NCBI GenBank assembly: GCA_005778225.1
Contig: SXPC01000280.1
Location: forward strand, 1-64,000
Source: Planctomyces sp.
GTDB taxonomy: Bacteria > Planctomycetota > Planctomycetia > Planctomycetales > Planctomycetaceae
Length of the DNA: 64,000 nucleotides
Direction: 5' to 3'
Shown here: piece by piece, positions 1 through 64,000 of the stretch
How the letters are laid out: each line of letters starts with the position of its first letter
How positions within the stretch are numbered: position 1 is the first letter of the stretch
Notes under the pieces: model-generated
What the model was told of the DNA's origin: nothing
Databases searched by the model: none
The model's input: the letters and a program-made list of their open reading frames with translations, nothing else
Position numbers and translations under genes: made by a program

Positions 1-2
1 CT

Positions 3-2018
3 CACGGTGCCCGTAAGGGTCTGGCCGATACCGCCCTCAAGACCGCTGACTCGGGTTACCTGACACGGAAACTGGCCGATATCTGCCAGAACGTCGTCGT
101 CACGATCCAGGACTGCGGCACCACCAAGGGAATCACCAAGGGGGTCGTTTACCGCGGCGAGAACGTCGAAGTTTCTCTGGCAGACGCCATCCGTGGTCGC
201 GTCAGCCGGACCAACATCGTCAACCCGATCACTGATGAAGTCATCGTCCGGGAAGACGAACTCATCACGGTCGAGAAGGCCCGTAAGATTCAGGAACTGG
301 GACTCGAAAAGATCCAGGTCCGCAGCCCGATGACCTGCGAAGCCGAACTCGGCCTCTGCCGTCTCTGCTACGGAATGGACCTCTCAACCGGTTCGATGGT
401 CGAAGAAGGTCTGGCCACCGGGATCATCGCCGCTCAGTCGATCGGCGAACCAGGTACCCAGCTGACCATGCGAACATTCCACATCGGAGGAACTGCCTCG
501 CGTGAAGTGGAAGAAAGCGAAATCAAATGCCGTAAAGCCGGTAAGGTTCGCTTCGCACGCGTTCGCTCGGTTATGAACCAGGAAGGTCACAACGTCGTTC
601 TGACCCGAAACGGGGAAATCGTCATCGTCGACTCCAAGAGTCGCGAAATCGAGTCTTACTCGATCCCGAACGGTGCCGTCCTCATGGTGACCGAAGGCGA
701 ACAGGTCGATGCAGGCAGAGTCCTCTGCCAATGGGACCCGCACGCCATTCCAATTCTCTCGGAAGTCGGCGGAACCGTCCGCTACGAAGACCTCGTCGAA
801 GGCCGCTCGGTCCGTACCGAAGTCGACCCATCGGGTCACAAACGTCTCAGCGTCATCGAGCACAAAGGCGACCTGCACCCGCAGATCATCATCGAAGACG
901 GCCAGGGCAAGATCCTCGACTTCTACTACCTGCCTGAACGGGCCAGTATCGAAGTCGAAGACGGCAAGCAGATCGCAGCCGGTTCGATCATCGCCAAGAA
1001 CCCACGGGATGCAGGGGGTACCCAGGACATCACCGGGGGTCTGCCACGAGTCACCGAACTCTTCGAAGCTCGCAAGCCCAAAGACCCAGCCGTCGTCGCA
1101 GAGATCGATGGCGAAGTCGAACTCCTCGCCGAGAAGAAACGCGGCAAGCGGATCATCGTCGTCCGTGGTCAGGATGGCACCGAAGTCGAGCACGTCATTC
1201 CCCACGGTAAGCCGCTGTTCGTCCACTCGGGCGACATCGTCAAAGCCGGGGATGCCCTCGTCCGCGGTCCTCTCGTCCCGCACGACATTCTCCGCGTCTC
1301 AGGGGAAGAGGCTGTCTCTCAATACCTGATGCACGAGATTCAAAACGTCTACCGTGCACAACGCGTGGAAATCGACGACAAGCACATCGAAATCGTTGTC
1401 TCTCAGATGCTGCGGAAGGTTCGCGTCGACGACGTCGGCGATACCGACCTCCTCCCCGGCTCTGTCATCGACAAGCAGGAATTCAAGCGAGTCAACGAGA
1501 AGCTCAAGACCTGCGGACGCATTACCGACGTCGGCGACACCGAGTTCGATCTGGGCGACGTTGTCGACCTGGTGACGATCGATGAAGTCAACTCGGCAGT
1601 CGAAGGTTCCGGCGGCAAGTCAGCCAAGATCGGCAAACCACGCCCATCCTCGGCCAGTACTCAGCTCCTCGGGATCACCAAGGCAGCTGTCCAGTCGGAG
1701 AGCTTCATCTCGGCAGCGTCCTTCCAGGAAACAACGAAGGTCCTCACCGAAGCTGCGATCGCTGGCAAGTCCGACAACCTCGTCGGCTTGAAAGAGAACG
1801 TCATCCTGGGTCACTTGATCCCAGCCGGTACCGGTTTTTGGATCCACCAGAACGCCGACGTCCGCATCAAGCCAGAAGCTCTCGAAGAGATCAAGGCCGA
1901 GAAGGAACGTATGCTCGCCGCCCGCCTCGATATGCTCGCCAGCTCCCCACGCGGCGGCAACTACGACCAGCACGGCAACACACCAAACGTCCTCGACCTG
2001 ACCCCAGACTCCAAGTAA
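3..2018 (+). CDS. rpoC: DNA-directed RNA polymerase subunit beta' (C-terminal part, 5' end outside window)
   Basis: The frame is open from base 3 ([22 protein letters not shown]...) through the 330..2018 ORF. Hallmarks: [37 protein letters not shown]-like segment, [16 protein letters not shown]. Confidence 0.97.
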   Translation, partial: [671 protein letters not shown]

Positions 2019-2066
2019 CCATCAGAGCCGCGACCGAAAGGAAGCGAATCCTGATAACAACTTTCA

Positions 2067-2106
2067 AAAGCCTTCGATTCCTCACCGAATCGAAGGCTTT
2101 TTTCTT
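2067..2106 (+). terminator. Rho-independent terminator of rpoC
   Basis: Perfect 14-bp stem AAAGCCTTCGATTC/GAATCGAAGGCTTT, 6-nt loop, followed by a T-rich tail. Confidence 0.9.
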
Positions 2107-2117
2107 TGCCCGGTATC

Positions 2118-2181
2118 ATGTCCCTTCTCCCCCGGGGAGAAGGTGGCGGCGCTTCGCCGACGGATGAGGGACCTCTGCGAA
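2118..2181 (-). repeat. Repeat family B, copy 1 (TTCGCAGAGGTCCCTCATCCG...CCACCTTCTCCCCGGGGGAGAAGGGACAT)
   Basis: The reverse complement matches the element at 25364..25425 essentially identically and 16742..16805 with a changed centre. Confidence 0.9.
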
Positions 2182-2211
2182 TTTCACTCACCCTCCGAAC
2201 CCCATCACTTA

Positions 2212-2235
2212 CCGTAGGGTCCGCTGTGCGGACCA
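2212..2235 (+). repeat. Repeat family A, copy 1 (CCGTAGGGTCCGCTGTGCGGACCA)
   Basis: Palindromic core GGTCCGC-TGT-GCGGACC shared with six other places in the window. Confidence 0.9.
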
Positions 2236-2268
2236 TTCCCCCCTCACTCAAACTCGGTCTACATCTCC

Positions 2269-2916
2269 ATGACCTACGAACAATGGACCACCGCCCTCTT
2301 CAGCTTCACCACCTGTGAGGAAACGAATCACGTCACCGACCGCCGTGCTACCCTCTGGGACGTCGACTACCCAACCACACGACAATTCATCAGCCGCGCA
2401 CTCCGCGACGATCTCCTTATTAACTCGACCCCAAAAGAATCACTCGCATTGGGCTGGAGCATCATCTTCGATAGTGGAGTGAGTGACTTCCAATTCGCCC
2501 TCAACGAACACGAATTCGAGGACGAATGCATCAAATCCATCCTCGATCTGAAGCTTTTGTACTCAAACTTTTTCGACCGTTTCTGCCACGCCAGTGTCAC
2601 CTCCATCGGCAACGATTGGCAGCACGACGGTACCATGGGTTACCTTTGCTACATGTTCTGGGACATCCTTGATTTCAGCTTCCTTCCCTCCAAGCTTACC
2701 CCGTCAATGATCACTGCCGGCTTGGAAGTCCTCTCTTTCGCCCTGCGCTCCCCCAACGAAAATTCCTGCGTTTCCGCCATCCACGGCTTGGGACACTGGG
2801 CCGCCGAATCCAATCTGGCGTCTGGCATCCTGAAGCAATGGCTCATGCAAACCCCACCGACCAACCCTGTTATCGCCGAATACGCCCAGCGCGCAATCAC
2901 CGGCAACGTCCTCTGA
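2269..2916 (+). CDS. Hypothetical protein (215 aa)
   Basis: ATG-initiated ORF with no convincing competing ORF. No family recognised. Confidence 0.65.
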   Translation: MTYEQWTTALFSFTTCEETNHVTDRRATLWDVDYPTTRQFISRALRDDLLINSTPKESLALGWSIIFDSGVSDFQFALNEHEFEDECIKSILDLKLLYSNFFDRFCHASVTSIGNDWQHDGTMGYLCYMFWDILDFSFLPSKLTPSMITAGLEVLSFALRSPNENSCVSAIHGLGHWAAESNLASGILKQWLMQTPPTNPVIAEYAQRAITGNVL

Positions 2917-2937
2917 CACCATCGGGATCAGCGCCGC

Positions 2938-3177
2938 TCAAACCAACCTCACCATCCCCACCAAACCCACAACCCCAAACAACGCATCCACCAACACACG
3001 TCGCACGGGCACATTCATCTCTCGCGCCCACCCGAACTCACGATGAAACGTCGCAAAGTTCTCTGTCGTCGCATAGCGAATGACTTCGCAGCAACCCTCC
3101 CCGCAGCTCTCATCGATTCTCATCAGCGTCAGTTGGGGAATGATTTTCACAGTCTTGGCATTTGAAGTCGTAGTCAT
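2938..3177 (-). CDS. Small hypothetical protein with a hydrophobic C-terminus (79 aa)
   Basis: ATG start with an AAGG-type ribosome-binding site just upstream. Short, so uncertain. Confidence 0.45.
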   Translation of the reverse strand: MTTTSNAKTVKIIPQLTLMRIDESCGEGCCEVIRYATTENFATFHREFGWAREMNVPVRRVLVDALFGVVGLVGMVRLV

Positions 3178-3382
3178 GGCGCACCTTTCTCGCAGAAATC
3201 AGGGACAGGAAAAAACAGAGTCAACAACGACTCCATAAACAGCAACGAACAACAACTGACAAGCCATTGATTCAGGCTCGCGTGTCAGCGTTGCGATTCA
3301 GTTCTCATCAACTAGTCGCGCGACGATTTCGAACTTCGACATCAATCTTCAAAAAACAAAAAACGCTCCGTTCTCCCGGTAT

Positions 3383-3402
3383 CACAGACATTCCTGTCTG
3401 TG
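3383..3402. repeat. Hairpin CACAGACA-TTCC-TGTCTGTG at the 3' end of rsmE
   Basis: Perfect 8-bp inverted repeat. Confidence 0.6.
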
Positions 3403-3406
3403 TTCC

Positions 3407-4126
3407 TCAGGCCGACGCCCACACCGACGCCACCGCCATCGCCGCCGTCTCGATCCGCAACACACTCTTCCCCAGGACGCATCCAACCACCTGCTTGCGC
3501 TCAAACATCTCCAGTTCCCCCGTCGACCACCCTCCCTCCGGCCCGATCAGACACGTCAACTCCTTTTCCGCCCGTCGACTCTCAACCGCAACTTCTAAAA
3601 AACTCTTCTTCGCCCGAGGATCTAGCAGGACACAGTTCTCATCCTTCTCCAGATACGCGGCAATTTCCACAGGCGACTCCATCTCCATTAGCCAGGCCCG
3701 CTTCGACTGCTTACAAGCCGACATCGCCAGCTTCTCCAGCCGCTGCAGCTTCCCCTCCCCGGGATCCACCACACTCCGCTCACTGATCAGCGGCACGACC
3801 CGACTCACTCCCAATTCACACAGTTTCTCAATCATCGTCGTCAGCCGATCTCCCTTCGGAAAACAGACCGCCACCGTCAATGCAGGACGCTCTCTCTCCT
3901 CAAACCAGACCCGCGTCAACTGAATGACCGCTTCATTCTTTTTGACCGAAATGACCTCTCCCTCAGCAACCATCCCTTGCCCGTTGAAAAGCTCGATTTG
4001 AAGCCCCGGCTTGGCTCTGAGGACTCGAACCAAGTGGTGAGCCTCGTCCCCATGGAGCAAAAACTGCCCAGAAAGTGACTTTAGGTCCACAATATTGATT
4101 TCCTGGCCACTATAAAAACGATCCAT
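3407..4126 (-). CDS. rsmE: 16S rRNA (uracil-1498-N3)-methyltransferase, RsmE family
   Basis: MDRFYSG..., LHGDEAHHLVRVLRAKPG, CLIGPEGGWSTGELEMF, LGKSVLRIETAAMAVAS. The internal Met is preferred over the ORF-track start at 4174. Confidence 0.9.
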   Translation of the reverse strand: MDRFYSGQEINIVDLKSLSGQFLLHGDEAHHLVRVLRAKPGLQIELFNGQGMVAEGEVISVKKNEAVIQLTRVWFEERERPALTVAVCFPKGDRLTTMIEKLCELGVSRVVPLISERSVVDPGEGKLQRLEKLAMSACKQSKRAWLMEMESPVEIAAYLEKDENCVLLDPRAKKSFLEVAVESRRAEKELTCLIGPEGGWSTGELEMFERKQVVGCVLGKSVLRIETAAMAVASVWASA

Positions 4127-4723
4127 ATTTGACTTTCTGCAACTCATAATAGGCTGCAACCAACTACTCCACATGTACTTAGGGCACTTTCGGAGCCAAA
4201 AAACAAAGGACTCGTTTTTATACCTTTTTTCATGCGGCGTACATCTTCACCTAACAAAACTTTGGATACTTCTTTTATCGCCTCCAACTCAACCCTGACC
4301 AAACGAAATTATTTCGACAGGCCTGAGTCGGTGATGGTAACGCATCGCGTTATCTGGCGAACCGACCGCGAGAAGCCATCCTTATCAATGTTCACTCACT
4401 TTTCGCCGTCAGTTCATCAAAACATCACAATCTCTTGTACGATTGATAGAGCAGTCAAAACTCGCCAGTGATCCACACACTCGACAGGATCGACTGGCAA
4501 CCGGCTCATCTCGATCAAGTTGGCGGTATTTGGATTGGATTTCACTTCGTATCTGGTTTGCTCCCTGATCGACAACAAAACGAAGATCAGGACACGTCGT
4601 GGTCAAGCGTTGTCCTGAATTTCATAGCTCTGGTTTCGTAACCTCAGATTTCGTTTTTTGAAGCCGGGTGTTCCGGCGAACTGTTTCTCTCTCAGCCACA
4701 CATTGTTTCGGAGACATCTCACA

Positions 4724-5998
4724 ATGGCTAAAGTCACTCGCAAGGGATTCACCCTGATCGAGCTGCTCGTCGTCATCGCGATCATCGCGATTCTCGCCGC
4801 TCTGCTCCTCCCAGCTGTTCAACGTGCTCGCGCTGCTGCCCGCAACGCTCAGTGCAAGAACAACCTGCGCCAGTTCGGTATCTCTATGCACACCTTCGCT
4901 GAAGCCGATCCACAAAGCCGTCTGTGTTCAGGTCAATACGACCTGCAACGCGATGGTTGCGTTGATACCTACGGCTGGGTTGCCGATACCGTCAACCAGG
5001 GCGCCGGTAACGTCGCTCAAATGCTGTGCCCAACCAACACCCTCCGCGGTTGCGAGAAGTACAACGAACTTCTCGGTCGCTCGACCTCAACCGGTACGAG
5101 CAACGTCTACGCTGCTGCTGGTTTCGCAAGCCTTCGCGCACGTCAGACCGAAGGTAAATGTGCCGAACTGGAAGCCATCACTCCAAACACAGCTGCTGCT
5201 CGCGCTAACTTCGTTGTTCAGAACTTCCTGGACAAGGGATTCGGCACGAACTACGCTTGCAGCTGGTTCCTCAGCCGCTCAACTGTCAAATCGTCTGTCA
5301 GCGGTAACGCTGCCATCAACTCAATCCTCGTCTCTTTCTCTGTGAAAGACCTTCGCGGCGGTAAAGGCCCGATGACGATGGGCGAAATGACCAACGCTCA
5401 AACCTCTTCTTCGAACATTCCAATCCTCGGTGATGCTGCTCCTGGCGACGCCAAAGATGGTTACCTCGACGCTTCTCTCCCAGGTCACGTCTCTGCCGGT
5501 GAGCGTCTCGCAGAAACCGCAAACGATGGTCCTGGATACTGGACCACCGCCAACAGCATGTGGGTTCTCGGCGACAAAGTCACCAACGGTTCTTCAGACT
5601 TCGATTTCTCTAACGCAATCTCTGGTGACGTTCTGCCATCTCCAAACGATGCCAACATCTCTGCAGCCGCTGCAACTGCTGACTACGACACCCTGTTCGT
5701 CAACGGTGCATCAGGCGCTACCTACGGTGGTACTGATACCTTCATCTGGCTGCAAGATACCCGCGACTGGTATGCAGTTCACGAAGGTCGCTGCAACCTG
5801 CTGATGGCTGACGGTTCTGTCAAGACCTTCGTCGACCTCGACAAAGACAACTTCCTGAACCCAGGCTTCTCTGCCAACGGTGGTACTCAGGAACGAGACG
5901 GTTACACCAGCAACAAGATCGAACTGCCATACTTCGAGTGCTACAATGGTGCAGTTCTCAACTACAACACCATCCGCAAGACTGGCTTCGAAGGTTAA
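4724..5998 (+). CDS. DUF1559-type prepilin-like protein with type IV pilin N-methylation motif
   Basis: [45 protein letters not shown]-terminal [14 protein letters not shown] at 4724 lies just before the motif. Confidence 0.92.
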
Positions 5999-6034
5999 TC
6001 TTCAAGACCGCTCTTTCGCGATAGTTTGATCGTT

Positions 6035-6063
6035 CCCGGAGACCTGACCAGTCTCCGGGTTTT
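6035..6063 (+). terminator. Rho-independent terminator downstream of the DUF1559 gene
   Basis: CCCGGAGAC/GTCTCCGGG stem, 7-nt loop, TTTT tail. Confidence 0.8.
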
Positions 6064-6144
6064 CGTATTTCAAGCGACCCGCTTGTCTCGATCATCCGTC
6101 AACTCAGACATCGATCAACCTCAACTCTGAGTTCCGTAAAGCAC

Positions 6145-9100
6145 ATGACCAATCAAGAAACGCTCCTCTGCTGGAAATGTCGCGCCCCACTGGCTAAGGC
6201 ACAAGTCCGGTGCCGTGAATGCGGTACGCCGCGCAACGCCAGTCCACCACAAACACCATCCAGCCACAAATCCGGCGTGCTGAAAACACCAGCGACCCGT
6301 TCCGACGAAAAAGCGCTGAGCATCGATGATATGTTCTCTGCAGCTGAGGACATCGGCGAAGACGATATCAACCAGTTCGTGATCGCAACATCAGAGGGAC
6401 TCAAAGCCCAGTCAACCTCTCCTCCATCGCCCACCAGAAACACAACGCCGCCACCAAAGGCACAAGCTCCGAAAGCACCCTCTCCGAGAACACCAGAGCC
6501 CAAAGCACCAGGGCCACAATCATCGTCTCTCTCGCAACGACCTGAATCTCCCGTCACTGAATCGACACAGACGACCAGCAGCCCGGATGAGTCCGACGCA
6601 CGCACTCCCGCTCCCATTCCCAAGCGTAGTAATATCTCGGGAGTCACCCCCGCTCCGACTGCTCAAACAGCCCCCCGACGAAGGCGTGGCTCAGAATCAG
6701 CCTCCAATCCAACCGGGTCAAGCCTGCCACCCGCGATCTTGTCCGCGACTCGGCTCGCATTGAAGCAGCCTGCTCCCGTCCTTCAAAAACTCGACCCGAA
6801 GGCCGCGACAGCCAAGTCGCGCGCCGCTCAGAAACTTCTCGTCAAAGCCAATAAGCTGATTCCTAAATTTGAGTCCGATGATACAAAGCCCGCCATCGAT
6901 GCACTGCGACAAACGCTGTTAGAACTCGGTGCCGCGCAACATGCCTCCGTCATCCCAGTCATCGCCAAATTTCTCGATGACACACGCCCCAGCCTGCCTG
7001 AGTCTGCCTCACGAGCATTGGGTAGCACACGATGTCCGGAAGCTTTCGAGCCACTGGCCACGCAGCTGATAAAGGCTCCTGTTGATTCATCAGGCCCCCT
7101 CCTGTCTGCACTCGGCAGCCTCGGGGATCGACGCGCGGTCGGCATTCTCGTCGCCTACGGCAGCGAATATCCGCAGTATCAGATGCGAGTGGTCGACTCC
7201 TTGACCGACATCGGCAGCGATGCTGTCCCTCGATTGATAGAGCTCGCAGGCAGTCCTGAAACAGGGCAGCAACTCATCGTTTGCATCGCCATGGGGAAGC
7301 TGAAAGACACCCGCTGCCTGGAAAGTCTTTCCAACTTGCTGCAAAGCAATCTCACCACCATCCGATGTTACGCCGCAGAAGCCCTCGGCGAACTCGGAGA
7401 CACCAAAGCGGTCAAGATCCTCTTAGCCGCCTTGAAAGATCCAGAATCCAATGTTCGCGCCAGCGCGATCTCAGCCTTGGGCAAACTTCCTGACGAACGC
7501 GCCGTGGCACCCTTAATTCGTTGCCTGAAAGATTCCGACAGACAAGTCCGACTATACGCCGTCAATAGCATCGGATTAATGGGCGATAAATCCGCCGCGA
7601 TTGCACTCTCTCCACTCCTGGATGAGAACGACCCGGAACTCATCGCCGCTGCTTGCGACGCGCTCGGCCGGTTGGGCGACCCCGGTGCCATCGACCGACT
7701 GATTCAGTTTCTTGTCATCCCGGAAAATAACGAACATACCAACCTCGTCCTGAAAGTGATCGATACCGTTCGACGCCTTCAGGCGACCGCTGCGGTCCCT
7801 GCACTTCTGGAATTGCTCCGTTCTCCCAACGCAGATCTTCGCCTCAAAGCCGTCGAAGCCATCGGCCAATGCAAGCAGAAATCCGCTGCCGAAGAGATCG
7901 AACATGTCCTGGCTTCCGATGCTTCCGACGAAGTCCGCGCCGCAGCTGCCAAAGCACTCGGCGAACTCAAAGACACCGAATCACTCAACGCCCTCGTCGA
8001 TGCACTTCAGGACACGTTGAATGTCCGTGTCAAAGCCATCATCGCTTTAGGAGCCATCAAGAACATCAATGCGGTCCCCACGTTGATGCCTCTTCTGAAA
8101 GATCAGGCCCCGGAACTCCGCTATCACGCCACTCAGGCTTTGGCTGAACTCGATCATAAAAAAGCAGTCCATCAGATTGAGTTACTCGTTGTCGATGAAG
8201 TTCCGATGGTCTCTCGCGGAGCCTTCAAGGCACTCCAGAAACTTGGCGACGATCGTCCAGAAAAAAAGATTATCGCCGCTGCGAAAAAACGCACCAAGCT
8301 GGTCAAGACCGCAATATCCTCCACAACCGGCAGCAGCTTCAATTTTTCCGAGTTCTTCTCCGATGGCCTGCGTGGCATCGTGTGGCCCGACGACCCATCC
8401 AGGCGATACGTCTCAATTGGGATCATGAGTGCAATGTTGCTGTTGCCACTCATTGGAATCGGCCTGTTGTTCACGCTCAATCCGGCGGAAACGATTGTCT
8501 TACGTCGCCAGATCACCAGTTCTGGCTTCACTCCCGATGGGAAAAGCATCTATATCACCACAGCGGGTGGTTCCCTGGAAAAATGGGAATCTCCTAAGGA
8601 TGACAATTATACATCCAAAGTGCTCGTCGAACCTGCCTCACTGATCGACGTCATTGTCCTCGCTGGTGGCGAGCAGATTGTCGCTTCCGTAAACGGCATC
8701 TACGAGGTGAACTCATCCGGCAAGCAATCCCTCGGTGCTGTCGCAGGACTGTCAGGGATCTCGACCTCTGGCGACCAGACGACATTTGCCGCCGTCGACT
8801 TGAAGCATAACTACTATTTCTTCGACACCAATAAAAAGCCAGGTGCAGTCCTCGGTGCTCCCTTTCCAAATACCTCAGCCAGTTGCCTTGGGCATGATGG
8901 CAAGTACGTCCTCTTCGGAAACGATAAGGGAAAGATACGTCAGCTCGATCCAGCTGGAAAAGTACTCGGTGAGTTCAGCGTCGCGGGCGATGTTCGCTCA
9001 CTTGCTGTCAGTAACGATGGTTCGACGATCGCCGTCGGCTTACGGAGCGGCCAGATTGCACTTCTCGACGCAGCCACAAAGACCCTCAAAACGACCCTTG

Positions 9101-9369
9101 TCGCTGATAACGTCAATAGCTTGATTCACCAGGTCCAGTTCTCTCCTGATGGCAAGTTACTGGCAGGTCGACATGCTGGCGTGACCGTGTGGGAACTTGC
9201 AGGCGGAACCAGCAAGAATGTTCCGGTTGAAGAATGTATCAAATTGAAGATCAGCCCAGACGGCACCCAGATGATCAGCCATGTCGGAGATCAGTCATCG
9301 CTCGTCTTCGAACTCGTTGATCTGACAACGATGGAAGTCGTTAACCAGCCTGCGTACCGGATGTACTAA
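6145..9369 (+). CDS. Zinc-ribbon / HEAT-repeat / transmembrane / beta-propeller (WD40-like) protein, 1074 aa
   Basis: N-terminal CWKC...CREC; long Pro-rich region; repeated LG..GD.RAV..L...L.D.....R..A..ALG units; TM SIGIMSAMLLLPLIGIGLLFTL; C-terminal SPDGKxL/VSNDGSTIAVGLRSG blades. Confidence 0.85.
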   Translation: MTNQETLLCWKCRAPLAKAQVRCRECGTPRNASPPQTPSSHKSGVLKTPATRSDEKALSIDDMFSAAEDIGEDDINQFVIATSEGLKAQSTSPPSPTRNTTPPPKAQAPKAPSPRTPEPKAPGPQSSSLSQRPESPVTESTQTTSSPDESDARTPAPIPKRSNISGVTPAPTAQTAPRRRRGSESASNPTGSSLPPAILSATRLALKQPAPVLQKLDPKAATAKSRAAQKLLVKANKLIPKFESDDTKPAIDALRQTLLELGAAQHASVIPVIAKFLDDTRPSLPESASRALGSTRCPEAFEPLATQLIKAPVDSSGPLLSALGSLGDRRAVGILVAYGSEYPQYQMRVVDSLTDIGSDAVPRLIELAGSPETGQQLIVCIAMGKLKDTRCLESLSNLLQSNLTTIRCYAAEALGELGDTKAVKILLAALKDPESNVRASAISALGKLPDERAVAPLIRCLKDSDRQVRLYAVNSIGLMGDKSAAIALSPLLDENDPELIAAACDALGRLGDPGAIDRLIQFLVIPENNEHTNLVLKVIDTVRRLQATAAVPALLELLRSPNADLRLKAVEAIGQCKQKSAAEEIEHVLASDASDEVRAAAAKALGELKDTESLNALVDALQDTLNVRVKAIIALGAIKNINAVPTLMPLLKDQAPELRYHATQALAELDHKKAVHQIELLVVDEVPMVSRGAFKALQKLGDDRPEKKIIAAAKKRTKLVKTAISSTTGSSFNFSEFFSDGLRGIVWPDDPSRRYVSIGIMSAMLLLPLIGIGLLFTLNPAETIVLRRQITSSGFTPDGKSIYITTAGGSLEKWESPKDDNYTSKVLVEPASLIDVIVLAGGEQIVASVNGIYEVNSSGKQSLGAVAGLSGISTSGDQTTFAAVDLKHNYYFFDTNKKPGAVLGAPFPNTSASCLGHDGKYVLFGNDKGKIRQLDPAGKVLGEFSVAGDVRSLAVSNDGSTIAVGLRSGQIALLDAATKTLKTTLVADNVNSLIHQVQFSPDGKLLAGRHAGVTVWELAGGTSKNVPVEECIKLKISPDGTQMISHVGDQSSLVFELVDLTTMEVVNQPAYRMY

Positions 9370-9395
9370 AACGGCCTGCAGTCGCAGCGACATGA

Positions 9396-10889
9396 CTACT
9401 TCGCCAGCAGTTCCACAAGCGTCTTCACCATGACGCCCGTTGCTCCCCCTTCACGGTACGCCTTGCCCGTGGTGATGTAAGCAGGCCCCGCGATATCCAG
9501 GTGAGCCCAGGGCTTACCCGAGACGAACTTCTCCAGAAACTTCGCAGCCGTGATCGCACCACCCCAGCGTGTCCCGACGTTCTTGCAGTCAGCCACATCC
9601 GCTTTGAGTTGATCATTGAACGAGTCATCCATCGGCATACGCCAGACAAGTTCACCTGCCTCGCTGGCCGCCGTTTGAATGTGCATCGCCAGATCATCGT
9701 TGTTTGAAAACAGCCCGACATAATCTTCGCCCAACGCGATCACGCAGGCCCCGGTCAGCGTGGCCAGATCGACCAGCGACTCAGCACCTTGATCGACGGC
9801 ATAACACAGTACATCCGCCAGAACGAGACGGCCTTCTGCATCGGTGTTGCAAACCTCAATGGTGACTCCATTGCGAGCCGTCAGGACTTCGCCAAGCTTA
9901 TAGGCGTTGCCACTGACCATGTTCTCGACCAGTCCCAGATAAGCCCGCACATTGACCGGCAGGTTCATCCGAGCCGCCGCGATGATGGCTCCCAGAGCCG
10001 TCGCAGCCCCCGCCATATCGCATTTCATCGTCAGCATGCCATCGGTTGGCTTGAGTGAATATCCACCCGAGTCGAACGTGACTCCTTTGCCAACCAGCGC
10101 GATGTGCGGCTGATCCGGGTTACCACCTTTGTATTCGAGCATCACCATGCGGGCAGGTTGTGTACTACCGCGAGCCACGCCGAGCATCGAGAACATCTTC
10201 TCGTCCGCCAGTCGCTTCTCATCAAAGACTTCGCAGGAGATCCCGTACTCGGCAGCCAGTTGACTCGCGCGGTCAGCGAAGGTGGCTGGATAGATATCAT
10301 GCGGCCCGCGATTGACCAGCTCGCGCACAATGTTGATCGATTCCCCAATGATTTGCCCATGAGTAGCCGCTTGGGTGAGTTGATCCGAAGTGGCCGACAG
10401 AACCGTCAGCTGCTTGATCGGATAGCGGGTCGCTTCCTGCTTATACATCCCTTGAGAAACACCCGCGACAACTGCTGCTGATGTCAGCGTTTCAATAATG
10501 TCAGCTTTGGACTTCCCAGCCAGTTCTCCCTCAGGCAGCGCGACAGCCACCGAGACACTCGCCTGCTCAGCAACTTTGCGAAGACTGGCCGCACAAGCAC
10601 GTTGCAGCTTCGGAAGAATCAGTTCGGTGAGTGTCCCCAACCCGACCAGCAGGACGCGCGACGCTTTCAAACCCGGCAGATCATACAGAGGCATCAACTC
10701 TGCAAGCTTGCCTTTGAAATCCCCTCGTGATCGAAGTCGTCCAATGGCACCACCGGTCACTTCATCCAGCTGAGATTCAAGACTGGAAACCTTCGCCCCG
10801 GAACCCTCGCTGCTGACGAATGAGAGGCCGACGATCAGCCAGTCAGAGGAAACATCTTTGAGGGAAGCGGTCGAGAAATCAATCTGCAT
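9396..10889 (-). CDS. pepA: Leucyl aminopeptidase (M17)
   Basis: GKGVTFDSGGYSLKP, MKCDMAGAA, NTDAEGRLVLADVLCYA. Confidence 0.95.
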   Translation of the reverse strand: MQIDFSTASLKDVSSDWLIVGLSFVSSEGSGAKVSSLESQLDEVTGGAIGRLRSRGDFKGKLAELMPLYDLPGLKASRVLLVGLGTLTELILPKLQRACAASLRKVAEQASVSVAVALPEGELAGKSKADIIETLTSAAVVAGVSQGMYKQEATRYPIKQLTVLSATSDQLTQAATHGQIIGESINIVRELVNRGPHDIYPATFADRASQLAAEYGISCEVFDEKRLADEKMFSMLGVARGSTQPARMVMLEYKGGNPDQPHIALVGKGVTFDSGGYSLKPTDGMLTMKCDMAGAATALGAIIAAARMNLPVNVRAYLGLVENMVSGNAYKLGEVLTARNGVTIEVCNTDAEGRLVLADVLCYAVDQGAESLVDLATLTGACVIALGEDYVGLFSNNDDLAMHIQTAASEAGELVWRMPMDDSFNDQLKADVADCKNVGTRWGGAITAAKFLEKFVSGKPWAHLDIAGPAYITTGKAYREGGATGVMVKTLVELLAK

Positions 10890-11013
10890 GGATCTGTGCT
10901 TTCAAGCATGACGGGAATGCGAAGCATTGGTTGTATGACGTCAGAGTCACGTTGACAAGGTTATAGTCGAGAAATGTTACGAGGCACCCTGCATCAAGCA
11001 GCTGGCCGCGTTT

Positions 11014-11481
11014 TCAGCTTGTCTCTGGTTCATCACGTATCAGTCGCTTACCCATCGGGATTGCCTGATCTTGAACGAACCCCAGCTGACGGTAAAACTC
11101 GAGCACCGCAGTGTTCGTACTTCGCACCATCAGGTTCAGTTTCGGACATCCCAGCGATAACAGCTTCTCCTCAACCGCCAGCATCAACTTCTTCCCCAGC
11201 CCACGCCCCCGATACTCCGGATGCACCGCCAGATAATTCACCGACCCCCGATGCCCTTCGTATCCCCACATGACCGCCGCGATCAACGCCTGCGATCCCG
11301 GATCCCTCACCACAAAGATATCCCCATTCCCCGCCCCCAGCTTCCGATCAATATCCCGATGCGGATCATTCTGCGGATGGATCAACCCACACATCTGCCA
11401 CAACGCTAACAGATCGCTCCGATCAACATCATCCCGATAAGAGGCAATCAAATGATCCGTGAACCCATCCATTCCTATCAT
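11014..11481 (-). CDS. GNAT family N-acetyltransferase
   Basis: YLAVHPEYRGRGLGKKLMLAVEEKLLSLGCPKLNLMVR...AVLEFYRQLGF. Confidence 0.88.
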   Translation of the reverse strand: MIGMDGFTDHLIASYRDDVDRSDLLALWQMCGLIHPQNDPHRDIDRKLGAGNGDIFVVRDPGSQALIAAVMWGYEGHRGSVNYLAVHPEYRGRGLGKKLMLAVEEKLLSLGCPKLNLMVRSTNTAVLEFYRQLGFVQDQAIPMGKRLIRDEPETS

Positions 11482-11508
11482 CCTTGATACATCAGAAAGC
11501 CAGACTCC

Positions 11509-13371
11509 CTACTCCACCGTCACACTTTTCGCGAGATTCCTCGGGCGGTCGACGTTGCAGCCGCGTAGGAGTGCGATGTGGTAGCTGAGGAGTTGGAGTG
11601 GGACGCTGGTGACGATGGGTTGCATATATTCTTCGACTTCAGGGACGAAGATGACGTCGTCAGCGAGCTTGGCGATTTGTTCGTCGCCGTGGCAGGCGAT
11701 GGCGATGACGGGCCCGCCGCGGGCTTTGATTTCTTCCAGGTTGCTGATGATCTTCGGATAGATCCCGCCTTGAGGGACGACGAAGACGCTGGGTGTTTTC
11801 TCATCGACGAGCGCGATCGGGCCGTGTTTCATCTCGGCTGCCGGGTAGCCTTCGGCGTGGACGTAGCTGATTTCTTTCAGCTTGAGGGCTCCTTCGAGGG
11901 CGACCGGGAAATTATACAGTCGGCCCAGGTAGAGGAAGTTATTGAAGCCGGCGTATTTCTCGGCGATCTGTTTGACTTTGTCGTGACACTCCAGCGTCTG
12001 ACGAACTTTATTGGGCATGTCTTTCAGCTGACGAATCAGGCGTCTACCCGCGGGATAAGAGAGGTGACGCATGCGTCCGAGGAACAAGGCGAGTTCGATC
12101 AGGACCGTGACCTGTGACGTGAAGGCCTTCGTCGACGCGACGCCGATTTCCGGGCCAGCGTGAAGATAGATCCCGCCATCTGCTTCGCGGGCAATCGTCG
12201 AGCCGACGGTATTACAGATCGCCAGTGTCGGGTGCCCTTTGCGTTTACATTCCCGCATCGCAGCCAGGGTATCCGCTGTCTCCCCAGACTGGGTGATCGC
12301 GAAGACCATCGTCGTGTCGGACATCGGAGGATTGCGATAACGCAGTTCACTGGCATATTCGACTTCCGTCGGGATACGGGCGAACTCTTCAAGCAGATAC
12401 TCCCCGACCAACGCCGCGTGCCAGCTCGTTCCGCAAGCCGTCAGGACGATCCGATCAATCCGTCGCAGTTGCTGAGCAGTGAGGTTCAGACCGCCGAAGA
12501 CCGCGGTTGCTTCGTCTTCATCGAGTCGACCGCGGAGCGCATTCTCAATCGAAATCGGCTGCTCGAAGATTTCCTTAAGCATGTAGTGGGGATAGTCGCC
12601 CAGATCGCTATCTTCACTGACGTTCTGCAGAGTCGTAATCGAAGGAGCAGTGACGCCCGTATCGCGGTGAATGATCTCGAAACCGGATGGCTCGATGATC
12701 GCGATCTCACGATCCGACAGGTAGACGACGTCATTCGTGTAACCACGGAACGGCGTCTGATCGGACGCGACGAAGAACTCCTTGTCACCGACCCCAATGA
12801 CCAACGGGCTTCCCTGACGTGCCACGAACAGCGTCTCCGGCAGATCGCGGAACATGATCGCCAGACCGTACGTTCCCTTGAGCATCAGGATCGTATGCTC
12901 GAGGGCGAGGGTCGCATTCTCTTTGGGACCGTTTTCGGGAGTCAGCTTCTTCTGATCTCGATAGTGGTGCGCCAGAAGATGCGCGACGACTTCGGTGTCG
13001 GTTTCTGTGATGAACTTGTAGCCGAGTGCGACGAGTTTGGCTTTGAGTTTCGTGTAGTTCTCGATGACCCCGTTGTGCGCGAGGACGACTTCCCCATCAC
13101 CCCCTAGGTGCGGGTGGCAGTTGATGTCGGTGACTTGACCATGGGTCGCCCAGCGGGTGTGGCCGCTGCCCATCGTGCCTTTGAGAGGATCGGTTTTGAG
13201 CAGACCGCCGAGTTCGAGGACACGACCCGTCTTCTTACGCAGTGAGAAGACGCCGTCTTCCAGCGTCGCCATCCCGGCGGAGTCGTAGCCTCGGTATTCG
13301 AGTCGATGAAGTCCTTCCAGCAAGAACGACGGTGCATCCCGATGGCCCACATACCCGACGATTCCACACAT
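11509..13371 (-). CDS. glmS: Glutamine-fructose-6-phosphate aminotransferase (isomerizing)
   Basis: MCGIVGYVGHRDA N-terminus (class II GATase Cys), two SIS domains, C-terminal NVDRPRNLAKSVTVE. Start moved to the MCGI Met. Confidence 0.96.
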   Translation of the reverse strand: MCGIVGYVGHRDAPSFLLEGLHRLEYRGYDSAGMATLEDGVFSLRKKTGRVLELGGLLKTDPLKGTMGSGHTRWATHGQVTDINCHPHLGGDGEVVLAHNGVIENYTKLKAKLVALGYKFITETDTEVVAHLLAHHYRDQKKLTPENGPKENATLALEHTILMLKGTYGLAIMFRDLPETLFVARQGSPLVIGVGDKEFFVASDQTPFRGYTNDVVYLSDREIAIIEPSGFEIIHRDTGVTAPSITTLQNVSEDSDLGDYPHYMLKEIFEQPISIENALRGRLDEDEATAVFGGLNLTAQQLRRIDRIVLTACGTSWHAALVGEYLLEEFARIPTEVEYASELRYRNPPMSDTTMVFAITQSGETADTLAAMRECKRKGHPTLAICNTVGSTIAREADGGIYLHAGPEIGVASTKAFTSQVTVLIELALFLGRMRHLSYPAGRRLIRQLKDMPNKVRQTLECHDKVKQIAEKYAGFNNFLYLGRLYNFPVALEGALKLKEISYVHAEGYPAAEMKHGPIALVDEKTPSVFVVPQGGIYPKIISNLEEIKARGGPVIAIACHGDEQIAKLADDVIFVPEVEEYMQPIVTSVPLQLLSYHIALLRGCNVDRPRNLAKSVTVE

Positions 13372-13722
13372 AGATCGATCCGCTTCCGGCTGAAAAGTTC
13401 GGTTCAAGATAACTGGGCAAAGAGGGGAGCAATCGCTGGTCTCGCCCCTCCACTACGGCCTGTTCACGGGTGAATTCTATGACGTAATTCGCCAGCGGGT
13501 AAATAGGGATCAGTCGGCGCACAATTCCGCATGTTGACCAAACACCACAAACCGGCTCAATCGTCGATGTGCTTTGGTCCAAGCGAGATCGGAACGAGGG
13601 AGGCTGTGGTTCTCCACTGCGACGATTCTTCAAAAAAAGTTCTTGAGAACCCCACACCTAACTGTTAATGTGTCGACCTATTCAGGATCAGGACTTCCTC
13701 ATTCACGATAAGGGCGATTTTC

Positions 13723-14397
13723 ATGGTTTCGATCTGGACCGTTCAAATTGAAAAGGCAACTGCGTTCTTCGGGTTCGATGAATCGCAGTTCTTCTATATG
13801 TCCTTTACCGGTCTGCTCGATCGCGGGAGCAAGAAGGCCAAACAGGCGATGGAACTGTTGCTCAACGGGGAGAGCATTGATCCCGTGATTGCTCAGACGG
13901 GAGCAAAAACCAGAGTCGCGCCCCTCGCGAACATTCAGTCGATCGCTGCGAAGAAACACTCTGACGCGATCAAGATCACCTATCTTCGTCCGGATAACGG
14001 CAAGCTCGATCACTTTGAATTTGTTTTGAAGGATGGGAAAGAACTGGAGAACGCGACAGTCTCTCTGGCTGCCGCCGTGAATCGACCAAGTCAGGTCACT
14101 CGTCAGGAAGTTTCTTTCCTGGAAGCCGCGACCGCGCCTGGAATTGTGATGGTCGTCGTCACGATTCTCTCACTGGCTGTCATCGCAACTGCTCGCGACC
14201 TGGCGGCTGGCAAAGCCATCGAGATCTCAGGACGTCGACAAGGCTTGAAACGCCTGCTCGTCACCATCGCGGAAACGCTCGGCGAAACGAATGCCTACAT
14301 CGTCGGCGGGCTGCTGATCGCAGGGAGTATTGGATACCTGGTGATGCGAATCGTGAAACGTCCTGCTCAGGATGTGATTACGTTTGAGGCTGCGTAG
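13723..14397 (+). CDS. Hypothetical membrane protein (224 aa)
   Basis: ATG start, two hydrophobic segments. Its TAG stop lies in a family A repeat. Confidence 0.7.
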   Translation: MVSIWTVQIEKATAFFGFDESQFFYMSFTGLLDRGSKKAKQAMELLLNGESIDPVIAQTGAKTRVAPLANIQSIAAKKHSDAIKITYLRPDNGKLDHFEFVLKDGKELENATVSLAAAVNRPSQVTRQEVSFLEAATAPGIVMVVVTILSLAVIATARDLAAGKAIEISGRRQGLKRLLVTIAETLGETNAYIVGGLLIAGSIGYLVMRIVKRPAQDVITFEAA

Positions 14398-14414
14398 GGT
14401 CCGCTGTGCGGACC
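14392..14414 (+). repeat. Repeat family A, copy 2
   Basis: GCGTAGGGTCCGCTGTGCGGACC. Confidence 0.9.
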
Positions 14415-14498
14415 AATAATCGACGCTGAGTGACTGACGTGTGTGATGACTTCCCAATGATGAGGACCTCGCCTTTTTTCAATCTCGCGAAAACAACG

Positions 14499-14519
14499 GT
14501 CCGCACAGAGGACCCTACG
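14499..14519 (-). repeat. Repeat family A, copy 3 (inverted relative to copy 2)
   Basis: GGTCCGCACAGAGGACCCTACG, one mismatch to consensus. Confidence 0.85.
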
Positions 14520-15603
14520 GGGAGGGAGTTGCTTCTGTGAAACAGAGAACGACGGCTAAGCCGCTGGCGGAGGTGTGGCTTTGGATGCGTCTGCCGGCTG
14601 GTTGGGCCCAGTCTTCGCCGAAGAGGTAGAGGTTACCACGTTTGTTTTTCCAGGCGGCGTTGGCGTTGGTGACCATCCAGGGGCGAAATTCTTCGCGGTT
14701 GCAGTCTTCAATCAACAGTTTCATGTAGCGGACGAAGATGCCTTTGAAGGCACCGCCGTCGCCGGAGCCTTCGGGTTGGAGGATGCGTTCTTCAGTGCGG
14801 CAGAGATGGTTCTTGGTCCATTGGGCGGTTTTGATGGCGTCGTCGAGATAGGTCTGGTCGTTGGTTTGTTGATAGAGGAGGACTGCGGCGCCGATGTAGG
14901 TTCCCTGGTTGTAGGTCAGGGAGAATTTCGCAACATGGTTATCGTTGCCCGCTTTGTCGCGGCCGATGCTGTCGAAGATTTTGCCCGTGCCGTCGGTGAG
15001 AGTTTTCTTCTGCCAGGCGAAGAGGCTCTTGGCTTTCTCGAGGTACGACGGGTCTTTCAGGAGGACTGAGAGGCGGACCGCGGCGATGACGGCGGGGGCG
15101 TTGAGGCAGGTATTTTTCGAGGTTCGTTCGTTGATCCAGTAAAGGCCGCCGCCGTATTTGTCGTCGAGGAAGTTATCGTAGACGAAATCGAAGCTCTCCT
15201 TGGCTTTGGTCAGGTAGCGCTCGTTGCTGGTGATCTTGTACGCGCGGGTGCAGGCGATGGCCCACCACATGATGTCGTCGTTGAATTTGTTTTTCGTCCA
15301 GTCTGGGTTATCGCGGACGAAGCCATCGTAGAGGTCGTCGATCTGCTGTTTGACTTTGGGATCGCCCGTGCGGTCGTACTGGTCCATGACGACGTCCCAG
15401 ATCTGGGCGGTGAACCAGAAGTCGGCTTTTGTTTCGCCACGGAGGTCTTTGCGGACGACTTTCTCTTTCGCGTCCCAGAATGTTTTATTGAAGGCGTCGA
15501 AGGCTTCGTCGGCTTCTTTGGGAGTGACGGCGAAGCAGCGGGTTGCAGTTGTTGTGATCACAACCAGCAGGAGGAGGGGTTTGAAGAATCGGGAGGTCAT
15601 CAC
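14515..15603 (-). CDS. Secreted glycoside hydrolase family 76 (alpha-mannanase-like)
   Basis: Signal peptide; KFNDDIMWWAIACTRAYKIT (GH76 DD motif); GGGLYWINERTSKNTCLNAPA. Confidence 0.85.
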   Translation of the reverse strand: MMTSRFFKPLLLLVVITTTATRCFAVTPKEADEAFDAFNKTFWDAKEKVVRKDLRGETKADFWFTAQIWDVVMDQYDRTGDPKVKQQIDDLYDGFVRDNPDWTKNKFNDDIMWWAIACTRAYKITSNERYLTKAKESFDFVYDNFLDDKYGGGLYWINERTSKNTCLNAPAVIAAVRLSVLLKDPSYLEKAKSLFAWQKKTLTDGTGKIFDSIGRDKAGNDNHVAKFSLTYNQGTYIGAAVLLYQQTNDQTYLDDAIKTAQWTKNHLCRTEERILQPEGSGDGGAFKGIFVRYMKLLIEDCNREEFRPWMVTNANAAWKNKRGNLYLFGEDWAQPAGRRIQSHTSASGLAVVLCFTEATPSP

Positions 15604-15957
15604 AGGCAGGGTTCCAGGCAGGAGGACAAGGGAAGGCAGGAACTATGAATTAACACGAGACGGACCGGCTCGCTATTGGAAAACGGGTGAAATATTGATT
15701 GAAAGTTCAGGATCGTACCGTGAAATGTTTGCAGGGTGGTCGAGATCGAGAAATCCGAATGTGTCATTGTGTCTATGTCAAACGAGGCAAACGCTACCGT
15801 CGTCCCTGATAACATGGTACAACGGAAGTGTCAGATTTTGTCAGTGTCGTCTTGTTTTTGGACCTTCCGCGCGCGACAGTCTGGCGACCGCGTCTGCTCT
15901 CGCTAGAGAGAGTTCAACGATCTTCTTCCTACAAACCTTCGATGAGGCAAACCCGCT

Positions 15958-16614
15958 ATGCAGCGCCCCGTTCTCTCCCTCCGCTCGCTCGTTCTTGTTC
16001 TGTCTGCACTGGTCATCACCAGCAGCGCGACCATCACCAATGCTGTTGCTCAAGAAGAGAAGAAAGAGGAATGGATCACTCTCTTCGATGGCAAGACCCT
16101 GGATGGCTGGGAGCAGATTGGTGGTAAAGGTAAGAGCAAGTGGGAAGTTGTCGATGGGGTCATCGTCGGTACCGGCGATGTTTCCATGCTCGTCAACACC
16201 ACTGGTCCCTACAAGAATTTCAAGTACCGCGCTGAAGTCAAAATCAATGATAAAGGGAACTCAGGTCTGTACTTCCGCACGACCCGCCGACCGGGCTTCA
16301 TGGATGGATACGAGGCGCAAATCAACAGCAGCCACACCGACCCGATCCGCACCGGATCGCTGTACGGCATGTGCCACATCTACAAAGAACTCGCCAAGCC
16401 AGACACCTGGATGACTTATGAAGTCGAAGTCAGCGACGACAAATGGCGTGGCCGGGACATGACTCGCATCAAGTTCTCCCTCGATGGTGAAGAACTGTAT
16501 GAGTATTACGACTTCGACAAGACGTATGGCCCTGGCCACTTCGCGTTTCAACAACACGATCCAGGCAGCAAGGTTGAGATCCGCAAAGCGGAAGTGATGC
16601 CGCTGAAGGACTAA
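15958..16614 (+). CDS. Secreted DUF1080 (3-keto-disaccharide hydrolase-like) protein
   Basis: Signal peptide; WITLFDGKTLDGWEQIGGKGKSKWEVVDGVIVGTGD; NSGLYFRTTRRPGFMDGYEAQI. Confidence 0.9.
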   Translation: MQRPVLSLRSLVLVLSALVITSSATITNAVAQEEKKEEWITLFDGKTLDGWEQIGGKGKSKWEVVDGVIVGTGDVSMLVNTTGPYKNFKYRAEVKINDKGNSGLYFRTTRRPGFMDGYEAQINSSHTDPIRTGSLYGMCHIYKELAKPDTWMTYEVEVSDDKWRGRDMTRIKFSLDGEELYEYYDFDKTYGPGHFAFQQHDPGSKVEIRKAEVMPLKD

Positions 16615-16631
16615 GCTTGATGCGATTCTGA

Positions 16632-16662
16632 ATGTGTGCCACGTCTGTGTCAGCCGTGGAGA
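16632..16662 (-). repeat. Repeat family D, degenerate inverted copy
   Basis: The reverse complement CCACGGCTGACACAGACGTGGCACAC resembles the D consensus GCACGGCTGGCACAGCCGTGGCACAC. Confidence 0.65.
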
Positions 16663-16672
16663 TGGGCGCGTG

Positions 16673-16713
16673 ATGCGCGACCGCACGGCCGACACGGCCG
16701 TGGCACACGGGGA
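16673..16713 (+). repeat. Repeat family D, copy
   Basis: ATGCGCGACCGCACGGCCGACACGGCCGTGGCACACGGGGA; matches 32922..32962. Confidence 0.85.
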
Positions 16714-16741
16714 TTTGAACGAGATCGACTGCGTTATTCAA

Positions 16742-16805
16742 TTCGCAGAGGTCCCTCATCCGACCTCGAAGACTCGGCCACCTTCTCCCCGGGGGAGAAG
16801 GGACA
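16742..16805 (+). repeat. Repeat family B, copy 2
   Basis: Both ends match copies 1 and 3; the central segment differs. Confidence 0.85.
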
Positions 16806-16813
16806 AAAGTAGA

Positions 16814-16853
16814 AGACGCCTGCGGGGAGTGAAAGCTTCTGCGGGCGTTTTTT
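16814..16853 (+). terminator. Probable Rho-independent terminator
   Basis: ACGCCTGCGG...CTGCGGGCGT stem (two G-U pairs) followed by a T6 tract. Confidence 0.6.
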
Positions 16854-17151
16854 GTTGCGCAGGGCATGGTTGTTCTCCTGGATCGAGTGTCGTTGGATTT
16901 AAAATGATCGGGACTATGTGGTCGTGCACTCCGCAGGGTCCCTCTATCTATACGGGAAAGTGTTGCGCATTTGGGGAGGTTTTGAGGTCGCTGGAAAGTG
17001 GGTTGCAGAGTGGGTGTTGGTGTAACGTGTTGGTGGGGTGAGGGTTGTTTTTAGACGGGGATTCGGTGGGGAGTTTTAAGACAGTCAGTCTGAGAATCAG
17101 TTTTTTGAACCGCGGAGGAGGGAGGATGTGAAGTTGATGTTCGTTGTGAAA

Positions 17152-17183
17152 CTCGAAGAGCACTGGCACAGCCAGTGGCACCC
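17152..17183 (+). repeat. Repeat family C, copy 1
   Basis: CTCGAAGAGCACTGGCACAGCCAGTGGCACCC. Confidence 0.85.
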
Positions 17184-17222
17184 TATGATTGAACCTGGGG
17201 CTGTTTGAATTGTCAGCTGGGG

Positions 17223-17870
17223 ATGAGCAAACTCAATCGCGATTATGAAGTTGTCCCGCTGGTTCAGTTGCCGAATATGCCGGGAGTTCCGGTTTACTAT
17301 TATCCTGGGGCAAGTCTGGAAGGCGGGAAAGGCGGATCGCTGTATCTGGTGAAGCCGGCATGCGGTCAGAACTGGGTGGGAGTTTTTGCGTATGGCGACT
17401 GTCATGGAATACAGATGGAAGACGGACCTTTCGCCGATGATCGGACAAATTATGTTTCCATCTTGAGTGATGGTTTGCTCTATCGTGTCGATGTCACCGA
17501 GCCTACCTGTTATTCCGTCGAGACCTATGTGAGGACCGGTTCTGCTGTTTATGACCCTGCGAGTGAACTTGTCATTCTGGTGAGTCGTGAATTTGTCGAG
17601 GTATTTCGAGAAGACATCAGGCTGTGGCGGATTGATGGCACGTTCTACGATCTTGATGAGATTCGTTTCAAAGGGGGACTTGTTTGTGTCACGGTGAATG
17701 CGTGTGGAAAGTGGTACTCACTTGGAATCGATCTCAAAAGTGGCGAGGTTCAGGAACGTTATGAGCTTTATGAAGAACCAGATGATGCTTACGAGTCTGA
17801 ATATCAAGCGGGATGGCTTATCAAACTCTGGCGTCAACTTCGGTTGTGGTTTTGGCGTCGGAATGCATGA
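17223..17870 (+). CDS. Hypothetical protein
   Basis: MSKLNRDYEVVPLVQLPNMPGVPVYYYPG...; dominant ORF of its region. Flanked by direct family C repeats. Confidence 0.65.
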   Translation: MSKLNRDYEVVPLVQLPNMPGVPVYYYPGASLEGGKGGSLYLVKPACGQNWVGVFAYGDCHGIQMEDGPFADDRTNYVSILSDGLLYRVDVTEPTCYSVETYVRTGSAVYDPASELVILVSREFVEVFREDIRLWRIDGTFYDLDEIRFKGGLVCVTVNACGKWYSLGIDLKSGEVQERYELYEEPDDAYESEYQAGWLIKLWRQLRLWFWRRNA

Positions 17871-17871
17871 A

Positions 17872-17903
17872 TTTGAAGAGTACTGGCACAGCCAGTGGCA
17901 CCC
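17872..17903 (+). repeat. Repeat family C, copy 2
   Basis: TTTGAAGAGTACTGGCACAGCCAGTGGCACCC. Confidence 0.85.
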
Positions 17904-17918
17904 GTCAGAGGTGAGAAA

Positions 17919-17949
17919 TTCAAGAGGACTGGCGGAGCCAGTGGCAGTC
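17919..17949 (+). repeat. Repeat family C, copy 3 (variant)
   Basis: TTCAAGAGGACTGGCGGAGCCAGTGGCAGTC. Confidence 0.7.
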
Positions 17950-18005
17950 GGGGTAATGTGGCAGTCGGGATTTGTCAGTGATCGCTTTGGCAGACGGAAT
18001 CAGGA

Positions 18006-18932
18006 ATGTTTTTCATCAATCGATTGGTGCAGGCTTGTGACTTCAAGAGACTCGATGATGTCATCCATGTGAGCGATCCGTTTTTATACGGCGAGTTGAG
18101 TCATGAATCGATTCCAGATTTGCTACAAAAACGCCGGACTTATTACATCGAAATCAATGCGAGTTTCAGACACTACTTTCATTTGAAAAAACAGCGATTC
18201 TTAAAAGCGAATCATCCTAATCCGATGTTGATGCTTATGGAAGACGGCCCTGAAGTCATCGCGGAGGCGACCGAAAGAATTCTCGAACAAAAGAGTGGCA
18301 TACGAATTCTGATTGAACCCATTCTGATTCGTGATCTGATCTTTGCGTCGTTTGTTGCGACCTGGATCGATGAGATTGGTTTGCGGTATGGACGGGAGAT
18401 TCCCATCACCGTCGATCTCCTGAGTTGCTTCAACCTTACGGGGCATTCCCATCTGCTGACGAAGAACCAGAGGTCTTTCCTGACCACTTTCTGGAAGTCG
18501 TATGTTGCGGGCAAGCACAAAACGATCCGTCAGTTGCTGAATCGCGACGCGGGAGATTATTGGAAGACGGAGAGTCTATGGAGTGAATACTCCTTATTCA
18601 TTCCGAGGAGAAAGCGCGCTCATTTGTGTCTCTGTGACCAGACGATACTCTCTGCGTTTCGGGTTCGGAAATGGAGTCCAGCAATCGATGTCGTACGAAG
18701 TTCGACGAAGCTTGTTTATCTGGTTGGCGACGACAGTGTTTTGTGGCGATTAGCTGAGTGGGCACAGCTTGAGGATGGGCGTTACTTGAAGACTTGCGTC
18801 GAAACCCCGGTGAAGGTCCGATATCGGCAGATCTATTTTCGATTGACGATGGAAGGCCAGCGGATTTTGACAAGCGGGTTGAGTGGGGAAGATCGACTGA
18901 CGCTATCGCCGATGATGGGGATGGCGTATTGA
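18006..18932 (+). CDS. Hypothetical protein (308 aa)
   Basis: Long ORF without competing ORF; no family recognised. Confidence 0.65.
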   Translation: MFFINRLVQACDFKRLDDVIHVSDPFLYGELSHESIPDLLQKRRTYYIEINASFRHYFHLKKQRFLKANHPNPMLMLMEDGPEVIAEATERILEQKSGIRILIEPILIRDLIFASFVATWIDEIGLRYGREIPITVDLLSCFNLTGHSHLLTKNQRSFLTTFWKSYVAGKHKTIRQLLNRDAGDYWKTESLWSEYSLFIPRRKRAHLCLCDQTILSAFRVRKWSPAIDVVRSSTKLVYLVGDDSVLWRLAEWAQLEDGRYLKTCVETPVKVRYRQIYFRLTMEGQRILTSGLSGEDRLTLSPMMGMAY

Positions 18933-18944
18933 GAGTTTGAAGAA

Positions 18945-18977
18945 ACTGGGGGTCAGCTAGTAATCCTGACCTCAGCC
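18945..18977 (+). repeat. Repeat family E, copy 1 (ACTGGGGGTCAGCTAGTAATCCTGACCTCAGCC)
   Basis: Matches 28413..28445, including the loop bases. Confidence 0.8.
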
Positions 18978-19163
18978 ATCCGCCTGATTTTCCTCGGTGG
19001 AAAAGTACAATTTTGAGTCAGGAGCGTATTGATTACACAGGCAGGAATATCTGTGCCAACGTAGAAAGCATCGGAATGCTTTTCTGAATACAAGTAAGTG
19101 TTTATGATCGAAAGCCTTGCCCGAGCCAACCTGCCCTCCCTCTTTCTTCCCACCGGCTGAATC

Positions 19164-20033
19164 ATGAGCGCATCTGAATCTGCCTCTGCTGGATCACTGT
19201 CTGCCAAAGCCAAGTCACGTCGTGTGTTGACCACGCGGGTGTTACTGGGGCTGATGTTGCTGATTCTTGTGCTGGGGGTGCGATTTGTGCTGCATCTGGT
19301 GCTGCCGCGGACTTATGACGCGCGGGGTGAGGTGCTGGAGATTGAGTTGCCGCCGAAGCAGCCGGAGTTTGAGGGGCTGTTTTATTGTCTGCGTGAGCAG
19401 CCGTTGGGGATCGTGGTATTGGGGACGGGGAATGGGGGGTGGTCGTACTGGGAAGAGAAGACGGCGACGCATTTATCGGAAGCGGGATTTGCGGTGATTG
19501 GCTGGGACTATCGCAAGTACGTGACGACGCGTGAGTTCGCGCATGATGATCTGATTGACGGATTCGTCGCGGCTGTCGAGGCGGTCTATGAGCGGACGGG
19601 GTGCGATCAGGATATTCCGATCTGGTATGGCGGGTGGTCGACCGGGGCGGAGCAATCAGTGGCAGCGGCATCGTCTCCGAGGCGTCCGGAGAACCTGATC
19701 GGCTTGTTGCTCGCGGCACCAGCGTCGCGTGGTCGATTTGGGCTGGAGACCAGCGACCTGTTGGGAGTTCTCCCCACCGGGCCCGACAGCTTTGCGATGA
19801 CGGACATGGCGCCGGGGCTAGATGGTTTGCACGTGGCTCAGTTTGTCGCGGGGCTGGATCCGATGGGGGATGTTGCATGGCTGGAGGCGTTAAAGACTCC
19901 GTACCGACGATTCGAACTTCCCACTGCGCTGCATGATATGGGGGGCGCCGGGCCGGCCTTTCAAGGGCTCGTCGACGAGGCGATCCGCTGGAGTCTCGAG
20001 GGGACTCGCTTTGAGGGCAGGGTTGATTTCTGA
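19164..20033 (+). CDS. Membrane-anchored alpha/beta hydrolase, AcvB/VirJ-like
   Basis: N-terminal TM; GIVVLGTGNGGWSYWEEKTATHLSEAGFAVIGWDYRKY; nucleophile elbow IWYGGWSTGAEQ; candidate catalytic His in LHDMGGAG. Confidence 0.7.
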   Translation: MSASESASAGSLSAKAKSRRVLTTRVLLGLMLLILVLGVRFVLHLVLPRTYDARGEVLEIELPPKQPEFEGLFYCLREQPLGIVVLGTGNGGWSYWEEKTATHLSEAGFAVIGWDYRKYVTTREFAHDDLIDGFVAAVEAVYERTGCDQDIPIWYGGWSTGAEQSVAAASSPRRPENLIGLLLAAPASRGRFGLETSDLLGVLPTGPDSFAMTDMAPGLDGLHVAQFVAGLDPMGDVAWLEALKTPYRRFELPTALHDMGGAGPAFQGLVDEAIRWSLEGTRFEGRVDF

Positions 20034-22637
20034 ATCGTTGCTGGACGACTTGCCGGAATCGTTCTGATCAATGACGACAGCGCGGTTCTTGCGCCCCCGG
20101 CTGATGATCGTCGTCAGGTCACGAAGGATGCCGGGCAGCGCCAGGCCGCCGGGTGAGGCGAGATAGCGGGCGGTCCAGACCGGGTCGAACTTGTTCTTAT
20201 AGTTGCGCAGGCCTTCGAAGCTGTAATAGGATTCGCCATAACGGTAAATCAGCGAGGCGACCTGATTCCACAACGGCGAGCGCTTCCCACCTTCGATCCC
20301 CGAGAGGGGAGCCATGCCGAGGTGGAACCAGACATAGCCCTTCCCCTTCGCCCACATCAGCATTTCCGTGAAGAGAAAGTCCATGATGCCGCTGCGATCG
20401 TCGCCGATGTAGCGCATCAGATCGATGGCGATTTCTTCCGGATCATCGGTCATCCAGAGCGTCGCAAACGCATGGACGACGCCCTCTTTCTCGACGATCG
20501 CACAGGGGCTGCGTCGGAGATAGTCTTCGTCGAAGAAACCGAGAGAGAACCCTTTCTCCTTGCCATTTTTGGACTTCAGCCAGGCATCGGAGACGGACTT
20601 GAGTTGCGCCAGGTAAGGCGTGATTTCATGCGGTGCGAGGACTTTGAAGGTGAAACCTTGCTTGGTGTGTTTGTTGCGGGCGGTGCGGAAGTCCTGGCGT
20701 CGTTTGCCTTCGAGGTTGAAGTCCGCGAGCTTGACGCGGGCTTCTTCGCCGAGTTTGAGGAGGGAGAAGCCCTGGTCGACGTAAACACCCATGGTTTCTG
20801 CGGAGACTTGATAGAAGACGGGCCAGCCGTCGTAGCGGTCGACGAGGTCGCGGAACTGGCCGATGAGTTCGGGCCATTGTTCCTGAGGGCCGACCGGGTC
20901 ACCCATGACGACCCAGCTGCGGCCTTTGACGGCGTACATGAGGAAGGACTCGCCAGTGGGGTGGAACAGGAGGGCTTTGTCTCGCAGGTAGACGAGGTTC
21001 GAGGCGGCTCTTCGCGACTTCGCGACAATCGGAGTGGCTTTGGAGATCTCATCGATCGTGGGAGCATGGGTTTCATCAACCCGTCCACTGCCCAGAAGCT
21101 TGCTCAAGCCGAAGACGAGCAACAAGAGGATCGCCCCCAGTTCGGCACGCAGGAAGCGGGAGGCGTGGCCATCGAATTCGAATTGCCACCAAAGCGCGTT
21201 GGAATAGTCAATGTGCTTATAGGCGAACAGTCCCAGGGAAATCGAGGAGATGACGACGACGGCGACCATCAGCATATACTGCGTCGTCCAGCTGGGGGTC
21301 ATGATCGAGCCGACGCGGTAGAACTCGCGACGACAGGCCAGCAGGACGGTCAGCAAAAAGATGGAAGAGAAGGCTTCTTCGAAGTCGAGCCCTTTCATGA
21401 GTGAGAAGAGAGTTCCGGCGACGAGGAGGCCGACGGTGATCCACCAGGCGGCTCGCATGCGGCGCTGGAGAGGTCGCGCGAGGACGAGGAGGCAGGTGCC
21501 GGTCAGGCTGGAGAGAAAGTGGGAGGCTTCGACGGCTTGCAGGGGAAGAATGCCGACGAGGAATTCGAAGCGTTTTTCAAGGGCAGGGGTTGCACCGGAG
21601 AGGACGAGGATCGCACCCACCACGAGGGTTCCGAATGAGACGACGGTCGGGCCGATCATGCTCAAAGCAGACGAAATGCCTGCAGAGGCTTTGCTGACGG
21701 AACTGCGGAAGCCGGCGAGTTCGTAGACGGCGAGGGTCAACAGAGAGATCGCCAGCGGGATGATGAAGTACATCAGGCGGAAGGTGAGCAGCGTTGCGAG
21801 GAGCTGGTCGGGCTGGATGCCGGGGAGCTGGCTGATGACGACGAATTCGAAGACCCCCAGACCGCCGGGGATCTGGGTGACGCCCATGGCGAGAACGGCA
21901 AGGAGGAAGACTTCGGTGAAGTGGATGAAGTTGACGGGAGCGCCGGGGGGCAGGAGAACGTACAAGCAACCGGCGCAGGTCAGCATTTCTGCGACGGAGG
22001 CAAGCATCTGGTAAATCGTGGACGAGAGCGAGGGGAGCTTGAGTTCGAAGCTGCCGAGGGTGATGGGGGTGCGTCGCCAGGCGGTTAGGCCGAGCCAGAG
22101 GGCAACACCAGCGAGGATGGCGATACCCATCGGTCTGACGGACCAGGGGAGAGCGAGGGCTTGGGGCATCGCAATCGGATCCCAGGCGAAGAGGACGCCT
22201 GCGAGCGTGAGCAGGCCGATCCAGAACGTCGCACCAAGCATTGCGATGATGGCGACGATTTCTGTCGCGGAGTATCCCCATGAGCCGTAGAGGCGGGTGC
22301 GGATGGTCGAACCGCCGAGGAGCGGGCCGAAGTTATAGCTCATCGAATAGCCCAGAAACGAGACCATGGTGGTCTTGCCCCAGGAGAGATTCTTGCCGAG
22401 TTCGCGGTTGGCGAGCCATTCGTAGATGACGAGGATGCCGTAGTTGACGAGCGCGAGGGCGCCGCAGGCGAGGAGTTGCATCGGGGTGATGCGGGTGAGG
22501 CTTTCACGCAGTTGCTCGAGAGAGACGGAACTCAACTCCTTGCGGAGGAAGATGATCGCGACAATCAGAATTAAACAGGTCAAGCCGGGCATGACCCAGC
22601 GACGGAAGATTGTCGTACTAGCAATTCGTTGACTCAT
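19890..22637 (-). CDS. mprF: Bifunctional lysylphosphatidylglycerol flippase/synthetase, MprF family
   Basis: Multi-TM N-terminal half with GGLGVFEFVVI; C-terminal DUF2156-type domain (SFLMYAVKGRSWVVMGDPVG, FHLGMAPLSGIE, YYSFEGLRNYKNKFDPVW). Confidence 0.9.
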   Translation of the reverse strand: MSQRIASTTIFRRWVMPGLTCLILIVAIIFLRKELSSVSLEQLRESLTRITPMQLLACGALALVNYGILVIYEWLANRELGKNLSWGKTTMVSFLGYSMSYNFGPLLGGSTIRTRLYGSWGYSATEIVAIIAMLGATFWIGLLTLAGVLFAWDPIAMPQALALPWSVRPMGIAILAGVALWLGLTAWRRTPITLGSFELKLPSLSSTIYQMLASVAEMLTCAGCLYVLLPPGAPVNFIHFTEVFLLAVLAMGVTQIPGGLGVFEFVVISQLPGIQPDQLLATLLTFRLMYFIIPLAISLLTLAVYELAGFRSSVSKASAGISSALSMIGPTVVSFGTLVVGAILVLSGATPALEKRFEFLVGILPLQAVEASHFLSSLTGTCLLVLARPLQRRMRAAWWITVGLLVAGTLFSLMKGLDFEEAFSSIFLLTVLLACRREFYRVGSIMTPSWTTQYMLMVAVVVISSISLGLFAYKHIDYSNALWWQFEFDGHASRFLRAELGAILLLLVFGLSKLLGSGRVDETHAPTIDEISKATPIVAKSRRAASNLVYLRDKALLFHPTGESFLMYAVKGRSWVVMGDPVGPQEQWPELIGQFRDLVDRYDGWPVFYQVSAETMGVYVDQGFSLLKLGEEARVKLADFNLEGKRRQDFRTARNKHTKQGFTFKVLAPHEITPYLAQLKSVSDAWLKSKNGKEKGFSLGFFDEDYLRRSPCAIVEKEGVVHAFATLWMTDDPEEIAIDLMRYIGDDRSGIMDFLFTEMLMWAKGKGYVWFHLGMAPLSGIEGGKRSPLWNQVASLIYRYGESYYSFEGLRNYKNKFDPVWTARYLASPGGLALPGILRDLTTIISRGRKNRAVVIDQNDSGKSSSNDSEINPALKASPLETPADRLVDEPLKGRPGAPHIMQRSGKFESSVRSL

Positions 22638-22838
22638 AGATTCGCCCGCAACAAGTCCCAGGACGTGGCATTAGCACCGATTTGAACTCAATCCAGCATC
22701 GTCCTGACGACAGTTTTGAGGCAGCCCGCCTCTTTGATCGGTTCGCCCTGATGCGAATCCTCGACGTTCTTTAACTCGTTGTTATGATCTTTCAAATCCC
22801 TGCAATTGTTTCCACCCCACATCGAAAGACGCCCATCG

Positions 22839-24536
22839 ATGAGTATCCAGCCGTTTCAGAACTCCGGATTGAACCGTTATTCCTCTCGACTGACTCAACC
22901 GAAGACGGCTGGGGTGTCACAATCCATGCTTTATGCGGCGGGATTAAAAGATGACGACATGAGCAAGGGACAGGTCGGCATCGGGGCAGTGGCCTATGAT
23001 GGTAACCCGTGCAATATGCATTTGTCACGTCTGAGTGACCTTTGTCGCGAATCCGTGATGAACGAAGGTTTACTCGGGATGCGATTTTCGACCATCGGGG
23101 TTTCCGATGGCATCGCGATGGGGACGGAGGGGATGTCGTTTTCTCTGCCGTCGCGGGACACCATCGCGGACTCGTTTGAGACGCAATCTTCCGCGTTTTA
23201 TTACGATGGGCTCGTGATGCTGCCCGGATGCGACAAGAACATGCCGGGGTGTCTGATGGCGGCTGCCAGGTTGAATCGACCGACGTTGATCGTTTATGGC
23301 GGGACAATCAAGCCGGGGTGCTTGAACGGCAAGCCGCTGGATGTGGGGGACTCGAATGAGTCGTATCAGAAGTATGCCACGGGTCAGATTGATGACGAGC
23401 AACGTCGGGCGATTAACCGAAGTTCTTGTCCGGGACCGGGGGCGTGTGGGGGGATGTTCACGGCGAACACGATGGCGGTTGCGATGGAAGCGATGGGGAT
23501 GACGCTGCCTTATTCGTCGTCGATCCCCGCTGAGGATGAGGCAAAGCCGAAGGAGTGTGCGAGCATCGGTTCGTCGATTAAATACCTGATGGAACACAAT
23601 ATCTGTGCGCTCGACATCATGACAAGAAAATCCATCGAGAACGCGATTGTAGCGATGATGGCGCTGGGTGGGTCGACCAACGGAATTCTGCACCTGCTCG
23701 CCGTCGCCCGTGCAGCAGAGATTCCCCTGACGTTGCAGGACTTCCAGGCCATTTCCGAGAAGACGCCGTTGATTGCGGACATGCGACCATCAGGGCGTTA
23801 TGCGATGATCGATCTGCATAATGTCGGGGGAACGCCTGCTGTAATGAAGTATCTGCTGAAAGAAGGGATGCTGCACGGGGATTGTCTGACGGTGACCGGC
23901 AAGACGGTGGCCGAGAATCTGGCTGCTCTGCCGAATCTGAAGCCGGGACAGGATGTTGTCCGGTCGCTGGACAAGCCGATCAAGAAGACGGGGCATTTGC
24001 GGATTCTGTTCGGGAATCTCTCGCCGACGGGGGCGGTCGCTAAGATTACCGGAAAAGAAGGGGAAGTCTTTACAGGACCTGCGAAGGTCTACAACTGCGA
24101 AGAAGACATGCTCGCGGCGGTCCATAATAAGGAGATCGTGAAGGGGGATGTCGTCGTGATTCGTTACGAAGGTCCCACAGGTGGTCCGGGGATGCCGGAG
24201 ATGCTGGCGCCGACGTCAGCGATCATGGCGACGGGACTGGGCAAGGACGTCGCGCTGATCACCGACGGTCGCTTCTCAGGAGCCAGCTACGGCTTTATCG
24301 TCGGCCACGTCACCCCAGAAGCCCAGATCTGTGGGCCGATCGCGCTGGTGCAGGTTGGGGATATGATCACGATCGATGCGATCAAGAACGAGATCGTGCT
24401 GCATGTCAGTGATGAAGAACTCGCGCGACGACAAAGCGAATGGGTGATGCCGCCGTTTCGGGTGACGAAGGGGGTGCTGGCGCGGTATATCCGGACGGTT
24501 AAGCAGGCGAATGAGGGGTGTGTGACGGATGAGTGA
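22839..24536 (+). CDS. ilvD: Dihydroxy-acid dehydratase
   Basis: [72 protein letters not shown]. Confidence 0.96.
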
Positions 24537-24542
24537 GGGGGG

Positions 24543-24647
24543 TTATTCAAGCGTGGCTTGAATAAGGAAGGACTTTGGAGCCATATTCAGGCCTGGCTTG
24601 AATATGGCTTTTGTTTTGGTCCATATTGCGGTGTGGGTTTAATATGG
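24543..24647. repeat. Three tandem related hairpins after ilvD
   Basis: TTATTCAAGC-GTG-GCTTGAATAA (24543..24565); GCCATATTCAGGC-CTG-GCTTGAATATGGC (24580..24608); CCATATTGCGGTGTGGGTTTAATATGG (24621..24647). Confidence 0.85.
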
Positions 24648-24660
24648 AACTCAGTTTGAC

Positions 24661-24866
24661 ATGAGAAATATTGTCACGATCTACGAATCCGACTTCGACA
24701 CGCTGACCACCCTCTGGGAAGCGTCGGTGCGGGCGACGCATTTGTTTTTGTCCGAGGAGGATATTTTGGCTTTGCGGCCGTTGGTGCGGGGGACGTATTT
24801 GAAGGGGTGGAGCTGCGAGTTTATCAGGATCACGCAGGGGTGATTCTGGAGGGTTGTCGGTGGTAG
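24661..24866 (+). pseudogene. Truncated, frameshifted GNAT acetyltransferase remnant
   Basis: IYESDFDTLTTLWEASVRATHLFLSEEDILALRPLVRGTYLKG continues in another frame from base 24807 as VELRVYQDHAGVILEGCRW*, typical of the N-terminus of YjaB-like GNATs; the acetyl-CoA half is missing. Confidence 0.7.
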
Positions 24867-24874
24867 GAGAGTCG

Positions 24875-25306
24875 ATGGGGATGTCAAAAGAGATCTTTCC
24901 GCCGGTTGAAGTGAAGAAGGGGCTGCAAGCGGCCCAGATGATGGGATTCTGTGGATTCGGGGCCGCCGCGGCTGTTGGGGGAGCGCTGGGAGACATACGA
25001 CTGGTCATCCTCATTGGGTTTGTATCCGCGCTTTTGGGGTGGGTTCGCTTTGCTTCGCCTTCACGACCTGCCACTGCGTGGAAACTTGTCTTCGTCTATG
25101 TTCTGATGACAGCTGTTTTTGTTTTTGCCTGGGAAATGATCTTTCCGCCACGCTTCAAGATGTCTGTGTGGTCGATGCAAGAGTTTTTTTATCCAGCCTA
25201 TCTGTGCTGGATCTTTTTGGTTCTAGCACCATTGCCGTGGTTGATGTTGAGACCGCCGGTGTCGCGGATGGAGTTGCAGGGTGATTCGGCATCGAATGCG
25301 GATTGA
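24875..25306 (+). CDS. Hypothetical membrane protein
   Basis: Several TM segments (GFCGFGAAAAVGGALGDIRLVILIGFVSALLGWV, LVFVYVLMTAVFVFAW). ATG at 24875 or 24881. Confidence 0.65.
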   Translation: MGMSKEIFPPVEVKKGLQAAQMMGFCGFGAAAAVGGALGDIRLVILIGFVSALLGWVRFASPSRPATAWKLVFVYVLMTAVFVFAWEMIFPPRFKMSVWSMQEFFYPAYLCWIFLVLAPLPWLMLRPPVSRMELQGDSASNAD

Positions 25307-25331
25307 CGGTCCGCACAGCGGACCCTACGGG
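25305..25331 (-). repeat. Repeat family A, copy 4
   Basis: GACGGTCCGCACAGCGGACCCTACGGG. Confidence 0.9.
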
Positions 25332-25363
25332 ATCTGATTAGCGTGCATGGTCGCTTTGTGAAC

Positions 25364-25425
25364 TTCGCAGAGGTCCCTCATCCGTCGGCGAAGCGCCGCC
25401 ACCTTCTCCCCGGGGGAGAAGGGAC
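25364..25425 (+). repeat. Repeat family B, copy 3
   Basis: TTCGCAGAGGTCCCTCATCCGTCGGCGAAGCGCCGCCACCTTCTCCCCGGGGGAGAAGGGAC. Confidence 0.9.
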
Positions 25426-25445
25426 ATGAGGGAAGATAGTGTCAA

Positions 25446-26540
25446 TTATCGCACTTGCATTTCCGGGTAGTAGCGTTCCTGCAGCATCGTGAGCATGCCG
25501 AGTTCTTCTAATTCCAGGAGGGTTTGGTCGAGTTCTTCCAAGTGGGGCCAGGCGGGGCGGGTGGCGATGGCGTCGTATTGGTAGGTGAAGGGGTCGGCGA
25601 CGCCGAAGTCGGTTTTGGCGTTGTGTTTTTCGAGGATGTGAGTAAGGGCGTGGGTGTCGAAGACGACGGCCTGGAAGTTCTTAGATTTCAAGCCAGTGAC
25701 GAGGTCGTCGATGTGGGCGACGGTGCGGATCTTTTCGATGCCGTTGCGTTGGAGGAGGCCGACGGAGGAGCTGTAGGCTTTGGTGCCGACTTTCATGCCT
25801 TGGAGTTGGTCGAGGCGTGAGTACATCGGGACGCGGTCGGCGGCGCGGTGGAAACGGACCCAGCTGTCGGCGACAGTGGTAACCATGAGCCAGCCGATGG
25901 CGACGGTGACGAGGCCGAGGATGCGGAGTTCTTTGGCGTTGGGGTCGACGCGGTCGTTTTTGATGTCGGTGGGGGCGCCGCCGAGCATGACCTGGAGGAC
26001 GCGGAGGCTGGCGTCCCAGGTGTGTTCCCACCAGGGTTCACCTTCTTTGTGTTCCGTGAAGCGGGCCAAGATGGCGATGATCACGGTGATGGCGACCATG
26101 CCGAAGACGGGCGGGAGGATGATCAGGCAGCGTTCCCACAGCGGGACGGGGTCGACGAGCGGCGACATGACGGAGTAACCCGTCTTGAGGTACGGGTAGG
26201 AGAAGTCGATCCGCTGTTCGCGTTCGAGAGTAGGTGTGAGGCCAGCGAGGCCGACGTCGGCTTCGCCTTTTTCGAGGGTTTGGATGAGCGTTTCGAGGTC
26301 GGGGACCTCGGTGAATTCGCATTCCCAATTGCGCCGGTGGGCGACGGCGCGGAGGGCGTCGACTTCGAGGCCGGCATAACTGCCGTCGGGTTGGATGATG
26401 ACGACCTGGTCGTAAGCATGAACGACGACGCGGACTTTGATGGGAGCGGGATGGGGCTGGCTGAATGCGGTGTTCTGGGAAACGAGAATAGCGAACGCGG
26501 CGATCAGGAGGTGAAGCGGAGATCGGGTGCGATTCGTCAT
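25446..26540 (-). CDS. Prokaryotic ionotropic glutamate receptor-like protein (split periplasmic binding domain with inserted TM-pore-TM)
   Basis: Signal peptide; binding lobe (GSYAGLEVDALRAVAHRR...ADVGLAGLTPTLEREQRIDFSYPYLKTGYSVM); TM WERCLIILPPVFGMVAITVIIAILARF; pore-like segment; TM LGLVTVAIGWLMVTTVADSWVRF; second lobe to the C-terminus. Confidence 0.78.
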   Translation of the reverse strand: MTNRTRSPLHLLIAAFAILVSQNTAFSQPHPAPIKVRVVVHAYDQVVIIQPDGSYAGLEVDALRAVAHRRNWECEFTEVPDLETLIQTLEKGEADVGLAGLTPTLEREQRIDFSYPYLKTGYSVMSPLVDPVPLWERCLIILPPVFGMVAITVIIAILARFTEHKEGEPWWEHTWDASLRVLQVMLGGAPTDIKNDRVDPNAKELRILGLVTVAIGWLMVTTVADSWVRFHRAADRVPMYSRLDQLQGMKVGTKAYSSSVGLLQRNGIEKIRTVAHIDDLVTGLKSKNFQAVVFDTHALTHILEKHNAKTDFGVADPFTYQYDAIATRPAWPHLEELDQTLLELEELGMLTMLQERYYPEMQVR

Positions 26541-26748
26541 TCGGGGCGGGCTTTCGTCCTCGTGGCGAAGGGTTGATTGGGTTGAGAAATCAACCACGCA
26601 GGATCATAGGCATGAGTTCTCAATTATTGCTAATGGGAAATTGCCCGTTTGAGAAATCGTGTGTATGAAAGTTGAAACTATCTCCTCAGACCCGTCGCCG
26701 TTACGATCGGTGTGAGAGGGTTGAGTTATTGTGAGGAGAAAAGGTTCA

Positions 26749-28344
26749 ATGCGAATTCTGGCTGTTGTGATGGTATTAGTTGTGGGGCGGCTGGCGATTG
26801 GTGCGGAGACTAAGTCGCCAAATGTTATTTTCATTCTCGCGGATGATCTGGGGTATTCGGATCTGGGGTGTTATGGCGGGGAGATTGCGACGCCGGTGTT
26901 GGATGGGCTGGCCGCTAATGGGTTGCGTTATACGCAGTTTTATAACACGGCTCGTTGCTGGCCTTCACGGGCGGCTTTGATGACGGGGTATTATGCGCAG
27001 CAGGTGCATCGGGATGGGTTGCCGGGGTTTGGAGGCGGGAATGGAGGGAAGAATTCGCGTCCCGAGCGGGCGAGGTTGTTGCCGGAGTTTTTGAAGGGGA
27101 AGGACTATCGCTGTTATCACAGTGGGAAGTGGCATATCGACGGGAAGGTGCTGGAGGCGGGGTTTGATCGGTCGTTGGACATGCGCAATCAGGGGAACTT
27201 CTTCACGATGAAGGGGAACGCGATTGATGATGTGCCGGTGAAGGACGTGGATGAGTCGAAGCCGTATTACTCGACGATCGCGGTTGCGGATCATGCGATC
27301 GATTGTTTAACGGAGCATCAGGAAAAGTATGCCGACCAGCCATTTTTCAGTTACATCGCGTTCATTGCTCCTCACTTTCCGTTGCATGCGATGCCGGAGG
27401 ATATTGCGCGGTATGAGGGTGCGTATGCGACGGGGTGGGACCAGTTGAGAGAGTCGCGCTATGCGAAGCAAAAAGGGCTGGGGTTGATGACGACATCTCT
27501 GTCGAAGTTGGAGGTCGAGGTTGGGCCGCCGTATCACTTTGCGGATGCGTTTGAAAAGCTGGGGCCGGGAGAAGTGAATCGTCCGTTGCCGTGGGTCGAA
27601 CTGAATGAAGTCCAGCAGAGGTTCCAGGCGATGAAGATGGCGATTCATGCGGCGATGGTCGATCGAATGGATCGTGAGATCGGGCGGATCGTTGAGCAGT
27701 TGAAAACGACCGGGGAGTTGGAGAATACGTTGATCTTCTTTGCCTCGGACAATGGGGCGAGTGCGGAGATCATGGTTCGCGACGGGGGACATGATTCGAA
27801 GGCGGAGCCCGGGAGCCAGAAGAGTTACCTGTGCCTGGGCCCTGGATTTTCGAGTGCAGCGAATACGCCGTTTCGTCGGCATAAGACATGGGTGCATGAA
27901 GGAGGGATCAGCACGCCGCTGATTGTCCACTGGCCCAAAGGAATCAAGGCAAAGGGGGAGTTGCGTCATACGCCGTCGCATCTGATTGATATCGTGCCGA
28001 CGGTGTTAGAGGTGGCCGGGGTGACGAAGCCGACGATGTGGAAGGGGGAAGCAATTCCCGTTGCGCCGGGGAAGAGTCTGGTGGAGTCGTTCAAGGAAGA
28101 TGTCGTCATTGAGCGGGAGTCGTTGTGGTGGTTGCATGAGGGGAACCGGGCGGTCAGGCAGGGGGACTGGAAGCTGGTTGCTGCGAAGGGGGAGGAGTGG
28201 GAGCTGTATGATTTGTCGACGGATCGGGCGGAGACGAAGAATCTGGCGGGGGAGCAGCCGGAGAGGGTGAAGGAGCTGGAGGCGTTGTGGATGAAGCAGC
28301 GGGACGAGATTGTGGAGTCGGTGAAGAGGTCGAGGGGGGAGTAA
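26749..28344 (+). CDS. Secreted sulfatase (arylsulfatase)
   Basis: PNVIFILADDLGYSDLGCYGGE; CWPSRAALMTGYYAQQ (C-x-P-S-R signature for formylglycine); GKWHI; ASDNGAS. Confidence 0.93.
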   Translation: MRILAVVMVLVVGRLAIGAETKSPNVIFILADDLGYSDLGCYGGEIATPVLDGLAANGLRYTQFYNTARCWPSRAALMTGYYAQQVHRDGLPGFGGGNGGKNSRPERARLLPEFLKGKDYRCYHSGKWHIDGKVLEAGFDRSLDMRNQGNFFTMKGNAIDDVPVKDVDESKPYYSTIAVADHAIDCLTEHQEKYADQPFFSYIAFIAPHFPLHAMPEDIARYEGAYATGWDQLRESRYAKQKGLGLMTTSLSKLEVEVGPPYHFADAFEKLGPGEVNRPLPWVELNEVQQRFQAMKMAIHAAMVDRMDREIGRIVEQLKTTGELENTLIFFASDNGASAEIMVRDGGHDSKAEPGSQKSYLCLGPGFSSAANTPFRRHKTWVHEGGISTPLIVHWPKGIKAKGELRHTPSHLIDIVPTVLEVAGVTKPTMWKGEAIPVAPGKSLVESFKEDVVIERESLWWLHEGNRAVRQGDWKLVAAKGEEWELYDLSTDRAETKNLAGEQPERVKELEALWMKQRDEIVESVKRSRGE

Positions 28345-28412
28345 CGGTTGTTATCTCGCGAGTGATCGAGGATAAAAAGGATTCGTCGAGTCTGGCGTTT
28401 TGATGCGCGTTC

Positions 28413-28445
28413 GACTGGGGTCAGCTAACGATCCTGACCCCAGTC
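28413..28445 (+). repeat. Repeat family E, copy 2
   Basis: GACTGGGGTCAG-CTAACGATC-CTGACCCCAGTC; perfect 12-bp stem. Confidence 0.85.
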
Positions 28446-28568
28446 ACCCGATTTTGAGGCCATCAGAGTTCAGATCACAGCTGTTGTCTCGCAATGCAAA
28501 GAAGCGGCTCACACGGAGGTTCGCCCTCCCGATAACAATCAACTTAATAGCAGAGAGAAGAAAGAATC

Positions 28569-28922
28569 ATGGACAAGCAATACCGTCTCACGCCAGACCA
28601 GATGAAGTCGTTGATTGAAAGTACGCAGGGGTGTTTGGCGACGGATCGGATTACCGTTGATGGGGAGCTCGTTGGCTATATGCAGCGGGAAGAGCCGCTG
28701 AGTGAAAATGACTCGGGGTGGCGGTTCTTCGCGGGGGATGAGTCGGATCTGTATTTGCAGCTGCCGCAGAACCATGGGTTTCATACGCTGAATGCGATTT
28801 GCAATTACGATCCTGCGATCATTCCCTTCCTGGAATATGAAACGCCGTGTGCGTTTCTCCGGGCGGAGGAAGGGGATGAGTTTGACGAGGTCATGTATGA
28901 TCCAAATGGCGATGACGAGTAA
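28569..28922 (+). CDS. DUF2185 (Imm33-like) domain protein
   Basis: GCLATDRITVDGELVGYMQREEPLSENDSGWRFFAGDESDLYL...LNAICNYDPAIIPFLE. Confidence 0.75.
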   Translation: MDKQYRLTPDQMKSLIESTQGCLATDRITVDGELVGYMQREEPLSENDSGWRFFAGDESDLYLQLPQNHGFHTLNAICNYDPAIIPFLEYETPCAFLRAEEGDEFDEVMYDPNGDDE

Positions 28923-28937
28923 GCACGTTGCAATGTG

Positions 28938-29108
28938 TCAGGCGCCGGGTTGTCGAGCGCTGAGTTCTTCGACCTGATTTTTAAGTTGGTTGATTTCGCG
29001 TTGTTGCTGACGGTGCTGGACTCGTGCTCGTCGTCGGGCGCAGCCGAGTTCGGTGAAAGTGGTTGCGAGCAGGCAGGTGATGAGAAGCAGATTTGTGATG
29101 CGGCGCAT
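28938..29108 (-). CDS. Small putative lipoprotein
   Basis: MRRITNLLLITCLLATTFTELGC lipobox-like signal followed by a short coiled-coil-like segment. Confidence 0.5.
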   Translation of the reverse strand: MRRITNLLLITCLLATTFTELGCARRRARVQHRQQQREINQLKNQVEELSARQPGA

Positions 29109-29292
29109 AAAGGTGTCCGTGGGGGGGAGGGTCATCGAGCCTAGTCGATGTGCGTGGACGATATCTTGTTTGCGGATAGAAGGCGTCAGGGTTTTGACTG
29201 GTGGGGTGCGGTTTTGAAAAAGCTGCTCAGATGGGGGGCTGCATTTTATAATGGGTGAATGCGCTTCCTGTCGGGCGCGGCTCTGATGGGGC

Positions 29293-29324
29293 GTAAAAAA
29301 ACGCCTGTCTGGTTAGACAGGCGT
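29293..29324 (-). terminator. Rho-independent terminator for the 29353..29652 gene
   Basis: ACGCCTGTC/GACAGGCGT stem with an A-tract that reads as a T-tract on the minus strand. Confidence 0.85.
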
Positions 29325-29352
29325 CGCTTGATTTCTGGTTGTTAGAAATGGA

Positions 29353-29652
29353 TTACCAGCGTCGGTCCCAACGGTTGTCGAGGCGGTCGAAGCGTCGGTC
29401 CCAGTAACGGAATGTGCGGTTAATGCCGCGGTCGAGTTGGCGAAGATCTTGTCGAACGCCCCAGTACCCACGGACGGGCCCGCGATAGACAGGGCGACGG
29501 TATCGACCGCGATAAACGCGGGCTTCTTCTGTGTGGTTGATTCTTGCGGAGGCGGACGGATCAGCCACCGGCCTCACTGGTTCAGTCCCTGCAAAGAGGG
29601 TTGATGTTCCGATCAGGGCTGTTGCGATGGAGGTGAGGATCAGGTTGTTCAT
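29353..29652 (-). CDS. Small secreted Arg/Tyr/Trp-rich protein (99 aa)
   Basis: Signal peptide MNNLILTSIATALIGTSTLFAG, followed by RYRRPVYRGPVRGYWGVRQDLRQLDRGINRTFRYWDRRFDRLDNRWDRRW. A terminator follows. Confidence 0.65.
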   Translation of the reverse strand: MNNLILTSIATALIGTSTLFAGTEPVRPVADPSASARINHTEEARVYRGRYRRPVYRGPVRGYWGVRQDLRQLDRGINRTFRYWDRRFDRLDNRWDRRW

Positions 29653-29808
29653 CTTCGTGTCCTTTCAAAACTAGACTGATGTAACGAAAGGACTACTTCG
29701 CAGCCGGCGTGCCAAAGCTGGGCAAATTGCGTATTCTCAGGGGTTAGCACGAAACCGTCGACATTTTTCGCTTGATGAGCGACCAATTTGCAGGGTCAAT
29801 CAACGAAG

Positions 29809-29843
29809 AAAACCCCGGCCGAACAGCGTTCGGCAGGGGTTTT
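29809..29843 (-). terminator. Rho-independent terminator for the BBP7 gene
   Basis: AAAACCCC...GGGGTTTT outer stem with an inner GCCGAAC/GTTCGGC stem. Confidence 0.8.
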
Positions 29844-29868
29844 GAAGTGTGCAGATGATCTGCGAATT

Positions 29869-31692
29869 TTAGTACGTGAATTCGAGTCCGGCTGTCAGAT
29901 ACTTCAATTCCCACATGCGTCGTTCGATGTCGATGCTGGGGTTGATTGGCCAGGTGGTGTAGTTGACCGACTGGTAAGGACTTGTCACGTTGCCGATGAC
30001 CATGTAACCGGCTGAGAGGACCAGATTGGCATCCTGCAACATGGTATCTTCGATGTAGGGCATCTCGCTGAAGATCTTCGCGTGCAGGTTGACGCTGGCA
30101 TCCATGAAAGGTGAGGCATGGGTGCTGTTGTCAGTGTCTTCGAATCCGGACTGAGAGTTGATATCGAGCAGGTCGCTGTCCGAGATCAATTGGCCCGAGG
30201 TCGAGATGAAGTGGTTGTAGAACCCGAAGCCATCGAGCTTCGTTTGTTCATAGGTGACTGCAACGCCCCCGGTGACCTTCAACATCAGGCCAAAGTTATC
30301 GCTGCCCAGATCGAGTTGGAGACCGAGTTCAGGGCCAGCCATGAAGGCATCGGTCTGAGCACTCATTGATGCCTGGTAAGCTGAAGTCGGAACGAAGATG
30401 TCGCCATCATCGGAAACAAAGGTTCCATCGGGATCAGTTGGGTCAGTGATGATTTCACCGTCTAAAGGCGTTCCGGGAGGAACTTCGTCGGGAGTTCCAT
30501 CGTCGATGACTCGATTTCGGAAGCGAACGATGAAGCTATACAAGTCCTGGAAGGCCGCCTGATCGGCGCCACTGCGGTTTTGGTAGGTGTACGAAGCACC
30601 GGAATCGAAACCGTTGAAATTGAATCCCTGTTTGAGGTTAATGTATCGAAGGCCCCAGACTGGCTTCAAGGAGTACCAGTCGCCCTTGTACCAGGGAGTA
30701 CTTGAAGCCAGGAATCCTGCTCCATAGACCTGTTGATAGGACTTGAAGTCAAAGTATTGGTCGAAAGGAATAATGAATGCCTGTCCGGTCCCATCATTGA
30801 CAGAGATACCTGGATTGAGTGCCGTCAAGGTGTATGGGAAGAGAAACTGTTCGATAACGTTGGCGTCATCGAAGGTTGAAAACGGTTCTGTTCCAGCGGT
30901 GAAGCTGCCGACGGTCTGGCTACCCCACCATCCGTTGAGCATGACGCCGGTGCCATCTTCGTTTTCCCAACCCCATTCGACTCGCAGTCCGGGAGCTCGC
31001 TCATTGCCGCCAACTAAGCTGCTGACGTTGCGAGGTCGGAAACCGAAATCGTTATCCAAGGCGACTGGCAGATCGCCATCGGAGACTTCAACTTCATCCT
31101 GAATACGAGGCATTGAGTTATAGTCAGGCCCGACTCCACCCTTGCCGCCATCGTACCCGAAGAGGGTATCGGGCATGTTGTCGTGGATGAAGTACATGTA
31201 CTCCGCCTTGCCTTTGTAGGTTCGGCTGGCGTTCAATTTCTCGTTGAACCACAGACCTTTTTTATAGCTGGTCTGTTGTTGAGCGTACTGGTACTGCTCG
31301 ACGCCTGGGTACGGGTGGAAGTTACCACCGGCGGCGACGGGAGGTGTCAGGACGTCAGGATTCTGGCTGTAGTGAGGCCCCATGCCGGGTCCCATGCCTG
31401 GAGGCATACCTGGTCCGGGAGCCATGAGTTCTGGTGGTGGCTGAACCGTGGGCTGGAAGGACGCCTGTTGAATCGCCTGTGAGGCATGGCTGTGACCGAT
31501 CCACGACTCCCCGCTGGAGAAGCTGGCAGGAGACGCGACGTAGCCTGGGTAGCTCGGTTGGGCGTAGTAGCTCGCGTCAGGTGGAGAGGGCTGTTGTGCA
31601 AACGCATTGGAACCGGTCGCACACAAGAACATCGCGCCCATGACGGATGCAAGTGTTTGGCGTTTCCGCGTTTGGGTTTTTCCGTGACGCAT
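29869..31692 (-). CDS. BBP7 family outer-membrane beta-barrel protein
   Basis: Signal peptide, Pro-rich N-terminus, aromatic-terminated C-terminus (LTAGLEFTY), alternating beta pattern. Confidence 0.75.
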   Translation of the reverse strand: MRHGKTQTRKRQTLASVMGAMFLCATGSNAFAQQPSPPDASYYAQPSYPGYVASPASFSSGESWIGHSHASQAIQQASFQPTVQPPPELMAPGPGMPPGMGPGMGPHYSQNPDVLTPPVAAGGNFHPYPGVEQYQYAQQQTSYKKGLWFNEKLNASRTYKGKAEYMYFIHDNMPDTLFGYDGGKGGVGPDYNSMPRIQDEVEVSDGDLPVALDNDFGFRPRNVSSLVGGNERAPGLRVEWGWENEDGTGVMLNGWWGSQTVGSFTAGTEPFSTFDDANVIEQFLFPYTLTALNPGISVNDGTGQAFIIPFDQYFDFKSYQQVYGAGFLASSTPWYKGDWYSLKPVWGLRYINLKQGFNFNGFDSGASYTYQNRSGADQAAFQDLYSFIVRFRNRVIDDGTPDEVPPGTPLDGEIITDPTDPDGTFVSDDGDIFVPTSAYQASMSAQTDAFMAGPELGLQLDLGSDNFGLMLKVTGGVAVTYEQTKLDGFGFYNHFISTSGQLISDSDLLDINSQSGFEDTDNSTHASPFMDASVNLHAKIFSEMPYIEDTMLQDANLVLSAGYMVIGNVTSPYQSVNYTTWPINPSIDIERRMWELKYLTAGLEFTY

Positions 31693-32080
31693 GGTTGACT
31701 CTCATTGTCTTCGAGTGAGAACGCGACCGTTTTGGTGCGTGGAAGAGATGATCTGTCCCGTGTTATCGGACCTCCAGAGTGTTAAGCTGTAGCGATTATT
31801 CCGCATTTGACGGATTTTCCGACTGAATCGGTTGTGACGGTTATTCCTGCCTGGGGCAGTTTGTTTTCACGGCATTATAAGGAGGGGATTGGGGACGGGG
31901 CGTGTAAAACTTGCAGGGGGGAAACCGGTCTGAAAACTCGTGTCGACGTGGTTGATCCGGTCGTTTATGATTGACGTCGTATTATCAGACATTGTCTTAT
32001 TACCAGACAGTTGCCTTGATCGCCGCCGGGCCAGGAAGTAGCCAGACGGGCGGCGATGAAGTGTACGCAAGGATGCCACT

Positions 32081-32728
32081 ATGCTCGGGACAACGCTTTC
32101 GGCTGGCGACTATCTCCGCCGATTCGGCAGCGAATTGGATCGCGTCAGTAAAGATCAGATTCTGCTGTTGAGCGAACATCTGTATCAGGCGTACGAAAAC
32201 GGCAAGTTCGTTTTCGTGTGCGGCAATGGCGGGAGCGGGTCGAATTCGTCGCATATCTGTGAGGACTTCGGAAAGAGCACGCTCGATCCCAAGGACTTCA
32301 ACAATGACAGCCGCAAGCGTCTGAAGATTCTCAGCCTGACGGACAACACTCCGTACATTCTGGCATGGGGAAACGACGAAGGCTTCGATCGTATCTTCGT
32401 CGAGCAATTGAAGAACTTTGCTTCTCCGGGAGATCTGTTGATCTCGATCAGCGGTTCGGGCAATTCTGCGAACGTGCTCAAAGCCAACAGCTGGGCTCGC
32501 GAACACGGTCTGACGACCTGGGGTATTACGGGCTATACCGGCGGGAAGCTGATGCACGAAGCCGAGCATAACCTGCACGTCCCGCTGGACGACATGGGGA
32601 TGGTGGAATGTATTCACCTGCTTGTGTTCCACTGGATTCTGAATGACATGTTCGCCCGTATCAATCAGGTTGGGCGCTGGTCAGAAGAGACCGAAGCCAA
32701 GACGTTGCCGATACGTCGGGCTGCTTAG
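32081..32728 (+). CDS. gmhA: SIS-domain sugar isomerase, D-sedoheptulose-7-phosphate isomerase-like
   Basis: [55 protein letters not shown]. Confidence 0.75.
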
Positions 32729-32751
32729 ACTGCTGATGGCAACAAAATAGG

Positions 32752-32792
32752 AAAAGCCGCGTTTCACTTAAGAGTGATGCGTGGCTTTTTTC
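32752..32792 (+). terminator. Rho-independent terminator after the SIS gene
   Basis: AAAGCCGCGTTTCAC/GTGATGCGTGGCTTT stem with T tail. Confidence 0.85.
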
Positions 32793-32850
32793 GTGTTCGT
32801 TTGGGTGTTGAAGGTGAGTTGGGTTGACTTGGTTATGGAAGCGAATTGAT

Positions 32851-32872
32851 GGTCCGCACAGCGGACCCTACG
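32851..32872 (-). repeat. Repeat family A, copy 5
   Basis: GGTCCGCACAGCGGACCCTACG. Confidence 0.9.
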
Positions 32873-32921
32873 GGGAGTTGTGCGTATGGCACGGCTGGGG
32901 CAGTGGGGGAATGGACGTTTA

Positions 32922-32962
32922 ATGCGCGATCGCACGGCTGGCACAGCCGTGGCACACGGGGA
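32922..32962 (+). repeat. Repeat family D, copy
   Basis: ATGCGCGATCGCACGGCTGGCACAGCCGTGGCACACGGGGA. Confidence 0.85.
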
Positions 32963-33004
32963 AAGTTTGATCGCCTGGGAGCAGGGGCATGGACTATACG
33001 AGAC

Positions 33005-33859
33005 TTATGCGGCGCGGGAGTTTCGGATGGCCTGACGGTTGGCGAGTTGGACGGAGATGGCCAGGCAGATGGTGGCGAAGACGATGGTTGCTGTCACGCA
33101 GAGGGGCATACTGGGGAGACCGGGGGCAGAACCGGACGGGAGGCCGGGGAGCATGAGGCGTTGCAGGCCGGCGACGCCGTAGGTCATGGGATTGGCGAGC
33201 ATGACCCATTTGAGCCAGCCGGCGCCTTCAGTCGGGAAAAAGGCGCCGGAAAGGAGCCACATCGGCATCAGGACGATGCTCATGACTGCGTGGAAGCCTT
33301 GAGTCGAATCCATCGGCCACGCCAGCAGGAAGCCGAGGGAGGTGAGGGCGAGGCCGAAGACGAAGATGAACGCGATCAATCCGATCACGGTGAGCGGGTC
33401 CATGGCTGGCAAGACTTGAGGGGCCATGCCGACGAGCCATAGCAGAGGCACGATGGCAACGAACAACGCGACCTGGATCATGGCGAGCATCGTGCCGCCG
33501 AGGACTTTTCCCAGGACGATCGAGGTCCGGGAGACGGGGGAGACGAGGACACCCTGAAGAAAGCCTTCTTTGCGATCCTCGATGATGGAGATCGTGGCAA
33601 AGATGGCTGTGAAGAGAAGAATGAGGGCGATCACGCCGGGGAAGAAATACTGTTGGTAGGTCAGGGTTTCCGGGGCCCAGGAGGGGACATCGAAGGACCC
33701 GCGCAGACCTGTGCCAAAGAGAATCCAGAAGACGATGGGCTGTCCAAGGGCGCCGATGAGGCGGGAACGCTGTCGGAAAAAGCGGGTCAGTTCACGGATG
33801 GCGAGCGTATAGACGGCGCTGCCTTGAATCGTCATGGCGTTCATGTCTGTCGTTACCCG
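33005..33859 (-). CDS. ABC-2 type transporter permease
   Basis: Six-TM ABC-2 pattern; ELTRFFRQRSRLIGALGQPIVFWILFGTGL; ERKEGFLQGVLVSPVSRTSIVLGK-like segment. Confidence 0.85.
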   Translation of the reverse strand, partial: RVTTDMNAMTIQGSAVYTLAIRELTRFFRQRSRLIGALGQPIVFWILFGTGLRGSFDVPSWAPETLTYQQYFFPGVIALILLFTAIFATISIIEDRKEGFLQGVLVSPVSRTSIVLGKVLGGTMLAMIQVALFVAIVPLLWLVGMAPQVLPAMDPLTVIGLIAFIFVFGLALTSLGFLLAWPMDSTQGFHAVMSIVLMPMWLLSGAFFPTEGAGWLKWVMLANPMTYGVAGLQRLMLPGLPSGSAPGLPSMPLCVTATIVFATICLAISVQLANRQAIRNSRAA

Positions 33860-33936
33860 GTTGGAAATCATTAGACTGAGAGACTATCCACGATACCGAA
33901 TCTGCTTCGTCCACGCATCCAACTGGCTCTCAACTC

Positions 33937-35346
33937 ATGTCGACTCCGAAATCTCCGCAGGCTGCCAGCCGTTTATTTCCAAGGCTGGGATTCGCGTTGC
34001 TGATCATGATTGCGATCATCGGGTATCTCGGGTATGCGATGAAGACGGATAGGAATCGCGGTGATCAGGCGGGCAGCGACGAGAAGTCCTCCGAGCGGCC
34101 TGGACCCGAGCCATTGCCGGTTGTGAACGCGATCGCGTATTCCCCTGAGCGAGCCCCGCGGCTGTCGAGTCGCATGAGGGATTGGAAGGGGTTGATTCGG
34201 GTTGATGTCACGCCGGCGAAGTTGGAGTCGTCATTGAGCATCGAGAAGGGCTGCGTTGTTTCCCGGTTCACGAGTACGGGAGACCGGGTGGAGACGATCC
34301 GTGATCGCTCGATGAGCAATGCGAGCCCCAAAATCGAGAATGGTGGCTTGTTCCTGGATGCGACCGATGTTCGGTATGGGGGCGATGTCGCGAGCAAGTC
34401 GACCTTGGATACTCCCCTTGGTCGCGCGGAGTCGCTGCTGGAGATCACGCCGCGGGAAGACGGAACGATCTGGGTTGGTGAGCATTGCTATCGTGGCAGT
34501 TTGCGTCTCCTGCTGGTGGATGGGAAGATCCGGATGGTCAATGTCGTCGGTCTGGAGGATTACATTGCCAGTGTCGTCGATAGCGAGATGCCAGCGACGT
34601 TTTCTCAACGGGGACGTCAGGCGCAGGCGATCGTGGCTCGAAGTTATGCCCTGTATCATCTTCTGACGGCTCCCCGAGAGGCGGTCAGCGATGTCAACGA
34701 TACGACGCGCCATCAGCGGTATCTGGGTTATCAGTATCGTGGCAAGGACGGTCGCAAGTTTGCAGGGGAAACCAAATCCGGGCGTGCGATTGCAGATAGT
34801 ACCCAAGGGATCATCTGCGTCCACCGGGGAGATGTGTTGCTGACTTACTTTTCAGCCTGTTGTGGTGGAACGAATAACCGACTGCCCGAGATGTATCGTG
34901 ACTTTTCCTCGGCTTATCACCGCCAGAAGGATCCGTTTTGTCGAGATGCTCCCGTGTATCACTGGGTTGAGACTGTCAGCCAGGAGCGGTTTCTGGAGGA
35001 ACTGCGTCGTGCTGAGCCGAAGCGAAACTGGGGAGCGGTCTTCCAAGGCATTCAGCGGAGCGGGTCTGGAGAGTCGGGCTCATTCGAGGTTGAACTGACT
35101 CCGGGGCGACGGCAATCCATCAGCGCGGAACGTCTGCAGCGACTCTTCTCGTTGCGCAGTTCTTTTCTGGATGTCGAAGCCAGGGATGGAGCGATTATCT
35201 TCAAAGGAGAGGGACACGGGCACAGCGTCGGGTTGTGTCAGTGGGGAGCCAATCTGGCGGGGCAGCAGGGGAAGTCGGCAGAGGAGATTCTGGATTTTTA
35301 TTATGACGACATTGAGCTAATGCGATTGCCGGAGCAGGGTGAGTGA
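33937..35346 (+). CDS. SpoIID/LytB domain protein
   Basis: VVGLEDYIASVVDSEMPATFSQRGRQAQAIVARSYALYHL; TYFSACCGGTNN; GEGHGHSVGLCQWGANLAGQQGKSAEEILDFYYDDIEL. Confidence 0.92.
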   Translation: MSTPKSPQAASRLFPRLGFALLIMIAIIGYLGYAMKTDRNRGDQAGSDEKSSERPGPEPLPVVNAIAYSPERAPRLSSRMRDWKGLIRVDVTPAKLESSLSIEKGCVVSRFTSTGDRVETIRDRSMSNASPKIENGGLFLDATDVRYGGDVASKSTLDTPLGRAESLLEITPREDGTIWVGEHCYRGSLRLLLVDGKIRMVNVVGLEDYIASVVDSEMPATFSQRGRQAQAIVARSYALYHLLTAPREAVSDVNDTTRHQRYLGYQYRGKDGRKFAGETKSGRAIADSTQGIICVHRGDVLLTYFSACCGGTNNRLPEMYRDFSSAYHRQKDPFCRDAPVYHWVETVSQERFLEELRRAEPKRNWGAVFQGIQRSGSGESGSFEVELTPGRRQSISAERLQRLFSLRSSFLDVEARDGAIIFKGEGHGHSVGLCQWGANLAGQQGKSAEEILDFYYDDIELMRLPEQGE

Positions 35347-35401
35347 GAGAGTTTTAAGTCCCATGCGCGCTGGTCGTGTTTCTAGCGGCTTTGCCGTCCG
35401 T

Positions 35402-35466
35402 GTTGGGACAACCCGGACTACCCCGATCGTTTAAGAAATTGGGTTGGGATATCCCGGACGAACCCG
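35402..35466 (+). repeat. Two imperfect 24-bp direct repeats (35402..35425; 35443..35466)
   Basis: GTTGGGACAACCCGGACTACCCCG versus GTTGGGATATCCCGGACGAACCCG: 20/24 identical. Confidence 0.7.
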
Positions 35467-35486
35467 TTTTTTAGACGAGATGCGGG

Positions 35487-36161
35487 TTATGTGGCGTGGC
35501 CGATTTCGTCGCCGTTGTAGTGTTCGTAGAAGAGCCAGCCGATTTCTTCGCTCAGGCGGGTGAGGTAGCTGCGTTTGAAGGTCGTGAGTGTTTCTTCGGA
35601 TGTTGAGCGAGGGGCTCGGATCGGGTACTGCGAGATGAGTTCTTTGCTGTAGATGCTTTCGCCGTGGCCTTCTTCGTCCATTTCATAGACGGTGACGTAA
35701 GACTCGGAGCGTCCGCGGTAAAGGGTTGTGCTGCCTTCTTCGAACAGAGAGAACTTGCTCAGGTCGATGTAGACGACATAGGTTGTATCGAAGGCTTTGC
35801 CGATTTCTTCGGGGCGGTCCCAATCCTGATCGTGCGAATCGAGCCAGGCGCGGATCTGATCCGGGTTAATGACCTTGATCTTGTTCGAGACGAAGCGGAA
35901 CGAAACGTATCGCGCGACCTCGTGAGCGATCTTCGGGTGGTTCCACTCGACTTCCTGAGGAGCATAAACCACGATGGCGACCGTCACGTCTTTGGCCGTC
36001 ATGGACTTATGAGTCATCGTGTCGAAGTCTGGCTCGATACTGGGAGGGCCGCCGATGAGATAGGCCAGGGGGATGAAATAGTTGCAACCTGGCGAGATCA
36101 TCATAGCTGTGACCAGCAAGGCCAGTTTCCAGCATGCAGGGGGTGTGAATCGTTGGAACAT
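35487..36161 (-). CDS. Putative lipoprotein, paralogue of the next gene
   Basis: MFQRFTPPACWKLALLVTAMMISPGC lipobox; C-terminus YLTRLSEEIGWLFYEHYNGDE. Confidence 0.75.
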   Translation of the reverse strand: MFQRFTPPACWKLALLVTAMMISPGCNYFIPLAYLIGGPPSIEPDFDTMTHKSMTAKDVTVAIVVYAPQEVEWNHPKIAHEVARYVSFRFVSNKIKVINPDQIRAWLDSHDQDWDRPEEIGKAFDTTYVVYIDLSKFSLFEEGSTTLYRGRSESYVTVYEMDEEGHGESIYSKELISQYPIRAPRSTSEETLTTFKRSYLTRLSEEIGWLFYEHYNGDEIGHAT

Positions 36162-36249
36162 AGGGAACCTCGAAACGAGTGGCTTCGTTGTGAAGTGCAT
36201 CGTGATGAACGGTTGGGGGAGGGAACCGAAGAACAAATCCGCGATCGCG

Positions 36250-36921
36250 TTAGTAGACTTCTTCGGTCATTTTGAAGTCGTAGAAGAGACGAGCGAGTTC
36301 GTCGCTGACTCGTGTGATGTACTTTTCCTGGAACGAACGCATGGACGACTGGTCGACTGAGACAGGATGGAGCTGCGGGTAGGTCGATGAGAATTCGTGC
36401 TGGAAGACGAGAAAGGCGTTCTTGTCTTTCTTCTCGCCACGGATTTCATACACGTACACATTGCCCAGGCAGTTTCCGCGGTACATGTTGGGACTGTTGG
36501 GTTCGCGGTAAGTAACCGATTCGAGGTCGACGTGAATGATGTAGTTGGCTTCAAATTTCTGAGCGATTTCCTGAGGCGAGTTCCAGACTCCTCCTAAGGA
36601 TGAAAGCCAGCGATCGACATCTCTAGGGGGAATGGTTTCGATATCGCGGACACGGAAACGTCGGACGATGGATTCGACCAGGTCGTGGTCGATCGATGCA
36701 TTTTCCTGACGAAGCATTTCCGGGACAGAGCAGACGACGACGACCTTCTTTTTGTCTTTACGCAGGTCGACGCCGGTACGTTGCTTGAACTGAGACTCGG
36801 CGACGGGGTCGCCCATGAGGAATTTGCCAGCCATGACAAACAGCGAACAGCCACTCATCTGAATGGACAGTATCATCAGCGCAATCACGCCGAGGCGTAG
36901 GGGCAGCCTGGATCTTGTCAT
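36250..36921 (-). CDS. Putative lipoprotein, paralogue of the previous gene
   Basis: LMILSIQMSGC lipobox; C-terminus YITRVSDELARLFYDFKMTEE. Confidence 0.75.
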   Translation of the reverse strand: MTRSRLPLRLGVIALMILSIQMSGCSLFVMAGKFLMGDPVAESQFKQRTGVDLRKDKKKVVVVCSVPEMLRQENASIDHDLVESIVRRFRVRDIETIPPRDVDRWLSSLGGVWNSPQEIAQKFEANYIIHVDLESVTYREPNSPNMYRGNCLGNVYVYEIRGEKKDKNAFLVFQHEFSSTYPQLHPVSVDQSSMRSFQEKYITRVSDELARLFYDFKMTEEVY

Positions 36922-37449
36922 GGGGGTTATTGCCGTCGAGGGGGGAGTTGGCCGAGGATGAATGAGGGCTCATTCATTTCGCGAGGCAGCAGAGTGTCGT
37001 CGCGAGTCGGTCAGAAAAGACTCACCGGGGAGGTGAGAAGATGTGAGGGATTGAGGTGAGGGGGTTTTAGTATTCGATTGACCGGTCCGGGAGAACATCA
37101 ATGAACCGTGATCAGCGGGTTTTGCACATTTTGTAAGGATCGGGCTGAAGAGTGGGATGAGTGAATGACGAGGAGTGGTTGGATGGATGTCTCGGGACAA
37201 TTGTCGGTCTTTTCCCTCGACAGAGATGTCACAGGGATGGACGGCAAGGGTCAAAGAATCTATATGGGTCAGATAGGTTTCGCGTCTTTCGAAATCTGTG
37301 CGCCATCAGGTGCTTTCGTGTCACTTAAACTCAAGATATTTCAGGAAATCGAGTTGCAGAGGCCCTCTGGCGCGGACATGATTGGTGAGTTGGCGCGCGT
37401 CGCGAGGAAGTCCCTTGTGAAACGAAGTTCACTCAGGTGATCCACGTTT

Positions 37450-37472
37450 CTGAAAATCTGATGAATTTTCAG
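37450..37472 (+). promoter_or_regulatory. Hairpin in the glgA upstream region
   Basis: CTGAAAAT-CTGATGA-ATTTTCAG perfect 8-bp inverted repeat. Confidence 0.4.
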
Positions 37473-37583
37473 CGCCCTTTTCCCCCTCCCAACCAATAAT
37501 CAAAGGAGAGGGATGCTGGCGAGTCGACGGAAAAGTAGTCAACAGAATATCTTGCCTCTAATGCGATCGATCGGGCAGGTCAC

Positions 37584-39140
37584 ATGAATATTATTCTCGC
37601 ATCCTCGGAAGCGGTTCCATTTGCTAAAACCGGGGGCCTTGCGGATGTGGCGACGAGTCTTTCGGAAGCGCTTGCCAACCTCGGTCATGATGTGACCCTT
37701 GTTCTCCCGCATTACCCGCAGGTCATGCCTCAAGGTCACAACGGCCGCTTCAAGATTCAGCCTTATGGACATCCGTTTGCGGTCAAGATTGGCAAGCGTC
37801 TGCAAACCGGGCGGTTCTTGTCTGCGAAGATGGTGGAGACATCGCTGTCGGTGGTCCTGATCGATCAACCCGACTATTACGACCGCCCTCAGCTGTACCT
37901 GCAGGATGGAACGGACTACGAAGACAACTGCGAGCGGTTCGTGTTTTTCAGTCGTGCGGTCGTTGAGTTGGCGCGACAGTTTACGACCCCACCGGATATC
38001 ATTCATGCCAATGACTGGCAGACGGGTCTAGTGCCAGTCCTCGTCAGCGAAGAGCTGCGAAAAGATCCTCGTTTTGCGGGGGTGGCGTCCGTTCAGACGA
38101 TTCACAACATCAACTATCAGGGGCGTTTCTGGCACTGGGATATGCCGTTGACCGGCCTCGATTGGAAGTACTTCAACTGGAAACAGATGGAGTTCTATGG
38201 CGAACTGAACCTCCTGAAGTCGGGCATCACGTTCGCGGACATGATCACCACGGTCAGTCCGACCTACGCCCGCGAAATTCAGACTCCGGAATATGGATGC
38301 GGCCTGGAAACGGTGTTGCGCAATCGACGTGAGTCGCTGGCCGGGATCTTGAACGGGGTTTCTCATGCCGACTGGAATCCTGCGACCGACTGGTTGATCG
38401 AATCCAATTACTCGCTCAAATCGATCGATGAAGGCAAGCCGATCTGCAAAGCGGATCTTCAGGAAACGATGAAGCTGCCTGTCCGGGATGATGTTCCAAT
38501 CCTCGGCATGATTTCTCGCATGACTGATCAGAAGGGGTTTGATCTCATCATCGAAACCAGCGAACTGCTGATGAAGATGGATATCCAGCTTGTCTTCCTG
38601 GGGACGGGTGATCGACGTTACGAAACGTTCCTTGACGACCTCGCGGATCGTTATCCGGACAAGGTCGCGACTTACATCGGCTTCTCGGAAGAGGTCGCAC
38701 ACAAGATCGAAGCGGGTTCGGATATCTTCCTGATGCCGAGTCGATTCGAGCCATGTGGTCTCAATCAGATGTACTCGATGATTTACGGCACGGTGCCGAT
38801 TGTGCACCGCGTGGGCGGGCTGGCGGATTCTGTCGTCAACGTCACGACCTCGACTCTGAGTGCGGGGACGGCCAACGGCTTCTCGTTTGATCATTACACG
38901 GGGTCGGCGTTCATCTTCACGGTGCAGGAAGCTCTCCGGGTCTTCGAGGACAAGCAGACGTGGCAGAAGATCGTGCAAAACGGAATGTCGACGGACTGGA
39001 CCTGGAAACGCAGTGCCAATCAGTATGTCGATGTCTATCAGCGAGCCCTTGAAAAGATTCGCCCGACGCCCGCCTCTTCCGAAGTGTCTGAGAATCCTCC
39101 GTCAACAACTCCACCGACGACACCGGTTGATGTTCGTTAA
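37584..39140 (+). CDS. glgA: Glycogen synthase (GT5)
   Basis: [69 protein letters not shown]. Confidence 0.95.
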
Positions 39141-39164
39141 TGTTGCTGTTTGTTAAATGTGTCT

Positions 39165-39196
39165 GCCCTCGACGAGATGTCGAGGGCTTTTCTTTT
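39165..39196 (+). terminator. Rho-independent terminator after glgA
   Basis: GCCCTCGAC/GTCGAGGGC stem and TTTTCTTTT tail. It lies inside the ORF-track galT extension, supporting the later galT start. Confidence 0.85.
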
Positions 39197-39233
39197 CCCC
39201 GCCTGTCTTCCCGCTGTGACGCGTACTTCGCCT

Positions 39234-40286
39234 ATGACTCAACCTGTGATGCGACAAGACCCGCTCACCGGCCACTGGGTCATCTTCTCGACGTCACGAG
39301 GCGATCGTCCGATCCGTCTGTCGAAGCCTGTTGCTGCGCCGAGCGTCGATCCTGCGGATGATCCCTTCGCTCCGGGAAACGAACATGAGACGCCGGGTGA
39401 ATCGTACGCGATCCGACGCGATGGCTCGCAGCCAAATCATCCGGGATGGGATCTTCGCATTGTGCCGAACCGTTATCCGGCGGTTTCCACATTGGAGTCA
39501 GATGGTCTCGCCCAAGAGCCTGCTGCTTATGGTTATCACGAAGTGATCATTGAGACGCCGCGAGGTGAATCGATGTTTTCACGTTTGAGCATCATGGAAA
39601 TCGCGGATGTCTTTGTCTCTGTGCAGCAGCGGATGATCGCGATGAAGAGTGATTCGCGATTGCGCTCACTGGCGTACTTCAAGAATGAAGGGGCCGCAGC
39701 GGGGGCTTCTTTGCCGCACGTACATTCGCAGTTGATGGGGCTGGAGTTTGTGCCACCATTTCTGCAGGCCGAGTTCGACGCGACGCACCGCTACTGGGAG
39801 GCCGAGGGCTCATCGAAGGGGCGGAACTGGTTTGAGTCGCTGCTCGATGCCGAGTTGTCAAATCAAAATGACTCGAGGATCGTTGATCGTTCGGTCGACC
39901 TGGTGTCGCTGTGCCCTTACGCGAGTCGGTATGCCTATGAAACGTGGTTTGTTCCGACGCGGCGAAATGCCTCGTACTTGAATGCGACGATCGAGGAGAT
40001 CGAAGAACTCGCCCGTCAGGTTCACGGCGTTCTCAATTCTCTTATGAGCATCGTTCCCCACGTTCCTTACAACCTTGCGCTCCATACTGCACCGCTCGGT
40101 CTTGAAAAGGTGCCGCATTACCATTGGCATCTGGAACTCTATCCGCGAGTGAACGGACTGGCGGGGCTGGAATGTGGGTTTGGCTGCCATTTGAATACCG
40201 TCATGCCGGAGCAGGCGGCGAGCGCATTGCGGGTAGGGTCCGCTGTGCGGACCGTCAATCGAGTCGATTCCACAAACACACGTTAA
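39234..40286 (+). CDS. galT: Galactose-1-phosphate uridylyltransferase family protein
   Basis: RQDPLTGHWVIFSTSRGDRP; NEGAAAGASLPHVHSQLMGLEF; HYHWHLELYPRVNGLAGLECGFGCHLNTVMPEQAA. Confidence 0.9.
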   Translation: MTQPVMRQDPLTGHWVIFSTSRGDRPIRLSKPVAAPSVDPADDPFAPGNEHETPGESYAIRRDGSQPNHPGWDLRIVPNRYPAVSTLESDGLAQEPAAYGYHEVIIETPRGESMFSRLSIMEIADVFVSVQQRMIAMKSDSRLRSLAYFKNEGAAAGASLPHVHSQLMGLEFVPPFLQAEFDATHRYWEAEGSSKGRNWFESLLDAELSNQNDSRIVDRSVDLVSLCPYASRYAYETWFVPTRRNASYLNATIEEIEELARQVHGVLNSLMSIVPHVPYNLALHTAPLGLEKVPHYHWHLELYPRVNGLAGLECGFGCHLNTVMPEQAASALRVGSAVRTVNRVDSTNTR

Positions 40287-40357
40287 ACGGAACTTAGCAG
40301 GCGGTCGACGATCCTGCTGTTGAACGTCGATTGATGGTCCGCACAGCGGACCCTACG
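40233..40357. repeat. 125-bp inverted-repeat element built from two family A copies (arms 40233..40262 and 40328..40357)
   Basis: 30-nt arms with one mismatch, 65-nt centre containing AGCAGG/CCTGCT. Confidence 0.85.
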
Positions 40358-40362
40358 GGTGT

Positions 40363-43300
40363 TTATTCCAGCGCGAATGTGACGTCGCCGGACTTAACGA
40401 TGGTGCTGTCTGGTAGTTGTCGGGCATCGAGACGGACGAGGAGGCGGTGAGCGCCGCTGCCGGCTTTGCCCGTCAGGAGTGTGGCGGGTTGGCCGTCGAC
40501 CGTGGTTGCTTTGGCTTCGACGGGTTGGCCATCAATCCAGCCGGCGGCAGTCGAGGTTCCCAGGACGGTGAAGGTGACGGCTTTGTCTTCCGTTGTGGTG
40601 AAGCCGGTTCGCAGGTAGACGTGGACCAGGCTGACGTGAGCGGGGATGACAGTCAGTTCCTGCAGCGTCTTGCGAGGGAGACCGCCGTTGACTAGAGAGA
40701 GGACCGGGTTCCAGCCTTTGGTCAGCGTCCCGTCGATGATCTGTGGGCCGTTGTTCTGCTCGACGACATGGCTGCCGGCGAGGACTTCGTAAACGCGACC
40801 GACACCGCCGCGGCTGGAATCGAAGTCACCTGGTTTGCCGAGTTTGGAGAGGAACGCGATCAGGTCGACCTGGTCCTGCATCTTGAGTCGATCGACAACA
40901 CCGACGGGCATCAGCGATGAGCCGTTGCTTTTCTCGAGGATCTCACGGGTCGGGATGTTGATGAGTTTGTTGTCAGCGGTGCGAATGGTTGTCTGCGCCT
41001 CGGTGGCTTTGACTTCGATCCCGGTGACGACTTGACCATCTTCGGTCACGAGGACGACCGAGTGATACCCTTCCTTGACCTTGGCGTTGGGATTGAAGAT
41101 CGACTCGACGAGATAGTCGACGGGAGCCGAGGCTCCTAAGCTCGTCATATCGGGACCGACTTTGCCGCCGACACCGCCGATTGCGTGGCAGTTGGCGCAG
41201 GCGAGTTCTTTCATGCGGTAAATCTGCTCGCCGTGATAAGCATCGCCGGTTTCGGTGATCGCTTTGACATACTCGGCGATCCGTTCGGGGGTCAGGCTCT
41301 CCGGTGTCATCAGTTGACCAGACAGCGGCAGCAGGGCGGCGGTCAGTTCTGGTTCGTTGCGTCCTTCGGAAGCAACACGCAAGCCTGCTCTGGCGACGAG
41401 TTCGGTCATGCCGCTGTCCGGGAGTTTCGACGCAATCAGTATGCCCGCATCTTTCTTCACGAGCATCGAACGCCAGAGGGCTTGCGCGGCTTCTTCGCTT
41501 TCAATCGTCTTCATGGCTGCGAAGAGAGTCGGGAGGGCGCGTCCCAGATCGACAGCAGCGATGGCGTTGAGGACGTCGGTGCGGAGGGGTTCGGTCTTGA
41601 TCGTTGTTGCCAGCGCGAACAGCTGTTCGTTAGCAGAAGGCTTTTGAATCTGGCGCAACGCCATCAGGGATGCGCGACGAGCTTCGAGCGTCGCCTTTTC
41701 ATCGGAGGCCACTTTGACGAGTGCAGCGGTGGCTCCTCCGAGCTTCCATTGTCCGATCAGTTCCGCTGCAGACGTACGAACGGCATCGTTGTCGGAGGCC
41801 ACCAAGGCAACAATCTTGTCGTGCCCAGCGGGCTTGGCGCCGCGAGTTCGATCGGCGTCCAACAGTGATTTCAGAACACGAACGCGTGCTTCCGTCGCGA
41901 AGTCACCATCAACCGCGCGATTGAACAACTCCGTCAGCTGTTCCTGACTTCCGGCTTTGCCCAGCAGTTCGATCCAAGGCCCTGCACCATTGCTTTCGAT
42001 CTTGTGGGTCGCGAGGTATTGTCCGAGGAGTTGAGCGGAGACGTTGGGATTGATCGAGGTCAGCAGGTACTGCAGGTGGGCGGGCTTGATCTTGTTGAGG
42101 GCATCATCCTTGGCGAGTTCTGTCGTCAATGGTGTGGAGGCTTCGTTGACGGTTAGCCAGAGGCCGTATTCGATGAAACGGTCCATCGGGTGATCGAGGG
42201 CCGCGAGGGCCAGTAAACCGGCGTCTGCGGTTGCGAGTTGACCGAGGGCGCGGACGGCTTCGAGGCGGACGCGGGGATAGGGATCATTGACCGCTTTGCC
42301 CAGCAGGTCCATCGCGCGAGAGACGGTGATCGGTTTGTCGACATCGGTGTTCGGGCCGGTCCAGTGACTGAGGACACGAACCGAGGCAGTGCGGACGCCG
42401 TCGACCTTTGAGGCGAGCAGTTTCGCCAGGAGGTCTTCGTTGGCGAGGTCGACGGATTCGTGCAGCCAGAGAGCCGCTAAGCGGGCTTCGTCGGTTGTCA
42501 GTGAGGATGTCCACTTTGGCAACATGGAGACTGTCTGATCGCGTCGGGAGACGAGCTGGGCCTGTGACTGCTCGCGGGTGTAACGGTCGGCCGAGGTGAG
42601 GTTGTTGAAGAGATCGCTGAGGCTGGCTTTTGTCAGGTCGACGTTCTCCTTTTTCTTGGCACCCTTCCAGCTGACGCGCCAGATCCGGCCGTGCCAGCGG
42701 TCGCGTCGTGCATCGCGGAAGTCGACTTCGCCGTGGTTGATGATCGGGTTCGACCAGTCAGCGATGTAGAGTGCCCCATCGGGTCCCTGTTTGACATCGA
42801 TCGGACGGAATGATGTCGCCGACGTTCGCATCAGGTCGTCTTCCTGCTTCGTGACGAAACCGGCGTTATCTTCTTCAAAGCTGAACCGGACGACGCGGTT
42901 GGCGCGGAAGTCACAGGTGATCATCGAGCCTTGCCAGTCTTTCGGAAACGAATCGCCGTAGAGGATCTCTGCCGAGGCGAACTTCGGCCAACGTCCCGGG
43001 CTGATGAGTTCGAGTTGACGGGCGGCGCCAGGAGTTGGGTGGAACATTGCGCCGGGGAAGGTGTAGGCGACGCCGTTACCCCCTGCTCCGTCGGTCAGGA
43101 AGGAGTTGCCGAATTGATCGAACTGGTGGCCCCACGAATTCCACAGGCCACGGAAGACGATCTCCATGCGGAGCGCATCGGGTTGGAAGCGGAACCCGCC
43201 GCCGGCTTTGAGACGAACGACGCCGTGAGGGGTTTCGGTATCGGTGCGGGTGTAGACCGACTGGTTCATGTAGATTCGTCCGTCGTAGCCACGGACGAGT

Positions 43301-44688
43301 GTGTGCAGGTTGTGGTGCGTATCTTCGGTTCCAAAGCCCGAGAGGACGCGGGTCCGTTCATCCGCGACGCCGTCGTTATTGGTGTCTTTGAGATAAAGCA
43401 GGTCGGTACTCTGGGCGACGTAAACTCCCTCCCCATTCGTGGTCGGCAGGACGCCCGTCGGGATGAGCAGTTCGTCGGCGAAGACGGTGGATTTGTCGGA
43501 GACGCCGTCGTTGTCGGTGTCTTCGAGGACGATCACTTTATCGGGACGGGACTGGCCGACTTCGATCATGGGATAGGCTTCTGAGCTGACGACCCAGAGG
43601 CGGCCTTTGGCATCAAAGTTCATATGAATCGGCTTGTTCAGCTGAGGATTCTCGGCCCAGAGTTTGACCTCGAGCTCGTTGTTCATCGTGAACTCGGGAT
43701 GTGGCTGTGGGGTGAACTTGGCGAATTTTGATTCGGTGCGTGGCTTGGGTTGTTCGACGTCCGCAGACTTGAGGGTCCGCAGTTTGGCGATGATGATTTC
43801 TTCGTCAGCGATGAGGGCCTCGTATTGAGGCAGCTCGACAGCGTTCTGGCCTTGTTCGTGTTTACGGAAGCCGAGGACGTAGGCCATGTTCGAGGGGCGC
43901 GTGCGGTGGAACCACCATTCGTTTTTCCGGACGATGACTTGACGCAGCGCGTCGGCCTGGAGGCTGGCCTGCCAGGTTTTGGCATCGAGGTTCAAGCCCT
44001 GACAGATCAATTCTGCAGCTTTTTTGAAGCCCGCCTCGTTCAGGTGAATCGGGTCCTGGTGAAAGTGGCCATCATTGGGAATCTGACCGAGATCGATGAA
44101 GGGGGCGTTGTGGGCATTCGCAATGCGATGAATCACCCGACGGTAATTCGCGAGGTCTTCATGCTCCCCTGCCCCATCGGCTCGCCAGGAAATTGGGGAC
44201 AGAAAGACGAAGCGGACCTCAGGGTTGATGCGTTTGGTTTCTGCGATCAGCTTTTGAAACTGGTCTGCGAAGGTCTTGGTGTCGTCTCCGCCAAGTTCAA
44301 GGTAGCTGGCCATGCCGTAGCCGAAGATGACGAGGGTCGGTTTGACGAGTTCGATCTGCGCGAGGAGTTGCTTCCAGCCTTCGTCAGCGGGCTCGTTCCC
44401 TGCTTGTCGCAGGCTGAGACCGAAACGGGAATCGCCGACGGGGGTATCGGCATTCCAGCCGAGGTTGCGGAACTTGAGGTTCTTCTCAGGAGACGATGCC
44501 GTGAGGGCCAGTTCGATCCAGCCGGAGTATTGTTCCTGCTCGATGAGGGCATCGCCGATGAGGGCTATGGTTTCGGAATCTCGCAGTGTCAGCGAGGGTT
44601 CTTCAGCAAAACTGGTGTTCGCAGTGAAGCTCGTCAGCGAAAGTGCAAGAACGAAAACGCTGACCGACAGGCGCTGCAGAAAAGTCAT
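40363..44688 (-). CDS. SGNH-hydrolase / PVC-type CxxCH (membrane-bound dehydrogenase-like) / HEAT / cytochrome c fusion protein
   Basis: N-terminal SGNH-like region (IALIGDALIEQEQYSGWIE...FGYGMASYLELGGDD...DPIHLNEAGFKKAAEL); propeller region (HMNFDAKGRLWVVSSEAYPM); heme motif CANCHAIGGVGGKVGPDMTSLG. Confidence 0.88.
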   Translation of the reverse strand: MTFLQRLSVSVFVLALSLTSFTANTSFAEEPSLTLRDSETIALIGDALIEQEQYSGWIELALTASSPEKNLKFRNLGWNADTPVGDSRFGLSLRQAGNEPADEGWKQLLAQIELVKPTLVIFGYGMASYLELGGDDTKTFADQFQKLIAETKRINPEVRFVFLSPISWRADGAGEHEDLANYRRVIHRIANAHNAPFIDLGQIPNDGHFHQDPIHLNEAGFKKAAELICQGLNLDAKTWQASLQADALRQVIVRKNEWWFHRTRPSNMAYVLGFRKHEQGQNAVELPQYEALIADEEIIIAKLRTLKSADVEQPKPRTESKFAKFTPQPHPEFTMNNELEVKLWAENPQLNKPIHMNFDAKGRLWVVSSEAYPMIEVGQSRPDKVIVLEDTDNDGVSDKSTVFADELLIPTGVLPTTNGEGVYVAQSTDLLYLKDTNNDGVADERTRVLSGFGTEDTHHNLHTLVRGYDGRIYMNQSVYTRTDTETPHGVVRLKAGGGFRFQPDALRMEIVFRGLWNSWGHQFDQFGNSFLTDGAGGNGVAYTFPGAMFHPTPGAARQLELISPGRWPKFASAEILYGDSFPKDWQGSMITCDFRANRVVRFSFEEDNAGFVTKQEDDLMRTSATSFRPIDVKQGPDGALYIADWSNPIINHGEVDFRDARRDRWHGRIWRVSWKGAKKKENVDLTKASLSDLFNNLTSADRYTREQSQAQLVSRRDQTVSMLPKWTSSLTTDEARLAALWLHESVDLANEDLLAKLLASKVDGVRTASVRVLSHWTGPNTDVDKPITVSRAMDLLGKAVNDPYPRVRLEAVRALGQLATADAGLLALAALDHPMDRFIEYGLWLTVNEASTPLTTELAKDDALNKIKPAHLQYLLTSINPNVSAQLLGQYLATHKIESNGAGPWIELLGKAGSQEQLTELFNRAVDGDFATEARVRVLKSLLDADRTRGAKPAGHDKIVALVASDNDAVRTSAAELIGQWKLGGATAALVKVASDEKATLEARRASLMALRQIQKPSANEQLFALATTIKTEPLRTDVLNAIAAVDLGRALPTLFAAMKTIESEEAAQALWRSMLVKKDAGILIASKLPDSGMTELVARAGLRVASEGRNEPELTAALLPLSGQLMTPESLTPERIAEYVKAITETGDAYHGEQIYRMKELACANCHAIGGVGGKVGPDMTSLGASAPVDYLVESIFNPNAKVKEGYHSVVLVTEDGQVVTGIEVKATEAQTTIRTADNKLINIPTREILEKSNGSSLMPVGVVDRLKMQDQVDLIAFLSKLGKPGDFDSSRGGVGRVYEVLAGSHVVEQNNGPQIIDGTLTKGWNPVLSLVNGGLPRKTLQELTVIPAHVSLVHVYLRTGFTTTEDKAVTFTVLGTSTAAGWIDGQPVEAKATTVDGQPATLLTGKAGSGAHRLLVRLDARQLPDSTIVKSGDVTFALE

Positions 44689-44895
44689 AGAAGTCTGCTC
44701 CCAGGGGAACTTGCGGAATTTCATCGGCTCAAAAGATACGTAAGACTTCGTTTATGTTAATTAGAGATGATCTCCTTGCCAACGGGCTGGACGCAATAGA
44801 TTTCAAAACAAACTGTTTGAACTCTCATGATCCTTTTGAGACGATTTTGCGTTTGATGGCAATCTCGTGTCTGAATACTCACCGGAATTTTTCCC

Positions 44896-46275
44896 ATGTC
44901 GACAGAAATCGAAGCAACCATCCCTCGCGAACAAACCCTCACCACGATCACGCGCGATGAACTCGTCGCCCGGTACGCTGCGGGTGAGCGTAAGTTTCCT
45001 CACGTCGATCTCAGCAGCGTTGATCTGCATAACCTCGACCTCAACGGGATCGACCTGAGCGGGTCCTGCCTGCGCAAAGCCAAGCTGTTCAATACGAACC
45101 TTGAAAAAGCGATCCTCAACGACTGCGATCTGTCGAATGTGTTTCTCTCAGCGACAAAGCTGAGCGGGGTGATGGCGCGTCGCGCGAACTTTCAGAGCTG
45201 CAGAGCTGATAAGGTGGTCTGGAAAGACATCGAGTTCGATAAGTGTCGCTTCGACCACGCCGTCTTTACGTCGAGCCAGTTGACCGGGATCAGCTTTCGG
45301 ACAGCAGGGATGCTGAACGTCGATTTCTCGAACGCGAAGCTGGAAGACATTCGCTTCTTCGGGGCTTTCCTCAATGGATCGACCTGGAACAAGGCAGAGC
45401 TGTCTCACTGCCGCTTCAACAATGCCCGACTGGAGTCAGCGGACTTCGGATCCGCAGTCATCAACAATGGGAAGTTCGAAGCGGCTTTGGCGAAGGCTTC
45501 CAACTGGACCGGCGCCAAGCTGACGCTGTGTGACTTCCCGGACACGCAGCTGCAAAGCGCTAACTTCACACAGATGACCTTCGATCGCGGGTCTTTCAAC
45601 GGAGCCGACTTGACGGCCGCCCGGTTTGAAGAAGCGGTCTTCACGAAAGGTCGGTTCCAACGGGCCAACCTGACGCAGGCGAGCTTCGTCAAGGCTCAAT
45701 TGAACGGAACGCTACTGCAACAGGCGAACCTGAACCGGGTCAACCTGAGTGCAGCCGATTTGAAGGGTGTCAACTTCGATGGGGCCGACCTATCGATGGC
45801 GGACGTCATCGATACTCATGTGGATGATGCCACGACATTCGTGACGACGAAGACCATTGGCGTCGACTTCGGCACGAACTGGGCCCTGCGTCAACGAGTC
45901 ACCGATGCGGCTCACCAGCTGACGATCCGGCAGTTCTGCAAGCGTCATCCGATGTTGGGAAATCTGTGGTGGATGTTCCTGGGATGTGGCAAGCGGAATT
46001 ACCTGCTGGTCTTCTGGGGAATCGCGTTCGTCCTGCTGTTTGCGGGGCTGATGGCAGTCAGTCCGGAATCGTTCAGCTTTGCGAATAAGAACCCGACGTT
46101 CCTGGATCACTGCATGAACAGCCTGGCGCTGTTCGTCACGCTGGACTTCGGAGTCGATCGTGGAGTTGACACGTACGGACGATGTGTCATGCTCACGCAG
46201 ATGCTGCTGAGTTATCTCATGCTGGGCTTCATGGCCAGCTTGTTCTCGAGCATCTTCCCAAAATCGCCTGAGTAG
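44896..46275 (+). CDS. Pentapeptide-repeat protein with C-terminal two-TM, channel-like domain
   Basis: Repeated A(D/N)LxxAxF units; TM YLLVFWGIAFVLLFAGLMAV; re-entrant-like NSLALFVTLDFGVDRGV; TM VMLTQMLLSYLMLGFMASLFSSIF. Confidence 0.8.
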   Translation: MSTEIEATIPREQTLTTITRDELVARYAAGERKFPHVDLSSVDLHNLDLNGIDLSGSCLRKAKLFNTNLEKAILNDCDLSNVFLSATKLSGVMARRANFQSCRADKVVWKDIEFDKCRFDHAVFTSSQLTGISFRTAGMLNVDFSNAKLEDIRFFGAFLNGSTWNKAELSHCRFNNARLESADFGSAVINNGKFEAALAKASNWTGAKLTLCDFPDTQLQSANFTQMTFDRGSFNGADLTAARFEEAVFTKGRFQRANLTQASFVKAQLNGTLLQQANLNRVNLSAADLKGVNFDGADLSMADVIDTHVDDATTFVTTKTIGVDFGTNWALRQRVTDAAHQLTIRQFCKRHPMLGNLWWMFLGCGKRNYLLVFWGIAFVLLFAGLMAVSPESFSFANKNPTFLDHCMNSLALFVTLDFGVDRGVDTYGRCVMLTQMLLSYLMLGFMASLFSSIFPKSPE

Positions 46276-46337
46276 TGACGCCACAGCCGTGGCAGCAGGG
46301 TGATCATTGACCTGATTCGACTCCGAGACCACCTTCC

Positions 46338-47534
46338 ATGCCGCCACTGTCTTCGTCGCAACTGGAAGAATACCTGGAGAAGAATCAGGTTGATCTCGCG
46401 ACGATGACGCTGGAAGAATTTCGTGTCTGGTTGTCGTATCGTATCGAAGACGCCTCTCGTCAAGAAATGTTTCGACAGCGATTAGTCATCCGCGACCTGC
46501 TTCACCGCAACCGTCGCGCGATGACTTATCGTATGAATCGGCTCCGCGCCGCGGAGGAAGCCTATCACGCTGCGCCGGAATCGGCCGAGATTGATGCCCT
46601 CAAGGCTCAACTCGAAAACCTCGACAAAGCCGTGACCGGTTTAGCGGCTGCGGTCGCAAGAAACGATGCGTCCGCAGAGAAACTCGCCGAGTTTCAACAG
46701 CGACAGCAGGATGCCACCTCTCGCTATGAAACGCTGATGAAGGCCAGCGTAGCTGCGAAGAAACTCGCGGCTGCGAGATCGTCCTACGAGAAATTCCGGC
46801 ATGACATCGGCCTTGAAGATGCAGAAGCCGCTTTGGAACGCTTTGGGAAAGAACGGGGCTTGCAGTCGAGCAGTTCCGGCGACCGTTACGAAGAAGTCTC
46901 GCGACGGGAGACCATCGAGTTCATTGCCCCCGCGGTTTCGAAGACGCCGACCTCCTGCGAAGTACTCAACGGCGCGACCCTCGGCTGTGCCCGTGGCGAA
47001 CTCGATCAGATTGTCGTGACACGCCGCTCAGACGACGATTTCTATGATGTGCTCGCGATCGTCGAAGCCAAACGTAACATCAACGATATCGCGCATGGCT
47101 TTCGCATGCGTCAGGAGAATCTTGCTTGGTTCTGTGGCGTGGAAGGGGGATATGACCCGCAACTCTACCGCACTGACCAATTCCCGGACGGCCACTTTAA
47201 AGGGGTCGTCACTCACCAACAGGCCGGGCAAACTTACCGATTCAACCAACGTTCATTTGACTTGTTCGCACGGACGGACGCCTCACAACCACATCTCGAA
47301 CGCCTCTTCTTCGTCACCGAACCCCGGCGCCTCATTGGCTGCACGGCTGATGAACTCGGGCGAATTCTTTATGTCGCGTCGACCGATGTATCGTTCGACA
47401 TCACCAAAGAGAAGTCGGTCAAAGCGTTTTGGAAGCGGGTCAAAGATATTGTCGAACCGATGCAAAGCCTGGACGTGCTGAAGCTGTATCTGGCATCGGG
47501 GCAGGCGGGAAATATTTTGTTCGCCAAGAATTGA
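46338..47534 (+). CDS. Coiled-coil protein with PD-(D/E)XK nuclease-like motif
   Basis: GELDQIVVTRRSDDDFYDVLAIVEAKRNINDIAHGF fits the D...(E/Q)xK motif spacing; N-terminal helical coiled coil. Confidence 0.6.
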   Translation: MPPLSSSQLEEYLEKNQVDLATMTLEEFRVWLSYRIEDASRQEMFRQRLVIRDLLHRNRRAMTYRMNRLRAAEEAYHAAPESAEIDALKAQLENLDKAVTGLAAAVARNDASAEKLAEFQQRQQDATSRYETLMKASVAAKKLAAARSSYEKFRHDIGLEDAEAALERFGKERGLQSSSSGDRYEEVSRRETIEFIAPAVSKTPTSCEVLNGATLGCARGELDQIVVTRRSDDDFYDVLAIVEAKRNINDIAHGFRMRQENLAWFCGVEGGYDPQLYRTDQFPDGHFKGVVTHQQAGQTYRFNQRSFDLFARTDASQPHLERLFFVTEPRRLIGCTADELGRILYVASTDVSFDITKEKSVKAFWKRVKDIVEPMQSLDVLKLYLASGQAGNILFAKN

Positions 47535-47550
47535 GCTGGAGAAACAAAAA

Positions 47551-47580
47551 ACCGCAGCTCGAATTGCTTCGAGCTGCGGT
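47551..47580 (-). terminator. Rho-independent terminator for the 47610..48380 gene
   Basis: ACCGCAGCTCGAA/TTCGAGCTGCGGT stem with an upstream A-tract (T-tract on minus). Confidence 0.85.
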
Positions 47581-47609
47581 GTCCTGAATTCGGATTCAGG
47601 CTATCGGGA

Positions 47610-48380
47610 TCAGCGGCGTCCGAAGAGATCGGAGGGGCTGGTAAGGCGTGGAACGGCGGGACGAGGAGCAGATGGGTGAGGAGTCGTGAAACGAGGATCG
47701 TACTTGTTGTTGTCCCAGTTGCGATCGTTCCAGTGGTTGTTGTTGTCTGGTCGGCGATCAGGAAAGTGGTCGCCGGGTTTGTTGGTTTGAATCGGGTAAG
47801 GGTAAGGCTGGATACGAATCGGCCCTGAGGGGTGAGAAATGTGTCCAGGTTTATTGGGAACCGTCCATGAACCTGGCAGGGCTTGTTTGCGTGGGATGCG
47901 GTCAAACATCGCACGGCAGCCAGGTTTTTCCGATTCAAGTCGGAACTGGGCGGAGAATTGTCTTGTCGCTGTTGGGGCAAAAGCTGGTCCTGCGATCGGA
48001 GTGAATGTGACCCAGGCGTAAGTCAGACCGACACCCGGACGGTAAAACTCGACGGCAGCATCGCGATTCGGGCCAACAGCGGCTTTGGCTTGTTCCATGA
48101 CAGCCATCGACGTCAGGTTGAAGACGCGAAAGCCATCATCGCTCATCCGAAGAAGAACATCTCCCGGTTGAAGACGACCCACTGCCGAGTAACCGGGGAT
48201 CAAACCCGTCACTTCCAGTCCGTAGCCGTCGGCCTGAGCATAAACGCCCAGCAGCATCCCGGAAGTGACATTGGAGTAGGGATCGTTGTGATAGTGATTT
48301 TGGCCATAGCCAGCTGCCTGAGCGCGACCGACACCCAAGGCCATCACGACAACAAGAAAAGGGATTATGGAAGGTTTCAT
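47610..48380 (-). CDS. Secreted PDZ-like domain protein
   Basis: Signal peptide; GYGLEVTGLIPGYSAVGRLQPGDVLLRMSDDGFRVFNLTSM. Confidence 0.65.
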   Translation of the reverse strand: MKPSIIPFLVVVMALGVGRAQAAGYGQNHYHNDPYSNVTSGMLLGVYAQADGYGLEVTGLIPGYSAVGRLQPGDVLLRMSDDGFRVFNLTSMAVMEQAKAAVGPNRDAAVEFYRPGVGLTYAWVTFTPIAGPAFAPTATRQFSAQFRLESEKPGCRAMFDRIPRKQALPGSWTVPNKPGHISHPSGPIRIQPYPYPIQTNKPGDHFPDRRPDNNNHWNDRNWDNNKYDPRFTTPHPSAPRPAVPRLTSPSDLFGRR

Positions 48381-48619
48381 GGCAGCAACTCGATCTGAGG
48401 GAATGTTTTATGAAGAACCAGTTGAATGAATTCATTCAACTGTTGATGACATTCCCTAATCGCAGTTGCAGTGCCGGTCACAGCGTTACGAATACGATTC
48501 GTTCGTAAAGAATTACCAGACAAACGTTTATCGCAAAATACTATTAAAAGACGACCGCAAGCAGCGCCGTCACAATGAACAAATCGAGTGTCGCGATGAC
48601 ACCAGTTCGACAACAGTTT

Positions 48620-49570
48620 TTAACTTTCGTCGAAGTGCCCCGTCTTCAGAAACCGGGCCGTTGCTTCGAGCGGAGTGGAATCATAGATCAGAAACGCGTG
48701 CATCATGCGAATGACCATGACATCCTTTGCACCGTCCAGCAGAGCGCTTTTTAGACTGACAGTGCCATCGTCGTCACCGGGAACGCGACTGGAGATGCCG
48801 AACGGTGTTCCCATCGCGCCTGCGATAATGCCAAATTCGATCTTCGGGACCCCTAGCTTCGTTACATACGAATCGGGCCCCGTCAGGAGTTGTGGTCCGA
48901 CTGGTCCGACCATTTCCGGGATGAGGGGTGCGTTTTGTAACTGATCCGCGAGCTCGGCGCCATGGTTGGGAGTTCCGAGCATGACGAGGCGTTTGACGCG
49001 AGGATCAAGCGGCTCGTCCGTCAGGGCTGCCCGGCTGACGAGTCCTCCCAGGCTATGGGCCACGACATGAATCGGGTTGTCGCTGACCTGTGTTGCGATG
49101 ACCTCACGTAATCCCTGGGCAGCGGTATCGATATCGACCAGGGTACTGGGGTAGTTAAAGCAGACGACTCGGTAGCCGTTCTTCTCTAAGGAGTTCGCGA
49201 AGTGCTCCATGCCGAGGCTGCTTCGGCCGAGTCCGTGCAGCAGGATGACGGTTTCGCGATCGGCATCGCTTGTGGGAAGCTGAGGATTGATGGCTGCAAG
49301 TCTGGCAAGGCAGTCTTCTCGCGTGCCGGTGGTTTCGACGCGATAGAACTCGTCGATCAGGCGAAACTGGTCGTTGCGAACGTCTTTCTGGATACGCCAG
49401 CCGGCCTGTTCGCGGAGGTCAAGCCAATGCTGAAGAACTCCAATCGTCTTGGTACGCGCCAGGACTCGGGATTGCCGGTAACGCTCTGCAGTCAGAGTCT
49501 CACCTTCATCGGCCTGCGAAATACGACAGAAACAGGCCAGGGCAAACAGAAACCATACAATTCGCATCAA
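48620..49570 (-). CDS. Secreted alpha/beta hydrolase (lipase/PGAP1-like)
   Basis: Signal peptide; VILLHGLGRSSLGMEHFANSL; HVVAHSLGGLVSRAAL; GTPNHGAELADQL. Confidence 0.85.
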   Translation of the reverse strand: MMRIVWFLFALACFCRISQADEGETLTAERYRQSRVLARTKTIGVLQHWLDLREQAGWRIQKDVRNDQFRLIDEFYRVETTGTREDCLARLAAINPQLPTSDADRETVILLHGLGRSSLGMEHFANSLEKNGYRVVCFNYPSTLVDIDTAAQGLREVIATQVSDNPIHVVAHSLGGLVSRAALTDEPLDPRVKRLVMLGTPNHGAELADQLQNAPLIPEMVGPVGPQLLTGPDSYVTKLGVPKIEFGIIAGAMGTPFGISSRVPGDDDGTVSLKSALLDGAKDVMVIRMMHAFLIYDSTPLEATARFLKTGHFDES

Positions 49571-49794
49571 GTCATTTCCTGCTGGGATTCGTTGCAGGGA
49601 TTATAGGCATTACGACGCCAGATCCAACGTCAATCTTCAGAACAGGACGGTTCGGTACGCGAGGTGCGTCTGAGTGTTTTGTGGTCTGAAAAACAGGCGA
49701 AAACCGGGCGTTTTGTTGAGTTTTCACCTCATTGAGGTCCACATCGACGCGGGAAAGCATCATCACTGGTCGCCCACTGCCCCGGGAGAATCCC

Positions 49795-50091
49795 ATGAGA
49801 ACGAACATCATCGCAACCTGTCTGTTTGTGTTGGCTGTCAGTCAGACAACCTCAGTCTTCGCTGAGACGTGGGCATTTCGCCGTAGCTATTTCAGCCACA
49901 TTGCTTCGGCCGCCGACTACGACAATCCAGACTTGCCTCAATCACGCACCCCGTATCGGGCGCCTTACATTCCTGAGACACCGGGCTTTTATGTTCGTGG
50001 CGGTTTCCGATTCAATTCGACGATCCTGCGCAATGGAAACAGTACGGACCGAACATTTCGTAACGAAGGTTTTGTAGAGTTCATTCGCTGA
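49795..50091 (+). CDS. Small secreted hypothetical protein
   Basis: MRTNIIATCLFVLAVSQTTSVFA signal peptide. Confidence 0.6.
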   Translation: MRTNIIATCLFVLAVSQTTSVFAETWAFRRSYFSHIASAADYDNPDLPQSRTPYRAPYIPETPGFYVRGGFRFNSTILRNGNSTDRTFRNEGFVEFIR

Positions 50092-50499
50092 TCAGAGATC
50101 TATCTGAAACGGCAAGTACCTATGGGGTAGAATCCAGAATATTGGAAAAAGAGTAGTTTCACTGTACACCCCGTTTCGGGGCTGTGCGAATTAGCACTTT
50201 GGCTTGCACACAAAACAATTTGCGCCGTTAATGTTTTATGCAACATATTTAAAACAAACGCCTTACGAAGACAGCAATTTGCACATGTGCGCGTAAAAAA
50301 TCAAAGTAACAACTAGTAGTACGCACACTATTGGACAAGCATCTCATGCTCACTGAGAGAGCAACACTCTCCTGTCAATGCAACGGCACGTGTACCGATG
50401 TGTGCGAATAATTCTAGCAAGTCTGATATGTTCGTCCGCCGATAGCCAACATGTCGAGATACGCCGATCTTCACATCGCTTCTTGTTAGGGCCGCTTCC

Positions 50500-51159
50500 A
50501 TGTCAACTGATTTCCGACTCTACGTTTGCGACCGAAATCTTTCAGTCGCCCAGTCCTTCGCTTACGCGATTCAAGCCAACACGTCGTTCCGTGTCGCCGG
50601 GACAGAAAGCGATGGGCAACACCTCGTCGACCAGTTGAAGACACAACCTTGCGACCTCCTGATCTCTGATATCAATCTCGGTTCGATCGATCTCTTTGCT
50701 GCCACCGAGAAGCTGCGAGCTCAAGGGATTCAGCCGAAGATCGTTGTCTTGACGGACACCCATGCCGACCACCATCTGGCCCAATCGGTCCGGATGGGAT
50801 ACGACGGGTATCTGCTCAAAACCGATCCACTCGCGACGATCCTAGACAACCTGCGCCGGATTGCCCGAAATCGATCTGTCTATCCACACGAAGGGGAAAA
50901 CAAGGTCTACTTTTTCGATGCCAAGCATGACCGCTATAAGCTTCGCCCGAGCCGACGCTGGATGGATCTTTCCATGCGTCAGGTGGAAGTTCTGAAGCAA
51001 CTAGCGATCGGACACAGCGTCAAGGAAATTGCCAAGACCATGCATCTGTCGCCAAAGTCAGTCGACAGCCACAAGTATCGAATCATGCACAAACTGAATA
51101 TCCATGACCGCGTTGAGCTGGCGAGATTCGCAATCCGTCACCAGCTCATCGAGCCTTAA
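50500..51159 (+). CDS. NarL/FixJ-type response regulator with LuxR HTH
   Basis: [12 protein letters not shown] phosphoacceptor region; [72 protein letters not shown]. Confidence 0.9.
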
Positions 51160-51275
51160 GACTTTCGTGCATGTTGAAGTTTCTTCCTAGCATCGATACA
51201 AAAGCCAGCAAGACTCAACCTTCAGACAATTTGAATTCGGCCTGGTCTGTCCTCCATGACCACCTTGATGACTGC

Positions 51276-52493
51276 TTAAAAGATATGAGGACACCAGGGC
51301 TGCCGATGCCAACGGAACAGGCGATCGATTGCGATGACGGACTTTTCATCGCCGTGCAATAAACCGCTTCTCCAGAGTTCATAGGCGGAGACTCCGCCGA
51401 GGTAGAGCGCACCGATTTCTCGAGGCGTCATGTGAAGTTGTGCATCACGTGATGTTGGCTGGCAGGCTGCAACTCCCGATTCATCGACACTCAGGAGAAA
51501 ACGCCCGGTATTCCAGGGGCATTGATCATCCTGACATTCGATGACGAGTTGCCCGGATGAAGAGTAATGACGTGCTAAGAGGGCCGCAGGCAGGTCGACC
51601 GGACGTAGCCAGAGTGAATCCTGCTTCGAGAGTTCCCAGCGTCGGGATTCGATTGTGCGTGGCACAACGATCGAGTCGACTGGCTGATTCCAATACGAGA
51701 TAAGCACCGTCAGATCGATGTTCAACAGGTAGTCCCAGAGCGCGAGCTCTGCCTGGTCATTGACGGCGATGATCTCGACCAGATGCAGCTCGAGTGAACC
51801 GTAACCATTGGGCAGGCGGTGATAGTAGATGGCATAGGCTTCAGGCTGGCCGGCGCGGCTCAAGACGGCATGACGAAACGGCGTGGCGCCTTGCCTGCCC
51901 TGTGGCGGGTCAGCGAGGATGCGGAACTCCCACCAGTTGGCAGTCCTGGAAAGCATGCCGGGGATGCGAGGGCGTGCGCGATCATAGATCCCCGGCAGAA
52001 CGTCCCGGGCTTGTGCGGTGTTGACCATCTCGATCGAAACGTCGGGGCTCGATTGAAGATTCATCTTGGCGAACGGCTTGAGGATCCTGGCTGCCTGATG
52101 GTAGGACGCGACACCATAACCATAGCGCGGATAAATATGCCCCTCCGAAGCCCACAGCCCCGCCATCAGATCCCCACGCTCGCGGGCTTCTTCGAAGTGA
52201 GAGGTCATGAGCTTCGTGAGGATGCCGCGGCGCCTGTGTGTCGGCGCGACGGTGACCTGCGAAACCCCTGAGAGAGGGATGACGTTTCCGGGGACGGTCA
52301 GCTCGATCGGATAGGCATTGAATGTCGCGACGACTTTGCCGTTATCGATCGCCCCCCGCATCCGAGAGACTTCCATGTTCTTTCGGGATCGAGGTCGCTG
52401 AACGTCACTGATCTCAATTCCGCAGGCGAGCTCCATGACATCCAGATAGGCATCGACTTCATCATCTCGGATCGGGCGAAATTCTAAGCTCAT
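51276..52493 (-). CDS. Eis-like GNAT acetyltransferase
   Basis: GVSQVTVAPTHRRRGILTKLMTSHFEEARERGDLMAGLWASEGHIYPRYGYGVAS; SCP2-like C-terminal half. Confidence 0.88.
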   Translation of the reverse strand: MSLEFRPIRDDEVDAYLDVMELACGIEISDVQRPRSRKNMEVSRMRGAIDNGKVVATFNAYPIELTVPGNVIPLSGVSQVTVAPTHRRRGILTKLMTSHFEEARERGDLMAGLWASEGHIYPRYGYGVASYHQAARILKPFAKMNLQSSPDVSIEMVNTAQARDVLPGIYDRARPRIPGMLSRTANWWEFRILADPPQGRQGATPFRHAVLSRAGQPEAYAIYYHRLPNGYGSLELHLVEIIAVNDQAELALWDYLLNIDLTVLISYWNQPVDSIVVPRTIESRRWELSKQDSLWLRPVDLPAALLARHYSSSGQLVIECQDDQCPWNTGRFLLSVDESGVAACQPTSRDAQLHMTPREIGALYLGGVSAYELWRSGLLHGDEKSVIAIDRLFRWHRQPWCPHIF

Positions 52494-52724
52494 GGGGTGG
52501 TCTCCTGAACGCATGGAAGACTTAGCCGACACGAACATCGGCTGAAGGTTCGTCAGGTAGTGTGATCATGATTCGGTATTCGGGCAAGTTTCGCTCGCGG
52601 GAGAAGCGGACTGTTGTCTCAGCGGGCAGATTTGACTGGAGTTTCTGCAGATTCCAACGCTTGGCATAGCGTTCGCAATCAGGTCCTTCCTCCGAGCTTT
52701 ACTCCTGCGAGAAAGGAATGCGCT

Positions 52725-53237
52725 ATGTCGACTCAAACGATCAAAGAATTTCAGAAGTTCCATGACGTCATGGAAAAGTTCGATTCCGCAATGCTGGTCA
52801 GCCGGACGCTTGATGGTGAGCTGAGATCACGTCCGATGGTCATTGCGAAAGTAGAAAACGATTGCCGCCTGTGGTTCATCACCAACCTATATTCGGGGAA
52901 GGTGGAAGAATTCCTGGAAGATCCACATGTGAATGTCGCCCTGCAGAATGGGAGCCAGTATGTATCACTGAGTGGTGAAGCGACGATTGACCGTAATCGC
53001 GCCAAGGTGGAAGAGTTCTGGAATGAATCGTGGAAGACCTGGTTCCCGGGTGGTAAGGAAGATCCTGAACTGGCCCTCATCTGCGTCGAGCCGGACCAGG
53101 GGCAGTATTGGGACAACAGTGGGACGAGCGGAATGAAGTATCTTTATGAAGCCAGCAAGGCCTATTTCAGTGGCACGAAGCCGGAAATTGACGAAGATAT
53201 TCATGGCAGCGTCGACTTTCGCGAACCTCTGACGTAA
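52725..53237 (+). CDS. Pyridoxamine 5'-phosphate oxidase family (general stress FMN-binding split barrel) protein
   Basis: FDSAMLVSRTLDGELRSRPMVIAKVENDCRLWFITNLYSGKVEEFLEDPHVNVALQNG. Confidence 0.85.
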   Translation: MSTQTIKEFQKFHDVMEKFDSAMLVSRTLDGELRSRPMVIAKVENDCRLWFITNLYSGKVEEFLEDPHVNVALQNGSQYVSLSGEATIDRNRAKVEEFWNESWKTWFPGGKEDPELALICVEPDQGQYWDNSGTSGMKYLYEASKAYFSGTKPEIDEDIHGSVDFREPLT

Positions 53238-53273
53238 ACAGATTCAGGACGCTGCCTGCGAGGATGCGTCTTC

Positions 53274-53780
53274 ATGTTACGCTGGTGTGTTAATAACCCC
53301 ATCCAGACGGTCTTGATCGTCTGGATGTTTTTTTATGCCATGATGGGCGTGCACGAATTGGGGCATGTCCTGGCGGCGTGGGCGACGGGCGGGACAGTCC
53401 AAACCGTTATTTGGACTCCATGGTCGATTTCACGGACTGATGTGGATCCGAACCCTTCTCCGCTGGTTGTGGCCGCTGCGGGGCCATTTGTTGGGGCAAT
53501 ATTGCCGTTGCTTTTCGATGCGGCATGTTGGTCCTGGAACGTAAGCTTACGCCTTTTTCTGGGGAGTTTTGCAGCGTTCTGCCTGCTTGCTAATGGGCTT
53601 TATATCGGGATTGGATCGTTTGATGGCGTTGGGGACTGCCGAGATCTACTAGCCAATGGGGCGGAGACTTGGCATTTGTGGTGTTTTGGCGGGGTTTGTA
53701 CGGCAGGCGGAATCTGGCGTTTGCATGGGGTCGATCTGGCCTGGCTGCAGCAGAGGCAGAACCGAACTGAGGACGCGTGA
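53274..53780 (+). CDS. Small M50-like membrane metallopeptidase homologue
   Basis: GVHELGHVLAAWATGG (HExxH in a TM segment) and FDGVGDCRDL toward the C-terminus. Confidence 0.65.
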   Translation: MLRWCVNNPIQTVLIVWMFFYAMMGVHELGHVLAAWATGGTVQTVIWTPWSISRTDVDPNPSPLVVAAAGPFVGAILPLLFDAACWSWNVSLRLFLGSFAAFCLLANGLYIGIGSFDGVGDCRDLLANGAETWHLWCFGGVCTAGGIWRLHGVDLAWLQQRQNRTEDA

Positions 53781-53995
53781 TTTCGGCGCTATAATCTGCG
53801 CGGGTTGTGTAAATACGGCGGGCGAATACAGGTCGACTCTTGTCATTCTTGGCTTCTCGGACGAAACTATCCGTATCACGTCACTACTGCGCGAATCGTG
53901 CGCCCGCGCTTCCGTATCGCGTTCTACGCCGGTTCGTTTGCGCCGATCCGAGACGATCAACGTCTTTGAGCAACGCCTTTCAAGATGGGAACAGC

Positions 53996-55693
<1,698 letters not shown>

Positions 55694-56218
55694 GCGCACG
55701 GGCGACCATATCCGCGTGACGTCGCAGGATGGGAAATCTTCCCGAATCGTTTGCCATTTTGTCGGGAGATGTCTCATAATGAGACGTCAGCCCAACTCAC
55801 GTCGTGATTTTTCTCTCATAATTTTTCCTCACGACGGGACATGCAGCCTGACTTCGCGGTGCCAAATTCCTTTGCCGGTCATTTCGTTTGCCGGTCACAT
55901 GTGGTCAACTCGGCCTCGACCACCGTTCCACATCACCTGATCTCACATCTTTTGAATTCGACCAACACCAGGAACACTTCACCAGGGCGTCATAGGAACT
56001 CGAGTTTCTTCCGGGCAGATTTCATTCGTCTTGTTCGATTTTTCACTGGATCTGCTTGTGCACGAGCGATGCGTTCGTGACATTGGACAGGCGTTGATCT
56101 CCAGCGAAAACATTTCCTGCTGATTTGTCGGCGGAAGTGATTCCGAGCAGGGTTCCTCTCGCGGTACGTTCTGGCTTGTCGACCGACTTCTTCGTTCGTC
56201 ACCTTGGAAAGATCTCGC

Positions 56219-57346
56219 ATGGCCTTTGTGCAAATCGACAAACTTCTCGAGACCGTGGTCAAAGAGAAAGTCAGCGACCTTCATATTACCACCGGACAAC
56301 CTCCTGTCGTCCGAATGGGTGGGCGGATGGTTCGTCTGGAGACCAAGTCCCTGGAAGCGGAAGATACCGTTGCGCTGATGAAGTCGATCACGCCTGAGCG
56401 GAATCAACAAGAACTTCAGGAGATGGGCGGAACAGACTTCGGGTTTGCCTTCGGCGATAAGGCCCGCTTCCGTGTGGCTGTGTTTAAACAACGTGGCCAC
56501 ATCGGGATGGTCTTAAGACGGATTCCCAACGAGTTCCTTACATTCGAGCAGCTCGGCTTGCCTCCCGTTTGCCAAGAACTTCTGCACCGTCCACGGGGCC
56601 TGTTTCTGGTGACGGGACCAACAGGTTCGGGCAAGACGACGTCACTGGCATCGATGATGAACTTCATCAACGACACGATGGACCACCACGTCATTACGCT
56701 CGAAGACCCGATCGAGTATTACCACAAACACAAAAAGTCGACCTTCAACCAGCGCGAAATCGGCGTCGATGTGCCGGACTTCCCGGAAGCCCTTCGTCGT
56801 GCTCTGCGTATGGACCCGGACGTCATTCTCGTGGGGGAAATGCGGGACCTGGCGACCATCTCAGCGGCGATTACCGCAGCGGAAACGGGTCACGTGGTGT
56901 TCGGAACGCTGCACACCACCGGTGCCCAGGGTACTGTTGACCGTATTATCGACGTGTTTCCCACCAGCCAGCAGGACCAGATCCGGACCCAGTTGGCGAA
57001 TGCTATCATCGGCATCCTGTCGCAGGCCCTTCTCCCCAAGAAACCCAAGGGGCTGGTGGCGGCCTATGAGATGCTGGTCGTGACGCCTGCCATCGCGAAC
57101 CTGATTCGCGAAGCCAAAACATTCCGTATTAACTCGATGATTCAGACCGGACGTAAGTTCGGAATGCAGCTTCTCGATGATGCCCTCTTCAATCTCTGGA
57201 AGAACGGGCTCTGCGAGGAGAAAGATGTCATGTTCAAGTCCAACAATCCGGGCGAACTGAAGGCGAAGATTGCAGCCGCCAAACGTGGTCTCCTGGATGA
57301 AGAGGAGGAAGAAGACGACGAGGAGGAGGAAGAGGACGACGAATAA
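56219..57346 (+). CDS. pilT: PilT-type twitching motility/retraction ATPase with acidic tail
   Basis: LHITTGQPPVVRMGG, GPTGSGKTTSLASMMNFIN, GEMRDLATISAAITAAETGHVVFGTLHTTGA; tail DEEEEEDDEEEEEDDE. Confidence 0.93.
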   Translation: MAFVQIDKLLETVVKEKVSDLHITTGQPPVVRMGGRMVRLETKSLEAEDTVALMKSITPERNQQELQEMGGTDFGFAFGDKARFRVAVFKQRGHIGMVLRRIPNEFLTFEQLGLPPVCQELLHRPRGLFLVTGPTGSGKTTSLASMMNFINDTMDHHVITLEDPIEYYHKHKKSTFNQREIGVDVPDFPEALRRALRMDPDVILVGEMRDLATISAAITAAETGHVVFGTLHTTGAQGTVDRIIDVFPTSQQDQIRTQLANAIIGILSQALLPKKPKGLVAAYEMLVVTPAIANLIREAKTFRINSMIQTGRKFGMQLLDDALFNLWKNGLCEEKDVMFKSNNPGELKAKIAAAKRGLLDEEEEEDDEEEEEDDE

Positions 57347-57519
57347 GAAACATTGCTCCCTCGCGGAGCGGCGTCGGTCGGAAATCGTCAAGACAACATC
57401 ATGGTGTGCGGCTCGCGGTTGCGGGCCCATGTCATACAAACCAGTCATCAGTCATTTCTTAAACCCTGTGGTGTAGACCCGGGCGGAATTCATCCGCCCT
57501 TCCAGGAACGGTTGAAACG

Positions 57520-59226
57520 ATGGCCAAAATGCGGCTTGGCAAAATTCTCGTTGAGCTTGGTTATCTGACGGATGACCAACTGTGGGACGTTCTGGAAGAA
57601 CAGAAGCAGTCTCCCGGTCAGCTCATCGGCCAGGTCGCGATCCGTATGGGTCTGGTGACGGATGCCCAGGTCACCGAAGGTCTCGCTGAGCAGCACGGGA
57701 TGCCTGTCGTCAAGCTGCTCGATACGAACATTCCGCCCAAGGTGCTCGAAATGGTTCCGCAGACCATGGCGAGTATCTACAAGATCGTTCCGATCTCCCT
57801 CAAAGACGGGGTCATGACGGTCGCGATGGCGGACCCGAACAACGTCGCGGCTCTCGATGATCTGCGAAACTTCCTTGGTGTCGATGTGCGTGGTGCCGTT
57901 TCGACGCTGGAAGACGTCGAGAGGAAGATTGAGCAGATCTACGCCAACACGGATGACAGCATCGAAGAAGTCATCAACTCGATGGCAGATGCTTACGGGA
58001 GCGATGACAAGAAAAAAGCGCACGACATCGGCGACATGGAAGCGATGGCTGACGCGGCTCCAATCCGCAAGCTGCTGAACATGGTTCTGCTGCTGGCGAT
58101 CAAGGATCAGGCGAGCGACATTCACTTCGAACCATTTGAAGATGAGTTCAAAATCCGCGTCAAAGCAGACGGCGTGTTGTACGAAATGGTTCCTCCGCCT
58201 CGACACCTGGCCAATGCGATCGTCAGCCGGATCAAGGTCATGTCGGATCTTGATATCGCTGAGCGTCGTCTGCCTCAGGACGGTCGGATCGAGCTCAACG
58301 TCGGCGGTAACCCTGTCGATCTGCGGGTCTCGGTCCTGCCGACGATGCACGGCGAGTCTGTCGTCATGCGGGTTCTCGACCGGACCGTCATCCAGCTGGA
58401 CCTCAATAAGATCGGGATGGATCCGTCGATCCTGGCCAAGTTCCGACGTATGCTCAAACTGCCTAACGGCATTGTGCTCGTGACGGGACCAACGGGATCT
58501 GGCAAGACGACGACTCTGTACTCGGCACTCAACGAGCTGAATGATATTGAAACCAAGGTCATCACGACCGAGGACCCGATTGAATACGACATTGACGGCC
58601 TGATCCAGGTTCCCGTCAATTCCGACATTGATGTCACGTTCGCGAACGTGCTGCGTGCCATCCTGCGTCATGATCCGGACAAAATCCTGATCGGCGAGAT
58701 TCGCGACCTGGAAACGGCCCAGATCGCTGTTCAAAGCGCACTGACCGGTCACCTTGTGTTCTCGACACTGCACACGAACGACGCCCCTTCTGCCATCACA
58801 CGGATGCGGGATATGGGTGTGCCGAGCTTCTTGATCACGGCGACCGTGATGGGCATTCAGGCTCAGCGACTCGTGCGAAAGATCTGTACCGAATGTCGAA
58901 CCGACTTCAATCCTTCTGACGAACTGCTTCTCGAGCTCCAACTGCCGGTCGAGCAGGCCCGTCAGTACAGCTTCTACTACGGTCGTGGCTGCGAGCGATG
59001 CAACAACTCCGGTTACAAAGGGCGAACGGGGATTTACGAGCTGCTCGAAGTCAGCGACGACATCCGCGACCTGGTTTCGAACAACTCGTCCGTCGATGAA
59101 ATCCGCAACATGGCCCGCAGCCAGGGAATGACCACCCTGCGTGAATCGGGCCTGAAGCTGATCTTCGATGGCGTCAGCACGATCGATGAGGTCGTGCGTG
59201 AGACCGTCATGGAAGACGGGGATTAA
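57520..59226 (+). CDS. GspE/PilB-type ATPase (copy 2)
   Basis: GPTGSGKTTTLYSALNELN, LIGEIRDLETAQIAVQSALTGHLVFSTLHTNDA, CTEC...CERC zinc motif. Confidence 0.95.
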   Translation: MAKMRLGKILVELGYLTDDQLWDVLEEQKQSPGQLIGQVAIRMGLVTDAQVTEGLAEQHGMPVVKLLDTNIPPKVLEMVPQTMASIYKIVPISLKDGVMTVAMADPNNVAALDDLRNFLGVDVRGAVSTLEDVERKIEQIYANTDDSIEEVINSMADAYGSDDKKKAHDIGDMEAMADAAPIRKLLNMVLLLAIKDQASDIHFEPFEDEFKIRVKADGVLYEMVPPPRHLANAIVSRIKVMSDLDIAERRLPQDGRIELNVGGNPVDLRVSVLPTMHGESVVMRVLDRTVIQLDLNKIGMDPSILAKFRRMLKLPNGIVLVTGPTGSGKTTTLYSALNELNDIETKVITTEDPIEYDIDGLIQVPVNSDIDVTFANVLRAILRHDPDKILIGEIRDLETAQIAVQSALTGHLVFSTLHTNDAPSAITRMRDMGVPSFLITATVMGIQAQRLVRKICTECRTDFNPSDELLLELQLPVEQARQYSFYYGRGCERCNNSGYKGRTGIYELLEVSDDIRDLVSNNSSVDEIRNMARSQGMTTLRESGLKLIFDGVSTIDEVVRETVMEDGD

Positions 59227-59381
59227 GAGAACATTGACGAAGAGAAGATCGACGCTGTGCCTGGTTTCATACAGGACACAGCAAAAACACATCATAGATT
59301 CATTTTTACGGACCATTATCTCGGATCGATTCATCCTGATCCTGGAACCTGGCCCTGGGCCTGAAGACGGAGATACGCGGC

Positions 59382-60635
59382 ATGCCAACATACATGTACG
59401 AAGCCATGGATAACACCGGGCTTGAGGTCAAGGAAACGATCGATGCGACTTCGGAAGCCGAAGCCCAGTCGAAGATCCGTGAGAAGGGCTTTTTCGTCAC
59501 CAAGATTCAGGAAAAGACGAAAGCGGCCAAGAAGAAAAAAGACAAGAACGCACCCGCGAAAGTTCAAACTCCTCAGAAAAAGAAGACTTTTGCCCTCGGG
59601 AAAGTCAAAGCCAAGCAGCTGTGTACGTTCACGCGACAGCTGTCGACGCTGCAGGACGCCGGTCTGCCGATTCTGCGAAGTCTTCGCATTCTGGAAGGTC
59701 AGTCTAAACCAGGACCTTTGAAGAACTCGCTCATCGGGGTCATTGATGACGTCGAGTCTGGAAACACGCTGTCAGAAGCTATGGCCAAACAGCCCAAAGC
59801 CTTCGACAACCTGTACGTCAACATGGTGAAAGCCGGTGAAGCGGGGGGAGCTCTTGAAGTCATTCTCCAGCGTCTAGCCGAGTTCAAAGAAAAAGCTCAG
59901 TCGCTGAAACGAAAAGTTCAGGGGGCCATGATTTACCCGGTCGCGGTCCTTTCGGTCGCGACGTTGATCGTGGGCTTCATCATGGTGTTCATCATTCCGA
60001 AGTTCAAAGAAATTTTTGCGGACTTCGGCGTCGAACTGCCTCAGATGACGTTGGCGCTGATTGCCTGTTCGGACTTCGTCGCCCGCTACTTCTATCTGTT
60101 CCCGCTGGTACCGCTGGTCGGGTGGATCTCGATCAAGATTATCCGGAAGAACAAAACTGGTGCCTGGGTTCTCGACTGGCTTATGCTCAAGATTCCGATC
60201 ATGGGCCAGATTCTCAAGAAGTCAACGACTTCGCGAACCTGTCGAACATTAGGAACACTGATTGCCTCAGGGGTGCCGATCCTGGAGGCGCTGTCGATCT
60301 CGAGAGACACCGCCGGAAATGCGGTCTTCAAAGATGCGTTCGATCACATCTATGCCGCCATCCGCGAAGGGGAATCGATGGCGACTCCTCTGCGTGAGAC
60401 GAAGATCGTCGACGACATGGTCGTCAACATGGTCGACGTCGGCGAAGAGACCGGTGCCCTCGATACAATGCTCTACAAAGTGGCTGACGTGTACGACGAA
60501 GAAGTTGAAGTTCTCGTCGAATCGCTGATCAGCATGCTCGAACCGATCATGGTCGTCGTGCTCGGTTTGATCGTCGGATTTATTGTCATCGCGTTGTTCC
60601 TTCCCCTCGTGAAGCTGCTCAACGACCTGTCGTAA
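59382..60635 (+). CDS. GspF/PilC-type inner-membrane platform protein
   Basis: FTRQLSTLQDAGLPILRSLRILE; VKAGEAGGALEVILQRLAEFKE; MVDVGEETGALDTML. Confidence 0.94.
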   Translation: MPTYMYEAMDNTGLEVKETIDATSEAEAQSKIREKGFFVTKIQEKTKAAKKKKDKNAPAKVQTPQKKKTFALGKVKAKQLCTFTRQLSTLQDAGLPILRSLRILEGQSKPGPLKNSLIGVIDDVESGNTLSEAMAKQPKAFDNLYVNMVKAGEAGGALEVILQRLAEFKEKAQSLKRKVQGAMIYPVAVLSVATLIVGFIMVFIIPKFKEIFADFGVELPQMTLALIACSDFVARYFYLFPLVPLVGWISIKIIRKNKTGAWVLDWLMLKIPIMGQILKKSTTSRTCRTLGTLIASGVPILEALSISRDTAGNAVFKDAFDHIYAAIREGESMATPLRETKIVDDMVVNMVDVGEETGALDTMLYKVADVYDEEVEVLVESLISMLEPIMVVVLGLIVGFIVIALFLPLVKLLNDLS

Positions 60636-60737
60636 GTCACTTCAAAATCCCCGTCCTCCGTCAATCCTGGCGGAGGGCGACATCGGGCCACCGATTCCAA
60701 GTCCACACTCACTTCCAGCCCCTCTATCAGAAGGGTG

Positions 60738-61721
60738 ATGATCATGTTCCAGACAAACGAAGCCAAGAACATCCCGTCTACGCATTCCCGAGCAGCTTTT
60801 ACGCTGGTGGAACTGCTGGTGACGATCAGCATTATTGCGATCCTGGCGTCGCTGCTTTTAGCGGGTGTCTCATCTGCCAGAAATGCAGCGATCAATGCGA
60901 GCGTGAAGAGCGAACTCTCAGCGATCGAGTCCGCATTGGAAAGCTTTCGTGCGGAGTTTGGAACCTACCCGCCAAGCAAGATCACACTGTATGAACAAGC
61001 CGCAGACTGGGATCCTCGCAGTAAATCGCTGATTCGATCGATGTGGCCCAAGTATGATTTCTCGGATCGACCGGCTGGGAAAAGCATCTTCGATGATAAC
61101 GGCAACGGCGATTTAACTGACGATCCCGTTGATGATTCGTATGTTCTTTCGCCAGCTGAGTGTCTTGTTTTCTTTCTGGCTGGTCCGATCAAAAACGTCG
61201 GTACAGTGAGTGCTCCGATTTATCAGCCATTGGGGTTTTCAGCGAATCCTGCTGATCCGTTCGATCGGTCGAGTCAGAATCGTAAGAAGAACTTCTTTGA
61301 ATTCGATACGGCACGTTTTATTGAAGGAGAGGCCACGCCGGACGGTTTTCCTGCCTATCTGGACAAGTACCCCGGCCAGTCGAAACCAATTGCGTACTTC
61401 AGCTCTTATGAAGGTGCAGGATACGAACCATCGGAAGCCGTCGAAGCTGGTATGAAGGATGTCTACCGGCAAGCGTGGTCATTCGATGCCTCACTCGCGT
61501 TTTCTCCTTCGCGTTATCCCAATACGCCCTGGAAAGAAAAGACCTTCCAGCTCATTTCGCCAGGACGTGATGGTGAGTACGGCCAGGGTGGCTATTACCG
61601 GGAAGGTTTCGCAAAGCCAACCATTGACCCGGCCATCGGGACGGAATGGGACACATTCATCAACGGGCGAACCAATGACGTTGATAACCTGACCAACTTT
61701 GTCAGCGGTCAACTCAAGTAG
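60738..61721 (+). CDS. Type II secretion/pilus pseudopilin 1
   Basis: RAAFTLVELLVTISIIAILASLLLAGVSSARNAAINASVKSELSAIESALESF. Confidence 0.92.
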   Translation: MIMFQTNEAKNIPSTHSRAAFTLVELLVTISIIAILASLLLAGVSSARNAAINASVKSELSAIESALESFRAEFGTYPPSKITLYEQAADWDPRSKSLIRSMWPKYDFSDRPAGKSIFDDNGNGDLTDDPVDDSYVLSPAECLVFFLAGPIKNVGTVSAPIYQPLGFSANPADPFDRSSQNRKKNFFEFDTARFIEGEATPDGFPAYLDKYPGQSKPIAYFSSYEGAGYEPSEAVEAGMKDVYRQAWSFDASLAFSPSRYPNTPWKEKTFQLISPGRDGEYGQGGYYREGFAKPTIDPAIGTEWDTFINGRTNDVDNLTNFVSGQLK

Positions 61722-61769
61722 TTTCGTTCTATCGCGTTGCACTTCACGTCTTTCGACAGGCGGAATCCT

Positions 61770-62750
61770 ATGATCTCCAACTCATCAACATCAAAATGCC
61801 AATCGACGGCCGGCTTCTCGCTCATCGAGTTGATGGTGGCGATTAGTATCATGGCCATTCTGGCTGGAATCATCGGCGGTGCGTTGTTTCGCATGAGTAC
61901 CGTTGCCAAAGTCCGTGCCACACAGACGACGCTCTTGAAAGTTGACGCGGTTCTCAAGCAGCGTCAAAAAGCAGTTGCGCGGACTTCAGTTGCTCAGTCC
62001 TCCTCGACCGCCCTGGCGAATATGACTTCCGATAACATTCGCGCCTATAAGGAAGAATTCCGACGCTGGTTCCCTCAACTGCCCGGAGAAGCCCCGCAGC
62101 TTGATCCTGCCAAATACAACCTCCCTGGTGAGATTCTCTATGCCACGATCTCGAAAGGGGCCACGATCGGCAGTGATGAAGTACAGGGAGCAGAGTTCAA
62201 TGCCAGCGAACTCGGGGATGCCGATAACGACGGGCTGCCTGAGATTATTGATGCCTGGGGAAATCCGATTCAGTTCTATCGCTGGCCAACGCGATTGATT
62301 CGGCCTGAGGGAGGCTTAACGGACGTGAATGCCAAAGGCATTCTCACCTTGATCATGACGAACATACCGACTAGCGATCTCTTGAATCGCGATCCTGACA
62401 ATCCACTTGATCTGGATATGCGATACAAGACGCGTGGAGGCGGCGTGATGACCCTGGATCAACTCGAAATGGCCTACCACACGATGCACCACCGTGATGC
62501 GACCTCTGGCAATGAAGACATGAAGGGGACGTATCACATGCTCTTAGTGATTTCTCCCGGGCCAGATGGGGATACGGGTTTGGAGCCACTCGTTGACACA
62601 AATGGAAACGGGATTTTTGAAGACACTGAGTTATCGGATTATCGCACTCGACGCGGGCATCTTGCGATGCCTCGTGCGGAAGTTTTCGCTGATCCGCTCA
62701 ATAGCGTCATGAACGATAATGTCACCAATCTCAACATTGAGGTGAAGTGA
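61770..62750 (+). CDS. Type II secretion/pilus pseudopilin 2
   Basis: AGFSLIELMVAISIMAILAGIIGGALFRMSTVAKVRATQT. Confidence 0.9.
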   Translation: MISNSSTSKCQSTAGFSLIELMVAISIMAILAGIIGGALFRMSTVAKVRATQTTLLKVDAVLKQRQKAVARTSVAQSSSTALANMTSDNIRAYKEEFRRWFPQLPGEAPQLDPAKYNLPGEILYATISKGATIGSDEVQGAEFNASELGDADNDGLPEIIDAWGNPIQFYRWPTRLIRPEGGLTDVNAKGILTLIMTNIPTSDLLNRDPDNPLDLDMRYKTRGGGVMTLDQLEMAYHTMHHRDATSGNEDMKGTYHMLLVISPGPDGDTGLEPLVDTNGNGIFEDTELSDYRTRRGHLAMPRAEVFADPLNSVMNDNVTNLNIEVK

Positions 62751-64000
62751 TGAGAAAAACACAACTTCAACGAACGATCCCTGGGAATCGACGTGGCTTT
62801 ACGCTCGTCGAACTCCTGGTCACGATCAGCATCTTCGTCATTCTTCTGGCGATCACGGCTTCGGCGTTCAACGTCGGCCAGGATCGCGAGAAGATCACTG
62901 GTGCTGCCCGCCAGATCCAGTCAGCGGTGGAAGGAGCGCGCAGCCGGGCGTTCAAATTACAGCGACCGATTGGCCTGCGATTCAACATCGATCCCAGTGA
63001 TCCGACCGTCAGCCCGTCGATGATCTACGTTCAACAACTGGAGCCGATTCGCGGGAAGCTGGATGTCAGAGGGCCGTCGCTGGTGGATGATGGCGGTGGT
63101 AACTATGTTCCAGACCGCTACGGCTGTAGTGAGATTAAGATCTGGTCCATCAATCAGCCTCCTGATGACAGTCGACCGCCAGACGGCGATTACGACAATG
63201 ATGGGATCGATGATGATGGCGACGGTAATGGCGATGGCTACTATGACAGCATTGGCGGCCAAGGCGATATGGGCCTGTTGGAAGTTGCGAAAAATTCAGG
63301 GCTGTTGACTCCTGGAGTGACAATCCGAATCCGTGGTGGCAGCACTGATTACGGTGAATACACGATCGTTTCGAGAAACCTGGAGGCCTACAACGATCTC
63401 ACAACCGGAGATCCAGCAGACCACGCTCCTGTCACCTACACGGATTCGTTTTCGCCGTCAACGGGTCGATTTTTCATCTTCCCACGCTTTCATAGTCCCG
63501 GTAGTCCGCCGACGGAAGTCGACTACACGAACCCGCGTGGCAAAGTCGTCCAGAGTCTCGATTTTGAAATCATTCCGGCGGCTATTCCGCTTCAAAATGA
63601 AGAGCCGCTGGTCTTCCCACAAGGTGTGGTCATCGATTGGGACAGCTCGCGGTATCCACGCGAATGGGCGAGGATTACATCTGCTACTGGCTGGTCCAAT
63701 GCGACAGGCGTGACATACTCTGTCGGACAGTGGATTTATCCCAAGAACAACAATTCGAATGGTCGGTATTTCAAGTGCGTTGATTATGGTAGGCCCGGAG
63801 CGAGCGAGCCGCTTTGGGATAACTTTATTCCTCCCGATATTGTCCCCGACGGGAGCGCCCACTGGCGAGCCTACGATTCGCCGCAGTTGGATCTGATGTT
63901 CTCGCCGCGCGGGAGTGCAATTGGCTCGGTCTCCACCAATGGTCTGATTCACTTTGGCCTGGCTTATCGCCGGGACACCGACATTCAGACTGTCGACACA
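62750..64000 (+). CDS. Pseudopilin 3, 3' end outside window (absent from the ORF track)
   Basis: ATG overlaps the preceding TGA (tgATG); MRKTQLQRTIPGNRRGFTLVELLVTISIFVILLAITASAFNVGQDREKITGAARQIQSAVEGARSRAF; 417 codons read without a stop. Confidence 0.9.
   Translation, partial: MRKTQLQRTIPGNRRGFTLVELLVTISIFVILLAITASAFNVGQDREKITGAARQIQSAVEGARSRAFKLQRPIGLRFNIDPSDPTVSPSMIYVQQLEPIRGKLDVRGPSLVDDGGGNYVPDRYGCSEIKIWSINQPPDDSRPPDGDYDNDGIDDDGDGNGDGYYDSIGGQGDMGLLEVAKNSGLLTPGVTIRIRGGSTDYGEYTIVSRNLEAYNDLTTGDPADHAPVTYTDSFSPSTGRFFIFPRFHSPGSPPTEVDYTNPRGKVVQSLDFEIIPAAIPLQNEEPLVFPQGVVIDWDSSRYPREWARITSATGWSNATGVTYSVGQWIYPKNNNSNGRYFKCVDYGRPGASEPLWDNFIPPDIVPDGSAHWRAYDSPQLDLMFSPRGSAIGSVSTNGLIHFGLAYRRDTDIQTVDT

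Follow-up and report, generated by a model that had tools for sequence, protein, structure and literature searches.

Does a planctomycete gene with the layout of a GluR0-type glutamate receptor, but without the K+ selectivity filter, still encode an ion channel? The gene occupies positions 25446..26540 on the minus strand of the window, by which we mean the whole 64,000-nucleotide stretch of Planctomyces sp. DNA that was analysed (contig SXPC01000280.1). An earlier note on this DNA had read the product as an ionotropic glutamate receptor (iGluR)-like protein whose pore selectivity may be new or eukaryote-like, or whose conduction may be lost. Synechocystis GluR0 is a K+-selective prokaryotic iGluR, and how iGluRs came to exchange a K+ pore for a non-selective cation pore is a standing question in their evolution. 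On balance, we think it somewhat probable that the window protein is a GluR0-descended ligand-binding membrane receptor whose pore is not of the K+ type and is probably non-conducting.

The receptor gene and its domain layout

The open reading frame is intact from the ATG at 26540 to the stop at 25446 (364 amino acids), and a GTG at 26597 offers an alternative upstream start that would add 19 residues. The codon index of this frame is 0.81, against 0.52 to 0.67 for the other five frames, and is comparable to that of the four neighbouring genes used for training (0.72 to 0.80); GC3 is 0.80, which is typical of the genome. Opposite the gene lies an antisense open frame (25848-26576, plus strand, 242 amino acids), which is probably a by-product of high GC3, since its codon index (0.70) is below that of the receptor frame. 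Adjoining the receptor gene is a membrane-like ORF of 150 amino acids (24854-25306, plus strand) with a weak codon signal and no Pfam match. Elsewhere in the window (28569-28922, plus strand) lies the gene for a small protein that carries an Imm33 immunity-protein domain (8.3e-30); the flanking genes that were examined included no recognised toxin partner.

The Pfam family SBP_bac_3 (PF00497) matches residues 43-359 (E 7.8e-18), and nearly the whole of its 132-position profile is spread over 317 residues, so that a long insert must lie inside the binding domain; this insert comprises about 110 residues and splits the domain at the GluR0 insertion site. Lobe 1 also matches PF10613 (Lig_chan-Glu_bd, the ligand part of glutamate receptors; E 7e-8), and the solved structures matched by sequence include the ligand-binding domains (LBDs) of 2pyy, a bacterial iGluR homologue (7.8e-12), and of Synechocystis GluR0, 1ii5 (4.7e-6). 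Hydropathy analysis revealed an N-terminal signal segment and, within the binding domain, two strong membrane segments at about residues 138-160 and 204-226.

Structure prediction with AlphaFold took as input alignment A3, consisting of the window protein and 56 relatives (57 sequences), with loci from genome searches left out. The resulting model (mean pLDDT 87, pTM 0.75) places helices at residues 134-163 (M1), 174-185 (P-helix) and 203-234 (M2) between lobes at pLDDT of about 95; the loop that surrounds and follows the pore helix is modelled with less certainty (pLDDT 55-79), including its course beyond residue 186. As A3 is made of GluR0-type proteins, the model is biased toward the GluR0 fold; the single-sequence fold was poor overall (mean pLDDT 43), with the transmembrane region as its best part, and the three helices of that fold (134-161, 170-185 and 202-236) agree with those of the A3 model. 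The S1-M1-P-M2-S2 order with signal peptide described in the earlier note was seen by Pfam, hydropathy and AlphaFold, and the membrane segments were modelled as M1-P-M2, as its reading implied. The features of the gene are as follows.

25446..26540 (-), gene for a 364-amino-acid protein of GluR0 topology (ORF, Pfam, codon usage, AlphaFold model)
26460..26540 (-), predicted signal peptide, residues ~1-27, cleavage near AFS/Q (sequence; hydropathy peak at residue 9; model helix 8-21)
26145..26441 (-), ligand-binding lobe 1 (S1), residues ~34-132 (SBP_bac_3, Lig_chan-Glu_bd; pLDDT ~95)
26220..26222 (-), Arg107, invariant in A3 (57/57); ligand role from Ger et al. 2010
26052..26141 (-), M1 transmembrane helix, residues 134-163, ending in the invariant Glu163 (hydropathy, both models, alignment)
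25986..26021 (-), short pore-helix-like segment, residues 174-185, TWDASLRVLQVM (both models)
25950..25967 (-), DIKNDR, residues 192-197, at the TVGYGD position (ungapped family alignment)
25839..25934 (-), M2 transmembrane helix, residues 203-234, with VADSWVRFHR instead of the gate motif FTAxxTSxLT (model, alignment)
25464..25823 (-), ligand-binding lobe 2 (S2), residues ~240-359 (Pfam, model)
25656..25658 (-), Asp295, invariant in A3; ligand role from Ger et al. 2010

In a Foldseek comparison, all 50 of the 50 listed PDB matches were AMPA, NMDA or delta receptors (best E 3.2e-19), and these matches span about 370 columns, covering the LBD and transmembrane domain (TMD) together; the overall superposition was loose (TM-score ~0.5, rmsd >10), as expected of a two-domain chain. 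Arg107 and Asp295 are invariant across A3, and the conserved Arg of S1 contacts the ligand alpha-carboxylate and the Asp of S2 the alpha-amino group (Ger et al. 2010, PMC2950845). Conservation of these residues supports the amino-acid-type binding site that the earlier note envisaged, and we infer that the window protein binds such a ligand through them. Both lobes and the ligand Arg/Asp are shared with the family-3 amino-acid solute-binding proteins (SBPs; SBP_bac_3), which are soluble or lipid anchored and have no M1-P-M2 insert, unlike the window protein. Genes for ABC-transporter SBPs usually lie near permease and ATPase genes; the receptor gene has ilvD, an unknown ORF and a sulfatase gene as neighbours, and a plain ABC-transporter SBP was rejected as a candidate on the grounds of both the neighbours and the transmembrane insert.

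The pore region

The loop quoted in the earlier note, EPWWEHTWDASLRVLQVMLGGAPTDIKND, corresponds to residues 168-196 and, as had been stated, contains no TVGYGD; neither TVGYG nor GYG occurs. The WW and GG motifs singled out in the same note are present but misleading: in the ungapped alignment, the WW lines up with the FGG of the M1-P linker and is not the pore-helix WW, and the GG sits in the P-helix/filter approach. A gapped MAFFT alignment that put this WW on the pore-helix WW was discarded as misplaced, the ungapped register being better supported.

The pore-helix WW, the K+ filter (TVGYGD replaced by DIKNDR) and the FTAxxTSxLT gate are all lost, and the region resembling SYTANLAAF is a stretch with charged residues instead. 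The Lig_chan family PF00060 matches 56 of the 57 members of A3, filter-less ones included, but gives no match to the window protein up to E 10; PF07885 matches 38 members and, again, not the window protein. With pore-helix WW, whole filter and M2 gate motif gone, the protein is therefore no K+ channel, and a K+ channel with a hidden filter was rejected, the filter position reading DIKNDR. Nor did the suggestion of a eukaryote-like pore survive, in view of the missing PF00060 match and gate motif; the eukaryotic iGluRs (AMPA, NMDA and delta) share with the window protein the structural similarity over LBD and TMD and the PF10613 match, but the window protein is 15-19% identical to them and has no M4, N-terminal domain or SYTANLAAF.

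What has been retained is the spacing of the module. The ungapped alignment holds 120 residues in register, from 22 residues before Glu163 to lobe 2, with no gap, and the distance of 43 from Glu163 to Arg206 is the commonest value in the family (51 of 99 measured relatives); the 44-residue M1-M2 loop is common to the window protein and the TVGYGD relatives aligned here. Register 0 was clearly the best in the ungapped test, with a score p of 0.0024 against hydropathy-class-preserving shuffles, a value that is somewhat optimistic because two matched positions are anchors chosen by the analyst. The loop alone agrees with the consensus at 4 of 44 positions (p 0.15), and the residues that it has in common with the family are just Glu, Thr, Pro and Arg. 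When the pore region was scored by itself with a gapped HMM, it reached about 6 bits, as did 10% of hydropathy-class shuffles; since this is near chance, the case for pore homology rests on spacing and register.

It is conceivable, though in our view unlikely, that the protein functions as a ligand-gated cation channel whose pore is new and not of the K+ type, and that it is a strongly diverged relative of the Group 2 proteins of Ger and coworkers. Loop length, P-helix and M2 spacing have all been retained without change, the gene is intact and well coded, and many filter-less relatives persist with an otherwise intact pore module, so that a change of filter is compatible with persistence. Those relatives, however, keep the PF00060 match, and most have the pore-helix WW and an FTAxxTSxLT-like gate, whereas the window protein has lost all three; moreover, its filter-equivalent DIKNDR mixes acidic and basic charges. 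Judged from the sequence, this orphan GluR0 descendant probably has a pore that is non-selective or, with greater likelihood, dead, and loss of conduction, one of the options that had been listed at the outset, is the reading that we would adopt.

In the ligand-binding receptor that we propose, the signal peptide would export lobe 1, M1 and M2 would hold the protein in the membrane, the re-entrant-type loop between them would face the cytoplasm, and lobe 2 would complete a periplasmic clamshell in which an amino-acid-type ligand would be held by Arg107 and Asp295. The pore module has kept its length and predicted helices, and closure around the ligand would presumably no longer open a selective pore. 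The window protein may therefore be a membrane sensor that binds ligand or a binding protein tethered to the membrane; at most, it would be a channel of weak or different selectivity.

Relatives and descent

The best relatives of the window protein are 25-28% identical to it and all of GluR0 type; its nearest full-length homologues are thus channel-type proteins and not the ordinary SBPs that would have told against the earlier note. No close ortholog turned up among 170 genomes of the order, nor among the roughly 1,020 examined from the phylum as a whole, and a contig scan with the window protein as the single query found no relative. Its own genome, which is 87% complete, yielded no second GluR0-type gene and no paired TVGYGD subunit; the other pore matches there were a Kv-like channel, a K+-channel fragment at a contig edge and non-SBP proteins.

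In a free tree built from the lobes only, a split with support 91/92 separates the GluR0-type proteins from 19 plain SBPs, and the window protein falls with the former, but an AU test of the lobes did not reject its grouping with the plain SBPs (p 0.55), and lobe phylogeny was dropped as proof of GluR0 descent. Given this result and the long branch of the window protein (2.39 changes per site in the lobes), the case for GluR0 descent rests on insertion site, spacing and register and not on phylogeny. The protein might instead be an ordinary family-3 SBP into which an unrelated transmembrane hairpin was independently inserted, with no GluR0 descent, and both the AU result and the near-chance similarity of the pore-only HMM are compatible with such an origin. 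We regard it as improbable, for it would have to account for the exact insertion site, 120 residues without an indel, a loop of the commonest length and one register that stands out as the best, and for closest full-length relatives that are all of GluR0 type, in addition to the preference of the free lobe tree. The long branch, the lack of an ortholog in the order and the lost pore signature could also be taken as marks of a decaying gene, recently freed from selection and en route to a pseudogene; this we consider very improbable indeed, as 364 codons are open with genome-typical codon usage and GC3, and the ligand residues and lobes are preserved.

The descended receptor that we prefer can be set beside proteins described by Ger et al. 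2010 (PMC2950845), who screened prokaryotic proteins for the S1-TM-TM-S2 arrangement and distinguished 12 prokaryotic iGluRs with a K+ filter (Group 1) from 10 with pore regions not recognisably like those of any channel of known selectivity (Group 2). The window protein resembles Synechocystis GluR0 and Group 1 in its signal peptide, S1-M1-P-M2-S2 order and ligand Arg and Asp, but differs in having no TVGYGD, pore-helix WW or conserved gate motif and no Pfam Ion_trans_2 or Lig_chan match. By description it is placed beside Group 2, with which it shares topology, the conserved Arg and Asp and a pore without a recognisable filter. Since Group 2 exists, a bacterial iGluR without a filter is a known kind; what is unusual in the window protein is that the whole pore signature is lost. 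No paper combining GluR0 with Planctomycetes was found in the literature searched.

Filter diversity and paired planctomycete receptors

A scan of named genomes identified 65 loci in planctomycetes, rhizobia, Bradyrhizobium, other Pseudomonadota, Campylobacterota and others. The filter types among the relatives include TVGYGD, LGHKG/LGNKG, TGGCENK/TGGCDDK, TQASTGHR, TQAGAAQN and TVGNVEM, and mapping them onto a lobe-only tree gives at least six changes of filter state when the window protein is not counted. The 18 distinct LGHKG-type subunits, whose filter is two residues shorter than TVGYGD, are planctomycete wherever the organism is named, and in 14 of the 18 cases a TVGYGD subunit directly adjoins the LGHKG-type subunit on the same strand (L002, L007, L008, L009, L018, L021, L025, L031, L056, L058, L060, L062, L064 and L109), with frames that overlap or stand 15-102 bases apart. 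From this gene order, the two subunits may be co-expressed and form heteromeric receptors in which one filter is of the K+ type and the other is changed. The LGHKG subunits (among them L002, L007, L009, L055 of Blastopirellula and L063 of Botrimarina) have class, topology and loss of the K+ filter in common with the window protein, but their WW and gate are intact and most are paired, whereas the window protein is unpaired. The pairing is a cleaner, more testable and more interesting lead than the window gene itself.

Bacterial receptors of one topology that have repeatedly changed filter, some of them paired with a K+ subunit, provide a natural test of the roles of filter and gate, and the window protein stands at the far end of the series, where the clamshell persists and the pore signature is gone. 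More speculatively, and with little expectation that the whole scheme will hold, planctomycetes may repeatedly have kept iGluR-type proteins once the K+ filter was lost, most as heteromers of TVGYGD and LGHKG subunits, and the orphan may represent a further step in which a protein of iGluR fold reports bound ligand and has no canonical pore, much like the non-ionotropic role that has been suggested for delta receptors.

Other changed filters were also encountered. Rhizobium, Sinorhizobium, Bradyrhizobium and Afipia carry GluR0-type receptors with the filters TQASTGHR, TQAGAAQN and TQRVVGG and an otherwise intact pore module (non-K+ loci L079, L080, L083-L086, L092, L096-L098, L100, L104, L105 and L115). 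TGGCENK/TGGCDDK replaces TVGYGD in ten planctomycete loci (L016, L017, L019, L020, L026, L028, L029, L032, L035 and L036), and several genomes of one genome family (f15) among these planctomycetes have more than one match. Strongly altered pores (VAKSGE, TGKTSYKGK) occur in the GluR0-type proteins of L043, L044, L050, L052 and L054, in which the M2 gate-like sequence is kept; L044, L052 and L054 group together in the lobe tree.
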